A program made the translations under genes and the position numbers. A stretch of 64,000 nucleotides of DNA from Halosolutus gelatinilyticus (GTDB taxonomy: Archaea; Halobacteriota; Halobacteria; Halobacteriales; Natrialbaceae), in NCBI RefSeq assembly GCF_023028105.1, contig NZ_CP095491.1:2356001-2420000 (forward strand), in the 5' to 3' direction. The notes under the pieces are model-generated. The model was given only the letters and a program-made list of their open reading frames with translations, searched no databases and was not told the origin of the DNA. This document shows positions 1 to 64,000 of the stretch, in pieces (the stretch's first letter is position 1; every line of letters begins with the position of its first letter).

Positions 1-1
1 G

Positions 2-661
2 CGCCCGGTCGTCGGTCAGCAGGTCGCCGCGATCGGCAACCCGTACGGCCTCGAAGGATCGATGTCGACCGGGATCGTCAGCGGTGTCGACCGCACGCTC
101 GACCCGCCAGAACGGGACTTCTCGTTTCCGAACGTCATCCAGACCGACGCCGCCGTCAACCCCGGCAACAGCGGCGGGCCGCTGGTCGATCTGGGCGGTG
201 AGGTCATCGGCGTCGTCAACGCTGCGAGCGCCGAGAACATCGGCTTCGCCATCTCGGCCGCGCTGAGCCGTCGAGTCGTCCCGGCGCTCATCGACGACGG
301 CGAGTACCGCCACGCCTACATGGGGATCGGACTCCGGACCGTCGATCGACTCGTCGCCGAAGCAAACGACCTCCCCGAGGCGGCCGGTGTCATCGTCACC
401 GACGTTGTCCCCGGCGAAGCCGCCGCCGACGCGGGTCTCGAGGGGAGTCCCCGGACCGTCGAACGCCACACCGAACCGGTTCCCGTCGGCGGGGACGTGA
501 TCACCGCACTGGACGGCGAACCGATCCCGGACCGCCACGCGCTGTCGACGTTTCTCGCCCTCGAGACCAGCCCCGGCGACACGATCGCCGTCGACTTCTG
601 GCGCGACGGCACCGAACGGTCGACGATGTTGACCCTCGGCGCGCGACCGCCGGTCGAGTAA
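2..661 (+). CDS. HtrA/DegP-like serine protease with PDZ domain (5' truncated)
   Basis: The reading frame is already open at base 2 and ends at 661, so the N-terminus lies outside the window. The remaining ~219 residues contain the end of a trypsin-like protease domain: a VGQQVAAIGNPYG strand, then NPGNSGGPLVD, in which the Ser of GNSGG is the catalytic nucleophile. A PDZ domain follows (roughly the last 100 residues, with GVIVTDVVPGEAAADAGL and GDVITALDGEPI). Known family role: surface or envelope protein quality control by proteolysis of misfolded proteins. His and Asp of the triad are not visible because they lie upstream. Domain identification is secure; substrate is unknown. Confidence 0.93.
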   Translation, partial: RPVVGQQVAAIGNPYGLEGSMSTGIVSGVDRTLDPPERDFSFPNVIQTDAAVNPGNSGGPLVDLGGEVIGVVNAASAENIGFAISAALSRRVVPALIDDGEYRHAYMGIGLRTVDRLVAEANDLPEAAGVIVTDVVPGEAAADAGLEGSPRTVERHTEPVPVGGDVITALDGEPIPDRHALSTFLALETSPGDTIAVDFWRDGTERSTMLTLGARPPVE

Positions 662-952
662 TTCCTGGGCCTCGTTCGTACTCTACCACTGTCGCTCGCG
701 ACACGGGCTCGATCGTCCCTAGCGGCGGGGAAACGATCGCCTACGCCGATCCATCCCGACGGGGCTCGTCCATCGAACGCCGTAGCGGCGCCGTACACGT
801 CGCGATTCGATACGTTCTCGACGTCCGAAACGACGGGCGAAATCCGAATCGTCCGCGTCGCTTCCGTCCGTTCGAAGCGGTTAGCTAGTCGATAACAATA
901 GGTGGATAGCGGGTACGTTCACTCGGCGCGACCTCCCGCCGCCTGGATTCCG

Positions 953-1162
953 ATGACGAACGATATCGATAAGCACGAGACCGATACCCTGCCCGTCCGC
1001 CGCGAAGAACAGCCGATCGACCTCGAACACGTGACCATCGAAAACCCCGACGCACCCGACGAGTGTGCGATCTTTCCGCGAGGGGCGGACGATGACGAAC
1101 TGATGACGACCTGGATCACCGCCCACGACGACTCGTTCGTCGATCTCGCATCGATGCGCTAG
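953..1162 (+). CDS. DUF7511-type small haloarchaeal protein
   Basis: A 69-residue acidic protein with the motif CAIFPRGADDDELMTTWITA, which I recognise as the core of a haloarchaeal domain of unknown function (DUF7511, from memory). The ATG at 953 is chosen over an upstream in-frame codon at 902 because the sequence before it lacks acidic haloarchaeal character. The next small gene starts 3 bases after its stop, suggesting co-transcription. No function can be assigned; no membrane segment or metal motif is visible. Confidence 0.75.
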   Translation: MTNDIDKHETDTLPVRREEQPIDLEHVTIENPDAPDECAIFPRGADDDELMTTWITAHDDSFVDLASMR

Positions 1163-1165
1163 AGG

Positions 1166-1354
1166 ATGGCCCAGTCGCTCACCGCCGTCGGGTTTTGGCT
1201 CGGAACCGTCCTCCCGATCGTCTACGTGCCGATGGTCCTCGTCGGCATCGACTCGATGACTCGGTTCTCGCTGTTCGTCGGCCTGCTCGTCCTCCACGCC
1301 CTCGCGCTCGTCGTCGGGCACGAGTACGACGGATCGCGATCGAGCCGATCGTGA
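1166..1354 (+). CDS. small two-helix membrane protein
   Basis: A 62-residue protein with two hydrophobic segments, about residues 7-26 (VGFWLGTVLPIVYVPMVLVG) and 33-52 (LFVGLLVLHALALVVGH), and a charged C-terminal tail. It starts 3 bases after the DUF7511-type gene and probably shares its transcript. I do not recognise a family. Membrane location is inferred from hydrophobicity only. Confidence 0.55.
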   Translation: MAQSLTAVGFWLGTVLPIVYVPMVLVGIDSMTRFSLFVGLLVLHALALVVGHEYDGSRSSRS

Positions 1355-1466
1355 TCGTCGCTCGCAATCGATGTGGTCAGGCCGCACCGCGGACCCGATC
1401 TCGCGGGCGCAATACGGTTAATTTCACGTTACTGACTGACAACCGAACAGGTAAAAAACGATAAAT

Positions 1467-1486
1467 ATTACCTTGTGTGGGGTAAT
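1467..1486. promoter_or_regulatory. inverted repeat ATTACC-N8-GGTAAT beside an AT-rich promoter
   Basis: The sequence ATTACC TTGTGTGG GGTAAT forms 6-base inverted arms 8 bases apart. It directly follows an AT-rich run (1451-1469) that could be a TATA element and sits 4 bases before the ATG at 1490. It looks like an operator overlapping the start of the small gene at 1490. Regulator unknown. Confidence 0.35.
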
Positions 1487-1489
1487 CAA

Positions 1490-1656
1490 ATGGGGTCCGC
1501 TGTCCGCTCTGTCGACGATCGAGTCCGAGCGACGCACGGCGACGGTGCGAGCACGGTCAGCCGATGGATCTGCGATGTTCAGCGGCCCACGAGGGCTGGC
1601 GTGCCGTCCGCGGCGACGACGCCTGGATCGGCGCGGTCGAACTGATCAACCGTTAA
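1490..1656 (+). pseudogene. possible small zinc-finger gene with a one-base frameshift after the start
   Basis: From the ATG at 1490 the frame encodes an unconvincing basic peptide. If one base is added in the G run at 1492-1495, the frame becomes a 55-residue protein with CPLC near the N-terminus, a CEHG and a later Cys/His pair, ending EGWRAVRGDDAWIGAVELINR-type sequence and TAA at 1654-1656. The Cys/His spacing resembles the many small haloarchaeal zinc-finger proteins. It may be a gene broken by a homopolymer error or a real mutation. The assignment is tentative. Confidence 0.3.
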
Positions 1657-1679
1657 AATTCGAACCGCGACCGAAGCGA

Positions 1680-1847
1680 CTACCAGACCTGAACGTGCGG
1701 CGTCTCGCAGGTGTTACAGACCACCGCTTCGTTGTCCTTGTAGACGTCCCGTGTTAGCTCGCCGTCCGGACAGTACGGGCACGGCCGTCCCGCGAGCTTC
1801 GACAACAACTCCCGTCCGTTCGATCGCGACACCTGTGAGTCTGCCAT
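1680..1847 (-). CDS. HVO_A0556-like small zinc-finger protein
   Basis: A 55-residue protein (start MADSQ) with CPYC and CNTC knuckles about 20 residues apart, the arrangement of a zinc ribbon, ending in VQVW. It resembles the haloarchaeal HVO_A0556 zinc-finger family from memory. An upstream in-frame codon at 1943 would add 32 residues of non-acidic sequence and is not preferred. Role unknown; such proteins are usually cytoplasmic and may bind nucleic acid or protein. It runs opposite to the hydrolase gene downstream of its promoter. Confidence 0.7.
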   Translation of the reverse strand: MADSQVSRSNGRELLSKLAGRPCPYCPDGELTRDVYKDNEAVVCNTCETPHVQVW

Positions 1848-1973
1848 ATATGTGTACCCTGCTCTGTGATCGTGGAAACCGTTGGCCCTGCCTATGCAAC
1901 GCGATTCACTCTCGATATCGGGGCCCGTCGCGAGTCGATACATCTATCGGGACGCCCGGAATACGTCCGCGGG

Positions 1974-2534
1974 ATGTGGCCGTGGGGACACCTCGCCGTC
2001 GCGTATCTGTGCTACGCCGTCTGGACACACGTCCGGTTCGATCGCCCGCCGCGAGCGCTGCCGGCGATCGCGCTCGCGATCGGATCGCAGACCCCCGACC
2101 TGGTGGATAAACCGCTCGCGTGGACCTTTGGCGTCCTCCCCGGGGGCCGGACGCTCGCACACTCGCTGTTCGTCGCCACGCTCGTCGTGTCCGCCAGCTA
2201 CGCGATCGGCGTCCGCTTCGACCGCCGCGAAATCGCCGGCGCCTTCGGGCTCGGCTACTACTCGCACCTCCTCGCGGACCTTCCGCCCGACGTCCTCACC
2301 GGCGACGTCTCGGGGGCCGCGTACCTCCTGTGGCCGATCCTCGAGCAGCCTCCCGAAGAACCCGTCAGCGGCCTCCTCGACGCGATCTTCAACTACTACG
2401 CGATGGGACCCTACCAGGTCTTCCAGTTGGTCCTGTTCGCCGTCGCCGCCGCCGTCTGGTACGTCGACGGCCGCCCCGGCGTCGGCTACGTTCGCGCTTC
2501 GATCGATCGTCTCGGGCGACTGGCCCAGTCCTGA
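1974..2534 (+). CDS. membrane-bound metal-dependent hydrolase (YdjM/DUF457 type)
   Basis: A 186-residue multi-helix protein starting MWPWGHLAVAYL. It has the conserved features of the LexA-binding, inner-membrane metal-dependent hydrolase family: an N-terminal GHLAVAY His, PDLVDKP, HSLFVATLVV and GYYSHLLADLPPD, with His and Asp residues placed at the ends of membrane segments. The start at 1974 is preferred to the one at 1866 because homologues begin with this W-x-GH motif. The enzymatic activity of this family is not established; the substrate is unknown. Confidence 0.85.
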   Translation: MWPWGHLAVAYLCYAVWTHVRFDRPPRALPAIALAIGSQTPDLVDKPLAWTFGVLPGGRTLAHSLFVATLVVSASYAIGVRFDRREIAGAFGLGYYSHLLADLPPDVLTGDVSGAAYLLWPILEQPPEEPVSGLLDAIFNYYAMGPYQVFQLVLFAVAAAVWYVDGRPGVGYVRASIDRLGRLAQS

Positions 2535-2603
2535 CCGCCGCGCGAATCCGACACCGACGACCGAAACCGTGGCTGCTTTGCCGGCCGTCCCGTTTGCCCA
2601 CGT

Positions 2604-3206
2604 ATGCGTCACTTCGTACTCATCGGTCACGACGCGCCCACGGAGCCGGACTTCTCGCTCGACGACCTCGCGGGGGGCGCCGGACGGCTCGACGCGCTCT
2701 GCCGATCGATCACGTCGTCGTTCGTCACCTCCCACGGGATCCGTGAGGACGTTCGCGCGCACCTGATTCTGCAGGACGAACTCACGATCCGCTTCGACGG
2801 CAGCGAACTCCGCAGGCTCAATCCCGACGAACGCAGCACGGCGGCCCTCGTCCGAACCGCGCTCGAACACCGCGACGAAGCGATCGGCGCGCTGCCCGCC
2901 GACCCCAGTCCCGGCGTCGAACTCTACCGGTGCGGCTTCGAGGCCACGCTCGACGACCTCGCGGATGCGGGACCCGTGATCCAGCTCCACGAAAACGGCG
3001 CGCCGATCGCCGACGTGCGTATCGCCGATCTGGCGGATCCAGTTTTCGTCCTCTCGGACCACCGCGATTTCACCCCCGAGGAGGCGGCCGTGCTCGAGAA
3101 CCGGGCCGACCGGCGGCTCCGACTCGGCCCGCGACTGCTGCACGCCGATCACGCGATCACGATCGCCCACCACTACCTGGATACGGCGGGCTACGAGCGG
3201 TTTTGA
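2604..3206 (+). CDS. trmY: tRNA (pseudouridine(54)-N1)-methyltransferase
   Basis: A 200-residue SPOUT-class methyltransferase that makes N1-methylpseudouridine at tRNA position 54 in archaea, using S-adenosylmethionine. The N-terminus MRHFVLIGHDAPTEPDFSLD and the C-terminal knot region PVFVLSDHRDFTPEE are typical of TrmY. Length matches the family. It lies just upstream of a tRNA-Pro gene, on the same strand. The identification is by recognised family sequence; no unusual features. Confidence 0.92.
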   Translation: MRHFVLIGHDAPTEPDFSLDDLAGGAGRLDALCRSITSSFVTSHGIREDVRAHLILQDELTIRFDGSELRRLNPDERSTAALVRTALEHRDEAIGALPADPSPGVELYRCGFEATLDDLADAGPVIQLHENGAPIADVRIADLADPVFVLSDHRDFTPEEAAVLENRADRRLRLGPRLLHADHAITIAHHYLDTAGYERF

Positions 3207-3289
3207 TCGACGGGAAGCGCCTCGCAGTCGGGCGATCCGGGATCGGTTTTCGGAAGCGTTAAACGACCCGCCGCTCACAGTCCACATGC

Positions 3290-3362
3290 GGGCCGGTGGG
3301 GTAGCCTGGTATCCTTCGGCCTTCGGGTGGCCGTAACCGCAGTTCGAATCTGCGCCGGCCCA
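3290..3362 (+). tRNA. tRNA-Pro (anticodon CGG)
   Basis: All four arms fold. The acceptor stem GGGCCGG (3290-3296) pairs with CCGGCCC (3355-3361), with A73 at 3362. The anticodon stem CGGCC/GGCCG (3317-3321 and 3329-3333) encloses the loop UUCGGGU, anticodon CGG at 3324-3326. The T arm is CGCAG-UUCGAAU-CUGCG (3338-3354). CCA is not encoded and no intron is seen. The 3' end has been copied downstream and acts as the apparent edge of an integrated island. Confidence 0.95.
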
Positions 3363-3364
3363 CT
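3343..3364 (+). repeat. att-like repeat copy 1 (tRNA-Pro 3' end)
   Basis: The 22 bases from the T loop to just past the discriminator base are repeated exactly at 3485-3506. The 13-base core CTGCGCCGGCCCA recurs at 8008-8020. This is the usual pattern left when an archaeal tyrosine recombinase integrates at a tRNA 3' end. Confidence 0.75.
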
Positions 3365-3370
3365 TTCTCC

Positions 3371-3412
3371 CGCACCGCATCACGAGGAACGTAGTGACGA
3401 GTCTGCGGTGCG
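3371..3412. repeat. hairpin downstream of tRNA-Pro
   Basis: CGCACCGCA (3371-3379) and TGCGGTGCG (3404-3412) are perfect 9-base inverted arms separated by 24 bases, within the 120-base stretch between the first two att copies. It could end the tRNA transcript or be a recombinase arm site. The rest of 3365-3484 holds no gene. Confidence 0.45.
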
Positions 3413-3484
3413 TGGGAAATACGCGCAGTTCGAACACGCGAGTCGCAGCGCGCGAACGAAGTGAGCGCGATCGTCTCGCATACA

Positions 3485-3506
3485 TTCGAATCTGCGCCGG
3501 CCCACT
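3485..3506 (+). repeat. att-like repeat copy 2
   Basis: An exact 22-base duplicate of 3343-3364, without the rest of the tRNA. It lies 142 bases downstream of copy 1, too close for the main island, and may mark an earlier or nested insertion that has since been deleted. Confidence 0.7.
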
Positions 3507-3928
3507 GGATATACCCCTTTTTCCGCATTTCCTTACGCGTAGCGGCGGTTCTACGGGATGGTGCGCGTGACGATCGCGCCCACCGCTGTGGCGAGTGCGA
3601 TTCCTACCGGCGACTGAGCCGCGGCTCCGCTGCGGGGAAAGACGTCGCGATCCCCCATCCGGAGACGTCACCCGGCCGGCACGGAGGTGAGGCCGATGTC
3701 TGAGTCCGTCCCGGCGAACCAGCTGTACGACGTCGTGACTCAGACGACGATCGCTCATCCGGCCCAGCAGGCGACCGACGAGCGGGCTCGTCGTGCTGTT
3801 GAGAGTCAAGACCGAGAGATTCGGACGGACGGCGGTCGCTCTACAAGCGCAACTGATTACGAGTATCTACGGTCGGAAGCTGATTGCCAAAGAAACAGGG
3901 GGACTGCACCGGTTTCAAATGGTGCTGT

Positions 3929-4081
3929 TCACCTGAGTGATCGGAATTCCGTGGATCCGCAGCGACAGGAGTTGACTCCTATCGGCCGGATCCGTCCGTC
4001 CGAAAGCACTCTCGCTGCGTATGCTGTTTCACAGCGTCTACAGACGGCCACAATGCGATTGTGGTCGCCCAAGGCGATCAC
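3929..4081 (-). CDS. small zinc-finger protein, island paralogue 1
   Basis: About 50 residues from a GTG at 4081 (a TTG at 4114 would add 11 hydrophobic residues). The pattern CRRC-x20-CRCG and the phrase SDGRIRPIG match two further island genes at 4479-4670 and 8170-8382, so I infer a paralogous family with a four-Cys zinc site. This copy is the shortest and lacks the acidic N-terminal leader of the others, so it may be decaying. Function unknown. Sequence beyond its 3' end is related to that beyond paralogue 3. The 3507-3928 stretch before it holds no gene I can support. Confidence 0.4.
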   Translation of the reverse strand: MIALGDHNRIVAVCRRCETAYAARVLSDGRIRPIGVNSCRCGSTEFRSLR

Positions 4082-4240
4082 CCCGAGGATTAAAAAAGGT
4101 GCCAGCAACTTCAACCTCTGTAATAAATATCATGTAGGTCCCTGGTGCGGGAAATTCGTTCCAAAACACCCGCTCTGCACGGCTACGGAGCAATCGTATT
4201 CAGATTCCGAGAATCCCACGAGAAGCGAGGAGGGTGAAAG

Positions 4241-4339
4241 ATGAGCCGCATTGTCGACTTCGACGAGTGCGAACGCTGCGGCGATCGGATCACCGGCCTT
4301 CGCCGTCTCTGCGCGGACTGTACGCGCGCCGGTTCGTGA
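4241..4339 (+). CDS. 32-residue CxxC zinc-finger miniprotein
   Basis: The tiny protein has CERC and CADC knuckles 11 residues apart and fits a single zinc site. An unusually clear Shine-Dalgarno sequence, GGAGG at 4229-4233, lies 7 bases before the ATG; most haloarchaeal genes lack one, so it supports both the gene and its start. The location inside the island and the size suggest a DNA- or protein-binding accessory factor of a plasmid or virus, but no family name is recalled. Confidence 0.6.
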   Translation: MSRIVDFDECERCGDRITGLRRLCADCTRAGS

Positions 4340-4478
4340 CGCGTGCGAGGGGCCGCTATGAGTTCGCGGACGTCGACACTCCTCGAGCTGAAAGTTCCAA
4401 TCAAAACCAAGAGACTACTGATCAACACGGTTGCATACCGAACGGTTCCTCCTGCAGGGATGTGGTCCCGCAAGGGGG

Positions 4479-4670
4479 TTATTTTGAGATGGCCTCAAAG
4501 TTTGATGCGCCACACCGACAACCGCCCTTCTTCCCGATCGGGTGGACAGTGCCATTAGAAAGAACCCACGCGGAGTAGACTGCACCGCACTCACAACACC
4601 TCCCTGCTACTTTCTGCCGGCCGTCGGTCGTCTTCTCGCTGGTTTCGTATGCACGTTGGGTCTCTGCCAT
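4479..4670 (-). CDS. small zinc-finger protein, island paralogue 2
   Basis: A 63-residue protein starting MAETQRAYETS, with CCEC then CRCG about 20 residues later and the shared phrase SNGTVHPIGKKGG. An upstream in-frame codon at 4733 would add a basic, aromatic stretch not seen in paralogues. The four Cys probably hold one zinc. It lies between the miniprotein gene and the HTH_10 regulator. Function unknown; the family similarity to 3929-4081 and 8170-8382 is seen directly. Confidence 0.6.
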   Translation of the reverse strand: MAETQRAYETSEKTTDGRQKVAGRCCECGAVYSAWVLSNGTVHPIGKKGGCRCGASNFEAISK

Positions 4671-4759
4671 GTATGCATAAACAGCTACCTTGCGGAAGAG
4701 GTACTTGGTTGTATTGACTACCGTATGACACATGATATGGAAATTCTGCTAACAGTAAC

Positions 4760-5422
4760 TCATTCATCATCCGGGTGGGTGAACGTCAAGGTACTCGTGA
4801 TAAGGTTCTTATGCGCCGCGTGAAACCGCTTTGAGAGTGCCTGTTGTGAGACTCCCATCTGGGCAGCCAGTTCGCTCATCGAGATCGTCTGAGGGACTTC
4901 GTAGTACCCTTCTTCAAGCGCAGTGACCAGCGTCTCGCGTTGCTTCGTCGTGAGATCGTACTGGGCGCTCGCCATCGGCTGTTCCTGCTCCTGTATTCGG
5001 TTGAGTTCGAACGAAATGCCGTTCTCCTCGCAATACGCTTGGAAGTCGGAGAGGCTCTCTCGATCGTCGAACCGCATCCGGAGTTCCCAGTTCGTGTCCC
5101 GGCCGATCGCTTGCAGAATCGATGACCCGAGTTCGATGTACGCGTAGACAATTGTTTCGACGTTCTGCGTCCACTCGGCGCGATACAAGATGGCTCCATC
5201 CACTTCGTCGATGGGAGCAACGTTCGTCACCGATTCGTCATTCTCGAACGCCGCTTCGAACTCCGCGTGATCGCCGCCGCTCACCCAGAAGTACGGCATC
5301 ACTTTGTCCTCCATCGTCGCCACAACCTGCTCGATCTCGGCGACCATGTGCGGTGCTTCTGTGAGGGCGTGATTTAGTGCAAAGTCGTCGGATCTAACAG
5401 AAAACTCCGCAACGATACTCAT
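4760..5422 (-). CDS. HTH_10 (bacterio-opsin-activator type) transcriptional regulator
   Basis: A 220-residue protein. Residues 1-150 form a sensory BAT/GAF-like domain of the kind found before HTH_10. Residues ~160-210 are the HTH_10 DNA-binding domain: LTTKQRETLVTALEEGYYEVP followed by SMSELAAQMGVSQQALSKRF. Such single-component regulators act in the cytoplasm on target promoters; the ligand is unknown. It is the second of four HTH_10 reading frames counting from other parts of the window (others at 18414, 24961 and 59130). A clean start at 5422 follows a spacer with no other gene. Confidence 0.87.
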   Translation of the reverse strand: MSIVAEFSVRSDDFALNHALTEAPHMVAEIEQVVATMEDKVMPYFWVSGGDHAEFEAAFENDESVTNVAPIDEVDGAILYRAEWTQNVETIVYAYIELGSSILQAIGRDTNWELRMRFDDRESLSDFQAYCEENGISFELNRIQEQEQPMASAQYDLTTKQRETLVTALEEGYYEVPQTISMSELAAQMGVSQQALSKRFHAAHKNLITSTLTFTHPDDE

Positions 5423-5588
5423 ACCGCTGGTTCGCGTCTGAGAGGGTTAAAGCCGGTGTCGAATTGACTGACCGACTGGAGATAAATTCATGTTATTTCG
5501 AGTAAAGTCAGTGCTATTTATGGCATCTGTCCGTAACACGGATACCGGGATTCTATCAAAGCTAGATGATTTCAAGAGAGACGTGATC

Positions 5589-6143
5589 TCATATATTTAA
5601 CCGGCGAGTTAGGAAACCGCATTTATCGGAATCTTTGTCTGCTTGGTATCGCGGTGATTGCCACCGCCGTGCCACCGGAACACGGGCAGGCTCGCCGCCG
5701 CGATCGTCCTCGTGCTCGCTCGCGTAGTCAACCCCGACGAGATCCAGCGCCTGGAACACGTGTGAATCCTCATTGCGCCGGTTGACTGCAAACAGCGGCT
5801 GGTAGTGTTGCTCCGCGATCGAGCCACCGGAAAGCACGTTCGCGATGAGCGCGTTCAGCCCTGTAAACTCAGGATCGTCGAACTCGATGTCGAACCACCC
5901 ACGATTGTGTGCCGTCTCGATCGCTCGGGCGGCATCGGGAGCGCCACCGTCATCGATCCATGTCCGAAGCCGGCCTCGGGGAAGATCCAGTGCCGATGCC
6001 GTCGCACTCGATTTACAGTCGTTCGTTCGGGCATAGTCGATCGCGCGTCGATACTGTTCGACTGCTTGCCACGCATCCGGGTAGTACCCGCCGTCGAAGG
6101 TGCGCGCGAGCGCCTCCTCATTGATCGAACTCGAATCTCTCAT
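5589..6143 (-). pseudogene. C-terminally scrambled plasmid/virus-type HTH protein
   Basis: Residues 1-~140 look like a conserved haloarchaeal mobile-element protein: an N-terminal helix-turn-helix region (KSSATASALDLPRGRLRTWI) followed by AARAIETAHNRGWFDIEFDD and IAEQHYQPLFAVNRRNEDS. In homologues I recall, this leads into a longer endonuclease-like domain. Here, from about residue 145 the sequence turns basic and unstructured (PARVPVARRWQSPRYQ) and stops at 184 residues, suggesting truncation or frameshift. I infer a broken gene; the role of the intact protein is uncertain. Confidence 0.5.
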
Positions 6144-6432
6144 GAATCTGAGGTGGAACCGATCGGCTATAACGGTTATTGCGTAGTTCTCGCCGAATCA
6201 AAACCGCAAGATGGTGGCGCTTCAAGGGGGTGCTGTAACCCTTCTATGTGGGTCTGATTATCACTTCTGAAAGCCTTTTCAGCCACTGAGACATTCACGA
6301 TTCCTTAATTATATATCCCCCCAGGAGACTGGTTGCTACCAGCACCGAAATGCGGGGCGGCAGGAAGGTGCGCGCAGGGATGGTGTGGAAAGCCCCCATT
6401 CCCGGCGCGTCTCGGGCTACCATAATCCTGGG

Positions 6433-6439
6433 TATAAGC
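6433..6439 (+). promoter_or_regulatory. TATA element of the pilin operon
   Basis: TATAAGC lies 33 bases before the first pilin ATG (6472), the distance expected for a short-leader archaeal transcript. The preceding 6144-6430 stretch holds no supportable gene. It contains a GC-rich, partly self-complementary segment at about 6340-6420. Confidence 0.45.
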
Positions 6440-6471
6440 TTCCCTACCGTTCAGCGGTGCTTTGATTACAC

Positions 6472-6870
6472 ATGTTAGACACAATCGGCAAGAAGCTGAT
6501 CGGAAATGAGGAGGAGCGGGCAGTATCACCCGTTATCGGCGTAATATTGATGGTTGCCATAACCGTCATTCTCGCGGCCGTGATCGCGGCGTTCGTGCTT
6601 GATCTCGGCCAGAGCCAAAGTGTGGGTCCCGCGGCTGGCATTCAATTCGACGAAAACTCAGATGGTACTGAGGTGACAGTTACGTATATCCAAGAAGACC
6701 GTGTTGATGGTGATGTTACTGTACATTGTGACGGAGATACCTCTACCTCTTGTACTGACCTAAGTGTCGGCAGTACAACTACGTGTTCTGGCTCCGAACT
6801 TGACACTCCAATTACAGCCACCGCTACGTACGAAGGGACGGACGGGACTGTTGGCAACTGGAACCCATGA
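6472..6870 (+). CDS. archaeal type IV pilin (PilA-like), copy 1
   Basis: A 132-residue pilin precursor. A short charged leader (residues 1-~16) ends in [11 protein letters not shown], a class III signal cut by the prepilin peptidase PibD. It is followed by the long hydrophobic H-domain [20 protein letters not shown] that forms the pilus core. The C-terminal ~80 residues are Thr-rich and contain four Cys. The second pilin overlaps its stop by 4 bases, so the pair is an operon. Known role of the family: adhesion pili; the particular target is unknown. Confidence 0.92.
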
Positions 6871-7289
6871 GAATGATTGAAAAGAACAAACAGAAGAACT
6901 CCGAGGAGGAGCGAGCAGTATCACCTGTTATAGGCGTAATCCTAATGGTTGCCATAACCATCATTCTCGCGGCCGTGATCGCAGCATTCGTGCTCGATCT
7001 CGGTCAGAGCCAGAGTGTCGGACCTGCTGCCGGTATTCAGTTCGACCACGAACCGGCTTCGGGTGGTCCTGGTGAGGTGACAGTCACCTTTATCCAAGAC
7101 CAGTGGACCGATAATGGAGAGGTCTGGATCCAAGACGGGAACAATTGTGTGGATAGTGGCGGGAATCCCGTCAATAGCGGTAATCCACTGTCAATAGGCG
7201 GGACTGCTACCTGTGTTGATGACGCGAGCATCACAGTCGTCTCAGAATATGAGGGAACTTCAGGTACTGTTGGGAACTGGAACCCATAG
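6867..7289 (+). CDS. archaeal type IV pilin (PilA-like), copy 2
   Basis: A 140-residue pilin precursor whose ATG overlaps the previous stop (ATGA); a second ATG at 6873 is equally possible. From [11 protein letters not shown] through [13 protein letters not shown] it is almost identical to copy 1, including the whole H-domain. The C-terminal head differs completely except for the final GTVGNWNP. This indicates tandem duplication with the exposed head diverging and the assembly core constrained. It has a Cys pair in the head, as does copy 1. Confidence 0.92.
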
Positions 7290-7633
7290 ATAAGCCATCG
7301 TTTCATTAATTTCTCATTTTTGCGGTTTCTGAGGCTGGGAACGAGCCAGTTCGAACGCTTGGAGCGATCATGTTCGCACCCGAAAGAGTCAACTGCGATC
7401 GACCGGTGCCGTCGGCGGATGCTGCGATCGCCGTTACGGCCGACATCGGCGCCTCGAGCCGATCAGCGTCGGCCTCGACCCTGGTCGCGCAGTATGTCCC
7501 TTCGACAGTCTAGCCGGTTTGAGACAATGGTAGACGACGTACAGCCAGTGGCGCTCAACGAGCTCACTGACCGCGGTCAGAGCGAGTTCGAGAGCTTACT
7601 AGTAGATCCAGGCGGCAGAGAACTGATCCCGCC
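7290..7633. other. 344 bases without a supportable gene
   Basis: The stretch after the pilins is open in one frame from an ATG at 7527 (MVDDVQPVALNELTDRG) into the tail of the repressor gene on the opposite strand. It looks like a fragment rather than a gene. No promoter, repeat or RNA is recognised. Confidence 0.4.
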
Positions 7634-7900
7634 TTACTCGAGATCGTCAGCATCGAGCTCACCGTTGAGGTATGCCCGACCGTGATCGGAGATCCGGTGC
7701 AGCCCGCGATCTTCGTCGTAGTACTCGACCAGTCCACCGTCCTGTAACGCTCGGAGACGACGGACGTGGGAGATTTTGTAATCAACGTTCGCCTCAACGG
7801 TGGATGGGTTCACCACGATCGGTTCGTTATCCTCGTTCAGAAGGAACTCGAGAATCGCATCGTCGGCTCGCGTCATCCAATCCGCCCGTGGCCGTCGCAT
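7634..7900 (-). CDS. PhiH1 repressor-type winged-helix regulator
   Basis: An 88-residue protein starting MRRPRADWMTRADDAILEFL. The winged helix covers nearly the whole protein: NPSTVEANVDYKISHVRRLRAL is the recognition-helix region and GLVEYYDEDRGLHRISDHG the wing. It matches the haloarchaeal family named after the repressor of halovirus phiH, which keeps lytic genes off in lysogens. Its place close to the right att copy supports a viral or plasmid origin for the island. Good family confidence; target unknown. Confidence 0.87.
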   Translation of the reverse strand: MRRPRADWMTRADDAILEFLLNEDNEPIVVNPSTVEANVDYKISHVRRLRALQDGGLVEYYDEDRGLHRISDHGRAYLNGELDADDLE

Positions 7901-8007
7901 TCGCTTTGCAAGACACGGAACACCGTGTTAGACCGATCGATACGATGGTATTTGTACATCGTGTAAAGGCTACAGCCGAGAGTACGCTGTACGCGGGTAG
8001 TTTCTCG

Positions 8008-8020
8008 CTGCGCCGGCCCA
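8008..8020 (+). repeat. att-like repeat copy 3 (right edge of island)
   Basis: CTGCGCCGGCCCA repeats the core of the tRNA-Pro 3' end in the same orientation. It is short, but GC-rich, exact and positioned beside a repressor gene at the change of base composition. I take it as the likely right edge of the island. Confidence 0.45.
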
Positions 8021-8169
8021 TTTTACTCCCACACTTACACTATCGAGCGGCACGCAGACGCCGATCGGTCGTCGAGTCCATCAGGCGATCGGCAAATAAG
8101 TTCGTCGCGCCACCGAGAGCGAAGATCGAGGGATAGACCGGACGGTGGTCGCTCTACAGGCAGTATTAA

Positions 8170-8382
8170 TCAGTTCCCTCCACCGGTATCATCGTCTGCA
8201 CCGAACTCGAGGATCGTTTCGCCCTCGACCTCGACGAACGTTGAGTTTCCGCACGAGCACCCGTTTCGAGCTCCAATCGGAAGGAGCGTGTCGTCTCCGG
8301 TCCTGCGTGCGGCATACGCGGACCCACACTCGGTACACTGTACCATCAGCCGACCATTATTCTCTTCATCCCCCGCCACCAT
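8170..8382 (-). CDS. small zinc-finger protein, island paralogue 3
   Basis: About 70 residues starting MVAGDEEN, with CTEC and CSCG knuckles and the shared DDTLLPIGARNGC phrase, followed by an acidic tail ending GADDDTGGGN that the other two copies lack. It lies just outside the third att copy. The DNA beyond its 3' end (8139-8168) resembles DNA beyond paralogue 1 (3828-3857), so gene plus flank were probably duplicated together. Function unknown. Confidence 0.6.
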   Translation of the reverse strand: MVAGDEENNGRLMVQCTECGSAYAARRTGDDTLLPIGARNGCSCGNSTFVEVEGETILEFGADDDTGGGN

Positions 8383-9000
8383 CGCCAGTGAGAAGGAAGG
8401 TACGGGGTTTAACAATACTGTTGTTACAGGAGTAACAACACAGGATCACTCCTGAAGTACGTTCGCCGAGCAGGACGGTGATTCTCGATGAGCCGTCTCG
8501 TCGGCGCCGACGGGCGTGAGCGCCGCGACGATCGCCGCGACACTGACTACTCGAGCGATCCGCTCCGCCCGTCCGCACAAGCCGCCGATCGAGCTACGAA
8601 CGCTCTGGGGCCGATCGCGCCCCTCACCCGAATCGCCGAAACTCCTCGCTCCCGCAGGAACAGCGTCCCGCGGTCCCGATCGGGCTGATCGTCCCGTCGG
8701 GACGCTCGCGAGCGGCGAATATTCCTCCACAGTCAGCGCACACGGCGGCGATCTTCGGCATCTGAGAGAGGTTCATTTTCGAGTGGACGCTCGATCGCGC
8801 AGACTACAACTCTTGCTAGGTGGTCGCAATATCACTATAGAGTACACCCGAGACGCCAGTGTCGCACCGATCGAATACGCGAAACGGCCATCGATGCCGC
8901 TTTCGGCCGGAACCGAAGCGGTCGTCGGCCCGCGACGACGCTCGCGGGATGACGCGCGTCACACGAACCTATTCGGTCCTGGAATCGGAATGGACGGGCG
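8383..9000. other. 618 bases without a supportable gene
   Basis: Frames here are either basic and low in acidic residues or antisense noise. An open frame on the minus strand (8446-8730) has an Ala/Val-rich end but no recognisable family. I see no repeat or RNA. Confidence 0.4.
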
Positions 9001-9231
9001 ATGACCTGGACGCTGCGGATCGACGATCGCCACGCCGTGGGACTCGTCCACGATCGCGGCTACCGCCTCGCCGCGATCACGAACGTCGGCTCGACGTTCG
9101 ACGCGAAGTGGCTGTTCGAGGTGACCGATACCGAAACCGGACAGGAGCTGGTGAGGGTGTGCCACCGGGTGGCCGACGAGACGCATCTCTGGACGCTGTT
9201 AGACGACTACGCCGATCGGTATCCGCCGTGA
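9001..9231 (+). CDS. hypothetical haloarchaeal protein
   Basis: A 76-residue protein beginning MTWTLRIDDRHAVGLVHDRG with alternating beta-like segments and an acidic, Trp-containing C-terminus (HLWTLLDDYADRYPP). No membrane segment or Cys pair. The composition is typical of a real haloarchaeal gene, but I recognise no family and the neighbours give no clue. Confidence 0.55.
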   Translation: MTWTLRIDDRHAVGLVHDRGYRLAAITNVGSTFDAKWLFEVTDTETGQELVRVCHRVADETHLWTLLDDYADRYPP

Positions 9232-9259
9232 GACGCCGAATTGCAGTCCGAAGCGCCGA

Positions 9260-9415
9260 CTAACCCAGCAGCGTCGGCAGCACGTCGAGCAGGAGGGCGA
9301 CGAGCTCGACGTAGAGGATGACGCCGAGGATCGTGACCCCAAGGGCGACCACGAAGGGGACGACCGTTCGGATCTGGATTACCGCGGTCCAGCCGAGTTG
9401 CTGCGAACCGCTCAT
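9260..9415 (-). CDS. 51-residue single-pass membrane protein
   Basis: Starts MSGSQQLGWTAVIQIRTVVP and continues into one long hydrophobic stretch (residues ~18-50, with FVVALGVTILGVILYVELVA). The ATG at 9413-9415 is the last before the hydrophobic part; the longer upstream frame is Pro/Arg-rich and unlikely to be translated. Role unknown. Confidence 0.5.
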   Translation of the reverse strand: MSGSQQLGWTAVIQIRTVVPFVVALGVTILGVILYVELVALLLDVLPTLLG

Positions 9416-9767
9416 GAGTCTCCGAAGGTCCGAGACTCGGTTCCCCTGCGACGACGGTGCTCCGGAGCGCGGCGGCGTTCTTTGCCGGCGATCGACGGTT
9501 GTGCGGCCGGTTTGCGCGATCGCGGCGATGCCGGGACCGGGGCGCGACGGACGTCGAGCGGTTGTGGGTTCCACTTCGAGCGAGGGTGAGGGCGGCGTGG
9601 TGCCATACACTCCAGGGCCACAGCCACGTGCTTGAAAGTCAGTCAGACACTCGTGTGACACCTGCACCTGTCGGGACGCGTCAGTCGATCGGCGTCGGCG
9701 AGGCGATCGCGACGGCAGGACGCCGCAAGTCGCAACCGTTACCCCCTGTCGGCCCCTCCCGAGTACA

Positions 9768-10496
9768 ATGACCGACGGACTCGAGGCGGACGTCGACGAC
9801 GCGGCCGACGTCGCTCGGCGGCGGGACGAACTGACGACGCGCGTTCGGGCTCACGCGGGACAGATGGCGCGGGAACTGGCCGTCCTGCAGGGCGGCGACT
9901 ACGGACAGGAGACGTTCGAGACCGCCGGCGGGAAGTGGACGCTCAAGTACGAGGCGGGCGACGTCCAGTACCTCCGTTTCAAACCGAAGTCGGGCTCCGA
10001 GACCTACGTCGTCTCGAGCAAACAGCCACCGGAACCCGAACCCCTGGAGAGCGCGATGGCCGACTACGAGAACCTTATCGCGACGTTCAACGATCACCTC
10101 GCCTCGTTCGACGGGCTGCTCGCCGAGACGCCCGACGAGTTCCCCGAGGTCGCGTCGGCGGCCGACCTCGTCGCCGAGCGCGATCGCATCCTCGATCGGA
10201 TTCGGGACGTGGCGAACGCGATGGCGGGCGAACTCCACCGGTACGAGGGGGAGTACGGCTCCTACGCGACGCGGGTGTCGGGTCGGCGCTGGGAGCTGAA
10301 GTGGGACGGGGACGCGGCCTCGTACCTGCGCGTCGGCGGCAGCGACGGCACCTATCTGGTCTCCCAGTACGGGCCGGCCGCCGCGCCGGACGTGCGGCGA
10401 CTCGCGGGCGACGTCCCGGCGTTCGTCGCGGCGTTCAACGAGGAGATCGACGAACTCGAGGCCGATCTCTCGCGGGTGTCGTTCGACGGGCAGTAA
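9768..10496 (+). CDS. conserved haloarchaeal protein with an internal duplication
   Basis: A 242-residue protein made of two similar halves. Residues ~15-120 and ~125-235 each contain a helix with ARRRDELTTRVRAHAGQMARE- or AERDRILDRIRDVANAMAGE-type sequence, then GGKWTLKYEAGDVQYLR or GRRWELKWDGDAASYLR, then a strand ending TYVVSS or TYLVSQ, then a DF-rich helix. The duplication is directly visible. No signal, membrane segment or metal site is seen; function unknown. Confidence 0.75.
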   Translation: MTDGLEADVDDAADVARRRDELTTRVRAHAGQMARELAVLQGGDYGQETFETAGGKWTLKYEAGDVQYLRFKPKSGSETYVVSSKQPPEPEPLESAMADYENLIATFNDHLASFDGLLAETPDEFPEVASAADLVAERDRILDRIRDVANAMAGELHRYEGEYGSYATRVSGRRWELKWDGDAASYLRVGGSDGTYLVSQYGPAAAPDVRRLAGDVPAFVAAFNEEIDELEADLSRVSFDGQ

Positions 10497-10654
10497 CGAT
10501 CGCCACTCCCCGACGACGCGGCGATCGCTCCTCGGTTTTGAACCAAGCTCGGACCGTCATTCCGTAGCAGCGGCCGCGTGAAGCGTCTCGACGGGGCGTT
10601 CTGACTCGGAGCTATGAGGCGTCGATGCGAACAGAAGACGACGCGAGCGGTCGA

Positions 10655-10930
10655 CTAGACGTCGACGTACTGGTCGACCCACTCCTGGCGCCGCTGTAAC
10701 GCGCGCGTGCCTTTCGGCGTCAGCGCGTAGTAGTTCGTCCGACGATCGAGTTGCCCCTTCTCGACGAGGTCCTTCTCGACGAGAGTGTCGAGGTTCGGAT
10801 ACAGCCGGCCGTGGGTGACCGGCTGATCGATGTAACTGTTGATGTCGTCGAGGATCTCCTGGCCGGACGGTCGATCTTTGCCTGCGATAACGTACAGCAA
10901 GTCACGCTGGAATCCAGTTAGCTGATCCAT
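10655..10930 (-). CDS. PadR-family transcriptional regulator
   Basis: A 91-residue winged-helix protein: GFQRDLLYVIAGKDRPSGQEI opens the HTH, VTHGRLYPNLDTLVEKDLV is the recognition helix region, and RTNYYALTPKGTRALQRR the wing. These are PadR hallmarks. PadR proteins repress by binding promoters and usually respond to small molecules or cell stress; ligand and target are unknown here. The gene stands alone between unrelated neighbours. Confidence 0.88.
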   Translation of the reverse strand: MDQLTGFQRDLLYVIAGKDRPSGQEILDDINSYIDQPVTHGRLYPNLDTLVEKDLVEKGQLDRRTNYYALTPKGTRALQRRQEWVDQYVDV

Positions 10931-11117
10931 GGATCACCCTCTGAGTGACGACGTTCACCGATTCGTGGCTTTGTTATAGACATGATACACTGTCCGAATT
11001 TGCTGGAACGGACCGCGTAGAACGGTCGCTCCGAGCGCGAGCGGAGCGTTCGATCGCGGCTGTCGGCGGTCGCGGCGTGACGCGGCGTTTTTGTCGTCGA
11101 CCGCCGTACCGGCCGGT

Positions 11118-11669
11118 ATGCCGACGGATCCACTCGCCTGGGAGACGCGCGATCGCCGAGTAGCCTACAGTTGCCCAGGATTCGACGTCGTTAACGAGTC
11201 CGTTCGTCTCCCGGACGGGACCGAGACCGATTTCGATTACCTCTCCGAACCGGCGAGCGTTTGCATTCTCCCGTTCGCCCCCGACGGCGACGTCGTCTGC
11301 ATCGAGGAGTGGCGACAGGCAGTCTCCCGAATCAGTCGTGGATTGCCCGTCGGCGGGACCGAACCGGACGACGACGACCTCGAAGCCGCCGCTCGCCGCG
11401 AACTCGCCGAGGAAACCGGCTACGAGGCCGATCGACTCGATCCCCTGATCACGGTCGAGCCGGCGAACGGGATCGCCGATGCGGTCTTGCACTTCTTCGT
11501 CGCCCGCGGCTGTCGGCCGACCGCCGAACAGCAACTCGATCACAACGAGAGCATCCGCGTCTCGACGACGCCGTTCGAGGACCTGCTCGACGCGGTGCGG
11601 GCGGGAACGATTCGCGACGGGCGGACGGTTCTCGCGGTCTCGTACTACCGGCTATTCGGCGACGAGTGA
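11118..11669 (+). CDS. NUDIX hydrolase (ADP-ribose pyrophosphatase type)
   Basis: A 183-residue protein from MPTDPLAWETRDRRVAY. The NUDIX box is present as a G-x5-D-x7-REL-x-EE-x-GY pattern (RRELAEETGYEAD), with Asp in place of the first Glu. It is preceded by a VGG loop and by the EEWRQAV strand typical of ADP-ribose or nucleotide-sugar pyrophosphatases. It likely hydrolyses ADP-ribose or a related compound with Mg2+. The start is set at 11118; the extra nine residues from 11091 lack support. Confidence 0.87.
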   Translation: MPTDPLAWETRDRRVAYSCPGFDVVNESVRLPDGTETDFDYLSEPASVCILPFAPDGDVVCIEEWRQAVSRISRGLPVGGTEPDDDDLEAAARRELAEETGYEADRLDPLITVEPANGIADAVLHFFVARGCRPTAEQQLDHNESIRVSTTPFEDLLDAVRAGTIRDGRTVLAVSYYRLFGDE

Positions 11670-11948
11670 GACGCCGCCTCCGGGAGCGGCGACGGGTGAA
11701 CACGCGCTACCGTCGGCGTCGATCGTAACTCCATACAGCCCAGCATACCGGCCGAATTCGGCTAAAACGGGGCGACTGTTACGGGATTATCTCGACGAAA
11801 CGGCGTGTTAGAACGCGTACAACCGTCGCTACGTCCCGGACCGCGGCTCCGACTCGGTCCCGGCGGTCTTCCCGAATCGAGGTCCCCAACGCGGCCGATC
11901 GATCGCAAACCTTCACTGACTTACGTCGGACCGCCCAACGGACGATCG

Positions 11949-13424
11949 ATGCGCGAGTGCTTCGAACTCCGGGACACCGACGCGGGCGGCCGAATCGGCG
12001 AACTCACGGTGCCGCGTGCGGACGTCACCGTCGAGACGCCGGCTCTCCTGCCGGTGATCAATCCGAATTTAGATACGATCAGCCCCCGCCGACTCGCCGA
12101 GGAGTTCGGCGCCGAGATTCTCATCACGAACTCGTATATCATCCACGGAACCGACGACGTCCGGGAGCGCGCCCTCGAGGAGGGACTCCACGACCTCCTC
12201 GACTTCCCGGGTGCGATCATGACCGATTCGGGCTCGTTCCAGCTTTCCGAATACGGCGAGATCGACGTCACCACCGAGGAGATCCTCGACTTTCAGTACC
12301 GGATCGGCTCCGACATCGGGACGCCGGTCGACATCCCGACGCCGCCGGACGTCTCCCGCGAGCGGGCCGAGCGGGAACTCGAGCTCACAAAGGAACGCCT
12401 CGAGATCGCCGAGACGGTCGACACGGGCGATATGCTGGTCAACGCGCCTGTTCAGGGATCGATCTACCCGGACCTCCGGACAGAGGCCGGCCGACACGCT
12501 GACGCGACCGGTCTCGACGTCTTCCCCGTCGGAGCGGTCGTCCCGCTGATGAACGACTACCGCTACGACGATATGGTCGACGTCGTCACCGCCGCGAAAC
12601 GCGGCCTCGGCGCCGACGCGCCGGTCCACCTCTTCGGCGCCGGCCACCCGATGATGTTCGCGCTCGCGGTCGCGATGGGCTGCGATCTGTTCGATTCCGC
12701 CGCCTACGCGCTGTACGCCCGCGACGATCGCTACCTCACCGTCCGCGGTACCCGCTACCTGGACGACCTCGACTACCTCCCCTGTTCGTGTCCGGTCTGT
12801 CTCGAACACACCCCCGACGAGCTTCGGGCACTGCCCGACAAGCCCCGGGAGAAGGAACTGGCCGCGCACAACCTCCACGTCACGTTCGCCGAGCTCCGCC
12901 GGATCAAGCAGGCCATCCGCGCGGGCAACCTCCTCGAACTCGTCGACGAGCGCGCCCGATCGCACCCCGCGATGCTCGACGGCTACCGCGCCATGCTCGA
13001 TCACGCCGACCAGTTGGAGCACACCGACCCCGTTTCGAAGGGCTCGTTCTTCTACACCTCTCACGAGAGCGCCCGCCGGCCCGAAGTCCTGCGTCACCAC
13101 CGGCGGCTCGATCGACTCGCCGTCCCCGACTCGCTGCTGCTCACGACGGGCCGGTCGGTCGACGACGCCGACTACGACGAGTCCTGGCGCGTCGAGCCCC
13201 CGTTCGGCCCGTTTCCGCGGGCGCTCTCGAAGAGCTACCCGCTCACCGCCGAAGTGCCGAGCCGGATCGATCGGGCGGCGATCGAGACCGCCGCCGCCGG
13301 CGTCGCGCGACTGGCCGAGGCGAACCCGGAGACGGAGTTCGCGCTCGCCCACGACGGCTGGCACAACGCGGCGCTCGAGCGGATTCCGGACGAGGTTGTG
13401 TCGATCGATCTGACCGCGGATTGA
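11949..13424 (+). CDS. tgtA: archaeal tRNA-guanine(15) transglycosylase
   Basis: A 491-residue enzyme that swaps guanine-15 in tRNA for preQ0, the first tRNA step of archaeosine synthesis. Visible features: [13 protein letters not shown], with the catalytic Asp region; [14 protein letters not shown]; the substrate-binding Asp near [10 protein letters not shown]; and the CSCPVC zinc ligands with a downstream His. A C-terminal extension follows. The start at 11949 matches the family; a longer frame from 11805 is basic and unlikely. ArcS, acting next in the pathway, is encoded 1.4 kb downstream, and RaSEA begins at 63265. Confidence 0.95.
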
Positions 13425-13537
13425 GGCGCGATAGCGCGCCGAGCGGTTCGCTTTCGCGACGGGATCGCGGTACGTCGATCGCGCAGCGGTGGCAAAGCGT
13501 TATCTCTGATGGTGGCATGCGTTGCCCTGGTGATTCG

Positions 13538-13966
13538 ATGCCCGCACAATCCCCGCTGGAAACCGTCCGCCGAGACGTCGAAGAGATCTGGAACGGCGAC
13601 GACCTGGACGCGATCGACGACCTCGTGAGCGACGACTTCGTCTACCGGAATCCGATGGTCGAAGAGGACGTTCGCGGCCCCGACGAGTACCGATGGCTCG
13701 TCGAGAACTTCCGTGGCGCCGTCCCCGACTTCGAGATGACCGTCGAGGAGATGATCGCCGACGGCGATACCGTCGCGACGCGATTTCGGACCACGGGAAC
13801 GCACGAGAAGGAACTCCTCGGGGTCGAACCGACCGGGAACGAGATCGACGTCACCGGCATGATCTTCGATCACGTCGAAGACGGTCGGATCACCGAGCGG
13901 CGGGTCAACGACGACGCGTTCGGGTTCATGCGCCAGCTCGGCCTGATCGACCAGCAGCCGTTTTAA
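13538..13966 (+). CDS. SnoaL-like ester cyclase/polyketide-cyclase fold protein
   Basis: A 142-residue single-domain protein: ETVRRDVEEIWNGDDLDAIDDLVSDDFVYRNP, then FRGAVPDFEMTVEEMIADGDTVATRFRTTGTH, typical of the NTF2-like SnoaL group. These bind small hydrophobic ligands and sometimes catalyse isomerisation or cyclisation; many are of unknown role. The start at 13538 is the first in-frame ATG after the tgtA stop giving the conserved fold. It stands alone, with no pathway context. Confidence 0.8.
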   Translation: MPAQSPLETVRRDVEEIWNGDDLDAIDDLVSDDFVYRNPMVEEDVRGPDEYRWLVENFRGAVPDFEMTVEEMIADGDTVATRFRTTGTHEKELLGVEPTGNEIDVTGMIFDHVEDGRITERRVNDDAFGFMRQLGLIDQQPF

Positions 13967-14041
13967 TTTCGATCGGTTCGGCCCGCCGCCGATCCGGTTG
14001 CGGTTCCGGACGGATGCTCCGCAGTCCGCCGTCGAGACGAG

Positions 14042-14140
14042 CTAGCCAATGAGAGCAGCCAACAATCCGATCCCGCCGAAGAGCGCCATCCCGACGCCGC
14101 CGACGCGCGTGAGGGCCACCTTCCAGTCCGCCGGTTCCAC
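14042..14140 (-). CDS. possible 32-residue hydrophobic peptide
   Basis: From a GTG at 14138-14140 the frame encodes VEPADWKVALTRVGGVGMAL and then a Gly/Leu-rich membrane helix, ending in LIG. It could be a small membrane protein. The only support is hydrophobicity and an open frame; a longer upstream extension is not convincing. Confidence 0.25.
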   Translation of the reverse strand: MEPADWKVALTRVGGVGMALFGGIGLLAALIG

Positions 14141-14210
14141 TTCGGACCACGATCGCTTGCTCCCGATCGAACCCGGAACAGCGAAGAGGGACGGACCGCC
14201 CACTCCGTGT

Positions 14211-14567
14211 ATGATCGCGGAAGCGTCGATCGTCCTCGGACTGCTCGTCACGGTGTTGTTCGCGTCGTGGCTGGTCGGGCGAGTTCGCGGCCCGTCCGGG
14301 GACCGGCGGGAGTCCCGGAAGCGACACGAAGCGGCAACGGAGCGCGAGCCGCCGGTCGACATCGGCGACGTCAGGACGGTCGCGATCGAGGAGTTCACCA
14401 CCCACCACTCCGGCGAACGCCACGCCGTCTGCAAGGTGGAGGGGTTCGTCGTCTTCGTCGAGGATCTGCCCGACGGACTCGAAGAGACGGACGTGATCGG
14501 TGTCAAAGTCCTCTCGTTCAACCGCGGCCACACGTCCGCGAGCGCGAGGTTCCTCGAGCGGGCCTGA
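14211..14567 (+). CDS. membrane-anchored TRAM-domain protein
   Basis: A 118-residue protein with one N-terminal membrane segment (residues ~4-24, IVLGLLVTVLFASWLVG), a charged linker, and a C-terminal TRAM-like beta barrel (DIGDVRTVAIEEFTTHHSGE through EETDVIGVKVLSFNRGHTSA). TRAM domains bind RNA; haloarchaea have several small TRAM proteins. The membrane anchor is unusual and suggests RNA or tRNA-modification work at the membrane, which is inference. The 300 bases after it hold no gene. Confidence 0.75.
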   Translation: MIAEASIVLGLLVTVLFASWLVGRVRGPSGDRRESRKRHEAATEREPPVDIGDVRTVAIEEFTTHHSGERHAVCKVEGFVVFVEDLPDGLEETDVIGVKVLSFNRGHTSASARFLERA

Positions 14568-14869
14568 GCGACTCGGGTCGCCGCTCGCGACCGGTAGCGT
14601 CATCGTAACGTGACGGTGTCGATAGTACATACGTTCTACTCTCGATAAATTCGTCCATAGTGATACGACCGCCCGTGAACGCCGTTCGAAAACGGACGGC
14701 GATTTTCGCGTTACGCGACGCGGGGTTCCCGCGACCGACGCCGCCGGAGCGCTCGGATCGATCGTCGGGACGGTCTCGACGGGTTCCGAGACGCGGCGGC
14801 GCGCTCTGATCGCCGTCGAGAGGCAGTCGCTATCGACAGCCTCTTTCGCGCTCCCCGGTCATATCGGGT

Positions 14870-16627
14870 ATGACCGAGTACTTCGAAGTACACGCACGCG
14901 ACGGGGCCGCGCGCGTGGGCGAACTCCGCCTCGAGTCGTCGCGGGCGACGCCCGGGCTCGTCGACGGCGTCCTCGAGGACGCGGGGTCGCTCTGGAGCGC
15001 CGATCGCGAGGTCCCCGACGGCGACGAGTCGACGCTCACCGTGCTTCCCCACCGATCGTTTCCGGGGGGCACCGCCGCGGAAGTCCAGGAGTCGTTCGCC
15101 GTCGACTATCCCGATGTCGACTACCCGAGCGTCGCCGTCGTCTCGAGCGAGAGCGCCGACGACCACGGCACCGACGCCTACGTACTCTCGAACGTCCAGT
15201 CCGTGATGGGCCACGGCGCGGCGCTCGTCGAGGCCGTCGTGAACGTCCGCGAGGCGATTCCCGCCGACACAGCCCTGCTCTTTTCGGGCGTCGCGACGCC
15301 CCGCAACGTCGCCGTGCTCGCCTACGCCGGCGTCGACCTGTTCGACGAGACGGCGGCCGTCGTGAAGGGAACCGAGGGTCGGTACCTCACGACCGACGAG
15401 GCGTACTTCCTCGAAGACCTGGAGGAGCTCCCGTGTTCTTGTCCGGCGTGTCAGAAACCCCGCGAGGAGTTCACCCGCGAGGACTGCGCCGAGCACAACG
15501 TCAACGCGCTCCTAGCCGAGTTGGGGATCGTCCGCCGGCGAATTCGCGACGGCCGGCTCCGCGACTACGTCGAGGGACAGGCCCGCCACGACCAGTGGCT
15601 CACCGCCGCGATGCGGGAACTCGACTCGCAGTGGGGGTACCTCGAGGAACGAACGCCTATCCTCCGCGACGCCGAGATCAGCGCCGCGACCGAGGACGCG
15701 CTTCGACGGGTCGAGATCCAGCGCTACGCCGATCGCGTGACGACCCGGTACCGAAACCGGTTCCGGAACCCGCTCGTGCTCGTGCCGTGCTCGGCGGCGA
15801 AACCCTACAGCGAGTCCCAGAGTCACCGGCAGTTCCACGACGCCATCCAGTGGCGCGCCCACCTGGTCTCGATGACCAGCCCGATCGGCGTCGTTCCGCA
15901 GGAACTGGAGACGACCTACCCGGCCCAGCACTACGACACGGTGGTCACGGGCCGGTGGTCCGAGGACGAGAAGGAGTTCGTGAGCGAGGTCCTCCGGCGG
16001 TACCTAAAGCGTAACGAGTACCCGTCGATCGTCGCCCACGTGCCCGACGAGGGGTACCGCGACATCGTTTCCCGGGTCGCGGACGATCTCGACCTCGAGA
16101 TCGAGTACACCGTCCCCGAGGGCGGCCACCCCACCGACGACGAGTCCCTGTCGAACCTCTCGGAGGCGCTGTCGGGCGAGTTGAAGTACAGCAAACGCGA
16201 GCGCGAGCACAACACCGTCCGCGCGATCGCGGACTACCTGCTCGGCGACGGCGCGGGCGACGACCTCTTCTCTGACATCCAGACGACGAGTCGGTACCCG
16301 AAGATTCAGGTTCGCGATCGCCAGGACACCCAACTCGCGACGATGGTGCCCCAGTACGGCACCCTCTCCTTTACGCTCGAGGGGGCGAACCACTGGGTCG
16401 ACAGCGACGTCCCGGTCAAACGCGTCGAGATCGACGGTTTCGTCCCCCACGGCAGCGTCCTCGCGCCGGGAGTCGTCGACGCCGACGAGGAGATCCGCGT
16501 CGGCGACGAGGTCGTCGTCGAGGGCCCTAAGGCCTTCGGCGTCGGCCGCGCCGAGATGTTCGGCCGCGAGATGGCCGAAAGCACCCGCGGCATCGCCTGC
16601 GAGATCCGCCACGTCGAGGAGACGTAG
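14870..16627 (+). CDS. arcS: archaeosine synthase subunit alpha
   Basis: A 585-residue Tgt paralogue that adds lysine to preQ0-15 in tRNA, producing the intermediate converted to archaeosine by the radical-SAM partner RaSEA. It has a partly degenerate Tgt-like N-terminal half, the CSCPAC zinc motif, the ArcS core PCSAAKPYSESQSHRQF (lysine-transfer region) and a C-terminal PUA RNA-binding domain (VDADEEIRVGDEVVVEGP, FGVGRAEM). Length and motifs fit ArcS. It lies 1.4 kb after tgtA on the same strand. Confidence 0.94.
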   Translation: MTEYFEVHARDGAARVGELRLESSRATPGLVDGVLEDAGSLWSADREVPDGDESTLTVLPHRSFPGGTAAEVQESFAVDYPDVDYPSVAVVSSESADDHGTDAYVLSNVQSVMGHGAALVEAVVNVREAIPADTALLFSGVATPRNVAVLAYAGVDLFDETAAVVKGTEGRYLTTDEAYFLEDLEELPCSCPACQKPREEFTREDCAEHNVNALLAELGIVRRRIRDGRLRDYVEGQARHDQWLTAAMRELDSQWGYLEERTPILRDAEISAATEDALRRVEIQRYADRVTTRYRNRFRNPLVLVPCSAAKPYSESQSHRQFHDAIQWRAHLVSMTSPIGVVPQELETTYPAQHYDTVVTGRWSEDEKEFVSEVLRRYLKRNEYPSIVAHVPDEGYRDIVSRVADDLDLEIEYTVPEGGHPTDDESLSNLSEALSGELKYSKREREHNTVRAIADYLLGDGAGDDLFSDIQTTSRYPKIQVRDRQDTQLATMVPQYGTLSFTLEGANHWVDSDVPVKRVEIDGFVPHGSVLAPGVVDADEEIRVGDEVVVEGPKAFGVGRAEMFGREMAESTRGIACEIRHVEET

Positions 16628-16631
16628 CCGA

Positions 16632-16922
16632 TCAACGACCCGGACACTCCTTGAGCAGGTGCTCGCGATAGACGGCTGCGGGGACGCGATCGCCGCAGAG
16701 ATCGCACTCGAGTCGATCGGCGCTCTCGGTAGCACCGTGGGTATCGCTACCGCTGCCGGTATCGGCGTCGCCGCCGGTCTCGATGTCTCCATCGGCGCGA
16801 TCGTCGCCCATAGGCGACACTACGCCGACGGTCGACGTAGGTTCCCCGGTTCGATTTTCGAGTAACGAACCGAACAGATCGACGATCGAAAATCGGAAGA
16901 TATCGTTCACAGCGCGTCTCAA
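16632..16922 (-). CDS. C2HC zinc-finger protein with acidic linker
   Basis: A 96-residue protein: a helical N-terminus (MRRAVNDIFRFSIVDLFGSL), an Asp/Gly/Thr-rich linker, and a C-terminal finger CDLCGDRVPAAVYREHLLKEC with Cys, Cys, His, Cys ligands. A shorter start at 16811 would keep only the linker and finger; I prefer the long form because its N-terminus is ordered and acidic. It converges on arcS with 4 bases between stops. Role unknown. Confidence 0.65.
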   Translation of the reverse strand: MRRAVNDIFRFSIVDLFGSLLENRTGEPTSTVGVVSPMGDDRADGDIETGGDADTGSGSDTHGATESADRLECDLCGDRVPAAVYREHLLKECPGR

Positions 16923-17016
16923 TCCCGTTTTCGGACCGGTCCGGTATCGGGATAGACTGTCAAATCGGTAATCTGCTTTATATACTCTTGCGGCGTAGTT
17001 ATGTCCGGTGAATCAC

Positions 17017-17610
17017 ATGAGTGATGCTACAGTAGACTCACAACCTGGATACTCCCTCAAGCGCGGATGGCGAACGCTCGCCCTCGCGGGCGGCGTCGTC
17101 GCCCTTATCGGTATCCTTGCGATCGCACTCCCGTTCGCCGCGGGCATCTCGGTAACGCTCGGACTCGGCGCGCTGCTCGTCGTGGCAGCGGTCGTCCACG
17201 CCGCCCACGCGGTCACCGCACGCGGTTGGAGGGGCTCGCTCTGGCAGCTCGTCCTCGCCGTCGTCTCGGTGATCGCCGGGATCTTCCTGCTCGTCAACCC
17301 GATCGTCGGCCTCGTGACCCTCACGATCCTGCTGGTCGCCTACTTGGTGGTCGACGGCATCGCGGAACTGTACATGGCGATGCGGATGGCCGACCAACCC
17401 GGACGCGGTTCCGTCGCGTTCAGCGGCGCGATCTCGCTCGTCCTGGCGGCTCTCCTCTGGACCGCGTTCCCCGCGGACACCCCCTGGGTCATCGGCCTGC
17501 TCGTGGGCATCAGCCTCTTCATGACCGGCCTCTCGATGGCGGTCGTGGCCTACGAGGGTCGGAAGATCGACGACGCGTCGGCAACCGTGAGCGAGCCCCG
17601 CGGCGCCTGA
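17017..17610 (+). CDS. HdeD-family (DUF308) membrane protein
   Basis: A 197-residue protein with six predicted helices in three hairpins, starting after a basic KRGWRTLALAGG. The repeated pattern GIxAIxxPxxxG and AGIFLLVNPIVGLVTLTILLVAYLVVDGIAEL is the HdeD/DUF308 hallmark. The bacterial namesake is linked to acid resistance; archaeal function is unproven. The ATG at 17017 is preferred to GTG at 17008. It is a single gene upstream of the convergent CBS-domain gene. Confidence 0.87.
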   Translation: MSDATVDSQPGYSLKRGWRTLALAGGVVALIGILAIALPFAAGISVTLGLGALLVVAAVVHAAHAVTARGWRGSLWQLVLAVVSVIAGIFLLVNPIVGLVTLTILLVAYLVVDGIAELYMAMRMADQPGRGSVAFSGAISLVLAALLWTAFPADTPWVIGLLVGISLFMTGLSMAVVAYEGRKIDDASATVSEPRGA

Positions 17611-17721
17611 TCCCACAACTATTTTGCGCGATTCAACCCGATCGAGACGCTCCCAGAGAGCCCTCTCGATCGGTGCTTTTTAAAAGAGCGAGCGGCCGTC
17701 GCCGATCGACCCCGTCCCGAT

Positions 17722-18147
17722 TCAGGGGCTGTACTCCGGCGACTGCGCCTCGATTGTTTCCGAGACGTTGTCGAGTTCTTCGCCGATCGTCGCGACGAGG
17801 TCGTCGAGCGTCACGATCCCGGTCAGTTTGCCGTCGCCGTCGACGGTCGGGAACCGACGGACGTTGTGCTCGTCGATCATCCGCGAGATCTCGATCGGAT
17901 CCTCGTCGTCGCGGATCGTCGCCGGGTTCTCCGCCATGATCTCCTCGGCAGTGACCGACGCGAGGTCGTCGTGGCTGTGGATCGCGAGCGCGGCGTCGCG
18001 GTCGGTCACGATCCCGACGGGTTCGTCGTTTTCTGTGATGACGATTGCGCCGACTTGTTCGTTCTCGAAGGACTCCGTCAGCGCCGGCAGTTCGGTGTCG
18101 CGGCTGGCCGTTACGACGTTCTTGGGACCGAGTTCTCCAACAGACAT
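17722..18147 (-). CDS. two-CBS-domain protein
   Basis: A 141-residue protein made of a CBS pair. The first ends GAIVITENDEPVGIVTDRDAAL and the second FPTVDGDGKLTGIVTLDDLVATIGEEL. CBS pairs bind adenosine nucleotides such as AMP, ATP or SAM and regulate a partner. As a free-standing protein its partner is unknown. A start two residues earlier (18153) is possible. Confidence 0.88.
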   Translation of the reverse strand: MSVGELGPKNVVTASRDTELPALTESFENEQVGAIVITENDEPVGIVTDRDAALAIHSHDDLASVTAEEIMAENPATIRDDEDPIEISRMIDEHNVRRFPTVDGDGKLTGIVTLDDLVATIGEELDNVSETIEAQSPEYSP

Positions 18148-18276
18148 GGGCACGCGTATCTCCGTCGTGGAGCCGCTTCAAATCGGAGCTTTCGAATGAC
18201 GACGATCACGTTCGGACTCCGAAGGGGTAGTTGTGTTCTGCGCAGACGGTAACACAGCGGACGCGATCGACGACGC

Positions 18277-18351
18277 CACGAAAGCCCCTTTCATCCCTAC
18301 CTGTAGCAGTCGGACCAGCCGCTACGGGTGGGGATGAAAGGGGCTTTCGTG
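18277..18351. repeat. 31-base inverted repeat of the GAAAGCCCC family
   Basis: The arm CACGAAAGCCCCTTTCATCC (continuing to 18307) is matched by the inverted arm 18321-18351 with only two mismatches over 31 bases and a 13-base loop. The outer CACGAAAGCCCC/GGGGCTTTCGTG ends recur at the compound element at 35415-35629. It lies between two minus-strand operons. It may be a non-autonomous palindromic repeat or a strong terminator. Confidence 0.8.
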
Positions 18352-18413
18352 TCGTTCTCAATCGTGGAGCGGTCAGAGAATCACGCGACCGCAGCGAACG
18401 ATGCCGATCGAAC

Positions 18414-20138
18414 TTATTCCCCGAAAACGGAGTCGAAGAACTTCCGTTCGGCCGTCCGGAGGTGCTGGTTGAACGTCGCCGGGGAGATCCCGAGCCGCTC
18501 GGCGATCTCCTCGCCCGTGCTCTCGCGGGGCCAGTCGAAGTAGCCCGCGAAGTAGGCCGTCTCGATCGCCGCCCGCTGTTTCTCCGTGAGTTCCTTCTCG
18601 AGGACCGACGTCGTGCCCGAGCCGCCGGGATCGTTCCGCTCGGTCGTCCGCTGGGCGAGGTAGGTGATCTCGCTGTGTTGCTCCTTGATGAGTTCGATCA
18701 TCTGCCGGGTGTCCCGACCCTGAGGGAGTTCGACGACGAACCGGAACTCGCCGTCGTCGATCGTCGCCGACCTGACGCGTCCGCCGTGGGTGGCGATCGT
18801 CTCGAACAGCGAGGCGGCGGCCGGAGCGACGAGTTCGAACTCGAAGGCGTTGCGGTGGGCCCCGAGCACCCGGACGTCGCTGATCCCGTTCGTCTCGTCG
18901 ACCGTTTCGCGGAACATCTCTTCCGAAACGTCGTGGGCCGAGCCGTACGCCAGCAGCGTCTCGTCGCCGCGGATCAGCTGTTCGAACTCGATCCGACACG
19001 ACTCCTGTGCCGAGAGGCGGACCAGTTCCTCGGCCATCTCCTCGATCCGGAACTCGAGTTCGATGACGGCGTCGCTCACTAATGCGTCACGCCGCTCGAT
19101 CGCGGTGATCGCGTGGGCAATGATGTCGCCGATCCGCGAGAGGATCGTCGTCTCGGGCGCCGTAAATGCGCGCGCCGATGACGAGTAGATGTTCAACACG
19201 CCGTAGACGAGATCCTCGTGGACGATCGGAATCGCCGCGGAGGACCGGTAACCGCGTTCGTACGCCGGGTCGCTCCACGGATCGAACTCGGGGTCCGACC
19301 AGGTCTCGTTGGCGACCTGCACCTCGCGGGTCCGGATCGCCGTCCCCGACGGTCCCTGACCGGTCTCGTCGTCTTCATCGGTCGTGACCACGATCTCGTC
19401 CAGGTAGCCGTCCTCGACGCCGGCCGCCGCCTTCGGAACGACGCGGTCGTTTCCGGGGTTGACGCTTCCGACCCAGGCGAACCGGTAGGCGTCGGACTCG
19501 GTCAGCCGATCGCAGACTCGCTGTTCGAGTTCGGCCCGCGTCTCGGTCGTGATGACCGCGTGGGTGATGTCGTGGCCGATCCGGTTGAGGCGGTTCAGCG
19601 CCTCGAGCTGTTCGCGCTGGCGGAGTCGCTCGCGCTCCTGGCGGGCGCGCTCGATCGCGTGGTGGATCGTCCGAACCAGCAGTTCGCTCGTCACTTCGTC
19701 CTTGACGAGGAAGTCCTGTGCGCCCCGTTGGATCGCCTGCACGCCGATCTCCTGGTCGCGCAGGCCGGTCAGCACGACGATCGGCGTGTCGTCGTCCGCC
19801 TCGCAGACCGTCTCGAGCGTCTCGAGTCCGCTGCTGTCGGGCAGGTTCAGATCGAGCAGGACGACGTCGGTCGGCTCCGCGGCCAGCGTCTCCAGGCCGT
19901 CCTCGAGACGGGTTTCTCGGACGACGTCCGGCGTCTCGCTCGACGAGTCAACCAGGTTGACCCGCTGCGTGAGCTCCTCGGTGTCCCGGACCATCTCCTG
20001 GATGAGCCGCGCGTCGCCGGGATTGTCCTCGATCAGCAGGATCCGGAGCGCGCCGGCGCTGTCCGCGGGCCGGTCGCGTCGCCACTCGGCGCGCTCGCCG
20101 CGTTCATCGCTCTCCGATCGGGTGTCGGTTTCGCCCAT
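18414..20138 (-). CDS. response regulator with GAF and HTH_10 output domain
   Basis: A 574-residue hybrid. Residues ~30-165 are a receiver domain (ILLIEDNPGDARLI, phospho-acceptor Asp in [18 protein letters not shown], and Lys in FLVKDE). Residues ~190-350 are GAF (AYRFAWVGSVNPGND, GVLNIYSSSARAFTAPE). The middle is a BAT-type domain, and the last ~55 residues are HTH_10 (LTEKQRAAIETAYFAGYFDWPR ... EEIAERLGISPATFNQHLR). It probably converts the kinase signal into transcription. Its ATG overlaps the stop of the preceding response regulator by one base (TGATG). Confidence 0.93.
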   Translation of the reverse strand: MGETDTRSESDERGERAEWRRDRPADSAGALRILLIEDNPGDARLIQEMVRDTEELTQRVNLVDSSSETPDVVRETRLEDGLETLAAEPTDVVLLDLNLPDSSGLETLETVCEADDDTPIVVLTGLRDQEIGVQAIQRGAQDFLVKDEVTSELLVRTIHHAIERARQERERLRQREQLEALNRLNRIGHDITHAVITTETRAELEQRVCDRLTESDAYRFAWVGSVNPGNDRVVPKAAAGVEDGYLDEIVVTTDEDDETGQGPSGTAIRTREVQVANETWSDPEFDPWSDPAYERGYRSSAAIPIVHEDLVYGVLNIYSSSARAFTAPETTILSRIGDIIAHAITAIERRDALVSDAVIELEFRIEEMAEELVRLSAQESCRIEFEQLIRGDETLLAYGSAHDVSEEMFRETVDETNGISDVRVLGAHRNAFEFELVAPAAASLFETIATHGGRVRSATIDDGEFRFVVELPQGRDTRQMIELIKEQHSEITYLAQRTTERNDPGGSGTTSVLEKELTEKQRAAIETAYFAGYFDWPRESTGEEIAERLGISPATFNQHLRTAERKFFDSVFGE

Positions 20139-20599
20139 CAGCGGTTCTCCTCCGGTGGAAGCCGCACGACCGAGAACCAGAACTTCTCGAAGGCGCGGAC
20201 GGTCTCGATGAACTCGTCGGGATCGACAGGCTTCGTGAGGTAGGCGTTCGCGTGCAGTTCGTAGGATCTGACGACGTCTTCCTCGGCGCGCGAACTCGTC
20301 AGGACGATCACCGGGATCGACCGGAGTTCCGGATCGTCTTTGAGTTCCGCGAGGACCTCCTCGCCGTCCGTCCGGGGGAGGTTGAGATCGAGCAAGACGA
20401 GATCCGGCCGCGGCGCGTCGGCGTACTCGCCGCGCTGGTTGAGATACTCGAGTGCCTCCGTCCCGTCGGAGACGGTATAGAGGTCGTTCTCGATCCGGCC
20501 CTGCTTGAACGCTTCCTCGGTCAACCGGACGTCGCCCGGATTATCCTCGACGAGGAGTATCTGTGCTGGCTCCGCTTGAAACGTACCTGACTCACTCAT
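20138..20599 (-). CDS. single-domain response regulator
   Basis: A 153-residue receiver of the Rcp1/CheY-like type: [19 protein letters not shown] with acidic pocket, [16 protein letters not shown] with the acceptor Asp, PVIVLTSS with the Thr/Ser switch, and [11 protein letters not shown] with the conserved Lys. No output domain follows, so it probably relays phosphate between the kinase and the HTH_10 response regulator, with which it overlaps. Its start overlaps the kinase stop (ATGA). Confidence 0.93.
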
Positions 20600-23478
20600 T
20601 GGTTGCTGGCTCCCGTGTTGGGGTGTGGAAGGATGACGGAGAACGTCGATCCGTCACCCGGTTCGGAATCGACCTCGAGCGCCCCCTCGTGGCGCTCGAC
20701 GATCCGCTGACAGAGCGCGAGGCCGATCCCCGTACCCGCGTACTCGTCGGCGCTGTGGAGGCGGTTGAACACCCGAAAGATGTCGTCCGTGTCGTCCGGG
20801 TCGATGCCGATGCCCTGATCACGAACCGAGACGATCCTCTCTGTAGCACTCTTCTCGGCCGACACTGATATACGTGGGGCTTCGTCGCCGGCGTAGGTGA
20901 TCGCGTTATCCAACAGATTTTGGAACAGCTGTCGGAGCTGCCCCTCGTCGCCGAACACCCGCGGAAGCGCGTCCCAGTCGACGTCGACTTCGGCGCCGGT
21001 CTCCTCGATTCGCACTTCGAGATCGATCAGTACGTCCTCGACGATCGCCGCCGTCTCGACCGGCCGAAACGGATCGCCCTGCGTGTCGACCCGCGAGTAC
21101 GCCAGCAACCCGTCGATCATCTCCTGCATCCGATCGGCGCCGTCGACGGCGAACGCGATGAACTCCTCGCCGTCTTCGTCGAGTTCGTCCGCGTACCGGC
21201 GCTCGACGAGCGTCAGGTAGCTCGCGACCATCCGTAACGGCTCCTGTAAATCGTGGCTGGCGGCGTAGGCGAACTGCTCTAACCGTCCGTTGGACTCCTC
21301 GAGGTCCGCGACGAGTCGTTCGAGTCGCCGCTGGGTCGCCCGTCGCTCGGTGATGTCCCGGCCGATCGCCGTCAGCACCGGATTCCCGCTCGGATCTTCG
21401 AGCGTCGACGCGACGAACTCGTAGGGGATCGACTCGCCGTCGCTCGTCAGCACCGTCGCTTCGACGCGCGTGGTGCCGGACTCGAAGGCCTCCTCGATCG
21501 CGCTCGCGATCGCGTCGCGATCCTCCGGGGCGAAGAACTCGAGCGCGTGCATCGACTCGATCTCGGCCTTCGAGTACCCCGAGACGTCGCTGGCGGTCTC
21601 GTTCCACCGCTGGAGGTCCCCGTTCGCGTCCAGGATGTAGAAGACGTCGTCGATCGCGTCGATGACGTCGTCGGTGTACTCCCCGTACCGCTCCAGGTCG
21701 TCCTGATACCGCTGGCGCTCGAGTTCGTAGCTGACCCACTGGGTGGCGAGTTCGACGAAGGACCGTTCGGCGGGCGTAAACGGCGTCGATCGCGGCGACT
21801 CGTCCACGAAACAGAGCGTTCCGTGCAGGTCGCCGTCGACGTCGACCCGGCCGCCGAGGTAGCACTCGATGTTCCACGCCTCGTAGGCCGCGTCGTCGAT
21901 CCCGGACTCGATCGGGGAGTCCACGAAGCCGAGCACGCCCGGCGACTGGATCGTCACCTGACAGTACGTCTTCGACAGCTCGCTCTCGATTCCGGACTCG
22001 AACCCGTCGGTCGCGGCGCTCGCGTGCGTCACCTCGAACCGATCCGCGGACGCGTCGATCGTCGCCAGGAACCCGATGTCGACCCCGAGCCGATCGCGGC
22101 CGAGGTCGAGGAGTCGATCGACCTTCTCGTCGAACGATCGCTCCCGGTCCGCGGTGATCTCGTACAGCCGCTCGAGGGTTCGGTTGGTCGCTCGCAGCTC
22201 CCGTTCGGTCTCCTTTCGATCGGTGACGTCGCGGAAGTACACCGACAACCCCGTCTCCGAGGGGTAGGCGTTGACCTCGAACCACGTCTCGAGCGGCGCG
22301 AAGTACGCCTCGAACGACGTCGGCTCTTGGCAGTCCATCGCGCGGCGATACTCCCGCTCGAACGTCGAGTCGACCGTCGCCGGGAACACCTCCCAGAGAG
22401 TCTTGCCGACCAGCCCCGACCCGTCGGGATCGATCAGTTCCGCCGCGCGATCGTTGACGTAGGTGAACTCCCAGTTCGTATCGAGCCCGAAGAACGCGTC
22501 CGAGATCCGATCGAACGTCGCCTCGAGCTCGGCCGCGAGGCGGCGCCGCTCCGTGCGATACCGCCGCTCGGCGGTGACGTCCTCGAACTCGGAGACGACG
22601 CCGGTGAGGTCGTCGCTCTCGACGATCGGCATCGCGTTCTCGAGGATCCAGACCCGTTCTCCGTCGGGTCGACGGATACCCAACTCGGCGTCGAACACCG
22701 GCGCTCCGGTTTCCCTGACGCGGTTGAACGGCACCGCGTCCGCCGGAAGCGGATCGCCCTCGGAATCGACGAGGTCCCACTCGTCGTCGCCGTGGGACAT
22801 CCGGGCCAGTTCCTCGCGGTCCCGCCCGGTGATCTCCTCGGCTCGTCCGTTCGCGACCGTCATCGTCCCGTCGTCGTCCGCGACGATGATCCCGATCGGA
22901 CTCGCCTCGACGATTCGGTCCTTCAGGGCCGTCTCCTCGCGAAGCTCGCGCTTGGTTCGCTCATTATCGATCGTCGACGCGAGGACGTTCGCGACGCTCT
23001 CGACGAAGCGAACGTCGTGATCCGCGAACACTCGACGGTCCGCCGTGTGAACGCCGAGAACGCCCCACGGATCGTCGACCGACCCGACGACGACGCTGAT
23101 CCCGCTCGTCACGCCGTGCTCGCACAGCAGTTCGGGGCCCGAAAATCGCTCCTCGTTCCGGAGATCGTCGACCACGATCGGCTCCGCCGCCAGCGCGCGT
23201 CCCGCCGGCAAGTTCCGATCGGCCGGCACGGTCGCCGAGCCGACGGCGCCGTCCCGCCAGCCGACCCCCTGTCTGAGACGCAGCGTCGTTCCGTCGGAAC
23301 ACAACTCGAGGACCGCGCAGTAGTCCGCTGCGAGCGCGTCGCGGACCGCGACGGCCGCGTCGGACAGCAGCCGATCGAGGTCGTCGCACTCGAGACCCTG
23401 CTGTCCGAGTTCGGCGACGACTTCCTGCTGGCGAACGCGCGACTCGAGCTGTCCTGCCGGAGGATCGGACGGAGCCAT
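20596..23478 (-). CDS. multi-sensor histidine kinase (GAF-PAS-PAS-GAF-PAS)
   Basis: A 960-residue soluble kinase from [12 protein letters not shown]. The order I read is GAF (~20-165), PAS (~170-300, [20 protein letters not shown]), PAS (~310-430, [21 protein letters not shown]), GAF (~450-600), PAS (~610-730, [16 protein letters not shown]), HisKA ([20 protein letters not shown], phospho-His in SHDLQ) and HATPase ([34 protein letters not shown]). No membrane segment. It heads a three-gene overlapping signalling operon. An upstream extension to 23730 is Arg-rich and rejected. Ligands are unknown. Confidence 0.93.
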
Positions 23479-23763
23479 GGAACGGATTGCTACAAAAAAG
23501 CCCGCTAACAGGGATAAATGTAGTGCCCGAACGGTCGATTCCCGGCGACTATCCGCTCGAGGAGACGGTTCGGTCGCGACCGCGCGGGTCCGCCCCTCGG
23601 CACACGCGTCGAGCCGGTCCGCCGACCGTCCGGTACTCGCGGGAAGCCGGCTCGACCGGCCGTACGGCCGGTCTCGTCGACATCTCGGTCGAGCGACTGG
23701 ATCTCCGCATCGGAACCCGGACCGAAACACGGGCGGTCGACCCGCGGCTCGAAACCGGACCGC

Positions 23764-24783
23764 TCAGTCGCGATCGGACTCGTCGTCGACGAGCCGGTAC
23801 GTTCGTCCCCGGCGTTGGCCGACGGCCTCGATCAGGTCGTAGTGGACCATCTTCGTCAGGTAGTTTCGCAGCGTGCGATTGGTCTTCGGGTCGTCGACCC
23901 GTCGTTCGTACTCCGCGTAGAGGTCGCCGGGCTCGATCTCGTCCGCCTCGGCGATCACGTCGTAGAGGATCCGCTGGTGCTCGATCAACCCCTCGACCGT
24001 CTTGCGGCGGATGGCCGTCCGCGCGTCCGGGATGGCCGCCCCCACGGCCTCGTCCGTGATCGACGCCGCACCCGAGCGCTCCGCGCGGCGGGCCGCCGAT
24101 CGGAGGATGCCGATCCCCACGCGGGCGTCCCCGGAGGCCGCGTCGGCGATCGTTCGCAGCTGGCCCTCGGAGATCGCGTCCGGTTGGAGCCCCTGAGTCG
24201 CCCGCTCGGCGAGGATCGCGACGAGTTCATCCGTGCCGTAGCGGTCGAACTGCACCCGGGTGCCGGCCCGCAAGCGCGATCGGACCCGATCGTCGAAGCT
24301 CGCGAACAACTCCTCCTCGCGGTTGGCGATCAGCACGAGCGAGACGTGGGGAAGCCGGTGGAGATCGTAGAGGGCGGCGGTCTCCTCCAACTGGTCGACC
24401 TCGTCTAAGATGGCGACGATCGGTCGATCGTCCGTCTCCGCCAGTCGCCCGAACAGTTCGTCCTTCGGGCTCGATCGGTGGATGTCAACCGTCCGGCCCA
24501 CCGCCTCCAGCACGCTATAGAGCACCCGGAACCGGGTGTACTCCTGCCAGCAGTTGACGTAGGCGACCTCGACCGACGGTTCCTGCTCGCGCAACTGGGC
24601 GAGCGTGTAGCGCGCGATGCAGGTCTTGCCGACGCCGGTCGGGCCGAACAGAAACGACGGTTCCGGTCGCCGATCGTACAGCAGCGGCTCTAGGGTCTCC
24701 GAGAGGAGGTTCACCTCGTCGTGGCGGTGCACCACCTCGCTGGGCACGAAATCCTCGCGCAGGACGCGGCCGTCGACGATCAC
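23764..24783 (-). CDS. Orc1/Cdc6 replication initiator-type AAA+ ATPase
   Basis: A 339-residue protein. Walker A GPTGVGKTC, Walker B AILDEVDQLEE, Sensor 1 LVLIANREEE and an arginine-finger/Sensor 2 region ARVGIGILRSAARRAE are followed by a C-terminal winged helix that ends GRTYRLVDDESDRD. Orc1/Cdc6 proteins bind origin repeats and load the helicase. Start: the GTG at 24783 gives the usual VIVDGRVLREDFVP N-terminus and has a TATA-like TTAAGA ~27 bases upstream; a TTG at 24849 adds foreign sequence. At 339 residues it is short, and no convincing origin repeats flank it, so it may be an accessory paralogue. Confidence 0.9.
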   Translation of the reverse strand: MIVDGRVLREDFVPSEVVHRHDEVNLLSETLEPLLYDRRPEPSFLFGPTGVGKTCIARYTLAQLREQEPSVEVAYVNCWQEYTRFRVLYSVLEAVGRTVDIHRSSPKDELFGRLAETDDRPIVAILDEVDQLEETAALYDLHRLPHVSLVLIANREEELFASFDDRVRSRLRAGTRVQFDRYGTDELVAILAERATQGLQPDAISEGQLRTIADAASGDARVGIGILRSAARRAERSGAASITDEAVGAAIPDARTAIRRKTVEGLIEHQRILYDVIAEADEIEPGDLYAEYERRVDDPKTNRTLRNYLTKMVHYDLIEAVGQRRGRTYRLVDDESDRD

Positions 24784-24960
24784 ACCTTCCTCTTTCGCAC
24801 GAACCCTCTTAAGCCACGGCGGGTTGCTTCCGAAACTTCCGAAAGTCAACCCAAGTCAGAAGTCAGCGAGGTGGATTCGTCGTGCATAGCTCCCGCGGAA
24901 GTTATGCTGCCAGGATTAATTTCGGAATTTGTCGATCATGATAACTACCTCTATCCAAAT

Positions 24961-25644
24961 TCAGATAACCACGGATTGGATGATCTTTGCTTCTGCCCGC
25001 TGAAGATGGTCTCCGATCGTCCGTTGTGACAATCCGAGTTCGGTCGCCAAGTCGCGCTGTGTTGTACGCCGTGGGACGTCGTAGTATCCCGCTGCGATCG
25101 CTGCACGCACGATCTCTTTTTGCCGGTCGGTGAGTTGCGCCACTGGGTCATCCAACTGTGGTTGATACTCTCCTGCCCGCTCGAGTCTCAGGTCCATCTC
25201 ATCAGGGATACTCGCAATTAGTTGCTGGAGGGCCGCGTCCTCACCGAAGAGCGTGACTTGCACCCCGTCAGCAGTCTCTCTCACCGGCCAGTCGATGCTG
25301 ATCGCTTCGGTATCGATCACTTCGGAAATGGCTCTTTCAACCTCGTCAGGCTCGTAGTGCAGATACGCCAGCCACGTCTCACCACCCGTCACGGTGCACG
25401 AGATGATCTCCGGAACTTCGTCTTCCAGCTCAGCGAGCCGATCAGCATCACCTCGAAATTGCACGATCGCAACGGCGGTCCCATCATCGAGAAGATTGCC
25501 GTAGTGTATCGCTTCTTGGGTCGCGACGAGCGTATCATCGATCCATATCTCTCTCGGATCGTCGGCGGTTTCCAGCATCTGTTGGTCGCTGCTCGATCGA
25601 AGGTATTCCTCGGTTGGGGCGATGACGACGGTTATGTATCTCAT
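24961..25644 (-). CDS. HTH_10 transcriptional regulator
   Basis: A 227-residue protein: a BAT-type sensory domain (residues 1-165, with two ferredoxin-like halves) followed by HTH_10 (LTDRQKEIVRAAIAAGYYDVP, then TTQRDLATELGLSQRTIGDHLQ). It starts an island-like, lower-GC segment that also holds the ABC exporter read divergently from it, so it may regulate that exporter. Ligand unknown. Confidence 0.88.
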   Translation of the reverse strand: MRYITVVIAPTEEYLRSSSDQQMLETADDPREIWIDDTLVATQEAIHYGNLLDDGTAVAIVQFRGDADRLAELEDEVPEIISCTVTGGETWLAYLHYEPDEVERAISEVIDTEAISIDWPVRETADGVQVTLFGEDAALQQLIASIPDEMDLRLERAGEYQPQLDDPVAQLTDRQKEIVRAAIAAGYYDVPRRTTQRDLATELGLSQRTIGDHLQRAEAKIIQSVVI

Positions 25645-25769
25645 TATAGTCGAGGTTCACGTACTCTATCGCATTATTCGTTCTCGCTCGAATCGTCTCT
25701 CTGGATGAAGTGCTACGGACCGTATCATGCACGCGAGTGAGAATGGTGGACTTATAAACATCACGCTCA

Positions 25770-26056
25770 TGAGCGGAGTAATCCTGGAGGGGAAACGGCG
25801 TCTCTCTCCCTCCGTGAGACAGAAAATGCAGACGCGAGAGATCAACAAAAGATGCACCGATGCTCCGACAGGAGTTACTGGACGACTGGCAGATGATACA
25901 CTCGTGACTGGCAGCGATCCAGCCGGATCGTACGAAGAGCAGCGAGTTAGCTCTCCCCTGCTGTGGACGACGACTCCGACGGGATTTCTCGCGGTCAGTG
26001 ATGTCGAGATAACGAACGAAGTGCTAGAGAACGGCGAAGGGGAGGAGGAAGTGTGA
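25770..26056 (+). CDS. possible small protein coupled to the ABC exporter
   Basis: A 95-residue frame from ATG 25770 (a start at 25727 is also open) that ends in TGA overlapping the ABC ATPase GTG. A TATA-like TTATAAA lies just upstream at 25751-25757. The product is not acidic and matches nothing I know, and the region could equally be the 5' leader of the exporter mRNA. The 4-base stop/start overlap is the main argument for it. The rest of the 25645-26052 spacer holds no other candidate. Confidence 0.3.
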
Positions 26057-27102
26057 CCGTGCCTATCGCACCAACCGAGACACAGGAGACGTCCTCGACG
26101 GCGATCGTAGCGCGGAACCTCGAACTCACGTACTCGGACGGCACCCGGGCGGTGCGTGGCATCGACCTCGACGTCCCGAAGGGCGAGTTCTTCGGGTTTT
26201 TAGGGCCGAACGGGGCGGGGAAGACCACCGCGATCAAGACGTTCGTGACGTTGCTACAGCCCACTGCCGGGTCGGTGACCGTCAACGGCTTCGATGTTAT
26301 TGACGACTCCCGCGCTGTCCGCTCGTCGATCGGCTATATGGCCCAAGAGACGAGCGTGGACGAGGAACTCACCGCCCGCGAGAACATCCAGTACGCGTGT
26401 GAAACGTACGGCGTTCCCCGAAGCGAGCGCGCCGAGCGGATCGACGACCTGTTAGATCTCGTCGATCTCGCGGACGTCGCCGACAAGCAGCCTGGAGAGT
26501 TCTCCGGTGGGATGAAAAAGCGCCTCGACGTTGCGACCGCGCTGGTTCACCAGCCACCGCTCGTGTTCCTCGACGAACCCACGACTGGGTTAGATCCGAG
26601 AGCCAGAAACCGCCTGTGGGAGCACTTCCGTGAAATCAACGAGCAAGGGACGACGATGTTTCTCACGACCCAATACCTGGAAGAGGCTGACGAGCTCTGC
26701 GACCGTCTCTCGGTGATTCAAAACGGACAACTCATCGCCACTGATTCACCGAACGCGCTCAAATCGCAGGTCGGCGGCGACGTCCTCGATATTACGCTCG
26801 AAGATCCGACTGCCGAGACGCGTAACCGAGCCCAGGGCGTAGCACGTAACTCGGGGCTGTTCGAGAACGACATCATCGAACGCACCGACGAGGGCATCGC
26901 TATCACGTCCGAACACGCACGCCAAGCCGGGACCGACCTCTTGGTCGCACTGCGAGATGCTGGCTTCACGGTCACCGGATTCGACGTTCGGTCGCCGACC
27001 CTCGACGACGTCTTCCTCGCCATCACTGGCGAAACAGCGAGCGAAGAGACGGCCGACGAAGACCAGCCGGGTGACACCGTCCAGACGGAGGTGGGTCGAT
27101 GA
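26053..27102 (+). CDS. ABC transporter ATP-binding protein (drug/daunorubicin type)
   Basis: A 349-residue ATPase: Walker A GPNGAGKTT, Q-loop YMAQETSVDEELT, signature FSGGMKKRLDVATAL, Walker B LVFLDEPTTGLDPRA, and H-loop region LTTQYLEEADELCDR. A ~110-residue C-terminal extension is typical of ABC-2 exporters of the DrrA type. A GGAGGAGG element (26041-26048) precedes the GTG at 26053; a second GTG at 26059 would have more usual spacing. The permease overlaps its stop. Substrate unknown; codons and GC are lower than the core genome. Confidence 0.93.
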   Translation: MTVPIAPTETQETSSTAIVARNLELTYSDGTRAVRGIDLDVPKGEFFGFLGPNGAGKTTAIKTFVTLLQPTAGSVTVNGFDVIDDSRAVRSSIGYMAQETSVDEELTARENIQYACETYGVPRSERAERIDDLLDLVDLADVADKQPGEFSGGMKKRLDVATALVHQPPLVFLDEPTTGLDPRARNRLWEHFREINEQGTTMFLTTQYLEEADELCDRLSVIQNGQLIATDSPNALKSQVGGDVLDITLEDPTAETRNRAQGVARNSGLFENDIIERTDEGIAITSEHARQAGTDLLVALRDAGFTVTGFDVRSPTLDDVFLAITGETASEETADEDQPGDTVQTEVGR

Positions 27103-28001
27103 GTACGACCGAAACGGAGCGGGTAGCCGAACACCGGGCGGCTGGCAACAGTTTTCCTGTCGATGTCTGGATCACGCTCAAACGCTGGCTTCGGAAAACC
27201 GTCCGTAACGCGTCCGTGGTGTTCGAGGCACTGTTAACGCCCTTTATATTTCTGATATTATTCACGCAGGTGTTCGGGCAGATTGCCGAAGGGCCAATCC
27301 AAGAATTGATTGGAGCGGATGTTACCTATATCACCTTCCTCACGCCAGCCATCGTCATCCTCTCAGCCATGACGGTAGCCATCCACTCTGGATTGGGGTT
27401 GATCGACGACATGGAGAGTGGCATGTTCGAAAAAATACTCGTCTCACCGACCCACCGTGGGGCGATGTTTCTTGGAAAAGCCCTCTCTGATGTGATCCGA
27501 ATTATCATTGAAACGGCGATGATTCTCGTGCTCGGATACCTCATCTTGTGGATCGATTCCGGCGGCTCGGTCGAGACCTACATCCAAACAGGACTGGGAG
27601 GCGTACTCGGAGTTTTCGCCATCGCCATCGTGTTTTCGCTGTGGTTTGTAGCCTTCTCAAACATCGCTGCGCTCGTGACGAAGAATGCTACATCGACCGC
27701 GATGTGGGCGTATATGTTGCAGTTTCCTTTGCTGTTCGCTTCGAGTGCATTCGTCCCGGTCAGCGCCCTGCCGGAGTGGATGCAGGTAGTGGCGACGGTC
27801 AACCCGGTCACGTACGGTGTCGATGCCGTCCGTGCGCTGATGCTCGGCCAGGATGTCCTCACGGTGATCGATGTGACGGCGTTCTCCGGTATCTGGAATA
27901 CCATTGTGCCAGCGGTAGTAGTGCTTGGTGTGTTTGACCTCGTGTTTGGTGGGATCGTCGTCGTCTTGTTGCGACGCGTGGCGAGTTCACGAGTTAGCTA
28001 A
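27099..28001 (+). CDS. ABC-2 type permease
   Basis: A 300-residue membrane protein with six predicted helices; the ABC-2 motif region PLLFASSAFVPVSALPEWMQVVATVNPVTY (read 27727-27816) includes the conserved NPVTYGVDAVRAL. Its ATG overlaps the ATPase stop (ATGA). Together they form a half-size exporter pair likely pumping a lipophilic compound or antibiotic outwards; direction is inferred from family. A cytoplasmic N-terminal tail of ~35 residues precedes the first helix. Confidence 0.92.
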   Translation: MSTTETERVAEHRAAGNSFPVDVWITLKRWLRKTVRNASVVFEALLTPFIFLILFTQVFGQIAEGPIQELIGADVTYITFLTPAIVILSAMTVAIHSGLGLIDDMESGMFEKILVSPTHRGAMFLGKALSDVIRIIIETAMILVLGYLILWIDSGGSVETYIQTGLGGVLGVFAIAIVFSLWFVAFSNIAALVTKNATSTAMWAYMLQFPLLFASSAFVPVSALPEWMQVVATVNPVTYGVDAVRALMLGQDVLTVIDVTAFSGIWNTIVPAVVVLGVFDLVFGGIVVVLLRRVASSRVS

Positions 28002-28039
28002 CTGATTCACTAGATGGCGCTCGTCGGACCGTCCCCCCG

Positions 28040-28444
28040 TTGTTTGCTGTTGAATCCGATGGGACAAATGATGATATCAACGAATTCGTCTCAGCGGTCA
28101 CGACTATTGTGCAGTCGTGGTGCGAGCACACGACCGTCTATGCTGACATCGAGACACTGGTCCGTCAGCTACCGATAGATCAGTGTACGTTCGCGCCGTA
28201 CTCGGGGACGTACCCGATGACGATCCTGGTCCGAGTGTTTCTCCTCGAAAAACTCAACGGCTGGGACGACACTGCACTCCACGACTACCTATACGTGAAT
28301 CCGTCGCTTCGTCGGGATCTCGGCTCCGAGACGTTCCCGGCTCAATCGGCGTTCTGGCGAGCATAGAACCACCGCTTCAGCCACGAACTGCGTGATGCCG
28401 TCCAGAAGTGTGCTGACAGTAATCGGTTCTTCAATTTTGCGTAA
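28040..28444 (+). pseudogene. fragment of a DDE transposase
   Basis: The frame encodes the start of an IS transposase: LVRQLPIDQCTFAPYSGTYP, then VRVFLLEKLNGWDDTALHDYL and NPSLRRDLGSETFPAQSAFWRA. An in-frame TAG at 28364-28366 stands where Trp is expected. The frame then continues with NHRFSHELRDAVQKCADS to a TAA at 28444. The catalytic domain is missing. It is an IS5/IS1182-like N-terminal remnant by appearance; exact family is uncertain. No terminal repeats are seen. Confidence 0.7.
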
Positions 28445-28532
28445 TTGAGCACCTCAAGTGCTGTCCGTCCTGGTTTCGTATCCGTACTTTATACTCTGAT
28501 GCGTGGTTGGGTAGAAACGGAGATAGTACTGT

Positions 28533-28655
28533 ATGTTTGCATTCGCCACGGAAATTCATCCAGATACGAAGAAGCTTGAACTCCTCGTAGAATCATTTTC
28601 TGAGGCATTAACAGAGAGCCCACCGATGGTCACAGTTTGTTCCCACATTCTTTAA
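28533..28655 (+). CDS. possible 40-residue protein
   Basis: A short frame MFAFATEIHPDTKKLELLVE... ending CSHIL, preceded by a TATA-like TTTATAC about 40 bases upstream. Composition is unlike the GC-rich core. It may be a fragment left by IS activity. No family recognised. The remaining 28656-28793 stretch holds nothing I can name. Confidence 0.22.
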   Translation: MFAFATEIHPDTKKLELLVESFSEALTESPPMVTVCSHIL

Positions 28656-28793
28656 TTTTCACCCGGAAATCGGGTTTAGAACCCCGACCGCCCCTGACGA
28701 TCGCGGTGAAGCCTGCGTGAAACAGGTCTGAAACACCTCATCCTCCGAAACTGTGTTGCGCCGATTCTGCGATTTGATATCGTGATATGTGAT

Positions 28794-29392
28794 TTATCGC
28801 ACGGCAGTCGCTGCCGAGCGCCGACGCCGATAGGCCAGGCGCTCGACTCGCTCGTCTCGAACCGACGGCGAGCGCCTCGAACGGCGCGATCCGCTATCGA
28901 TCGAAGGCCTTGCGCATCTCAACGACAGGTCCCTCGCGTCGTGGAACTCAAGCGAGTGTTCGGCCACGCGATCGTAACCGTGCGCCTCGTAGAACGCCAC
29001 GGCGTTGCGGGACGCCCACAGTCCGAGCACCTCGACACTTTCTCGCCGGGCGTGGGCTTCGAGTTCGTCGTGAGTGCGCGATCCGACGCCGCGGCGGGTG
29101 ATCGACGGATGGACGTAGATAGCGGTAATCTCTCCCCGGATCGGGCGCTGAAAGTAGTCGTCCGCGTCAGGTTTCATCCAGCCGAAGCCCACGATCCGAT
29201 CGTCGCGTTCCGCGACGACGAAGTACGTTCCATCGGATTCGATCGGATACCGCTCCAGGTCGTGGTCGTGCGCCCACGCTGCGACCTGTTCGTCGATGTA
29301 GTCCGTCCCCGCGACCCCTCGATTGATGCGAGATGAACGTTTCGGACGCCGCGAGCGTCGGCGGAGACTGCCGTCCGTATACCGAGATCCAT
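28794..29392 (-). pseudogene. GNAT N-acetyltransferase, frameshifted
   Basis: Two frames together make one GNAT. The N-terminus MDLGIRTAVSADARGVRNVH starts at 29392. The rest, from GVAGTDYIDEQVAAWAHDHD on, is one frame away. It includes the acetyl-CoA loop ITAIYVHPSITRRGVGSRTH and the final VLGLWASRNAVAFYEAHGYDR. The shift falls in a C4 run (29315-29318; G4 on the coding strand), where one extra base would restore the protein. The C-terminal tail past RCARPSIDSGS is Arg-rich. Either a real mutation or a homopolymer read error. Confidence 0.75.
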
Positions 29393-30110
29393 ATCGTCGG
29401 ATTCCGGTACGAACGCCAAATATATTCGCACGCCTACAGGAACTGGTCGCGCGTTCGACTGGGGTCGCGGACGACCCGGGTCGACAGTCGAAGCTGCGAA
29501 GTACCGAAGGGGCGTCCTCAGCTCGCGAACCCCACTTGAGGGTCTCGAGATCGGAGTTCTCGATCGGACCGATCGCCGTCGTTTCGGAACGCTTCGGTGA
29601 GTCGAGGACGTCGACCGCGCGGGAGTCGGCGCGCGACGCCGCGTGGCGGTGTCGGTACCGGCGTGCAGCGATCGCTCCTTCCTGTTGCACTGGCGGGTCG
29701 AGAGTCAATCGGAATTTCGCCGACCGCACTCCGGTTGCTTCCGTCGATCGCGAACGATCACGTTCGCGAGCCCTCGCCGACTGGATTCGTACGGCCGTCG
29801 AAGTGAGTTCGGGGTCGGACGCGAGCGACTCGCGCGCAGCGCGTCGCTCGCCGAACTGCGAGCGAGAGCGGCTGTACGCGACGGATCCGTTCGGCGATTT
29901 CGACTCGATCTGCGGAGTAACGCACAGAATACATCGTATAGCGCTATACGAAATCCCGTGTGGCTCACCGTTGCGAGAACCAACCGGATTCGCGCTCGCT
30001 GTGCTGCGAGGGCAGACGATCTGGTACTGCAGGAATCGAGTCGGCGGATCCGCGACGGCGGGTATCGAACGGCCTGAGGTTTCTTGCCGGCGGGGTCCGT
30101 ACGCGATCGT
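29393..30110. other. 718 bases without a supportable gene
   Basis: All open frames here are Arg/Ser-rich and lack haloarchaeal acidic character. The segment is probably a decayed gene or spacer. It contains a 16-base perfect palindrome, listed separately. Confidence 0.45.
29935..29950. promoter_or_regulatory. perfect 16-base palindrome CGTATAGCGCTATACG
   Basis: The sequence equals its own reverse complement over 16 bases and lies in an AT-richer patch of an otherwise gene-free stretch, 161 bases before the hypothetical gene at 30111. It has the form of a dimeric repressor operator. Confidence 0.35.
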
Positions 30111-30497
30111 ATGGACGAGATTTCTCTCGGCGTGCCGGAACCGCTGCTCGATCGCCTGCCCGACGACGACGCGGTCGCCGGCCCGGACATGCAGCAGGCG
30201 GTCGCGGGGTGGGAGAGACGACTGAACCAGGCGATCGAGGAAGCCGACGACGAGCGCGAGGCGGCAGGGATCGTGCTCGACGCGATCGATCGGTTCGAGG
30301 ACCGCCACGAAACCTACGACGACCTGGTCCCGGAGCTGCGCGCGTGGGGACAGTCGCCGATCTACGCGATCGCGTGGCGGACGCTGTACGCCGACGTGAT
30401 CGCCCAGCTCTACGAGCACGACGACCTCGCCGACCACCTCGATCGGGAGCGCAACCAGCGACTGGTCGAGGACGGCATTCGTCTGCGGGATCTCTAA
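30111..30497 (+). CDS. conserved haloarchaeal hypothetical protein
   Basis: A 128-residue acidic helical protein (MDEISLGVPEPLLDRLPDDD ...), rich in helices such as GWERRLNQAIEEADDEREAA and LVPELRAWGQSPIYAIAWRT. No metal motif, signal or membrane segment. The start at 30111 begins the acidic part; the 9 residues upstream are basic. Function unknown. Confidence 0.65.
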   Translation: MDEISLGVPEPLLDRLPDDDAVAGPDMQQAVAGWERRLNQAIEEADDEREAAGIVLDAIDRFEDRHETYDDLVPELRAWGQSPIYAIAWRTLYADVIAQLYEHDDLADHLDRERNQRLVEDGIRLRDL

Positions 30498-30669
30498 TGG
30501 ATCGTCCGTCCCGCCGAACTGGTCGGTTTCCTCGAGCGTCCGCCTCGGCCGCGGGAGTCCGCGAATTCGCGACACGGTGACCCTCTCCGCGCGCGAATCA
30601 GCGAACGTGAACGTTTGTTGTCGAGTACGCTGCGTGTGAACAGGCACAAGCCACAAGGGCTTTGACCGC

Positions 30670-31179
30670 GTGCTCGATAGCCGTACTGTGGCAGCGATTG
30701 ACGGACGACCGGACGACGATCGAAACCGGTCGCAGACGATCGATTTGACGACGCGCATTCGGCGTCGCGTTCTCCCGACGCTCCACCGAGTCAAGGAACC
30801 GCTCGGTGGGTTCGCACAGTGTATCCAGCACCCCGACGAGTACGTCGGCACGGCCCACTACGGCCTCGATGAGTTTCGAGCGCAGCTTCAGGAGATGGCG
30901 TTCGAACCGGAACCGATCGCGTCCCTGAAAGTACACGAGGACGGCCGGCTCTCCGCCGGGAGCTGGGTCCGACGGAAGTCGCCGATCGCGACGTGGCAGT
31001 TGCACGTGGCGCTGTTCGAAAACGGCGGCGACGCGGTCGACGTGTTTGCCCACCGCGAGTACTCGTGGCTCCGCCACCCGCTCAAACACTACCGGGGCGA
31101 CGGCTGGGATACGGCTACTGGCGTCAAACAGATGCGGTCGCTCCTCTCCGCACACGACATCGCGTTTCGAATCGACTGA
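30670..31179 (+). CDS. hypothetical haloarchaeal protein
   Basis: A 169-residue protein from GTG 30670. After a variable N-terminus it has ordered segments RRRVLPTLHRVKEPLGGFAQ, then HPDEYVGTAHYGLDEFRAQL, SWVRRKSPIATWQLHVALFE and AHREYSWLRHPLKHYRGDGW. The latter part looks like a conserved alpha/beta domain of unknown function. No signal or membrane segment. The true start could be the GTG at 30688. Confidence 0.6.
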   Translation: MLDSRTVAAIDGRPDDDRNRSQTIDLTTRIRRRVLPTLHRVKEPLGGFAQCIQHPDEYVGTAHYGLDEFRAQLQEMAFEPEPIASLKVHEDGRLSAGSWVRRKSPIATWQLHVALFENGGDAVDVFAHREYSWLRHPLKHYRGDGWDTATGVKQMRSLLSAHDIAFRID

Positions 31180-31356
31180 CACGCGTCGTGGCGGTCCGGA
31201 CCGATCGAATCGCACCGCGGCAATCGGATCGGTGCGGCGACCGGATCAGCGGGACAACCGGATCGATCGGCTGGACGAGTTCGCGCGCGTCAGCCGGCCG
31301 GCGTCGACGTATCGGTTTCACAACCAATTTGGTTCGCGACGAGAAACCGCCGAACG

Positions 31357-32466
31357 ATGGCCAACACGGCGACAGTCACCGCGTTCACGGACCTATATCT
31401 GCCGACGGTCAACGGCGTCACGTACACGGTATCCCTCTGGCGCAAGCGGTGGCCCCGATGTCGGGAGTCGATGGACGTTGTTTTCCCCGAGATGGACGGC
31501 TACGAACCCGGTGACGGGGAGTACGCGCTCCCGAGCGTGCGAGCGCCGCTGTACCCGCAGTACCGGCTCGGACTCCCAGCGATCCCCGACGATCTCGAAC
31601 CCTCGGACGTCGTCCACCTCCATACGCCGTTTACCGTCGGGATCGCCGGGCTGCGCTTCGCCCACGAGTACGACGTTCCCGTCGTCGCCTCCTACCACAC
31701 GCTGCTGGCCGATCGCGCGGACCAGCACGTCCCCGACTCGCTGGTCGGCGGCCTCAAGTGGATCTGCCGGGGCTACGAGCGATCGTTCTTCGAGCGCGTC
31801 GACCACGTGATCGCCCCGACGTCGTTCGCGCGCCAGCACCTGGTCGATAACGTCGACGTTGACGTCAACGCGACCGTCGTCTCGAACGGCATCGACACCG
31901 AGTTCTTCCGCCCGATGGACACGACGGCGTTTCGACACCGGTACGATATCCCTTCGGGGCCGCTGCTCGGCTACACGGGCCGACACAGCGAGGAGAAGAA
32001 CCTGCGGGAGGCGATCGACGTCGTCGACGGAACCGACTGTGCGCTCGTTCTGGGCGGCGACGGCCCCGATCGCGAGGCCCTCGAGGCGTACGCCGCGAAC
32101 GCGAACGCAGACGTTTGCTTTCTCGGTTTCCTCGAGCGCGAGGAACTCCCCGAGTTCTACTCGGCGCTCGACGTCTTCGTCTTCCCCAGTCCGGTCGAGA
32201 CGCAGGGGTTGGTGGCGCTCGAGGCGACCGCCTGCGGGACGCCCGTCGTCGCCGTGGACGCGGGCGCGCTCACGGACAGCGTCATCGAGGGCGAGACGGG
32301 CTACCGGTATGAATCCGGCGACCTGGCGGAGTTCCGCTGGGCGATCCACCGGGCGCTCGCGGAGAACGATCGACTCTCGGATCTCTGCCGGCGCCGTCGG
32401 GCGATGCTCTCGGTCGAGCACTCGCTCGAACAGGTGGCTGGGGTCTACGACTCGCTGCAGTCCTGA
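31357..32466 (+). CDS. glycosyltransferase family 4 protein
   Basis: A 369-residue GT-B enzyme. The N-terminal acceptor domain starts FTDLYLPTVNGVTYTVSLWR with the G-V-x loop. The C-terminal donor domain carries LLGYTGRHSEEKNLREAIDV, LGGDGPDREALEAYA, FLEREELPEFYSALDVFVFP and the E-x7-E pair SPVETQGLVALEATACGTPV. It transfers a sugar from a nucleotide donor, probably to a lipid such as in glycolipid synthesis; the acceptor is inferred only from family. No membrane segment. It is a single gene. Confidence 0.92.
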   Translation: MANTATVTAFTDLYLPTVNGVTYTVSLWRKRWPRCRESMDVVFPEMDGYEPGDGEYALPSVRAPLYPQYRLGLPAIPDDLEPSDVVHLHTPFTVGIAGLRFAHEYDVPVVASYHTLLADRADQHVPDSLVGGLKWICRGYERSFFERVDHVIAPTSFARQHLVDNVDVDVNATVVSNGIDTEFFRPMDTTAFRHRYDIPSGPLLGYTGRHSEEKNLREAIDVVDGTDCALVLGGDGPDREALEAYAANANADVCFLGFLEREELPEFYSALDVFVFPSPVETQGLVALEATACGTPVVAVDAGALTDSVIEGETGYRYESGDLAEFRWAIHRALAENDRLSDLCRRRRAMLSVEHSLEQVAGVYDSLQS

Positions 32467-32562
32467 CCGCTCGGGGCGGCAGCGGATTCTCACCGGTCGG
32501 AATCGCCGATCGCGACTCGCCGAAAACGGGAACGTTTTCGTCTCCGCCGACAGGTTTTGCGT

Positions 32563-33258
32563 ATGGTCCTCCCGCTGGAGATGGGGTGGCGACACCTGTT
32601 GTTCGAGAACTGGCCGATCGACGCGTCCCTCCTCGACGCCCACGTTCCCGATCGACTCGCCGTCGACGAACACGACGGGACGGGCTGGCTCTCGGCGGTC
32701 CCGTTCACCAACGTCGCCGTTCGGCCGCGTGGACTTCCGATCGGTCTCGGCGTCGCACTACCCGAACTCAACCTGCGGACGTACGTCACCTGCGACGGCG
32801 AGCCGGGGGTCTACTTCTTCAGCCTCGACGCCCAGGGGATCGCGAGCGTGATCGGCGCTCGCGCGTTCCACCACCTGCCGTACTACTACGCTCGCATCTC
32901 GCTCGAGTGGGACGACGGCCGGGTTCGGTTCTCGAGTCGGCGCCGTCATCCCGGCGATCGCCCCGCGCGCTACGAGGCCAGCTACTGGCCGACCGGAGAG
33001 CCATTCTCTGCGCCCGAGGATCCGCTGGCCCGGTTTCTCGTCGAACGTTACCGGTTCTACACGGAGGCGCCGGACGGTACCCTTCGGACCACGACCGTCG
33101 ACCACAACCCGTGGACGCTCTACCCGGCCGATGCCGTCGTCGAGACGAATACGCTGCTCGCGGCCAACGGCTTCCGACGGCCGGACCAGGAGCCGATCCG
33201 CTACTACAGTCCCGGACTGGACGTGATCGCCTCGCGAAGCGATCGGTGGACGGGCTGA
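32563..33258 (+). CDS. YqjF-like DUF2071 protein
   Basis: A 231-residue protein of the acetoacetate-decarboxylase-like fold: MGWRHLLFENWPIDASLLDA, then VRPRGLPIGLGVALPELNLR, GVYFFSLDAQGIASVIGARA and a closing region with LARFLVERYRFYTEAPDG. This pattern (W-x6-NW, PxLNxRxYV, FFSLDA) is DUF2071/YqjF. The function is not established. The ATG at 32563 is preferred because homologues start near MGWR. Confidence 0.85.
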   Translation: MVLPLEMGWRHLLFENWPIDASLLDAHVPDRLAVDEHDGTGWLSAVPFTNVAVRPRGLPIGLGVALPELNLRTYVTCDGEPGVYFFSLDAQGIASVIGARAFHHLPYYYARISLEWDDGRVRFSSRRRHPGDRPARYEASYWPTGEPFSAPEDPLARFLVERYRFYTEAPDGTLRTTTVDHNPWTLYPADAVVETNTLLAANGFRRPDQEPIRYYSPGLDVIASRSDRWTG

Positions 33259-33338
33259 GTCTGACCGAGGGCGCGATCGGACCCGATCGGGATATCGGTC
33301 GGATTGCTGACGGGTAGACCCGAGACACGTTCACGCAG

Positions 33339-33365
33339 CCCAAGGGTTCAAATCCCAGCATTGGG
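33339..33365 (+). other. tRNA T-arm-like hairpin (tRNA remnant?)
   Basis: CCCAA (33339-33343) pairs with TTGGG (33361-33365) around GGG-TTCAAAT-CCC, a standard tRNA T-loop with a 3-base stem. The 5' half of a tRNA is absent, so it is not functional. It may be a remnant of a tRNA or of a tRNA-derived attachment site, placed just before the gene at 33376. Confidence 0.3.
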
Positions 33366-33375
33366 TACAGGGGGC

Positions 33376-33726
33376 ATGGAGTTTGCCGTGTCTCGCGAGG
33401 GAACGACGCTCGTGACGCTGCACGAGGGGACCGACACGACCGCCTGCAACGCCGCCGCCGCGGAACTGACTGCGAATCTCGAATCGCTCGCGGCCGAGGG
33501 GACGATCGCGAACTGGGCGATCGACGACGCGACGGTGTACGAGCACCCGACGGCGCCGTTCGATCCGTACACGATCGCGGTCGCGTTCACCGTGACCGTC
33601 GTCGTCGACGCCGACGATCCCGCCGCCGCGACGGAGATCGGCGCGAGCGCGATCGACGACGCCCTCGAGCGCGCGGACGTTGACGCCGTCTCCTACACGT
33701 CCTCGCCGGCGGCGTCGGCCCCCTGA
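33376..33726 (+). CDS. conserved haloarchaeal hypothetical protein
   Basis: A 116-residue acidic protein, MEFAVSREGTTLVTLHEGTD..., with beta strands and an Ala/Asp-rich helical C-terminus (TEIGASAIDDALERADVDAV). The start is set where acidic composition begins; the frame upstream overlaps the tRNA-like remnant. No motif indicates a function. Confidence 0.62.
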   Translation: MEFAVSREGTTLVTLHEGTDTTACNAAAAELTANLESLAAEGTIANWAIDDATVYEHPTAPFDPYTIAVAFTVTVVVDADDPAAATEIGASAIDDALERADVDAVSYTSSPAASAP

Positions 33727-33829
33727 GCGCGGATCCCGGCCGGCGCCCGCTCTCGATCCGCGAATCGCCCCTGGCGAACGCTTCCCGCCGATCGCCCGGA
33801 CTTATGTCGCCGCGGGACGAGAACCGAAT

Positions 33830-34120
33830 ATGGAGATCGAACTTCGGTTCTTCGCCACCTTTCGTGAGGCGGTCGGCACGAAAGAGCGAACGCGTACGGT
33901 CGACGACGACGCGACCGTCGGCGACGTTCTCGCGGGCCTCGAAGCGGAGTACGACGGCCTCGACGGACGGTTGCTCGCGGAGGACGGCGACGCGATCCGC
34001 CCGCAGCTAAACGTCCTCAAGAACGGGCGAAACGTGGTTCACATGGCGGGTCCGGCGACCGACCTGGACGACGGCGACGTGGTGTCGGTGTTCCCGCCGG
34101 TCGCCGGCGGGGCGGCGTAA
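33830..34120 (+). CDS. MoaD/ubiquitin-like small modifier (SAMP3-like), C-terminus extended by two Ala
   Basis: A 96-residue beta-grasp protein: MEIELRFFATFREAVGTKER, then TVGDVLAGLEAEYDGLDGRL, LNVLKNGRNVVHMAGPATDL and DGDVVSVFPPVAGG. It resembles haloarchaeal SAMP3/MoaD proteins, which are activated as C-terminal adenylates or thiocarboxylates for protein modification or molybdopterin synthesis. The family ends in free Gly-Gly; here the codons GCG GCG follow before TAA, giving GGAA. It must be trimmed to be conjugated, or it is inactive for this. The molybdo- and tungsto-enzymes at 41996 and 56614 would need the MoaD function. Confidence 0.87.
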   Translation: MEIELRFFATFREAVGTKERTRTVDDDATVGDVLAGLEAEYDGLDGRLLAEDGDAIRPQLNVLKNGRNVVHMAGPATDLDDGDVVSVFPPVAGGAA

Positions 34121-34257
34121 CCGATCGATTCTCGCGGTCGTCTTCTTCGGTCCGTCGGATCGTCGGACGGACGCGACGCTCCCCGTCGCGCCGGTCTCGA
34201 CGACCGGGTGTTCCCCTTTCGAGATCGCTTTACGCGTCGCGCTTCGAGGAGGATGCA

Positions 34258-35058
34258 ATGCGATCGGAGTCCCGGACGGGCGACGAGGCCGCACGACTAT
34301 CGACCGCGACGAGTCGGGAGGCAGGGCCGTCGGACGAGACGGACGGCGAGCGAGCGGCAGGTCCGGACCGCGCCCCCGTCCCGTTCGATCGGCGGGGGGT
34401 CCGCGCCGGCTTCCTCACGTGCGTCCCGATCGCGCTCGGCGTCGGCGGCTACGGCATCGCGTTCGGCGTGCTCGCCACTCAAGCCGGCCTGAGCGTCGCA
34501 GAGGCGGCGATGATGAGCGCGCTCGTCCTGGCCGGCGCGTCGCAGATCGTCGCCGTCGAACTCTGGGCGGACCCGATCCCGATCGCGGCGATCGTCGCGA
34601 CGACGTTCGCGATCAACCTCCGGTACTCGCTGATGGGCGCGGCGTTGCAGCCGTGGTTCCGCCACCTCTCGGCGGGACGGCGCTACGGGAGCCTCCTGCT
34701 CATGGCCGACGAGAACTGGGCGCTGACGATGCGCGACTTCAAGGCGGGCAACCGCCGCGGCGCGTTCCTGCTGGGCAGCGGGATCGCGATCTGGATCTTC
34801 TGGGTCGGCGCGACGATCGTCGGCGCGCTCTTCGGCGGGACTGTCGGCGATCCCGCGGCGTACGGCTTCGACTTCATCCTCGCGGCCGTTTTCGTCGCGC
34901 TCGCGGCCGAACTCTGGGAGGGCCGATCGACGCTCGTCCCGTGGCTCGTCGCGCTCGGAACGGCCGTTCTCGCGGCGGACCTCCTCCCCGGCCGGTGGTA
35001 CATCCTGCTCGGCGGCCTCGTCGCCGCCAGCGTCGAGGTGATCCGGTATGATCCATGA
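34258..35058 (+). CDS. azlC: AzlC family branched-chain amino acid exporter subunit
   Basis: A 266-residue protein with a ~45-residue hydrophilic N-terminal tail, then AzlC: GFLTCVPIALGVGGYGIAFG, AMMSALVLAGASQIVAVELW, TFAINLRYSLMGAALQPWFR, and five or more membrane helices. With AzlD it forms a two-subunit exporter of branched-chain amino acids or their analogues. The acidic tail is longer than in bacterial members. azlD overlaps its end. Confidence 0.92.
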   Translation: MRSESRTGDEAARLSTATSREAGPSDETDGERAAGPDRAPVPFDRRGVRAGFLTCVPIALGVGGYGIAFGVLATQAGLSVAEAAMMSALVLAGASQIVAVELWADPIPIAAIVATTFAINLRYSLMGAALQPWFRHLSAGRRYGSLLLMADENWALTMRDFKAGNRRGAFLLGSGIAIWIFWVGATIVGALFGGTVGDPAAYGFDFILAAVFVALAAELWEGRSTLVPWLVALGTAVLAADLLPGRWYILLGGLVAASVEVIRYDP

Positions 35059-35368
35059 GGGCGCTCTCGCGCTCGATCCCCTCGTCGTCGCCGTGATACT
35101 CGCGATGGCCGGCGTGACGGCAGTGACGAAGGTGGGCGGACTGTGGCTCCTGAGCCGGATCGAGGTGAGCGATCGGCTGGAAGCCGGCCTCTCGGTGTTG
35201 CCCGGCGCGATCGTGATCGCCATCCTCGGCCCGGAACTGGCAGCCGGTGGCCCGGCCGAGTGGGGTGCCGCCGGTCTCGTCGTCCTGGTGATGTGGCGAA
35301 CCGAGAATATCCTGCTCGCGCTGTGTGCCGGCGTCGGCGCGGTCGTGCTGTTCAGAGCGATCGGCTGA
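35048..35368 (+). CDS. azlD: AzlD family branched-chain amino acid exporter subunit
   Basis: A 106-residue protein with three to four helices: LDPLVVAVILAMAGVTAVTK, then GLSVLPGAIVIAILGPELAA and LVVLVMWRTENILLALCAGV. Length and order match AzlD. Its ATG lies 11 bases inside azlC, so the two are translationally coupled. Confidence 0.9.
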   Translation: MIHEGALALDPLVVAVILAMAGVTAVTKVGGLWLLSRIEVSDRLEAGLSVLPGAIVIAILGPELAAGGPAEWGAAGLVVLVMWRTENILLALCAGVGAVVLFRAIG

Positions 35369-35414
35369 CCTATTTCGGAGTCTGCGTGGTGAGCGCTGAC
35401 GCGATCGAGAACAC

Positions 35415-35629
35415 CACGAAAGCCCCTGACACGCTCGACCACCTGGGTGGTCGAGCGTGTCAGCCCTTTCAGTCCCACCCGTTTCGGCTGACCGGGATGC
35501 CATCGCGGGTGGGACTGAAAGGGGCTGGCGCTGCCGGCGAACCCGGGCGACACAAGGACCGCAGCCGAACGGAGTGAGGCGAGGACCGCAGCGAGCCTGG
35601 GAGTCGGCAGCGCCAGGGGCTTTCGTAGT
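35415..35629. repeat. compound palindromic element with three nested hairpins
   Basis: Outer arms CGAAAGCCCCTG (35417-35428) and CAGGGGCTTTCG (35614-35625) enclose three further inverted repeats. Hairpin 1 (35427-35462) has perfect 17-base arms. Hairpin 2 has AGCCCTTTCAGTCCCACCCG (35462-35481) against 35506-35526. Hairpin 3 has GGCGCTGCCG (35527-35536) against CGGCAGCGCC (35605-35614). The outer ends and hairpin 2 motif are shared with the repeat at 18277-18351. It could fold as a cloverleaf-like structure in DNA or RNA. No gene lies inside. Confidence 0.82.
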
Positions 35630-35723
35630 GTCCCCATCGATCGAAGATACCGTACAGTAGTTCCAGAACGGGACTCCGTGCCGTCGAACGCGATTTTATC
35701 AGGCTGGCGATCGAAGCCGCGGT

Positions 35724-35990
35724 ATGGAACGGCGAACGCGTATCGAGCGCTCTTTTCGCGGCATCTCCGAACGCCTCGCGATCCGCTATCTGACGAATCT
35801 GGGCGGCGAGCGCGTCGACAACGGCGCGGTCGAGGGCGACGACTGGTCGGCGACCCTCTCCTCCGAGCAGGTCGGGATCGGCCCCTCGCTGACGCTGACC
35901 GAAGTGACGGTCGTCTTCGAGGGCGACGAGGAGACGCTCGAACCGCTCGTCGATCGGTTCGCCCAGAAGGCGATGCGCGCGGGTGGCTGA
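35724..35990 (+). CDS. conserved small haloarchaeal protein
   Basis: An 88-residue protein with alternating helix and strand: MERRTRIERSFRGISERLAI, then LGGERVDNGAVEGDDWSATL and FEGDEETLEPLVDRFAQKAM. I cannot name the family with certainty; it has a DUF1952-like look. The next gene overlaps its stop by one base (TGATG), so the two probably act together. No membrane segment or Cys. Confidence 0.68.
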   Translation: MERRTRIERSFRGISERLAIRYLTNLGGERVDNGAVEGDDWSATLSSEQVGIGPSLTLTEVTVVFEGDEETLEPLVDRFAQKAMRAGG

Positions 35991-36364
35991 TGGCCGGCGA
36001 GCCGATCGAGGGGCAGGTGCTTCTGCTCACGGCCGCGAAGTCGAGCGTGCAGCCGGCGCGGCTGCCCGATCTCGTCGACCTCGTACAGGAGCGGCTGACG
36101 GCGGACCGGGAGCGGTATCGCCGCGAGTACGAGCGCGTCTACGAGGGCGAGGCGTTCGAGGCGTTCTTCGTCGACCGGAACCACTGGGAGCAACTCGGCG
36201 ACGATCTCGGGTTCAGCGATCGCGAGCGGTCGGCAGTCCGCCGCGCGCACGAGGAACAGCTGCTTCGGGTCGGTCGGCGCGCCGATCGCGAGGACGAGTT
36301 CGAGACGGCCCTCGAAATCCGTGATCCGCTGTTGATCGGGCGGGACGACGCCGATCGAGAGTAG
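35990..36364 (+). CDS. conserved haloarchaeal hypothetical protein
   Basis: A 124-residue charged, mainly helical protein (GQVLLLTAAKSSVQPARLPD ... DRERYRREYERVYEGEAFEA ... ERSAVRRAHEEQLLRVGRRA). Translation is coupled to the 88-residue protein before it. Function unknown, and no family is recalled with confidence. Confidence 0.65.
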   Translation: MAGEPIEGQVLLLTAAKSSVQPARLPDLVDLVQERLTADRERYRREYERVYEGEAFEAFFVDRNHWEQLGDDLGFSDRERSAVRRAHEEQLLRVGRRADREDEFETALEIRDPLLIGRDDADRE

Positions 36365-36468
36365 CGGCCGACTCGTCGTCCGCTCGGGCTTTCGGGGGGA
36401 ACGAACCGGCGACGAGCGATCGAACTGCGTTTTCGCGGTCGTCCGTGGGATGCACTTCGTCCGGGTAG

Positions 36469-36660
36469 CGGAGCACGAAGAGGAGGACGGACCCGTCCTC
36501 GCCGCGCGAAAAGAGAATTCTGATCAACGCGATCGTCTTCGATTCGTTTTTCCGGATAACGTCGGAAGAGGGCGTCAGGACCGTCTATATCGCGGCCGGA
36601 CTCGTCTCGCTGGGTATCGGGTACGTCGTCGTGAGGTACGGAGATCCGCTGGGCGGATAG
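36469..36660 (+). pseudogene. C-terminal remnant of a small membrane protein beside an HTH gene
   Basis: The frame is open from 36469 to TAG at 36660 but has no ATG, GTG or TTG start. Its end reads FDSFFRITSEEGVRTVYIAA then [20 protein letters not shown], a transmembrane helix. In haloarchaea a DUF2178-like membrane gene often precedes an HTH_3 gene as here. I infer that the 5' part is lost or frameshifted. The HTH gene starts 2 bases after its stop. Confidence 0.4.
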
Positions 36661-36661
36661 C

Positions 36662-36952
36662 ATGGAGAACACGATCAAGGTCCACCGTGCGATGAAGGAC
36701 GTGACCCAAGAAGAACTCGCGCGAGAGATCGGCGTAACCCGACAGACGATCAGCGCGCTCGAGCGAGGGCGGTACAATCCGTCTCTCGAACTCGCCTATC
36801 GGTCGGCCGATTACTTCGAGTGCTCCGTGGAGGAGTTGTTCCCCGAGAGTAGCGTCCGTCGATCGACGGTCGCTATCGGTCGACCCCGAACGGGCCGTTC
36901 GATACCATCGGTCGTGCTTTTTTCAGCGCGGGCGGCGTATCTCCCGCAGTGA
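36662..36952 (+). CDS. XRE-family HTH regulator with extended C-terminus
   Basis: The first ~65 residues are a complete HTH_3: [40 protein letters not shown] and [11 protein letters not shown]. Homologues usually stop at this point (~67 residues). Here ~30 residues of unrelated basic/hydrophobic sequence follow, so the original stop may have been lost. It starts 2 bases after the membrane-protein remnant, matching a regulator/membrane pair that controls stress or antitoxin-like responses in other prokaryotes (inference). Confidence 0.82.
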
Positions 36953-36958
36953 TCGCCA

Positions 36959-37822
36959 GTGATCGACGCGTCGGATGTGCTCGCGCGGTTCGCACGGCCC
37001 GAGTACACCGGTGAGAACCGCTGTTCGCCGTGTACCGCGGTGAACGTCGCGATCGCGATCGGCCTCGCGATCGGCCTCGGCGTCGTCGGCTCCGCCCCCG
37101 TCGGCGCGCTCGCGTTCGCCGTTTTCCTGGCAATCATCTACCTCCGCGGCTATCTGATTCCCGGCACCCCCGCGCTCACCCGTCGGTACTTCCCGGCGTC
37201 CGTCCTGTCCTGGTTCGGTAAGGCTCCCGAACGAGGCTGGGAGCGACCGACGATCGAGACGGCCGACTTCGAGGACGCCGTCGCCGCGCTTTCGACCGCC
37301 GACGTGGTGATCCGGGAGGCGGGCGACGTTCGGCTGACGGTCGAGTTTCGAGCGCGATGGCGCGATCGGCTCGATCGCGAGACGAACCCGACCGACGACG
37401 TCGCCGCGCCCGACGCGGACGCGATCGCGGCCGCGTTCGACGCCGACACCGTCGATCGACGCGGGGACGCGACCGTCGAGTTCGACGGCGATCGGCTGGT
37501 CCGGTGGGAGTCGGACGCGGCGCTCGCCGCGGACGTCGCCGCCGATCGCGAACTCCGCGACGAACTCGACGGCTGGGCCGCGCTCGATCCGGACGATCGC
37601 CGCGACGTGCTCGCGGGACTGCGGCTCCTCAGGGAGCGCTGTCCCGCATGCGACGGCCGACTCGACGCTCGCGTCGAGCGCCTCGAACACTGCTGTCGAC
37701 GCCCGAAGATCGCCATCGACGTCGCGTGCGAGGCGTGCGGGCGATCGATCGTCTCGCTGGCCGTTCCCGAGTCGAGTCCCGTCCTCGAGTGGGTGCCGGA
37801 CCGTGCGGTATCCGACGCGTAA
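36959..37822 (+). CDS. membrane protein with cytoplasmic zinc-ribbon tail
   Basis: A 287-residue protein from GTG 36959. N-terminal RCSPC pair, two membrane helices (residues ~25-65, VNVAIAIGLAIGLGVVGSAP and ALAFAVFLAIIYLRG), a long acidic cytoplasmic domain, and a C-terminal region with ERCPACDGRLDAR and CEACGRSI, giving two Cys pairs of a zinc ribbon. I recognise the composition as haloarchaeal but no named family. Function unknown. Confidence 0.7.
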   Translation: MIDASDVLARFARPEYTGENRCSPCTAVNVAIAIGLAIGLGVVGSAPVGALAFAVFLAIIYLRGYLIPGTPALTRRYFPASVLSWFGKAPERGWERPTIETADFEDAVAALSTADVVIREAGDVRLTVEFRARWRDRLDRETNPTDDVAAPDADAIAAAFDADTVDRRGDATVEFDGDRLVRWESDAALAADVAADRELRDELDGWAALDPDDRRDVLAGLRLLRERCPACDGRLDARVERLEHCCRRPKIAIDVACEACGRSIVSLAVPESSPVLEWVPDRAVSDA

Positions 37823-37864
37823 CGGTCGGCGAGCGTCGACTCGTGCCGAACGCGGTCGGTCAAC

Positions 37865-38203
37865 TCACTCCCGCCAGTCCGGTTCGGTTCGCGGCGGCGC
37901 GAGAACTCCGAGGCCGATCGCAGGTTCGTCGCCCCGGTTTTCCGCGCCGTGGCGCTGCCCGCTCGGAAACCTGTAGGCGTCGCCTTCCTCGAGGCGTACT
38001 TCCTGCCCGTCGACGATCGCCGTCAGCGCCCCCCGCAGCACGTAGCCGATCTGTTCGTGCTCGTGGCTGTGAGTCGGGAGGGTGGCCCCCGGCTCGATCC
38101 GCCAGTACTTCATGCTCGCCCGATCGCCCGTCGAGAGGTCGCCCAGGTAGACCCCGGTCGTGACTTCTTCGAGTTCGGCGTCGGCCGCCCGGACGTGATC
38201 CAT
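37865..38203 (-). CDS. cupin-domain protein
   Basis: A 112-residue single cupin: PGATLPTHSHEHEQIGYVLR carries the first metal motif (H-x-H-x3-E-x6-G) and GDAYRFPSGQRHGAENRGDE the second (P-x4-H). It likely binds one metal ion such as Fe, Mn or Zn. It ends convergent with the preceding gene, and its promoter region faces the solute-binding-like genes starting at 38348, so it may belong to that pathway. Exact substrate unknown. Confidence 0.9.
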   Translation of the reverse strand: MDHVRAADAELEEVTTGVYLGDLSTGDRASMKYWRIEPGATLPTHSHEHEQIGYVLRGALTAIVDGQEVRLEEGDAYRFPSGQRHGAENRGDEPAIGLGVLAPPRTEPDWRE

Positions 38204-38347
38204 GGAACCAACCACCACGGTATGGGAACACGATGATCCGGTACGTGAATCTTATCCCGTCCGGCGATGACAGTGTCCGGGACCGACGTCTCGTATAAAC
38301 GTTTCCTAGAAACGTTTTATGGCACCACTTCCCGTCAGCAGCATCGT

Positions 38348-39241
38348 ATGTCACTTAGTGACACGCTACGGGTGTTTCACCTTCCGTTCTCGTTCATGCT
38401 GCCGCAGCGAGTCGCAGCGCGGCGGGGGTACTTCGCGGACCAGGGGCTCGACGTCGAGTTGATCGAGCGCGATCGGCGGCGCGTCGACTGGAAGTACGTT
38501 CCGGGGGACGAGACCCTGACCGGAGACGCGGACGTCGACCTCTACCCGGTCTGCAAGTGGGAGAGCCTCAAGCGGACCTGGTCGCTCGATGACGGGCGGA
38601 TCGTCGCCCACGGCGCGTTCGCCGACCTGCCGTACGCGCTGTACGTCCGACCGGAGACGTCGATCGAGGAACCGAGCGATCTCGCGAACGTTCCCGTCGC
38701 GGTGAACCGCAGAACCGGCCAGGAGTACACGGCGATCCGGGCGCTCGAGGAGCACCTCGACCCCGGCGAGATCGAACTCGTTCACCAGGGAATGCCGACC
38801 GATCGGCTGCGGGCTCTCCGCGGGGGGACGGTCGACGCCGCAACGCTGCTCGATCCGCACAGCGCGCTCGCGGACCACCTCGGCTTCCGGCGGATACTCG
38901 AGTTCGAGAACCACGTCGGCGTCGTCGGGACCGAGGATCTCGACGACGACGCGCTGGCGGCGTTCATGCGAGCGTACGGCCGCGCCGTCGAGGAGATCAA
39001 CGAGAACCCGTCGGCGTTCCGCGCGCAGTACCTCGAGATGCTCGAAGCCGATCTCGAGGTCGCGCCCGATCTCTTCGACGACGTCGATCTGGCCGCGATC
39101 CGCGAGTCGGTCACCGTCCCGCGGTACGAGGTTCCCGAACTCGCCGACCCCGATGACCTGGCCGCCCACCTCGAGTGGATGAAAGACCGGGACCTGATCG
39201 ACGAGCGGGCGGAGATCGGCGCGATCGTCGCACCCCACTAA
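38348..39241 (+). CDS. solute-binding-fold protein 1, cytoplasmic (no signal peptide)
   Basis: A 297-residue periplasmic-binding-fold protein without signal sequence, lipobox or Tat motif: it starts MSLSDTLRVFHLPFSFMLPQ and enters the fold at once (AARRGYFADQGLDVELIERD). Later: VAHGAFADLPYALYVRPETS, DLANVPVAVNRRTGQEYTAI, HQGMPTDRLRALRGGTVDAA. No permease or ATPase is nearby. Signal-less members of this fold include 4,5-dihydroxyphthalate decarboxylase and THI5-like enzymes, so a catalytic or carrier role in the cytoplasm is possible. First of three tandem genes; a 12-base gap separates it from the second. Confidence 0.75.
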   Translation: MSLSDTLRVFHLPFSFMLPQRVAARRGYFADQGLDVELIERDRRRVDWKYVPGDETLTGDADVDLYPVCKWESLKRTWSLDDGRIVAHGAFADLPYALYVRPETSIEEPSDLANVPVAVNRRTGQEYTAIRALEEHLDPGEIELVHQGMPTDRLRALRGGTVDAATLLDPHSALADHLGFRRILEFENHVGVVGTEDLDDDALAAFMRAYGRAVEEINENPSAFRAQYLEMLEADLEVAPDLFDDVDLAAIRESVTVPRYEVPELADPDDLAAHLEWMKDRDLIDERAEIGAIVAPH

Positions 39242-39253
39242 TCCACGAGAACC

Positions 39254-40249
39254 ATGGATATCGACACCCAACAGGCGGCGCTGGACGAACTCCACGACGA
39301 CCCCGGCGACCTGCCGGTGATGCGCGCCCGGTTCGAGCACAACGGCAGCCCGCGGTATCTGCTGTACGCGATCAAGCGATTCGGCTTCGATCGCGACCAC
39401 GGCTTCCACCTCGACGTGGAACTCGTCTCGGACGAACTCGAGGACGGCAAGGAGACGGTCGAGGCCAAACTTCACGGCGGGGACGCGGACCTGATCGATA
39501 TCGACTACATCTCGACGGCACGCGAGCGGGCCGGCGGCGCGCCGATCGTCGCCGTCCACCCCTACGGGCGGACCGTCGGCGGCCTCGTCGTCCCCGAGGC
39601 GTCGCCGATCGAGGGGCTTTCGGACCTTCGGAACTGCCGCATCGGCGTGGTCCGTCGACTGGACAAGAACTGGATCCTGACGCGGGCCGCGTGCCGGGAG
39701 TACCACGACTTCGATCCAGAGGACGAGGCGACGTCGGTCGAGTCGGGATCGAAGGTCCAACTCACGCGCATGCTGCGCGACGGCGAGGTCGACGCCGCCC
39801 TCCAGTTCTGGCAGATCGTCCCCGAAATCGTCGAGACGGGCCCGTACCGCGAGGCGCTCCCGGTGGCCGACCTCGTGCAACGTCTCTCGGGCGCCGACCG
39901 GACGCTGCCGATCTCGACGTTCCTCACGAGCGAGCGGTACCTGACGGCGAATCCTCGAGCCGTCCGCGGGTTCAGAGGCGCGTACGCCGACGCGGTCGAT
40001 CGGCTGCGCCGTGACGACGATCTCTGGGCGGAACTCGCCGATCGAATGATGTACGAGGACGACCCCGCCGTCGTTCGCGGAATCCGCGACGGGTGGCGGG
40101 AGATGGTCGTCACCGACTGGGACCGGGAGACGATCGCGGCGATGGGGCGGCTGTTCGATCACCTGCTCGAGGTCGCCGGCGCGGAGGCGCTCGGCGTCGA
40201 TCGCATTCCCGAGGACACGTTCCGGCTGGAGGTGCCGCCGTCGCAATGA
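39254..40249 (+). CDS. solute-binding-fold protein 2, cytoplasmic
   Basis: A 331-residue relative lacking export signals. Key stretches: RARFEHNGSPRYLLYAIKRF, GGDADLIDIDYISTARERAG, LSDLRNCRIGVVRRLDKNWI and DGEVDAALQFWQIVPEIVET. It has the two-lobe alternation of NMT1/THI5-like proteins, with a C-terminal helical tail. Its stop overlaps the start of the third gene (ATGA), which supports a joint role. Substrate unknown. Confidence 0.75.
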   Translation: MDIDTQQAALDELHDDPGDLPVMRARFEHNGSPRYLLYAIKRFGFDRDHGFHLDVELVSDELEDGKETVEAKLHGGDADLIDIDYISTARERAGGAPIVAVHPYGRTVGGLVVPEASPIEGLSDLRNCRIGVVRRLDKNWILTRAACREYHDFDPEDEATSVESGSKVQLTRMLRDGEVDAALQFWQIVPEIVETGPYREALPVADLVQRLSGADRTLPISTFLTSERYLTANPRAVRGFRGAYADAVDRLRRDDDLWAELADRMMYEDDPAVVRGIRDGWREMVVTDWDRETIAAMGRLFDHLLEVAGAEALGVDRIPEDTFRLEVPPSQ

Positions 40250-41268
40250 CGTCCGAACGGTCCGCCGACGCCGCGACCGCCGACGAACGAGCAGCGACCG
40301 AACCGACGGCCGTCGACTTCCAGCTCAACTGGGAGCCGAACGGGTTCCAGGCGCCGTACTTCCTCGCCCGCGAGCGGGGTTTCTACGGGGACGAGGGCCT
40401 CGACGTGCGGTTCGTCGAGGGCCACGGCTCGCCGTTCGCCGCGGAACGGGCCGCGAAGGGGCGAGCCGAGTTCGCGCTTGCGGGTGCGAGCGCCGTCCTC
40501 TCGGTTCAGAGCCGCGGCCTCGATCCGCTCGCCGTCGCCGCCGTGACGGGGAAGACGCCGGCGGCGATCTACACCCTTCGGGACGTCTTCGGCGAACCGC
40601 TCGAGCGTCCGGCCCAACTGGTCGGTCGGACGATCGCCCCCTCGGCGACCAAGACCCGAATCCTGACGGCCCAGTTGCTCGAGGACGAGGGCATCCGCGA
40701 CGAGGTCGAGTTGCTCGGCGTCGACGACCACACCCACCACCGCGTCCAGCACAAACTCCTCGATGGCGAGGTCGACGCCGCCGTCGGCGTCGTCACGAAC
40801 GGCTACGAACTCGAGCGCGAACACGATCGGACCGCCGACGAACTGCCGATCGGGAACCACCTCGACGTCTACGGCATGACGATCGTCTCCAGTCCCGAGT
40901 TCGCCCGAGAGAATCCGGAGACGGTCCGCGCGTTCCTTCGCGCGACGGCCCGCGGGTGGGCGACGGCGACGCGCGATCCCGAGGCGGCGATCGACGTCCT
41001 CGTCGAGCGCAACGCCACGCTCGAGCGACGACGCCCCGTCGAGCGACGGAAGTTCGAGACGGCCGCGACGGACCTCCAGTTCACCGACGCCGTCCGCCGG
41101 CGAGGGTGGGGCACCCACGACGGCGACCGGTGGCGCACGCTCGGGCGCACGCTTTCCGAGACCGACCTGCTGGAGGGAGACGTCGACCCGAAAGCTGTGT
41201 GGACGAACGACTTCGTCGACAGGGACGCCGAAGTCATCCGGGACTACGCCGGACGGGTGGAGGTCTGA
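40246..41268 (+). CDS. solute-binding-fold protein 3, THI5/NMT1-like, cytoplasmic
   Basis: A 340-residue protein with an acidic, Ala-rich N-terminal tail instead of a signal peptide, then the THI5/NMT1-like core QLNWEPNGFQAPYFLARERG, FVEGHGSPFAAERAAKGRAE, YTLRDVFGEPLERPAQLVGR and FLRATARGWATATRDPEAAI. Its C-terminal two thirds are clearly paralogous to the binding domain of the regulator at 54393 (shared YT-RDVFGEPL and RGWG motifs). In yeast, THI5 makes the thiamin pyrimidine; no thiamin gene is visible here, so that role is not proposed. The VOC gene begins 7 bases later. Confidence 0.78.
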   Translation: MTSERSADAATADERAATEPTAVDFQLNWEPNGFQAPYFLARERGFYGDEGLDVRFVEGHGSPFAAERAAKGRAEFALAGASAVLSVQSRGLDPLAVAAVTGKTPAAIYTLRDVFGEPLERPAQLVGRTIAPSATKTRILTAQLLEDEGIRDEVELLGVDDHTHHRVQHKLLDGEVDAAVGVVTNGYELEREHDRTADELPIGNHLDVYGMTIVSSPEFARENPETVRAFLRATARGWATATRDPEAAIDVLVERNATLERRRPVERRKFETAATDLQFTDAVRRRGWGTHDGDRWRTLGRTLSETDLLEGDVDPKAVWTNDFVDRDAEVIRDYAGRVEV

Positions 41269-41275
41269 GCGGATC

Positions 41276-41704
41276 ATGGACGCCGTCGATCACGTCAACG
41301 TCGACGTCGACGACCTCGAGACCTGCTACGCGTTCTACCGCGACGTCCTCGATCTCGAGGTACTGCGGGATCCGTCGGACTTCCAGGGCGCCCACGCGAT
41401 GTTCCGGGTCGGCGAGACCGTCGTCACGCTCGTCGAAACCGGGCGCGCCGATCGGTGGGACGAACGCGGTCTCGATCACCCGCTCGACAAAGCCCACCTC
41501 GCGTTCGAGACCGATCGAGACGCCTACGAGTCGCTGATGGCCGACTTAAACGACCAGTTTCCGAAGCAAGGCCCCTACGACTGGGGCGAATTCGAGGGGT
41601 TCTACTTCCTGGATCCGAGCGGCAACTTGCTCGAAGTCGTCACGTACGAGGCGCCCGCGGGCGACCGCGATCGATCGCTGCTCACCCACGACGACGTCGA
41701 GTGA
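41276..41704 (+). CDS. VOC-family (glyoxalase/dioxygenase fold) protein
   Basis: A 142-residue protein with the paired beta-alpha-beta-beta-beta modules: MDAVDHVNVDVDDLETCYAF, VLDLEVLRDPSDFQGAHAMF, DKAHLAFETDRDAYESLMAD and YFLDPSGNLLEVVTYEAPAG. Likely metal ligands are His in the first strand, His in the third, and Glu in NLLEV. It could be an isomerase, lyase or dioxygenase. Position directly after three solute-binding-fold genes suggests it acts on the same compound; inference. Confidence 0.87.
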   Translation: MDAVDHVNVDVDDLETCYAFYRDVLDLEVLRDPSDFQGAHAMFRVGETVVTLVETGRADRWDERGLDHPLDKAHLAFETDRDAYESLMADLNDQFPKQGPYDWGEFEGFYFLDPSGNLLEVVTYEAPAGDRDRSLLTHDDVE

Positions 41705-41759
41705 CGGCTGCGAATTCAGGCCGTCGCCTTATCTCAACTGGCTGGATAGGAGTGACGCT

Positions 41760-41960
41760 ATGGTCGGGTTTGGTGTACGCTTCTCGATACTGGCTGGTGG
41801 CGCGACCACGGTCGCGATCGTGACGGTGTTGATCGCGAGCGGAACGGTAGCACTCGGGACGGGCGAGCGGTGGGTCTCGAACGCCCTCCTCGGCGTCGCC
41901 CTGTTCGCGCTGGCACTGCTCGTCGCGATGTGGTACGAGCCCGCGGAAACCGATGAGTGA
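41760..41960 (+). CDS. small two-helix membrane protein
   Basis: A 66-residue protein with helices at ~7-29 (RFSILAGGATTVAIVTVLIA) and ~40-58 (NALLGVALFALALLVAMWYE), and an acidic tail. Common small haloarchaeal type; function unknown. It ends convergent with the formate dehydrogenase-like gene. Confidence 0.6.
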   Translation: MVGFGVRFSILAGGATTVAIVTVLIASGTVALGTGERWVSNALLGVALFALALLVAMWYEPAETDE

Positions 41961-41995
41961 CCCGACGAGGTGGCGATCAGTCGTCGACCGCTCGG

Positions 41996-44134
41996 TCAGT
42001 CGTCCGCCGCTGACCGTGAGTCGCCGGCGGGTTCGATGCCGACCTCGATCTCTGCGGCCGCGGCCTTGTACTCGGGGATCTTCGCCCGCTCGTCGAGCAC
42101 GTCGTTCGTGAGCCGGTTGGCCGACGCGGCGGCGAAGTGCGGCGTGGTCCAGACGACGCCCTCCTTGGTGTCCTCGGTGACTTGCGCCTCGACGGTGATC
42201 TCGCCGCGGCGGGACGTGAGGACCACCTTCTCGCCGTCTTCGATCCCGTAGCGCGCCGCGTCGTTCGGGTGCACGTCGACGAAGTTCTCCGGGGTCTGTC
42301 TATTGAGCGTCGGCGATCGGCGGCTCATCGTCCCCGTGTTGTAGTGCTCCTCGAGACGCGCGGTTGTGAGGATCAGCGGGTACTCGTCGTCGGGCGTCTC
42401 GTCCGGCGGAGTGTGGCGGACGCCCTCGATGTGGCCCAGGCCGCTTTCCGTGTCGAACTCCGCTTCGTAGAGGAACAGGTCCCCCTCGTCGCCGGGTTCG
42501 TAGCAGGGCCAGTGGACGCCCTCCTCGCCGAGGATGTCGTAGGTCATCCCGTGGTAGATCGGACAGACCTGCCGCAGTTCCTCGAAGACTTCTTCGGGGC
42601 CGTCGAAGTCGAACTCCTCGGCGCCGAAGAGCCGAGTCCCGATCTCCGAGAGGATCTCGAGGTCGTGTTTCGTATTCTCGTGGACCTTATCGACCCCGCG
42701 CATCCGCTGGACGCGTCGATCGGTGTTGGTGACGGTGCCGTCGCGCTCGGCCCAGGTCGTCGCCGGCAGGATCACGTCGGCGTACTTCGCGGTCTCGGTC
42801 ATGAAGATATCCTGGACTACCATGAACTCGAGGCGCTGGATCCGTTCGGCGACGCGGTTGGCGTCGGGTTCGGACATGACGGGGTTCTCGCCCATCACGT
42901 ACAGCCCGTGGACGGACTCGCCGAACTCGTGGGAGAGCTCGACGTTCGTGAGCCCCGGCTCGTCGGGAACGTCGAAGCCCCACTCCGCTTCGACGGCCGT
43001 GCGAGCATCGTCGTCGTCGACCAGCTGGTAGCCCGGCAGGACGTTCGGCATCGCGCCGACGTCGCAGGTTCCCTGGACGTTGTTCTGGCCGCGCAGCGGG
43101 TTGACGCCGGTGCCGGGACGGCCGAGATTCCCCGTGATCAGCGCCAGGTTGATCTCGTTTTGCACGTTGTCGACGCCGCAGGCGTGCTGGCTCATCCCCA
43201 TCCCGGTGAAGATGGCTGCGTTGTCCGCCGTCGCGTACTTTTCCGCGGCGAGTTCGATCTCCTCGAGATCGAGGCCGCACTCCTCCGCGGCGGCCTTCTT
43301 ATCGAAGTCCCGAAGCGTCCGTTTCAGGTGTTCGAACCCCTCAGTGCGCTCCTCGATGAACTCCTCGTCGATCCAGTCCGCGTCGGGGTTCTCCTCGTGT
43401 CTCTCGAGGATCGTCTTGATGACGACGTTCAGCAGCGGGATGTCGGTCCCCGGATTCAACTGGAGGTGCTGGTGCCGATCGGTGTCGTCGATCTGGAACG
43501 ATCGGGTCGTCTTGTTCGCGTGGGGGTCGACCTGGATGACGGTCGCGCCCTCGAGCACCGCCTGCCGGAAGTACTGGCTGTTGGCGATCGGGTGCTGTTC
43601 GCCCGGGTTCGCCCCCTGGATCCAGAAGACGTCGGCCTCCTCGCGGAGGTCCTGCATGCTGTTGGTCATCGCGCCCGCGCCCAGGCTCGTCCGCAGCGCC
43701 CAGACCGTCGAGGCGTGGCACATCCGCGTGCAGTTGTCGACGTTGTTGGTGCCGTACCGGCGGGCGAGTTTCTGGAGGAGGTAGTTCTCCTCGTTCATCG
43801 TCTTCGAGGAGCCGAAAAAGCCCGTCGCGTCGGGGCCGTACTCCTCGCGGATCCGCTCGAGTTCGCCGACGATGCGATCGTAGGCCTCTTCCCAGGTCGC
43901 CTCGCGGAACTCGCCGTCTTCCTTGATTAGGGGCTCGGTGAGGCGGTCTTCGTGGTCGACGACCTCCGTCGCCGCGCCGCCTTTGATGCAGATCCGCCCC
44001 TCGTTGACCGGCGCGTCGCCCCACGGCATAAACTGTACGTCGCCCGGTTCCTCGCCCTGCTGGATCTGGATGCCGCACCCGACCCCGCAGTACGGACAGA
44101 TCGTCTTGACCGGATCGCGCTTGTCACTGGACAT
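41996..44134 (-). CDS. formate dehydrogenase-like molybdopterin oxidoreductase
   Basis: A 712-residue single-subunit molybdopterin enzyme. The N-terminal [4Fe-4S] site is CPYCGVGCGI plus a fourth Cys in RICIKG. The active-site Cys lies in NCTRMCHAST, at the position held by Cys or SeCys in formate dehydrogenase alpha subunits. A molybdopterin dinucleotide-binding tail ends the protein (PLILTTARLEEHYNTGTMSR). No Tat signal, so cytoplasmic. It probably oxidises formate or reduces CO2. The usual diaphorase or FeS partner subunits are not adjacent, so its electron acceptor is unclear. Confidence 0.88.
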   Translation of the reverse strand: MSSDKRDPVKTICPYCGVGCGIQIQQGEEPGDVQFMPWGDAPVNEGRICIKGGAATEVVDHEDRLTEPLIKEDGEFREATWEEAYDRIVGELERIREEYGPDATGFFGSSKTMNEENYLLQKLARRYGTNNVDNCTRMCHASTVWALRTSLGAGAMTNSMQDLREEADVFWIQGANPGEQHPIANSQYFRQAVLEGATVIQVDPHANKTTRSFQIDDTDRHQHLQLNPGTDIPLLNVVIKTILERHEENPDADWIDEEFIEERTEGFEHLKRTLRDFDKKAAAEECGLDLEEIELAAEKYATADNAAIFTGMGMSQHACGVDNVQNEINLALITGNLGRPGTGVNPLRGQNNVQGTCDVGAMPNVLPGYQLVDDDDARTAVEAEWGFDVPDEPGLTNVELSHEFGESVHGLYVMGENPVMSEPDANRVAERIQRLEFMVVQDIFMTETAKYADVILPATTWAERDGTVTNTDRRVQRMRGVDKVHENTKHDLEILSEIGTRLFGAEEFDFDGPEEVFEELRQVCPIYHGMTYDILGEEGVHWPCYEPGDEGDLFLYEAEFDTESGLGHIEGVRHTPPDETPDDEYPLILTTARLEEHYNTGTMSRRSPTLNRQTPENFVDVHPNDAARYGIEDGEKVVLTSRRGEITVEAQVTEDTKEGVVWTTPHFAAASANRLTNDVLDERAKIPEYKAAAAEIEVGIEPAGDSRSAADD

Positions 44135-44337
44135 TGTTCTGATTTACTAGGTGTGTTACCGCGGCCGACTGACACCTGTACCGTCTTCCTCCACGTGTAT
44201 GAGTCTTTCTAGCACGCGCCCTCCCGAACTGATGCGAGTTCCCGGCGCGACGTGCGAGACGGGTCGCCGAACGGAGTGACGTCGGCGGTTTATCGCAGGG
44301 AAACGCTCACGCCCCGTCACCGCGAAGGACACGAACG

Positions 44338-44895
44338 ATGGGGCTGACTCGATCGATCGTCACCGAAAAAGCCGCTGACTATCGAGCAGAAGAGCCGCTG
44401 TACCCCGTCGAGCAGGAGCAGATCGAAACCCTCCCGAAGGCCTTCGCGGCGGGCGAGTTCGGTTGGCGAGACGCCGAGTGGGTCGTCCAGTGGCACTACC
44501 GGCGGTTTCTCGGCGCGGTGCCGAACGACGAGCGTCGGGAACGCGAGAAGCGGTTCGGTCGGAACGACTTCACGGACGTCCGAGACGCGATCGTCGCGGT
44601 CGCGGGCGCGCCGGACCCGGCCGATCGGCTCGATCGGCTGACGGCTCTCGAGGGGGTCGACGTGCCGGTCGGCTCGGCGTTCCTGCAGTTTTCCGATCCC
44701 GAGGCGTGTCTCGCGGTCGGCGAGCGGGAGTGGTCGGCGCTTTGCGAGCACGGAGAACTGGCCGACCCCTATCCCGATCCGCCGTCGATCGCGGCCTACG
44801 AGTCGTACCTCGACGCCTGCCGATCGGCGTGCGGTCGCCTCGATTGCGACGCGTGGACGCTGTACCGGGCGCTCTGGCGGCTCTGGAAGGACTGA
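44338..44895 (+). CDS. conserved haloarchaeal hypothetical protein
   Basis: A 185-residue helical, Trp-rich protein (GEFGWRDAEWVVQWHYRRFL, FTDVRDAIVAVAGAPDPADR, CLAVGEREWSALCEHGELAD, WTLYRALWRLWKD at the end). No signal, membrane segment or metal site is evident, though it has paired Cys near the C-terminus. Function unknown. The 200 bases between it and the formate dehydrogenase start hold promoters but no gene. Confidence 0.7.
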   Translation: MGLTRSIVTEKAADYRAEEPLYPVEQEQIETLPKAFAAGEFGWRDAEWVVQWHYRRFLGAVPNDERREREKRFGRNDFTDVRDAIVAVAGAPDPADRLDRLTALEGVDVPVGSAFLQFSDPEACLAVGEREWSALCEHGELADPYPDPPSIAAYESYLDACRSACGRLDCDAWTLYRALWRLWKD

Positions 44896-44958
44896 GAATC
44901 CCGTGTAACCGGCACCGGTCGATCGCGGCGTCGGCCGCCATCGGACGGCGCGCCGGCA

Positions 44959-45261
44959 CTACCGAACCGACAATCCCGATCCGTCGCGCGACTCGGTGAA
45001 CTCGACCTCGACCTCGAGTTCGCGCTCGCGCTGGCTCGTGAACTCGATCTCGACCTCGATCGGATCGCGGTACTCGAAGGGGATTTCCCACTCGTCGCCC
45101 GCGATCGTCACCGACGTATCGGCCTCGATCTGATCGGCGAGATCACGGAGGAAGGCGGCCGTTTCCTGCCGGGAGAGGTACACCTCCCGTTCGAAGAAGC
45201 CGTCGGTGATCGTCCGGCGGTCGCGATCGCGGTCCTCCGGGAGCGTAACTCGATCGGACAT
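44959..45261 (-). CDS. amphi-Trp domain protein
   Basis: A 100-residue acidic protein: YLSRQETAAFLRDLADQIEA followed by GDEWEIPFEYRDPIEVEIEF and a Glu-rich beta strand end, which is the amphi-Trp domain pattern common in haloarchaea and in archaeal sulfur or molybdenum neighbourhoods. Function not established. A TATA-like TTTATGC (complement of 45287-45293) lies ~26 bases before the ATG at 45261, supporting this start and leaderless transcription. Confidence 0.82.
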   Translation of the reverse strand: MSDRVTLPEDRDRDRRTITDGFFEREVYLSRQETAAFLRDLADQIEADTSVTIAGDEWEIPFEYRDPIEVEIEFTSQRERELEVEVEFTESRDGSGLSVR

Positions 45262-45320
45262 GCCACTCGGTAGCACGCGTACGAGCATAAACCTGGACCA
45301 ACGTTCGTCGAATCCTGTAT

Positions 45321-45335
45321 GTACGGGGTCCGTAC
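45321..45335. promoter_or_regulatory. palindrome GTACGG-GGT-CCGTAC (possible operator)
   Basis: 6-base inverted arms 3 bases apart, lying between the divergent amphi-Trp and ArsR-type genes, ~40 bases upstream of the ArsR-type ATG. ArsR proteins usually bind such sites in their own promoters. Confidence 0.4.
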
Positions 45336-45375
45336 CTGCGAAATCCTTCTTGCGCCGGGCGCCCACTGTGTGCAC

Positions 45376-45672
45376 ATGTCACTGATCGAGGTGCTAGGGA
45401 ACGGGACGCGGCTCGAAATCCTTCGTGAACTCTCCCGCGGGCCGCGGTACGTCTCCGAACTCGCGGAGTCGACGGGGATGGACGGCGCGACCGCGGTTCA
45501 CCACCTCTCGACGCTCGAGGACGCCGACCTCGTCGAGTGGTACATGCGCGGCAACCGCAAGTACTACCGACTCACCAGGTCCCTCGAGTTGCGGATCGCG
45601 CCGCCGCCGGAGCGGACGTTCCTCCTCCAGGCCGATCCGATCGACGGAAGCGGCGACTCGGGAGAGTCGTGA
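45376..45672 (+). CDS. ArsR-type winged-helix regulator
   Basis: A 98-residue protein: SLIEVLGNGTRLEILRELSR, YVSELAESTGMDGATAVHHL and STLEDADLVEWYMRGNRKYY are the helix-turn-helix and wing. A start at 45319 would add residues that do not fit the fold, so the ATG at 45376 is used. Its own DNA-binding site may be the palindrome at 45321-45335. It lies divergent to the amphi-Trp gene. Ligand unknown; no paired Cys metal site is visible. Confidence 0.85.
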   Translation: MSLIEVLGNGTRLEILRELSRGPRYVSELAESTGMDGATAVHHLSTLEDADLVEWYMRGNRKYYRLTRSLELRIAPPPERTFLLQADPIDGSGDSGES

Positions 45673-45784
45673 GCGGGCGCTCGAGGCAGCCCGTCTCGGT
45701 GGATCGGACTAGTTATTTAAGGTATATGAGTTTGGTCGGGACAAATGTTTAACTAACTCTCTGATATTGCCCTGAACGTCATCG

Positions 45785-47422
45785 ATGATCGAGAATAAGG
45801 AGACGTTCATCTATTCGGAGCAGGATCGTACCGGCCGGCCGTTCCTCACGGACGAGAGAGCGCTCGATGAAATCCGGGCGCGAATTTGCGCCGGCGTTCG
45901 ATCGCTCGTCGCCGACGCGAACGCGGACGGCGTCGTCGTGGCGATGAGCGGCGGGATCGACTCGACCGTGACGGCGGCGCTGGCGGTCGAGGCGCTCGGC
46001 GTCGATCGCGTGCTCGGCCTCGGTCTCCCGTGTCACAAGGCCGAGCAGGCCGACGTGAGCGACGCTCGAACGATCGCCGCGGGATTGGGGATCGAGTTCG
46101 AAGAACTGCAGTTACGCCCGGTTTTCGAGGCGTTTCGGCGGACGATCGTCGACGAACTCGGGACCGAGGCGTCCGGGAACGAACGAGTGCGATCGGCGGG
46201 GGCGCCGATCGAGGTCGGGAACGCGGTCGCGCGATTGCGAATGTGCTGTGCGTACTACGCGGCGAACAGCCGATCCCGACTGGTACTCGGAACTGCGAAC
46301 CGATCGGAGCTGTTGCTCGGCTACTTCACGAAGTACGGGGACGGCGCCACCGACGCGTATCCGATCGGCGACCTGTACAAGGCCGAGGTTCGCGCGCTCG
46401 CCAACCACCTCGGGATTCCCCGTCGGATCGTTCACAAGGAGCCGACCGCGGGATTCTGGGCCGACCAGACCGACGCCGACGAACTGGGGACGGCGGAGGG
46501 GATCTTCGCCGGCATCGGAAACGCCGGCGCGGGGCTGGGCGCGTACTTCACTTTGCCGCGGATCTTCGGCGAGGGGTACGTCGGGCCCCTGTTCGACGCG
46601 AACTGGCGAGCGGCGTTCTTCTACACGGGCGTCCTCGCGATCGTCCTCGGCGTCGTGTACGTCGTCTTCGGCGACGCCGCAAAGAGCGCCGAAAAGCGGG
46701 AGTCGACGAAAGCCGGCGTGAGCTTCGAACGGTGGTGTTACATCGCCACCCGTTACGGCGCGGTCGTGCTCTCGGTGGCCTACGTCATGTCGTTCGGCCT
46801 CGAACTCGCGATGAACGGCTGGCTGGGAACCTACTATCGCGAGGCGTTCGGCCAGGGCGACATCGTCGTCGCGGCCACGTTCGCCGCGACGTTCTCCGTC
46901 GCGGCCGGATTCCTCCGTCCGATCGGCGGCTACGTCAGCGATCTCGTCGCGCGGAAGGAGCGGAACCTCCTCCCGTGGTTCGAGGGCCGCTATCGCGAGC
47001 AGTGGACCTTCGCGACGCTCGTGTTCGTCGTGCTCGCCATGCTCGGGATGACGGCCGCCGGGATGACCGGCAACGTCTACGCCGCCGTCGTCGCCGGGTT
47101 CCTCGTCGGCACGGGGTGTGCATTCGCCGAGGGCGCGATCTTCGCCCAGGTTCCCGCGATGTTCCCGAACGATTCGGGCGCGGTCGCCGGCGTCGTCGGC
47201 GGCATCGGCTCTTCCGGCGGGTCGATCTACCCGCTGCTCTTCGCCGCACCGTTTCTGCCGACCCTCCACGCGGGATACGCGGTCGTCGCGGTCACGATGA
47301 TCCCGATCCTGGCGGTGAGCGCCTGGGTGTTCCAACCCGACGTGGCCGAGGAGGCCACCACCGGCGGATGGCTCGTCGACGAACCGACGGGTCAGACGGC
47401 GACCGCCGTCGCGGACGATTAG
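45785..47422 (+). CDS. NAD synthetase-NarK nitrate transporter fusion
   Basis: A 545-residue single frame. Residues 1-~235 are NH3-dependent NAD+ synthetase (SGGIDSTVTAALA P-loop, LVLGTANRSELLLGYFTKYGDGATD, LYKAEVRALA). Residues ~236-545 are the C-terminal part of a NarK-type MFS nitrate/nitrite transporter (TAEGIFAGIGNAGAGLGAYF nitrate signature, FLRPIGGYVSDLVARKE, SGAVAGVVGGIGSSGGSIYP) with ~8 helices. The last ~30-40 residues of NadE and the first ~4 helices of NarK are missing. The join lies at DADELG/TAEGIF (~46490). This looks like a deletion that fused two neighbours. Activity of either half is doubtful. Confidence 0.85.
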   Translation: MIENKETFIYSEQDRTGRPFLTDERALDEIRARICAGVRSLVADANADGVVVAMSGGIDSTVTAALAVEALGVDRVLGLGLPCHKAEQADVSDARTIAAGLGIEFEELQLRPVFEAFRRTIVDELGTEASGNERVRSAGAPIEVGNAVARLRMCCAYYAANSRSRLVLGTANRSELLLGYFTKYGDGATDAYPIGDLYKAEVRALANHLGIPRRIVHKEPTAGFWADQTDADELGTAEGIFAGIGNAGAGLGAYFTLPRIFGEGYVGPLFDANWRAAFFYTGVLAIVLGVVYVVFGDAAKSAEKRESTKAGVSFERWCYIATRYGAVVLSVAYVMSFGLELAMNGWLGTYYREAFGQGDIVVAATFAATFSVAAGFLRPIGGYVSDLVARKERNLLPWFEGRYREQWTFATLVFVVLAMLGMTAAGMTGNVYAAVVAGFLVGTGCAFAEGAIFAQVPAMFPNDSGAVAGVVGGIGSSGGSIYPLLFAAPFLPTLHAGYAVVAVTMIPILAVSAWVFQPDVAEEATTGGWLVDEPTGQTATAVADD

Positions 47423-47565
47423 CCGGCCCCGTCGACGAGTCGGCCGGCGATCGGTCCGGCTACTCGTCGACGGAGCCGAAACGGATCTCGATTGCGCGCC
47501 GGTCGTCGCTCGCCGGGACGATCGCGTGTATAGTTTTCCACCGGAATTCTCTATCTGACATGATA

Positions 47566-47574
47566 GTTATATGG
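47566..47574 (+). promoter_or_regulatory. TATA element for the exchanger gene
   Basis: GTTATATGG centres ~27 bases before the ATG at 47598, as expected for a leaderless archaeal transcript. It decides the start among three in-frame ATGs (47571, 47586, 47598). Confidence 0.45.
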
Positions 47575-47597
47575 TGGCATTCAACATGGTATGGCCC

Positions 47598-48701
47598 ATG
47601 ATCGAGGACCTCGTCGAGGGTGCTATCGAGGGACAGGGGACGTGGCTCGCGTACGCCGTTCTCGTCGGCGGTGCGATCGTGCTCACCTACAGCGTCGAGA
47701 AACTAATCAGTTATCTTACCAGAACGGCGATCGGTCTCGGCGTCTCGATCTTCGCGCTCGCGCTCGTCCTGACGGGGTTCGAGTTCGACGACACCGCCGT
47801 CGCGCTGGTGTTCGGGGCGGGCGGACTCGAAGGGGTCGCGCTCGGGACCGCGCTCGGGACCGCACTCGCGATCACCGGCATCCCCCTGGCCGTCGCGGCG
47901 ATCGTCCGGCCGTTTCCCGTCGACGTTCCGCGCGATTATCTGCTGCTGTTCGTGCTCTCCCCGTTCGTCCTCGTCCCCTTCGTCCTCGCTGGGACGCTCA
48001 CCGCCGTCCACGGTGCCCTCCTCGTCGGAATGTTCTTCGTTCTCCTCGGCTACATCGTCGTCCGGGAGGTCCAGCGTGACGTCCCCGTGTTCCGGGATTC
48101 GGAGATCGCGGAGCGGATCGAGGCCGACGGGGGCGTCCCGCTCGAACGCCTGAGCCTCGCGGACGTCGATCGCGCCACGGTCCTCGAGGAGATCCCCGAG
48201 GATCGATTCGCCACGGAGTTCCGGTACGAGGGATTCTTCTGGCTCGGCCTGTCGCTGCTCGCGCTCGTCGGCGTCGTCCTGGGATCGACGCTGCTCGAGG
48301 TCGGGTCGGAGGTGATCGTCGAGTCCTGGGGGATCGAGGAGACGGTCTTCGGGGCGACCGTGCTCACGCTGTTTCTGACGTTCGAGAACCTCCTGTTGAC
48401 GATCGAACCCGTTCGAAGGGGGGTGCCGGAGATCGGCATCGGGCACGTCATCGGGAGCGTCATCTTCTCGGTGACGGCCAACGTGGGCGTGATCGCGTTC
48501 GTCGCCGACGTGACGATCCCGCGGGCCGTTCTCGCCTTCCACCTCCCCGCGGTGATCGTCCTGACCGCCGTCGCCGCGTACGCCATCTCCACCGGCCGCG
48601 TTCGACGCCGACACGGCTACGTCCTCGCCGGCCTGTACGTCGCCTATTGGCTTCTCGCGCTCCTCGTCTTCGGCGGCGTCCCGATTCCGGGTCCGCTCTG
48701 A
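47598..48701 (+). CDS. CaCA-type sodium/calcium exchanger family protein 1
   Basis: A 367-residue protein with about 10 helices in two inverted halves separated by a hydrophilic loop (DSEIAERIEADGGVPLERLS). Repeats: GAGGLEGVALGTALGTALAI in the first half and PEIGIGHVIGSVIFSVTANV in the second, at the places of the alpha motifs. The usual acidic residues of alpha-1 are changed, so cation choice is uncertain. A paralogue follows 57 bases downstream. Confidence 0.82.
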   Translation: MIEDLVEGAIEGQGTWLAYAVLVGGAIVLTYSVEKLISYLTRTAIGLGVSIFALALVLTGFEFDDTAVALVFGAGGLEGVALGTALGTALAITGIPLAVAAIVRPFPVDVPRDYLLLFVLSPFVLVPFVLAGTLTAVHGALLVGMFFVLLGYIVVREVQRDVPVFRDSEIAERIEADGGVPLERLSLADVDRATVLEEIPEDRFATEFRYEGFFWLGLSLLALVGVVLGSTLLEVGSEVIVESWGIEETVFGATVLTLFLTFENLLLTIEPVRRGVPEIGIGHVIGSVIFSVTANVGVIAFVADVTIPRAVLAFHLPAVIVLTAVAAYAISTGRVRRRHGYVLAGLYVAYWLLALLVFGGVPIPGPL

Positions 48702-48758
48702 TTGCGGACCGCGAACCGCGCCCGGAACTAAGTGCGCAGCCGTGGTGGCAGCGCTCGT

Positions 48759-49910
48759 ATGGCGCTCCCGGCTCCGGAACTCGTCGGCCTCGCCGTCCTG
48801 TTCCTGGCAGGCGTCTTGCTGGTGATCTGGTGCGTCGAGATCTTCATCGAGGCGGTCGCCCAGAGCGCCGTCTCGCTCGGCATCTCGGGGTTCTTTCTCG
48901 CCGTGATTCTCGCCGGCGTCGATCTCGAGAACGCGATTCTGGGCGTCACGGCGGCGTTCGTCGACCTTCCGGACCTCGCGCTCGGGACGGTGTTCGGCGA
49001 GTCGCTGTTCGTCCTCGCCGTCGCGGTCGGCATCGCGGGTCTGTTCGTCCCGTTTCGGATGGACATCCCCCGGATCTACCTGCTCCTGCTCGTCCTCGTA
49101 CCGCTGCCCGCGTTCGCGCTCGCCCTCGACGGGACGCTCGACTGGACCGACGGCGCGATCCTCACGGTCCTGTTCGTCCCCCTGCTCGCCGGCATCTTCT
49201 GGCGCGAGCGCCGATCGGAGACGACGTACCTCCTCTCCGGCGAGGTCGAGGAGGCCGTCGACCTCGACGCGGCGTCGACCGACGAATCCGAGGGGCCGAT
49301 CGAGAACGGCGGGGCGACTCCGGCGATCGATCCGAGCGAATGCGCCGGGTCTGGCGATGATGAAATTCCGGGGTCGACCGCTACGGACGATGCTCGGAAC
49401 GCCGACGACCGCCCGCTAGCGGATCTCGATCTGGACCTCGACGAGTTCGTCCCGGAACTCGAGGATCGAAGCGGGTACTTCTGTCTCGCCGTCGCGATGC
49501 TCGCGATCGTCGGGATGACGATCGGCTCGGGGATCACGGTGGTGAGCGCCGAAGGAATCTTCGTCGCGCTCGGCGTCTCGGGGCTCGCGTTCGGCGCGAC
49601 GGTCCTTTCGTTCATCGCCTCGATCGAAGAGCTGGCGCTCACCGTCGAACCGGTCCGACAGGACCGACCCCACCTCGCCGTCGGCAACGTCGTCGGCAGC
49701 ACGGCGTTCTACGTGACCGCGAACGTAGGGATCATCGCCCTGCTCAGCCCGATCGATACCGCCGGCGCGGTGATGACGGTCCACTGGCCGTTTCTCGCCG
49801 CCTGCCTACTCGTCGTCGGCGTCATGCTCGCCCGCGGTCGCGTCACGCGGTTCGGCGGGGCGATCCTCCTCGCGCTGTACGCAGGGTACTGGGTGGTCAA
49901 CTACGTCTAG
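48759..49910 (+). CDS. CaCA-type sodium/calcium exchanger family protein 2
   Basis: A 383-residue paralogue of the previous gene, with DLPDLALGTVFGESLFVLAV and RPHLAVGNVVGSTAFYVTAN alpha motifs. An ~85-residue acidic cytoplasmic loop in the middle (VDLDAASTDESEGPIENGGA...) could sense metal. The pair may form a heterodimer. Substrate unknown; Ca2+ is the usual family ion. The operon converges on the cupredoxin gene. Confidence 0.82.
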   Translation: MALPAPELVGLAVLFLAGVLLVIWCVEIFIEAVAQSAVSLGISGFFLAVILAGVDLENAILGVTAAFVDLPDLALGTVFGESLFVLAVAVGIAGLFVPFRMDIPRIYLLLLVLVPLPAFALALDGTLDWTDGAILTVLFVPLLAGIFWRERRSETTYLLSGEVEEAVDLDAASTDESEGPIENGGATPAIDPSECAGSGDDEIPGSTATDDARNADDRPLADLDLDLDEFVPELEDRSGYFCLAVAMLAIVGMTIGSGITVVSAEGIFVALGVSGLAFGATVLSFIASIEELALTVEPVRQDRPHLAVGNVVGSTAFYVTANVGIIALLSPIDTAGAVMTVHWPFLAACLLVVGVMLARGRVTRFGGAILLALYAGYWVVNYV

Positions 49911-49964
49911 GTATCGCGCTGAAGAAATCCGGGGCGCCGGACCGTTCGGCGACGGTGGAGGAGG

Positions 49965-51467
49965 TTAGCCGTCCTCGGTTTCGTTGCCCTCCTGGGCCGT
50001 CTCGTTTCCATCCTGATCCGTTTCGTTGCCGGCCGTCTCGTCGGCGGTATCCGGCATTCCGAGGTCGGTGTTATTCGCCTCGCCGTCGGCGTCGTCTCCC
50101 TCGCCGGCATCGTCCCCCCCGTCGTCGGCCGCCTCACTGATGGTGACCTCGCCGACCGCATTGAGCTGCGACTGGTCGAGATAGACACCCATGTTCTCGT
50201 TGGCGACGAACTCGACGGTCTGGGTCTCGTCCGCCTCGCTCGTGAAGTTCGATCGGACGTACGTGTTCCACTCGTTGGTATCGCCGTCGCTGGCGATCAC
50301 GAAGTTGTGCCCGGGGAGCGGCTCGAAGTACCGGTTCTCTTCCTCGGGCTGGTGTCGACCGATCGTGTTCTCCCACTCGACCGCGTAGCTCTCGCCCGCT
50401 TGGAGTTCGAGCGTCGGGTTCTCCTCGTCGGCGATGGCGTCTGGTTCCACGCCGATCCACTGTCCCTCTTCGAGGCTGAGCGAGAAGGTTTCGGTCGGCT
50501 CGCCCGGTTCGATCGCCGGCAGCGTGACGGTGAGTTCCTCGTCGCTGCCGTCGATCGTCACCTCCTCCCGGACGCGCTCGTGGCCGTACGTCCAGACTTC
50601 GACGGTGTAGTCGCCGTTCTCGAGCATGTCGAAGCGGGCGACGGCTGGTGGCTCCTCAGCCGCTGCCCCCTGGTCCTGTGCGCCGCCGCCGGCCGTTTCG
50701 TTTCCGCCGCCAGCTGTCTCGTTCCCGCCGCCAGCTGTCTCGTTCCCGCCGCCAGCTGTCTCGTTCCCGCCGCCAGCTGTCTCGTTCCCGCCGGCCGTTT
50801 CGTTCCCGCCGGCCGTTTCGTTCCCGCCGGCCGTTTCATTTCCATCGCCGCCGGGTTCCAATTCGCCGGTACCCCCTTCCGTCGGATCGGGTCGGGCGGC
50901 GATGTCGGAGAACGCGTGCGTGTCGTCGACGAACACCTCCGCTCCGAGGGGATTGCCCTCCTCGTCCTCGACCCGCACCCGGAGTTCGTGGACGTCCCCC
51001 GGATCGATCAGTTCTATCGGTCCGCGCATCTGGACCGGATGGGGCATGCAGTAGTATTGGGCTTCGTCCCCCTCCGGCGTGTACGTGAACGAGAGTGATT
51101 CACCCTGTTCGTTTATGAAGTCCGACGCTTCGATGGCCTCTCCCTCTTGGTTCGCGACGGTGAAGTTGTGATTCGCCCCGTCGCCGTTCGTCCAGATGAT
51201 CTCGTTCTCGACGCCTTCGACCAGGCGAAGCGTCGGGTTCGAGACCCCGTCGATCTCCGCCGGGGCGACGCCGACCCAGCCGCCGACGATGCCGAGCAGC
51301 GAGATCGTTCGACCCTCGACGTTGTTTTGGGCCGCCGGGAGGTCGAAATCGATTACGTCGCGATAGGCGCCCGCGGTGCCGGTCGCCGCCGTTCCGGCGA
51401 CAGCGGCCGTCCCCTTCAGCACGCCGCGGCGCGAGACGTCTTCACGTGAGCGTTGTTCGTTCGTCAT
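49965..51467 (-). CDS. Tat-exported cupredoxin with glycosylatable linker
   Basis: A 500-residue secreted protein. Tat signal (VSRRGVLKGTAAVAGTAATG, Arg-Arg at 13-14). Domain 1 (~35-155) is a type 1 copper cupredoxin with His100 (GANHNFTVAN), Cys140, His143 and Met147 (YYCMPHPVQM). A beta domain follows, then an (GGNETAG)8 linker (~205-255) with eight N-E-T sequons. Domain 2 (~330-455) repeats the cupredoxin fold (GQWIGVEPDAI, PGHNFVIASDGD) but lacks the Cys-His-Met loop. The C-terminus is Asp/Glu/NET-rich. Third gene of the operon with the PQQ enzyme, 36 bases after it; probable electron acceptor. Confidence 0.88.
   Translation of the reverse strand: MTNEQRSREDVSRRGVLKGTAAVAGTAATGTAGAYRDVIDFDLPAAQNNVEGRTISLLGIVGGWVGVAPAEIDGVSNPTLRLVEGVENEIIWTNGDGANHNFTVANQEGEAIEASDFINEQGESLSFTYTPEGDEAQYYCMPHPVQMRGPIELIDPGDVHELRVRVEDEEGNPLGAEVFVDDTHAFSDIAARPDPTEGGTGELEPGGDGNETAGGNETAGGNETAGGNETAGGGNETAGGGNETAGGGNETAGGGNETAGGGAQDQGAAAEEPPAVARFDMLENGDYTVEVWTYGHERVREEVTIDGSDEELTVTLPAIEPGEPTETFSLSLEEGQWIGVEPDAIADEENPTLELQAGESYAVEWENTIGRHQPEEENRYFEPLPGHNFVIASDGDTNEWNTYVRSNFTSEADETQTVEFVANENMGVYLDQSQLNAVGEVTISEAADDGGDDAGEGDDADGEANNTDLGMPDTADETAGNETDQDGNETAQEGNETEDG
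50689..50846 (-). repeat. tandem repeat encoding the NETAGG linker
   Basis: Four 21-base units (GGNETAG) and three 18-base units (GNETAG), nearly identical at the DNA level, lie within the cupredoxin gene. Recent unequal crossing-over is likely, so copy number may vary among strains. Confidence 0.85.
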
Positions 51468-51503
51468 TGGTGTATCGTGTGTGGTAAGGTGGTGCGTTGG
51501 TTG

Positions 51504-53213
51504 TCAGGCATCCATCGAGAACACGGCGAGCGTGTCGCCGCGGGTTCCCTGGCGGAGCCAGCCGCTGCCGCCGACCTGAACGGCGACGTACTGCTTCTCC
51601 TCGCCGGAGTCGTACCAGCTCATCGGCGAGGCGCTGATCGGCACGTCGAAGTCATACTCCCAGAGACGGGCGCCGTTCTCGCCGTTGTAGGCGACGAGGT
51701 TGCCGTTCTGGGTGCCGTTGAAGACGAGCCCCGTGGCGGTCGACATCGAGCCGCCCCACATGTAGAACTCGTCCTCGCTCCGGATCCAGTCGGTCCAGAT
51801 CCGCTCGCCCGTCGACGGATCGACCGCGGCGAAGGCGGTGATGTTTCCGTTCCACTCGTCGGGCATCTCCGAGGCCGGATCGTCGAGTCCGCCGCCCCAG
51901 TAGGGGTTCCCTTCGCTGTACTCCTCGTAGCGCCAGTAGAGATCCTGCGGGAAGTTCTGGTGGACGACGTTCACATACCCCGTCTCGGGGTTGTACGACG
52001 GCGGCTGCCAGTCGTTGCCGCCCGGTGCGCCCGGGACGAACGGGAGCCGCTCGTCCTCGCTGATGTGGGGGATCATCTCCCACATATTGATGTGCTGGCA
52101 GATCTCCTCGCTGCGCTCGTGGAGCTGTCCCGACTCGGCGTCCATCATGTACACCCAGCCGGTCTTGTCCGAGCCCACGACCATATTCATGGAGCCGTTC
52201 TCCGTTTCCACGTCGCGCAGCAACACCCGCGGCGCGACCGCGTCGTAGTCCCAGACGTCCTGCGGGCTGCTCTGGAAGCCCCACAGGTGCTCGCCGCTCT
52301 CCATGTCCAGTGCGATCGTCCCGCAGGTCGGGAAGTTCGGACCCGGTCGCACGGTCCCGTCGAAGTCCGGTCCGGGGTTGGCAACCGCCGTGTAGAGGAC
52401 GCCCTCCTCCTCGTCGATCGTCGGGGTCATCCAGGTCGTCCCGCAGCCGTGCTCGCGGCTCTCGCCGATCCACTCGTTCTCCGGGAGCATGTCGGTCTGC
52501 CACTGGATGTCGCCGCTCTCCGCGTCGATCGCGGCCTCGAATCCCAGGACGCCGTACTCGCCGCCAGCGCTGCCGGTGTAGATCGTCCCGTCGTGGATCA
52601 CGGGCGCCCACGTCGCGGAGTATCCGACCTCGTGGTCCGCGGTGCTGGTGTACCACTCCTCCTCGCCGGTGTACCGGTTCAGCGCGACGACGCCCGAGTC
52701 GAGCGTCGTCATGTACACCTTGTCGCCCCAGACGGCTGCGCCGCGGTTGTTGTCGTCGCAGCAGAGTTCGACCCCGATCGGGACCGCGTAGGTGTAGCTC
52801 CACAGCACCTCTCCTTCGCGGGGATCGATCGCCTTCATGTGGTTGGGCCCGTTGGTCTGGTACATCACCGGCGGATCGCCCGGGACCACGATCGGCGTCC
52901 CCTCCATGCTCGACCCCGTGCCGACGGACATCTCGTACTCGAGTTCGAGGTCGGAGACGTTGTCGGGCGTGATGGTGTCGGCCGGCGTCGCCCGGTGCTG
53001 TTCGTAGTTCCCGCCGTACATCAACCAGGACTCGGGATCGTCCCCCGTGTTGCTCAGCATCTCCTGGTCGACGTCGCCCTCAGGAATGCGATCGGTGTCG
53101 TGCTGTTCCGTCACGGAGTTCTCCGGGCCCCCTTCCAGCGTGTAGCCGTCGTCGGTCTGTACCAGTTCGATGTCTCGTGCGGCCTGGACGGCCCTGTCGT
53201 TGCGAAGTGCCAT
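51504..53213 (-). CDS. PQQ-dependent alcohol dehydrogenase, XoxF/ExaF-like (lanthanide-type motif)
   Basis: A 569-residue eight-bladed propeller quinoprotein that should oxidise a primary alcohol to an aldehyde. Visible: SWLMYGGNYEQHRATPADTI start blade; adjacent Cys151-Cys152 (VELCCDDNNRGAAV), which form the ring disulfide over PQQ; Glu219 (SAGGEYGV) and Asn279 (VANPGPD) metal ligands; Trp261 in GTTWMTP, which stacks on PQQ; and Asp322-Tyr-Asp324 (DVWDYDAVAP). Asp322 is the catalytic base. The second Asp marks lanthanide-type enzymes; calcium-type MxaF has Ala there. No Sec or Tat signal is seen. Second gene of a three-gene operon. Confidence 0.93.
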   Translation of the reverse strand: MALRNDRAVQAARDIELVQTDDGYTLEGGPENSVTEQHDTDRIPEGDVDQEMLSNTGDDPESWLMYGGNYEQHRATPADTITPDNVSDLELEYEMSVGTGSSMEGTPIVVPGDPPVMYQTNGPNHMKAIDPREGEVLWSYTYAVPIGVELCCDDNNRGAAVWGDKVYMTTLDSGVVALNRYTGEEEWYTSTADHEVGYSATWAPVIHDGTIYTGSAGGEYGVLGFEAAIDAESGDIQWQTDMLPENEWIGESREHGCGTTWMTPTIDEEEGVLYTAVANPGPDFDGTVRPGPNFPTCGTIALDMESGEHLWGFQSSPQDVWDYDAVAPRVLLRDVETENGSMNMVVGSDKTGWVYMMDAESGQLHERSEEICQHINMWEMIPHISEDERLPFVPGAPGGNDWQPPSYNPETGYVNVVHQNFPQDLYWRYEEYSEGNPYWGGGLDDPASEMPDEWNGNITAFAAVDPSTGERIWTDWIRSEDEFYMWGGSMSTATGLVFNGTQNGNLVAYNGENGARLWEYDFDVPISASPMSWYDSGEEKQYVAVQVGGSGWLRQGTRGDTLAVFSMDA

Positions 53214-53219
53214 GTCTGA

Positions 53220-54122
53220 TCACCTCAACTCGCTCGGTGCGCGCATGTCGTCCGTGATGTAGAAGACGTCGTGCAGGAGGTCCTCCTGGGCGACGATCTG
53301 TACCGCCGTGCCCGCCGTGAGCGCGGCGGTCAACTGCTCGTCGGTGAACGCCTCGTCCGTCGCGAGGTCGTGGACGGCCGTCGCCGAGGCGAACAGCCCG
53401 CCCAGCATCGCCTTCACGTAGCGGATAGCGTCGTCGAGGATCTCGTCCGTGATCAACACCTCGTACTGCCAGAGGTGCCTGTCGAGCCCCTGGATCCACA
53501 GCAGCGTACCGCCCATCGCGCGCCGATGGAGCGGCGGGACGTTCGACGTGTCGAACTCCACGCCCTCGGGGATCTGGTTCGACGGCACCCACCGCGCGAG
53601 ACGCTCGGTGTTGTTCGCGACGGCGCTCAGCAGGGCCAGCTTCTCCGACTCGTCGAAGCCGACGTCGTCGAGCGCGGACGACAGCGGCTCCGCGAGGACC
53701 AGTTCTCGCGCCGTGCTCTCGATGTGCTCCGCGGTGAACCGGGGAAGGTTCTCGTCGAGGCTCTCGAAGAGCCCGACCTCGAGCAGGTGGTCGTACAGGT
53801 GCCAGCCCGGCTCCGCGACCTCGGTATACGGCCCCTCCGGTCCGTCAGGGATGCCCGCATCGCGAACGTCCGGTAGGCGATCGATCTCTGTCCGGAGATC
53901 CGCCAGCACCTCCCCGAGCAACACCGGATCGAGCCGCTCCCCGAGATCGGTTCGGATCGCCTCGCCTCTCGAGCCGAACGTCGACTCGGCCTGCGGTTCG
54001 ACCTGCCCCGCGAGCAGGTCCCACGTTACCTCCCCGTCCTTCGGCGCGTCGACGCCGAGCGTCGTCGCGAGAGTACGGCGGTCCGCGATCGTCGTGTCGG
54101 TTATCGTAGACGATTGGTTCAT
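53220..54122 (-). CDS. unrecognised 300-residue partner of the PQQ dehydrogenase
   Basis: A largely helical, acidic protein starting MNQSSTITDTTIADRRTLAT. Notable stretches: GWHLYDHLLEVGLFESLDEN, EHIESTARELVLAEPLSSAL, RAMGGTLLWIQGLDRHLWQY and ITDEILDDAIRYVKAMLGGL. Only 6 bases separate it from the dehydrogenase start, so co-translation is likely. No signal peptide, lipobox, heme C (CxxCH) or membrane segment. It does not look like XoxG, XoxJ or any PQQ biosynthesis protein I know. It may be a chaperone, an assembly factor or a structural subunit; function unknown. Confidence 0.85.
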   Translation of the reverse strand: MNQSSTITDTTIADRRTLATTLGVDAPKDGEVTWDLLAGQVEPQAESTFGSRGEAIRTDLGERLDPVLLGEVLADLRTEIDRLPDVRDAGIPDGPEGPYTEVAEPGWHLYDHLLEVGLFESLDENLPRFTAEHIESTARELVLAEPLSSALDDVGFDESEKLALLSAVANNTERLARWVPSNQIPEGVEFDTSNVPPLHRRAMGGTLLWIQGLDRHLWQYEVLITDEILDDAIRYVKAMLGGLFASATAVHDLATDEAFTDEQLTAALTAGTAVQIVAQEDLLHDVFYITDDMRAPSELR

Positions 54123-54392
54123 GCTACCACTACACATATGACGGCACTACCAGTTTTGTTAATACTTATCAATGGTATCCGGATTCACATATAATGTCTA
54201 AACAACCATGTCAACAACAGAAATGAACGTCTACGCGAACACTATCTTTCGTAGGGGAACGTGAATTCTCGAGGTGCCGGCCCGGTTCGCTTCGCAGCGC
54301 GGCCGATGCCGTCGTCCATTCGGATTCGACGCCGTCTCCCGCCGTAGTGATACCATTATATTCGGCGGCGGTGACCGGCCACACGACACGCG
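54123..54392. promoter_or_regulatory. divergent promoter region between the PQQ operon and its regulator
   Basis: 270 AT-rich bases between head-to-head genes. Toward the regulator, TTATATT at 54356-54362 lies ~30 bases before the ATG at 54393. Toward the PQQ operon, TAAGTATTAAC (minus strand, 54158-54168) lies ~36-46 bases before its ATG. No perfect operator palindrome was found by eye. Confidence 0.45.
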
Positions 54393-55694
54393 ATGCGTCC
54401 GCGTTCGTTCTGGGTACTCGACGACGCAGACGAGGCGGTCATCGACAGGGTCGCGGCCGGCCTCGGCCGAACTCCGGCGCGGGTTCTCGCGTACCTCATC
54501 CTGCGAACCGAGCGGGTCGACGATCCCGCGACGAGTGTGCACCTCCAGGTCGGCACGCGGCTCAACCGGACGGCGATCGCCGAGGCCACGACGCGCCTCG
54601 CGGACCGCGACCTGGCGGCTCGATCGGCCCTTCGGAAGGGCGATCCCGGCCGGCCGCAGACGGCCTGGCGACCGATCGCCGATCGGGAGCCGACGATCGC
54701 CCGAACCTACGAAACGCACGCGGAGGCGTTGCTCGATCGCGCATGCAACTGTCACGGGATTTCGGAGACGGGATCCGTGGCATCCGAGTCGGAACCGTTC
54801 GATGCCGCAGCGGATCTTTCGATCGCACTCAACTGGCGCCCGAACGCCCTCCACGCGCCGATCCACGCCGCCATCGAGACGGACTGGTACGACGAGTTCG
54901 GCGTCGGCGTCGACCTCGATCACTGCGACGGGTCCCGACGCGCGCTGGATCGCGTCGCGTCCGGCGCTGCGGAGCTCGCCGTCGCCGGAGCCGCGACGGT
55001 CGTCCGCGCACGCGAAGCGGGCGAACCGATCATCCCGATCGCGCTATGCTACCAGCGGGCGATGACCGTGCTCTACACCGTCAGGGACGTGTTCGGGGAG
55101 CCCCTCGGGAGCGTCGACCAGCTCGAGGGACGGCGCGTCGGAATGCCGCCGGCGACCGAGACGCGGCTGCTCGGGCGATTGTTCCTCTCGCAGACCGCGT
55201 TCGCGGACGAGATCGACATCGTCGACACGAACGGCGAAGAGCGGGACCACCTCCGCCGGCGGGTCGCGGACGTCGTGACCGGCTCGTTCGCGGACCCGCT
55301 CGAACTCGAACGGGACGGGCTGACGGTCGACGTCCTCCGGCTGGCCGATCACTTTCCGTTCTACGGTCCGACGATCGTCGTTCGCGAGGCGACGCTCGCC
55401 GATCGACCGGCCCGGATTCGGGACTTTCTGGCGGGGACGACCGCTGGCTGGGCCGAGGCGCGCTGCGACCCTCGACCGGCGGCCGAACGAATCGCCGCGA
55501 GAAGCGGCGACTCGCCGGTGATGATCGAGCGGACGTTCGAGCGAGCGGCGACGCGGTTCGGCGAGAGCGACGCCGTCCGCGAACGCGGCTGGGGCTGGCA
55601 ACGGGCGGAGATGTGGGAGCGGTTGCGGACGGCGCTCGACCAGGCCGACCTCCTCCGCGATTCGGCGTCGTCGAACTCGAACGCGGGGGTCTAA
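54393..55694 (+). CDS. winged-helix regulator fused to a THI5/NMT1-like binding domain
   Basis: A 433-residue one-component regulator. Residues ~1-95 are a winged helix (AVIDRVAAGLGRTPARVLAY, LNRTAIAEATTRLADRDLAA). A short Cys/His linker (CNCHG) follows. Residues ~145-430 are a solute-binding fold (DLSIALNWRPNALHAPIHAA, YTVRDVFGEPLGSVDQLEGR, FLAGTTAGWAEARCDPRPAA) closely related to the protein at 40246. It lacks any signal peptide, so the binding domain senses a cytoplasmic ligand. Its divergent position upstream of the PQQ operon suggests it controls that operon. Ligand unknown. Confidence 0.85.
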   Translation: MRPRSFWVLDDADEAVIDRVAAGLGRTPARVLAYLILRTERVDDPATSVHLQVGTRLNRTAIAEATTRLADRDLAARSALRKGDPGRPQTAWRPIADREPTIARTYETHAEALLDRACNCHGISETGSVASESEPFDAAADLSIALNWRPNALHAPIHAAIETDWYDEFGVGVDLDHCDGSRRALDRVASGAAELAVAGAATVVRAREAGEPIIPIALCYQRAMTVLYTVRDVFGEPLGSVDQLEGRRVGMPPATETRLLGRLFLSQTAFADEIDIVDTNGEERDHLRRRVADVVTGSFADPLELERDGLTVDVLRLADHFPFYGPTIVVREATLADRPARIRDFLAGTTAGWAEARCDPRPAAERIAARSGDSPVMIERTFERAATRFGESDAVRERGWGWQRAEMWERLRTALDQADLLRDSASSNSNAGV

Positions 55695-55752
55695 TCCCCT
55701 CTGGATCCGATCGACTCGCGGCGGTCGACCCGAAGTCGATCGAGCGGACCGA

Positions 55753-56535
55753 TCACCGATCGCGATCGTCCGAGCCGGACGGCGACGCGACGAGAACCAG
55801 GTACGATCCGTCGCGACCGTCGCGATCGATGCTGTCGAGCGTCTCGATTCGGAAGCCCGTCACCGAAACTCGCTCCGGCCAGTAGACGCCCGGATCCCGG
55901 GAAACGCCGTCGGGAACGAGCGGGAGTTCGAGGACGCCGATCGTCCCATCGGGACGACAGACGCGGCGCAACTCGCGGAGCGTCCGATCGACGTCCGAGG
56001 CGTCGAGGTCGTGCAGCACTCGACAGACGGTGACGACGTCGATCGAGTCGTCCGCGACGGGGAGTCGCGCCGCGTCGCCGACGATCGGCGTCGCCGTGAG
56101 TCCCGCCCTGGCCCCGTTCCGTCGGGCGAGCGCCGGCCCGTTGCCGAGGATGATCCGATCGTCGAAGACGTCGAGGCCGAGCACCTCGCTCCCCGGGCGG
56201 ACGTGCGGCGCGAGACCGACGAGCGATCGGCCGGTCCCGCAGCCGACGTCGAGGACTCGGTCCGCGTCCGAAAGCGGGAGCCGCGCCGCGAGCGCGTCGT
56301 ATTTCCCGCGCTCGATCGCCCACGGCGGCGGCGACAGCGCTTGGTGTGCGACGCGGAGAGCGCGGGCGATCGCTCCAGCGGCGATCAGTATCGTGACGAC
56401 ACGGTGGCTACGGCGATCCGTTCGTCGCCGGATCGCGCCCGTGAGGATCGCAGCGGCGATCGCGGCGCCGATCGGTGCCAGCCGACGTCGCCAGTGGTAG
56501 AGGCCGAAATTGTACCGGAACGGGTGCATCGCCAT
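55753..56535 (-). CDS. membrane-anchored SAM-dependent methyltransferase
   Basis: A 260-residue protein. The N-terminal ~80 residues hold two hydrophobic stretches (APIGAAIAAAILTGAI and VVTILIAAGAIARALR). Then comes a class I methyltransferase: VLDVGCGTGRSLVGL (motif I), VLGLDVFDDRI (motif II), DDSIDVVTVCRVLHDLDASD (motif IV) and GTIGVLELPL. Substrate unknown; the anchor suggests a lipid, quinone or membrane protein. Not clearly linked to the neighbouring PQQ genes, from which it is read convergently with the regulator. Confidence 0.87.
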   Translation of the reverse strand: MAMHPFRYNFGLYHWRRRLAPIGAAIAAAILTGAIRRRTDRRSHRVVTILIAAGAIARALRVAHQALSPPPWAIERGKYDALAARLPLSDADRVLDVGCGTGRSLVGLAPHVRPGSEVLGLDVFDDRIILGNGPALARRNGARAGLTATPIVGDAARLPVADDSIDVVTVCRVLHDLDASDVDRTLRELRRVCRPDGTIGVLELPLVPDGVSRDPGVYWPERVSVTGFRIETLDSIDRDGRDGSYLVLVASPSGSDDRDR

Positions 56536-56613
56536 GACGGTTCAACGCGTGCCCAGATCGATCGTCGTCTCGAAAAATGAACCGCTCGGCGGAGCGATAT
56601 CCGCGTTGGTCGA

Positions 56614-58548
56614 TCAGTCGTCCGACGGAGCTGGCGCGCCGCCCGTGCTGCTGACGCCGGTACCGGGACCGACGTCGATCTCGAGATCGTCGAGTTTCTC
56701 GTCGGGGACGACGCCGTCGACCCAGCCGCGGTAGTCGTAGTACTCGTCTTTCATCTCCTCGAGTTCGCAGTACTCGCCCTCGCTCGCGCCCTGACCGGGG
56801 ATGCCGTCCTCGAGGAACCGGGCCGGCAGCGAGTCGTCGGCGCCGTCGAAGCCGACGAGATTGTTGTAGTACCGCTCTAAGTTGTAGACTCGCTCGCCGG
56901 CCTCCATCAGTTCGTCCTCGTCGACGTCCATGCCGGTCATGCCGTTGTACTGGAGGACGTACTCCTCGATGCCTTCCGCGAACGCGTTGAACTTGCAGAT
57001 GTCGAACGAGTCGCTGATTGCGTGGAGGTTCTGGAACTCCGCGGTGAGTTCGCCCTTGCCCTCCCACTCGTAGGGATCGACCTTCTCGGGAATGCCGAGG
57101 ATCTCCGCGGCGGGCGTGTAGGCCCGCAGGTGGCAGGCGCCGCGGTTCGAGGTGGCGTAGGCGATCCCCATCCCCTTCATGCAGCGGGGGTCGTAGGCGG
57201 GGATCGTCTGGCCCTTGACCGCGAGCGAGTTGTCGGCGGCGCCTTTCTTCTCGGCCACGCGGCTCGCACCCTCGGCGAGCAGGTCCGCGAGGTCGTCCTC
57301 GCGGTGGGCGATCCGCTCGATCAGGTCGATCATCGTCTCGGAGTCGCCCCACTCGAGGTCGTCGCCGACGTCCTCGAGTTTGCCCTCCTCGGTCATCTCC
57401 ATCGCCATCGCCATCATATTGCCCGTCTCGATCGTGTCCAGCCCCATGTCGTTACAGCGGTCGATCATGAGGGCGATGTCGTCGCGCTCGGTGTGCCCGG
57501 AGTTGGGGCCGAGGGCGAACGCCGACTCGTACTCGTAGGACTCCATGCGGACGTTCATCTCCTCGCCCTTGTGCATCGCCTGCACCTCGACTTCCTTCTT
57601 GCAGGCGACCGGACAGGAGTGACACGTCGGCTCGTCGACGAGGATGTTCTCGCGAACGTTCTCGCCCGAGATCTTTTCCGAGTCGAACCCCTCCTCGGCC
57701 CAGCCGTCGTCGACGGCGTCCCGCGTCGAGGTGTACGTCGCGTTCTTCGTCGGGAGGCCGGACATCTCCTCGGTGATGTTCATCAGGACGTTCGTCCCGT
57801 ACATCGAGAGGCCGCCCTCGTTGGGCGCGGTGACCTCCGACTCCTGGATGGCCTGCATCGCCTGCTGGTGGCCCTCCATGAACGTTTCCTTGTCCGCGGG
57901 TTTGGGCATCTTCGTGTTCGACTTGACGACGATCGCCTTGAGGTTCTTCGACCCCATCACGCAGCCCGTCCCGCCGCGACCCGAGGCGCGATCGTCCTCG
58001 TTCATGATGCAGGCGTAGCGCACCTGGTTCTCGCCGCCCGGACCGATGCCCATGATCGAGAGGTTCTTGCCGTAGGACCCTTCGACCTCCTCTTCGAGCG
58101 TGTCGCGGGTCTCGTGGAACCCGTTGCCCCAGAGGTGGGAGGCGTCGCGGAGTTCGACGTCACCGTCCTCGACGACGGCGTAGACCGGTTCGTCTGCCTG
58201 GCCCTCGAACAGCAGGCCGTCGAGGCCGGCCCACTTCAGCCGAGCGCCGGACCAGCCGCCGTGGTGACTGTCGGTGACGGTGCCGGTCAGCGGCGATTTA
58301 GTGCAGACGGCGATCCGGCCGCTCATGGTCACTTGCGTCCCCGACAGCGGCCCGTTCATGAACGCCAGCAGGTTCTCCGGACCGAGCGGATCGACGTCCG
58401 GCCCCTGGTCGAAGACGTACTTTACCCCCAGGCCGCGCGCACCGATGTACTTCTTCGCGTCCTCGTCGTCGATCGACTCGTACGCGACGTTCCCGTCCGA
58501 GAGGTCGATGCGAGCGACCCTGTCCTGGAAACCGCCGAGTTCAGTCAT
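56614..58548 (-). CDS. aldehyde:ferredoxin oxidoreductase (tungstopterin)
   Basis: A 644-residue enzyme oxidising aldehydes to carboxylic acids with ferredoxin as acceptor. It has N-terminal GGFQDRVARIDLSDG, the pterin-binding regions KYIGARGLGVKYVFDQGP and RGGTGCVMGSKNLKAIV, and the [4Fe-4S] ligands CHSCPVACKK plus a Cys in FDICKFNAF. ANRGACHLRAY-like sequence (ATSNRGACHLRAYTPA) is also typical. No signal peptide: cytoplasmic. Together with the alcohol dehydrogenase at 51504 it could complete oxidation of an alcohol; a link inferred from proximity only. Confidence 0.93.
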   Translation of the reverse strand: MTELGGFQDRVARIDLSDGNVAYESIDDEDAKKYIGARGLGVKYVFDQGPDVDPLGPENLLAFMNGPLSGTQVTMSGRIAVCTKSPLTGTVTDSHHGGWSGARLKWAGLDGLLFEGQADEPVYAVVEDGDVELRDASHLWGNGFHETRDTLEEEVEGSYGKNLSIMGIGPGGENQVRYACIMNEDDRASGRGGTGCVMGSKNLKAIVVKSNTKMPKPADKETFMEGHQQAMQAIQESEVTAPNEGGLSMYGTNVLMNITEEMSGLPTKNATYTSTRDAVDDGWAEEGFDSEKISGENVRENILVDEPTCHSCPVACKKEVEVQAMHKGEEMNVRMESYEYESAFALGPNSGHTERDDIALMIDRCNDMGLDTIETGNMMAMAMEMTEEGKLEDVGDDLEWGDSETMIDLIERIAHREDDLADLLAEGASRVAEKKGAADNSLAVKGQTIPAYDPRCMKGMGIAYATSNRGACHLRAYTPAAEILGIPEKVDPYEWEGKGELTAEFQNLHAISDSFDICKFNAFAEGIEEYVLQYNGMTGMDVDEDELMEAGERVYNLERYYNNLVGFDGADDSLPARFLEDGIPGQGASEGEYCELEEMKDEYYDYRGWVDGVVPDEKLDDLEIDVGPGTGVSSTGGAPAPSDD

Positions 58549-58826
58549 GGTAAACGTTCACTCGTTATCTACGGCGCGGAGGCTGTTAGTCGTTCGCAAC
58601 CACACGTAACGGAAACCGGTTACGCCGTTCGGTCGGACGGTCGCCGCGGACGCCGCTCGTCCCCTCGATCGCCACCCGGTTCGGGTCTGTTATCTAAACG
58701 GCAATTTCTGCGGAACCGAAATCACAAGTGTTCGCGTTCGATCGACGCGGTGGCGACGACAGTGAACGACCGTCTCCGCAGCCACCGATCGCGACCGAGT
58801 ACCGTAGCCGAGAGCGACCGGGTCGG

Positions 58827-59036
58827 CTACAGCAACAGGGCGACGATCGCCAGAATGATGAAGATCAACACGAAGATCCGTGCGATCTCCATGGAGATGC
58901 CGGCGACGCCGCGCGCGCCGACGGCCGCCGCGACGATCGCGAGAATGAAGAAGATTACCGCCCAATACAGAAATTCGCCGCCACCGATCTGCATCGGAGT
59001 CGCCATTGCGAGTTCGAACATGGCCGTGTTGGCCAC
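58827..59036 (-). CDS. DUF1328-type small membrane protein
   Basis: A 69-residue protein with two helices: FLYWAVIFFILAIVAAAVGA and EIARIFVLIFIILAIVALLL, joined by RGVAGISM. This GxxGxxAGIS loop is the DUF1328 pattern. An internal ATG at 59021 is an alternative start. Function unknown, often stress-linked in bacteria. Confidence 0.85.
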   Translation of the reverse strand: MANTAMFELAMATPMQIGGGEFLYWAVIFFILAIVAAAVGARGVAGISMEIARIFVLIFIILAIVALLL

Positions 59037-59129
59037 GCGCCGTCACATAAACGGCGGCGACCGTCCTGATCGTTAGGACCCGGCTACGGCGGAGTAAGGT
59101 GCGTTCAACGGTTCGAACGCGGGCCGCGA

Positions 59130-59531
59130 TCAGTCGCCGCCGAAAAACGACCGACAGAGCTTCACCTCGGCGGCTCGCAGGTGTTCGTGGAACGTCGGCC
59201 GCGAGACGCCCACCGACTGCGCGAGTTCCTCCCCGGTCGTCGGCCGAGGCCACGCGAAGTAGTCGCCGAGGTAGGCGCGCTGTAACGCGTCGAACTGGCG
59301 GTCTGCGAGGTCGTCTTCGAGTCGCGTCGCGAACTCCTGGTGGGTTTCGTCGCCGCGGTCGCGCTGCCGGAACGAGATCACGTCGGTTCCGTCGCACCGC
59401 TCCTCGACGGCTTCGACGATCGATCGAACGTCGGCCGAGCGAGGGATCTCGAGCGTGAGCCGGGCCCGGCCGTTCTCGCTTTCGATCGCGCGAATTCGGA
59501 CGCTACGTTCGGGCCGGGTCCGCCGCCCGCG
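59130..59531 (-). pseudogene. 5'-truncated HTH_10 regulator
   Basis: From a GTG at 59381 an 83-residue HTH_10 domain is encoded (LADRQFDALQRAYLGDYFAW, ELAQSVGVSRPTFHEHLRAA, KLCRSFFGGD). The same frame stays open upstream to a stop at 59532-59534 and reads ESENGRARLTLEIPRSADVR and VEAVEERCDGTDVISF, the usual sequence before HTH_10 in this family, but has no start codon. So this is the C-terminal third of a larger regulator whose sensory domain is gone. It could still make a short DNA-binding protein. Confidence 0.65.
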
Positions 59532-59653
59532 TCAACAGTCCCCGTGTCCCTACACAGGAAGGCGAGCGTAAGAATCGTTGCGCCGGTCGAGACGGTTCGC
59601 GGGCGCGGCACCTACCCTAGAATGTTATTATCTGTCGTGGTGCACGATACCGT

Positions 59654-59845
59654 ATGTCTGCTTTCCGATCCCCATTCGAGCGGCTCCGAGCGAAGTTCGA
59701 CGAGTCGAACGATCGCTGCGGCGAGTGTGGCGCCGTCTGCGACGAGGGAGGCTGGCGCGTTACCGCCGCGGGAAGCCGCGTCCGGTACCAGTTCGTCTGC
59801 CCAACCTGTCACGCCGTCGAAATCAAAGAACTGCGCCTCGAGTGA
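59654..59845 (+). CDS. HVO_0649-like zinc-finger protein
   Basis: A 63-residue protein: SPFERLRAKFDESNDRCGEC, then WRVTAAGSRVRYQFVCPTCH. Two CxxC knuckles make a zinc ribbon, and the layout matches the haloarchaeal HVO_0649 family from memory. The AT-rich TGTTATTATC at ~59621-59630 is a likely TATA element ~27 bases upstream. Role unknown. Confidence 0.75.
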   Translation: MSAFRSPFERLRAKFDESNDRCGECGAVCDEGGWRVTAAGSRVRYQFVCPTCHAVEIKELRLE

Positions 59846-60332
59846 GCGCTCCCGAGACGGCCGCTGCCGGTAGGCCGTTCGACCCGCGAGAACCGTCGGG
59901 ATCGGCTCCACCACGCAGACGTGAGTCGAATCGCGGAATCATTCTGACCGCCCGCCGCGGCGCTCGTCGCACGACTCCGACGAGCGACTGGATACCGGCC
60001 GGGTGACTCGATCGCGGCGGGCGACGCCCCTCGAGCGCCGAGCGGGGCTGCCGGCGGGATCGTCCGGCCCGAATTCCGCGCACCCGACGACCACACCGCG
60101 TCGTGCGATTCGCTCACGGGGCAAAAATAACAACTATTAAGTAGCTAATTTTAAGTACAAACATAATAAATATCTCGAAGGTCCTTGTGGGACGGTAGCG
60201 GAAGTCGGAAGGTCGTCGCTTCGATCGACGGTTGGACCCACGAGGCACCCGGGTATCGAGACGAGCCCGTCCGACTCCGTCGAACGGAGATCGAGGGCTC
60301 CGGAACGACTCGACCGATCGACCATCCGATAC
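59846..60332. other. 487-base spacer with a strongly AT-rich promoter
   Basis: No gene is supported in either strand. The first 270 bases are GC-rich. The stretch at 60123-60177 is very AT-rich (AAAAATAACAACTATTAAG... ATAATAAATATCT), with several TATA-like elements, and probably drives the G8-protein gene from a leader of ~160 bases. Confidence 0.45.
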
Positions 60333-63131
60333 ATGCCAGAAGACACGACAAACGCGAATCAGCGGACGAACCATCAGGAGAACAGGGCGACGAACGGACA
60401 GGAGAATCGGACGACGAACCGTCAGGCAGCCGAATCGGACGGCGCGGAGCGGGCGCTCTCCCGTCGAAATTACTGCAAGGTGCTCGGCGCCGGAGCCACG
60501 GCGGCGATAGTCGGGGCGACCCCCGGGACGGCCGATTCTCACGATCACGGTCACGACGCAGTGCTGGATCTCGTTCCGACGTCCGAGGCCACCCACACCG
60601 CGACGGCCGACGGATCGTGGCGCGACGCCGCCGTCTGGGCGGGCGGCTCGTCGCCGGGCAACGGCGCTCGCGTGCGCGTCGACTCCGGCGTGACGGTCAC
60701 GCTCGACCACGAGGACGCCGCGCGGCTCGAGTGGATCCGCGTCGACGGTACGCTCGCGTTCGCGACCGACGTCGACACGCGGCTTCAGGTCGACACGCTC
60801 GTCACCGCGCCGGGGAGCAGCCTCGAGATCGGCACGGCATCGTCGCCGGTCCGATCGGACGCGACCGCCGAAATCGAGTTCGTCGACCGCGGCCCGATCG
60901 ACGAATCGTGGGACCCCACACGCCTGAGCCGCGGCCTGTTGGCCGCGGGCGAGGTCGAACTCGTCGGCGCGGAGAAGACGCCCCACACGACGCTCGCGTC
61001 CCACCCGTCGCCCGGCGACGGGACGCTCGAACTCGAGTCGACGCCGACGAACTGGCGGGCGGGCGACGCGCTGGTCGTGCCCGGCGTCTCCCACCGGGAG
61101 AACCAGGACGAGGAGGTGACGATCGCGAGCGTGAGCGGCGGCACCGTCCACCTTCAGGAATCGCTCGAGTACGATCACAGCCCGCCCGCGGCGGATCTCG
61201 ACTCGTACGCGTTGAACCTCGATCGGAACGTTCGGCTCCGCTCCGAGAGCACGGACGTCGACCGGCGCGGGCACGTCATGGCCATGTCGACCGGAACCGC
61301 GTTCGAGTACGTCGGCTTCTACGAACTGGGACGGACCGACAAGCGCATCCCGCTCTCGGATCCGCTCTACAAGGAGTCGGAGATCAGAAACGACGGGGTG
61401 TTCGACCTGGCGGAAAACGACAATCGCAAGGCGCGGTACCCGCTTCACTTCCACCGGACGGGCGCCCGCCGGGACCTCGAGCCCCACGAGGTGACCGGCT
61501 GCGTGGTCGCCCCGCACACGGACGCGGCCGGGTGGAAGGGCAGTCCGGGCTGGGGGTTCACCAACCACGGCTCGTACGCGAACGTTCGAGACTGCGTCAG
61601 CTACAGGGTCTTCGGAACGCACTTCATGACGGAGACCGGCGTCGAAATCGGCGTCTTCCGGAACAACTTCGCGCTGCGATCGGCGGGGAGCGGCGAGGAC
61701 CCTGACTGGCGGGAGTTCATCGCCTGGGCCGACCACGCGAACCGGCCGCTCATCGACGACTACGGTCACGGCGGCCACGGCTTCTGGCTGCACGGCCCCC
61801 TCGTCTCCGTCGAGGATAACGTCGCCGCCGGCCACCGCAACTTCGCCTACGCCTACTGGACCCGCGCACTCGGCGACTACGTTCCCGACGAGGTGTCCGA
61901 CCCGGCCGTCCCGCCGTCGGAACTCGACCGACCGGTGGAGGAGGCGGACGTCGGTCGGCACAGGGGGAAGATTCCCAACGTCCCCGCCGAATACGGGGAC
62001 GACAAGCCGTCCGAGACGCACAACGTTGCCCCCGGCTCGCCGGGTCCGAACGTCGCGGCGTTCGCTCACACGACGCACGACGCCGGCGCCGCCACTTTCG
62101 TGGACGCGGGGAGCATCCCGATCCGGAACGTCGACAACGTGGCGTTCGCCTCGGGCGCCGGCATGGACGTCATGAACCACCTGCGCGGGGTCGAGGGGCC
62201 TTCGGACACCGTCCACGGGAACGACGACTACTACGGCCTGGTGAAGAACTTCACGGCGTACGCCATTGGCGGCCGCGACGGCGAGTCCGACCTTCCGGCG
62301 TTCGAGATGCGCCACGGCGACGACGTCAACTTCGAGTTCCCCCGAGGCGTCAACATCGGCATCTCCATGCGGTACGCGAATCACCTCAAAATCGAGAACG
62401 CCCGCCTGATCGGCACCGGCGAGGGCGCCGGCATCGTCCACAACATGCGGGCGCGAGGGCTGTGCGTCGAGGACGCGACGATCGAGAACTGGAACGACGG
62501 CATCGGCGCACTGACCGACGGAATCGCGGAGATCCGGAACCCGACGTTCGAGGACGTAACGAACGCGGAGATCAACATCCGCGGCGAGCAGATCCTCGCG
62601 GGCGAACCGACCACTCACCTGCGGGACGTCGCCCTCGACGACGAGATCTACCTCGACGCCACGGACGACGTCCACACCGACTGGGAGTGGGAGATCACCC
62701 TCGACGGCGGCGACGTCTACTACGATGCGGTCGCGCCCGGCCACGCCGAGGACGACCCGCGGCTCGTCGGCGGAAAGATCGTCGGCGGCAGTGATGACGG
62801 AGACGACGGCAACGATGGCGACGACGGCAACGACGGCGGTGACTCGACGTACTCGGGCTCGGCGGGCGACGGCTGGTCGGCGACCGCGACCGACGAGGGT
62901 GATTCGAGCACGTGGCGGTTCGAACCGAACAACGCGGCCGACTGGGCGGATATCCAGTTCGCCGAGCCAGGAACGAACTCCTGGGTCGGCTACCGCATGG
63001 ATCCCGCGGGCAGCATCCACGAACACGTTCGCGACGCGTCAGGCGATGGCTCGTCGATCGACGTCCGGTTCGTTTGGGACGACGGCGCCGGCGGGCAGTA
63101 CGTCTCGGCGCGGGTGACCCACTCGTACTGA
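60333..63131 (+). CDS. Tat-exported G8-domain / beta-helix protein
   Basis: A 932-residue secreted protein. A ~40-residue Asn/Gln-rich tail precedes a Tat signal (ALSRRNYCKVLGAGATAAIV). Residues ~85-210 form a G8 domain (ATADGSWRDAAVWAGGSSPG, GARVRVDSGVTVTLD, LEIGTASSPVRSDATAEIEF). A long right-handed beta helix follows (~250-780, e.g. YPLHFHRTGARRDLEPHEVT, GWGFTNHGSYANVRDCVSYR, MNHLRGVEGPSDTVHGNDDY). A GDDGNDGDDGND linker leads to a ~85-residue C-terminal beta domain. The G8/beta-helix layout resembles CEMIP-type proteins, which act on hyaluronan; a polysaccharide-active role here is inference. Confidence 0.85.
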   Translation: MPEDTTNANQRTNHQENRATNGQENRTTNRQAAESDGAERALSRRNYCKVLGAGATAAIVGATPGTADSHDHGHDAVLDLVPTSEATHTATADGSWRDAAVWAGGSSPGNGARVRVDSGVTVTLDHEDAARLEWIRVDGTLAFATDVDTRLQVDTLVTAPGSSLEIGTASSPVRSDATAEIEFVDRGPIDESWDPTRLSRGLLAAGEVELVGAEKTPHTTLASHPSPGDGTLELESTPTNWRAGDALVVPGVSHRENQDEEVTIASVSGGTVHLQESLEYDHSPPAADLDSYALNLDRNVRLRSESTDVDRRGHVMAMSTGTAFEYVGFYELGRTDKRIPLSDPLYKESEIRNDGVFDLAENDNRKARYPLHFHRTGARRDLEPHEVTGCVVAPHTDAAGWKGSPGWGFTNHGSYANVRDCVSYRVFGTHFMTETGVEIGVFRNNFALRSAGSGEDPDWREFIAWADHANRPLIDDYGHGGHGFWLHGPLVSVEDNVAAGHRNFAYAYWTRALGDYVPDEVSDPAVPPSELDRPVEEADVGRHRGKIPNVPAEYGDDKPSETHNVAPGSPGPNVAAFAHTTHDAGAATFVDAGSIPIRNVDNVAFASGAGMDVMNHLRGVEGPSDTVHGNDDYYGLVKNFTAYAIGGRDGESDLPAFEMRHGDDVNFEFPRGVNIGISMRYANHLKIENARLIGTGEGAGIVHNMRARGLCVEDATIENWNDGIGALTDGIAEIRNPTFEDVTNAEINIRGEQILAGEPTTHLRDVALDDEIYLDATDDVHTDWEWEITLDGGDVYYDAVAPGHAEDDPRLVGGKIVGGSDDGDDGNDGDDGNDGGDSTYSGSAGDGWSATATDEGDSSTWRFEPNNAADWADIQFAEPGTNSWVGYRMDPAGSIHEHVRDASGDGSSIDVRFVWDDGAGGQYVSARVTHSY

Positions 63132-63264
63132 TCGCCGGCGTTCCGGTCCGCGGGTCCGCCCCGAGACAGTCCCGCGGCTCGGCCGATCGTACCGATTCGA
63201 CCGGACGATCCGGATACACGACGGAGACGAAGCCGCTTTACGCGTCCGAGCGCTTGTCCCGCTA

Positions 63265-64000
63265 ATGAGCAAACCCACGCCCGAGGTCTACGAGCAGGGC
63301 AAGGGCATGGACGCCCACAACCAGGTGATGCGGGAGATCCGCTCGCGAAAGGAGGCGAGCTACGATCCCCACGAGCCCACCCGCGTCTGGCTCGACGAGG
63401 ACAACACGCCGACCGGCGTCAAGCGGAGCCTGACGATCATCCTCAACACCGGGGGCTGTCGCTGGGCCCGCGCCGGCGGCTGTACGATGTGCGGTTACGT
63501 CGCCGAGAGCGTCGACGGCGGCAGCGTGAGCCACGAGGCCCTGATGGACCAGATCGACGTCTGTCTCGAGCACGAAGAAGCGAACGTCGACGAATCCGCC
63601 GACCTCATCAAAATCTACACCTCCGGGTCCTTCTTGGACGAGCGCGAGGTCGGCGCCCGTACTCGAAAGGCGATCGCCGACACTTTCGCCGATCGCGAGC
63701 GCATGGTCGTCGAGTCCCTCCCCGACTTCGTCGATCGCGAGAAGATCGCCGACTTCACGCGACACGGCATCGACACGGACGTCGCGATCGGCCTGGAGAC
63801 GGCGACCGATCGGGTCCGCCACGACTGCGTGAACAAGTACTTCGACTTCGCGGACTTCGAGGACGCCTGCGCGGAGGCCGCCGCCGCGAACGAGGACGCC
63901 GGCACGGACGTCGAGGCGGGGATCAAGGCGTACCTCCTGATGAAGCCGCCCTTCCTCACCGAGTCCGAAGCCGTCGCGGATATGATCTCTTCGATCGAGC
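63265..64000 (+). CDS. archaeosine radical-SAM enzyme RaSEA (3' truncated by window)
   Basis: The frame runs off the window end after ~245 residues. It starts MSKPTPEVYEQGKGMDAHNQ and contains the radical-SAM cluster motif NTGGCRWARAGGCTMCGY, whose three Cys bind the [4Fe-4S] cluster, followed by IKIYTSGSFLDEREV and AIGLETATDRVRHDC typical of Elp3-like radical-SAM cores. RaSEA converts the ArcS product (lysine-preQ0) in tRNA position 15 to archaeosine. Its partners tgtA and arcS lie ~50 kb upstream in this window. Confidence 0.93.
   Translation, partial: MSKPTPEVYEQGKGMDAHNQVMREIRSRKEASYDPHEPTRVWLDEDNTPTGVKRSLTIILNTGGCRWARAGGCTMCGYVAESVDGGSVSHEALMDQIDVCLEHEEANVDESADLIKIYTSGSFLDEREVGARTRKAIADTFADRERMVVESLPDFVDREKIADFTRHGIDTDVAIGLETATDRVRHDCVNKYFDFADFEDACAEAAAANEDAGTDVEAGIKAYLLMKPPFLTESEAVADMISSIE

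Follow-up and report, generated by a model that had tools for sequence, protein, structure and literature searches.

The window, a 64,000-nt stretch of the Halosolutus gelatinilyticus genome (GCF_023028105.1, NZ_CP095491.1, positions 2,356,001-2,420,000, forward strand), contains a gene for a PQQ-type alcohol dehydrogenase (ADH) that stands between a gene for a helical protein, U305, and one for a two-domain cupredoxin with a twin-arginine (Tat) signal. An earlier note on this DNA had placed four open reading frames between positions 49,965 and 55,694, and all four are there (Table 1). The first three genes share a strand and lie close together, with gaps of 6 bp between U305 and ADH and 36 bp between ADH and the cupredoxin. 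Neither the U305 nor the ADH reading frame can be extended upstream, and the conserved M6 is the most likely start of U305 within its 305-aa frame.

Table 1. Features of the ADH locus (coordinates within the window)
Feature	Position	Strand	Details
U305, helical ADH partner	53220..54122	-	ORF 53220-54137; conserved start 54122; degenerate Tat signal ADRRTLATTLGVDAPKDG
PQQ-type ADH, 569 aa	51504..53213	-	D322-Y-D324; no signal peptide; PF01011 8.6e-49
Tat-signal two-domain cupredoxin	49965..51467	-	PF00127 1.5e-7; TAT_signal 2.2e-4
Divergent putative regulator	54393..55694	+	PF09084 2.3e-28
Aldehyde:ferredoxin oxidoreductase (AOR family)	56614..58548	-	PF01314 1.4e-121
Sodium/calcium exchanger 1	47571..48701	+	PF01699 1.9e-21
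Sodium/calcium exchanger 2	48732..49910	+	PF01699 3.3e-32
Formate dehydrogenase alpha subunit	41999..44134	-	TIGR01591 734 bits (cut-off 666)

Active site and metal of the alcohol dehydrogenase

Judged by its sequence, the 569-aa protein is a genuine PQQ-type ADH, an eight-bladed quinoprotein propeller. Besides its Pfam match, its top NCBIfam model is TIGR03075, at 350 bits yet below the 480-bit cut-off of that model. The nearest solved structures, by sequence and by fold, are the lanthanide enzymes PedH and XoxF, with PedH as the top PDB match (sequence, 1e-59; Foldseek, 6.6e-39). The residues singled out in the earlier note (C151-C152, E219, W261, N279, and D322-Y323-D324) lie exactly where it had put them and align with the PQQ and metal residues of solved XoxF and PedH; D322/D324, E219, and N279 fall on the metal ligands. 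Among the haloarchaeal relatives, D322, D324, N279, W261, and R157 are each invariant (69/69), and E219 (67/69) and C151-C152 (59/69) are less strict. The PQQ-contact positions R157, S199/T201, W261, N279, D322, and K350 are kept, as is the vicinal cysteine pair in most copies. In the predicted model, the active-site loops have pLDDT values below 50. Family match and residue conservation bear out the claim of a real quinoprotein ADH with a D-x-D metal site.

With PedH/ExaF, the lanthanide PQQ ethanol dehydrogenase (6zcv/6zcw), the ADH shares the vicinal cysteine pair and the Glu/Asn/Asp/Asp metal set, but it is about 26% identical in structural alignment and has Lys350 where PedH has Arg. It also differs in having no signal peptide, in its association with U305, and in that a cupredoxin or ferredoxin replaces the cytochrome c-550 PedF. 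XoxF, the lanthanide methanol dehydrogenase (6dam, 4mae, 6oc5), has the same fold, and D-Y-D is identical in 6dam and 4mae. The thaumarchaeal (HMT) PQQ dehydrogenases (PMC7300363) are likewise archaeal quinoproteins, some of them with DYD. They have no Cys-Cys motif, most of them (15 of 21) bear signal peptides, and HMT genomes are said to encode a PQQ synthase; the accessible part of their description mentions no U305 partner.

In a phylogeny with 10 bacterial and 7 reference rows, the haloarchaeal ADHs form a single clade of their own (SH-aLRT 99) outside XoxF, MxaF, ExaA, and PedH, so that they stand apart as a group and inside none of the lanthanide clades. Searches of the open-access literature yielded no description of this family. 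A second PQQ-domain locus of the same genome, also beside an AOR gene (C1:1845368), encodes a BamB-like propeller and was rejected as an ADH.

The metal site (E219, N279, D322, D324) is of the lanthanide type, and position 324 is Asp in 69/69 haloarchaeal ADHs and Ala or Ser in the Ca-type MxaF and ExaA. Lanthanide use is therefore a good inference; it falls short of proof because characterized Ca/Mg-type membrane glucose dehydrogenases also have D-x-D (PMC11996626). The motif and its alignment with the XoxF/PedH ligands support the suggestion that the system may need a lanthanide, and the glucose dehydrogenases weaken it: D-x-D is a predictor of lanthanide use within XoxF/ExaF/PedH, yet it is not strictly specific for lanthanides. 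The ADH might instead use Ca2+ (or Mg2+), with the recurrent Na+/Ca2+ exchangers reflecting calcium handling, a reading that we doubt but take seriously. The glucose dehydrogenases do function with Ca/Mg, the haloarchaeal branch falls outside the proven lanthanide clades, and Na/Ca exchangers, of which this genome has about 5 genes, lie within 8 kb of 25 of the 69 ADH loci. Against this, lanthanide enzymes are the top matches by both sequence and fold, the Ca-type enzymes differ at position 324, and Na/Ca-type carriers might also transport Ln3+. To our knowledge, the lanthanide-dependent enzymes described so far are bacterial and PQQ-dependent, lie outside the cytoplasm, and work with cytochrome c. 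A lanthanide-type site in a haloarchaeal branch would bring halophilic archaea into lanthanide biology.

Source of the PQQ cofactor

The earlier note had seen no pqq genes in the window, and this extends genome-wide: the standard genes that we searched (pqqB, pqqC, and pqqE) went undetected. pqqC rose above noise in 0 of the 69 ADH-bearing haloarchaeal genomes, with positive controls detected at 352 and 338 bits, and pqqB and pqqE matched only far below cut-off in the genome search. One relative (G191) gave a PqqB match of 114 bits, which was set aside: the protein is a solitary metallo-beta-lactamase whose gene neighbors that of a BamB-like propeller, with no pqq cluster. The known PQQ pathway appears to be missing from these haloarchaea, which raises the question of where PQQ comes from: given the pqqC result, it must be imported, made in some other way, or replaced. 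In our view, these organisms probably acquire PQQ by uptake and do not make it by the known route.

"Empty" quinoproteins have been proposed for acidobacterial homologues in genomes without PQQ synthesis. That the ADH is such a cofactor-free protein would fit the missing pqqC, and "acido-empty-quinoprotein group A" ranks second among its NCBIfam matches (260 bits). We find it improbable, as the ADH keeps PQQ-contact residues that a cofactor-free propeller would not need.

U305 and the proposed export route

U305, which the earlier note had listed as a 300-residue unknown protein, is the obligate partner and most conserved neighbor of the ADH. In the loci fetched by ADH, 43 of 44 ADH copies have the U305 gene as their immediate upstream neighbor. 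U305 and ADH occur in the same genomes at the same copy numbers, and U305 was missing from all 386 further genomes of the phylum that were sampled. This pairing suggests that the two proteins form a physical complex. The predicted U305 model is all-helical (pLDDT 87.8) and has no fold match in the PDB. Since the alignment of relatives has no conserved Cys and a single invariant His (H117), an electron-carrier role for U305 is unlikely and was rejected. A PqqC-like identity (PqqC is also all-helical) was rejected as well, with neither a sequence nor a fold match. In the annotated relatives that we saw, the family is labelled "hypothetical protein"; it would gain a function-linked name from this work.

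None of the 69 haloarchaeal ADHs has a signal peptide or hydrophobic N-terminus, and most sampled bacterial ADH relatives have the latter. A clear Tat signal on U305, with none on the catalytic subunit, is found in 15 of the 69 relatives but not in the window's copy. In the tree it is confined to the outer branches and present on every one of them; Pfam TAT_signal matches 9 of 25 U305 members. Two losses suffice to explain this distribution. In the window's clade, the U305 signal has decayed, and the adjacent cupredoxin is the only one of the three proteins with a Tat signal; the sister clade (31 rows) has none on U305 or ADH.

U305 was probably an ancestral Tat "hitchhiker" escort of the ADH. 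The ancestral ADH, with no signal of its own, would have been exported pre-folded via Tat because U305, binding it, bore the twin-arginine signal. FAD glucose dehydrogenase (PMC6719666), with its Tat hitch-hiker gamma subunit, and the three-component PaoABC (PMC4273604) are precedents in which a signal-less redox catalytic subunit is exported by a Tat-bearing partner, although those are flavin or molybdenum enzymes rather than quinoproteins, and U305 matches no solved structure by sequence or fold. It counts against the escort model that U305 cannot be tied by fold or Pfam family to the hitch-hiker small subunits already known (FAD-SLDH, gluconate dehydrogenase gamma): the sole hint was an E value of 0.09 to FAD-SLDH, from one of the 25 U305 members.

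Clades that have lost the U305 signal still retain U305, so it appears to do more than carry the signal. It could be an assembly or activation factor that helps to insert the cofactor or metal, much as XoxJ or a maturation chaperone would, and its Tat signal in some clades would then merely position it next to an ADH exported along a different route. The lack of a conserved Cys and the lone H117 suit such a role. We hold it to be rather unlikely, as no haloarchaeal ADH copy has a signal of its own and the all-helical U305 model has no XoxJ or periplasmic-binding fold.

Electron acceptors and compartment

The cupredoxin has the Tat signal SRRGVLKGTAAVAG. By motif scan, domain 1 has the type-1 copper ligands H100, C140, H143, and M147 and domain 2 has no type-1 ligand set; the linker between them carries 8 NET sequons. 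In the window, its gene directly follows the ADH gene on the same strand, and the same arrangement is seen in 16 of the 17 remaining members of the 18-row clade. This adjacency supports the earlier suggestion of a blue copper acceptor: the exported cupredoxin is likely the electron acceptor of the ADH in the window's clade, where electrons would pass from alcohol to PQQ, to blue copper, and into the respiratory chain. The analyzed neighborhoods hold no cytochrome c partner (XoxG/PedF) and no XoxJ among the nearby genes; cupredoxin or ferredoxin is there instead.

How an ADH without a signal peptide reaches an external cupredoxin needs explanation. A Tat-bearing cupredoxin lies co-directionally within 100 bp downstream in 21 of 23 cupredoxin loci with Tat-less U305 (one of the 21, L100, assumed from genus mates) against 1 of 15 loci in which U305 itself bears Tat (P = 1.7e-7, with no correction for kinship and an indication only). 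This correlation has few independent points because there were only two Tat losses on the tree. We propose that U305 is still the partner in the window's clade, that its working signal was lost, and that the Tat signal now sits on the cupredoxin, with U305, ADH, and cupredoxin exported together as a ternary hitch-hiker. On balance, we lean toward the whole scheme of a two-component quinoprotein dehydrogenase (U305 and ADH) with a lanthanide-type site, Tat hitch-hiker export, a cupredoxin acceptor, and PQQ uptake.

With Tat absent from both U305 and ADH, export in the window's clade depends on hitching to the cupredoxin, and a cytoplasmic enzyme is possible. The U305-ADH pair would then stay inside, as in the sister clade, and oxidize an alcohol or imported substrate with a cytoplasmic carrier as acceptor, the exported cupredoxin being a leftover or serving another enzyme. 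The sister clade, besides being Tat-less, has no cupredoxin and a cytoplasmic [2Fe-2S] ferredoxin instead: the halobacterial ferredoxin Fer lies within 6 kb in most of its loci (25 loci in all), and cupredoxin and ferredoxin never occur at the same ADH locus. Several ferredoxin-clade loci also have a lipoprotein substrate-binding protein of an NMT1-type ABC importer divergent to U305, and the cytoplasmic AOR and formate dehydrogenase lie near the window's ADH. We think this less than probable for the window's own ADH, where a Tat cupredoxin with an intact type-1 copper site and tight operonic linkage is hard to explain if it has ceased to meet the enzyme.

More tentatively, a lanthanide-type quinoprotein lineage may have moved from the cell surface into the archaeal cytoplasm as its escort lost Tat and blue copper was swapped for the [2Fe-2S] ferredoxin; the NMT1-type importer may supply substrate or even PQQ, and the window's clade, in which the cupredoxin has taken over the signal, would be an intermediate. 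If so, the result would be an intracellular PQQ/lanthanide enzyme in an organism without a known PQQ pathway, unlike the known members. The proposed history would give a tree-resolved case in which a redox enzyme switched its export route and its electron acceptor, and perhaps its compartment as well.

The divergent gene next to U305 encodes an NMT1/THI5-like ligand-binding domain preceded by about 130 aa that match no Pfam model and look winged-helix-like by eye; its divergent position is conserved in the window's clade, and we regard the protein as a putative regulator. The AOR, one of 4 in the genome, possibly takes the next step from aldehyde to acid, and an AOR gene lies within 8 kb of 16 of the 69 ADH loci. 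The formate dehydrogenase alpha subunit is one of two in the genome above the TIGR01591 cut-off, and such a gene lies within 8 kb of 15 of the 69 loci.

U305, the upstream partner of the alcohol dehydrogenase

Our central result concerns U305, the roughly 300-residue protein encoded directly upstream of the PQQ-type alcohol dehydrogenase (ADH), which the earlier note had listed as unknown. With ADH as the sole criterion, we fetched 40 loci; in these and the window (41 loci), 43 U305 genes accompanied 44 ADH copies, immediately upstream and on the same strand. The pairing extended to ADHs with as little as about 37% identity, and the sole unpaired ADH was a second copy in L086, whose genome has another U305. 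A profile search found U305 in 7 of 393 sampled genomes of the phylum, all ADH-positive and with equal copy numbers of the two genes. AlphaFold predicts an all-helical structure with confidence (pLDDT 87.8); the model had no match in the PDB (best E 0.79), and we found no conserved cysteine in U305.

Features in the window and in two related ADH loci
Feature	Locus	Position	Strand	Assignment
c22	window	44338-44895	+	about 200 aa
c22	L070	13422-14057		about 200 aa
Fused ORF	window	45785-47422	+	NAD synthase/MFS transporter
Exchanger	window	47571-49910	+	two Na+/Ca2+ exchangers
Exchanger	L160	12133-13209		Na+/Ca2+ exchanger
Cupredoxin	window	49965-51467	-	Tat cupredoxin
ADH	window	51504-53213	-	PQQ alcohol dehydrogenase family (Pfam, NCBIfam)
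U305	window	53220-54122	-	ADH partner
Divergent gene	window	54393-55694	+	putative regulator

Active site and phylogeny

The ADH matched PF01011 (8.6e-49) and TIGR03075 (350 bits, below that model's 480-bit cut-off), and PedH and XoxF were its nearest solved structures by sequence and by predicted-model fold. All four genes described in the earlier note are present, with the named residues at exactly the positions claimed. We aligned 69 haloarchaeal ADHs with 10 bacterial and 7 reference proteins: D322, D324, N279, W261, R157 and K350 were invariant among the haloarchaeal ADHs, which also retained E219 (67/69) and the vicinal Cys pair (59/69); position 324 is Ala or Ser in MxaF and ExaA. This conservation is far beyond chance. 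The ten diverged ADHs lacking the Cys pair (L059-L062, L064-L068, L160) retain both Asp residues.

In a quick, midpoint-rooted tree, a branch supported at SH-aLRT 99 set all 69 haloarchaeal ADHs apart, and they did not fall among non-enzymatic propellers, a placement that the earlier note had named as refuting its reading. XoxF, MxaF, PedH and ExaA lie outside this clade. The ADH is thus lanthanide-type by its site, yet neither XoxF nor ExaF. A related lanthanide motif was already published for thaumarchaeal quinoproteins, which lack Cys-Cys, unlike most haloarchaeal ADHs (PMC7300363). D-x-D also occurs in membrane glucose dehydrogenase, biochemically Ca/Mg-type (PMC11996626), which calls for caution about a lanthanide as the ADH metal. 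The sequence observation behind the earlier proposal of a lanthanide enzyme feeding blue copper is confirmed; the proposal itself is plausible and is extended here by a new obligate partner, a proposed change of export route and a partner switch.

Proposed export route and candidate electron acceptors

Signal peptides are absent from all 69 haloarchaeal ADHs, and the ORF leaves no space for one; a hydrophobic N-terminus is present in most of the bacterial relatives sampled, with starts doubtful in a few bacterial ORFs. A clear Tat signal opens U305 at 15 of the 69 loci, all in outer branches (e.g. DRRNFLKVLGVTGSVGAAS), and the Pfam TAT model matched 9 of 25 members. The signal-less ADH and this Tat signal together suggest that U305 is an ancestral Tat escort, comparable to that of FAD glucose dehydrogenase (PMC6719666).

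Both the window's clade and the sister ferredoxin clade have a degenerate U305 signal, and the tree requires two losses. In the ferredoxin clade, no component carries a Tat signal. Of the 23 cupredoxin loci in which U305 lacks a Tat signal, 21 encode a cupredoxin with one, co-directional and no more than 100 bp downstream, versus 1 of the 15 with a U305 signal. Given this contrast, the cupredoxin of the window's clade may bear the export signal for the entire complex, a three-component arrangement resembling PaoABC (PMC4273604). The main rival explanation is a cytoplasmic enzyme.

Near ADH, about 34 of 69 loci have a cupredoxin gene and 25 the gene for the halobacterial ferredoxin Fer (NF041393, 195 bits against a cut-off of 150); the two exclude each other, with no locus having both. 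The cupredoxin count includes two manual additions, L100 and L104, of which only L104 was checked. Cupredoxin length differs between relatives, and residues 210-258 of the window's protein form an interdomain linker in which eight NET N-glycosylation sequons repeat almost perfectly.

Cofactor supply and neighbouring genes

A pqqC search gave nothing above noise in the 69 ADH-bearing haloarchaeal genomes, against 352 and 338 bits in two bacterial megaplasmids used as controls; pqqB and pqqE matches lay far under cut-off. Judged by these three genes, PQQ would thus be imported, produced via another route or substituted by another quinone.

Several gene types recur around ADH across several clades: Na+/Ca2+ exchangers within 8 kb (25/69 loci; about five such genes in the whole genome), aldehyde:ferredoxin oxidoreductase (16/69; four) and formate dehydrogenase (15/69; two above cut-off). 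A zinc formaldehyde-dehydrogenase-like gene (347 bits versus a cut-off of 637) recurs in the window's clade. These neighbours would fit an alcohol-aldehyde-acid route, possibly C1, and the exchangers could handle Ca2+ or Ln3+. The window and L160 exchangers, which adjoin ADHs of different lineages, are 39% identical.

In the window's clade, the product of the divergent gene is an intracellular protein with an NMT1 domain; at several loci of the ferredoxin clade it is instead a lipoprotein, the substrate-binding protein of an ABC importer. A CDC48-family AAA ATPase and c11, a protein of about 180 residues, are conserved around U305-ADH in the ferredoxin clade (L080, L106, L111-L118, L151 and others). 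The c22 gene, without a Pfam match, accompanies formate dehydrogenase in the examined loci. The fused ORF encodes the greater part of an NAD synthase domain (residues 32-236) linked to the second portion of an MFS transporter (residues 224-483; profile 109-347), reflecting either a deletion or recombination fusion or an assembly error.
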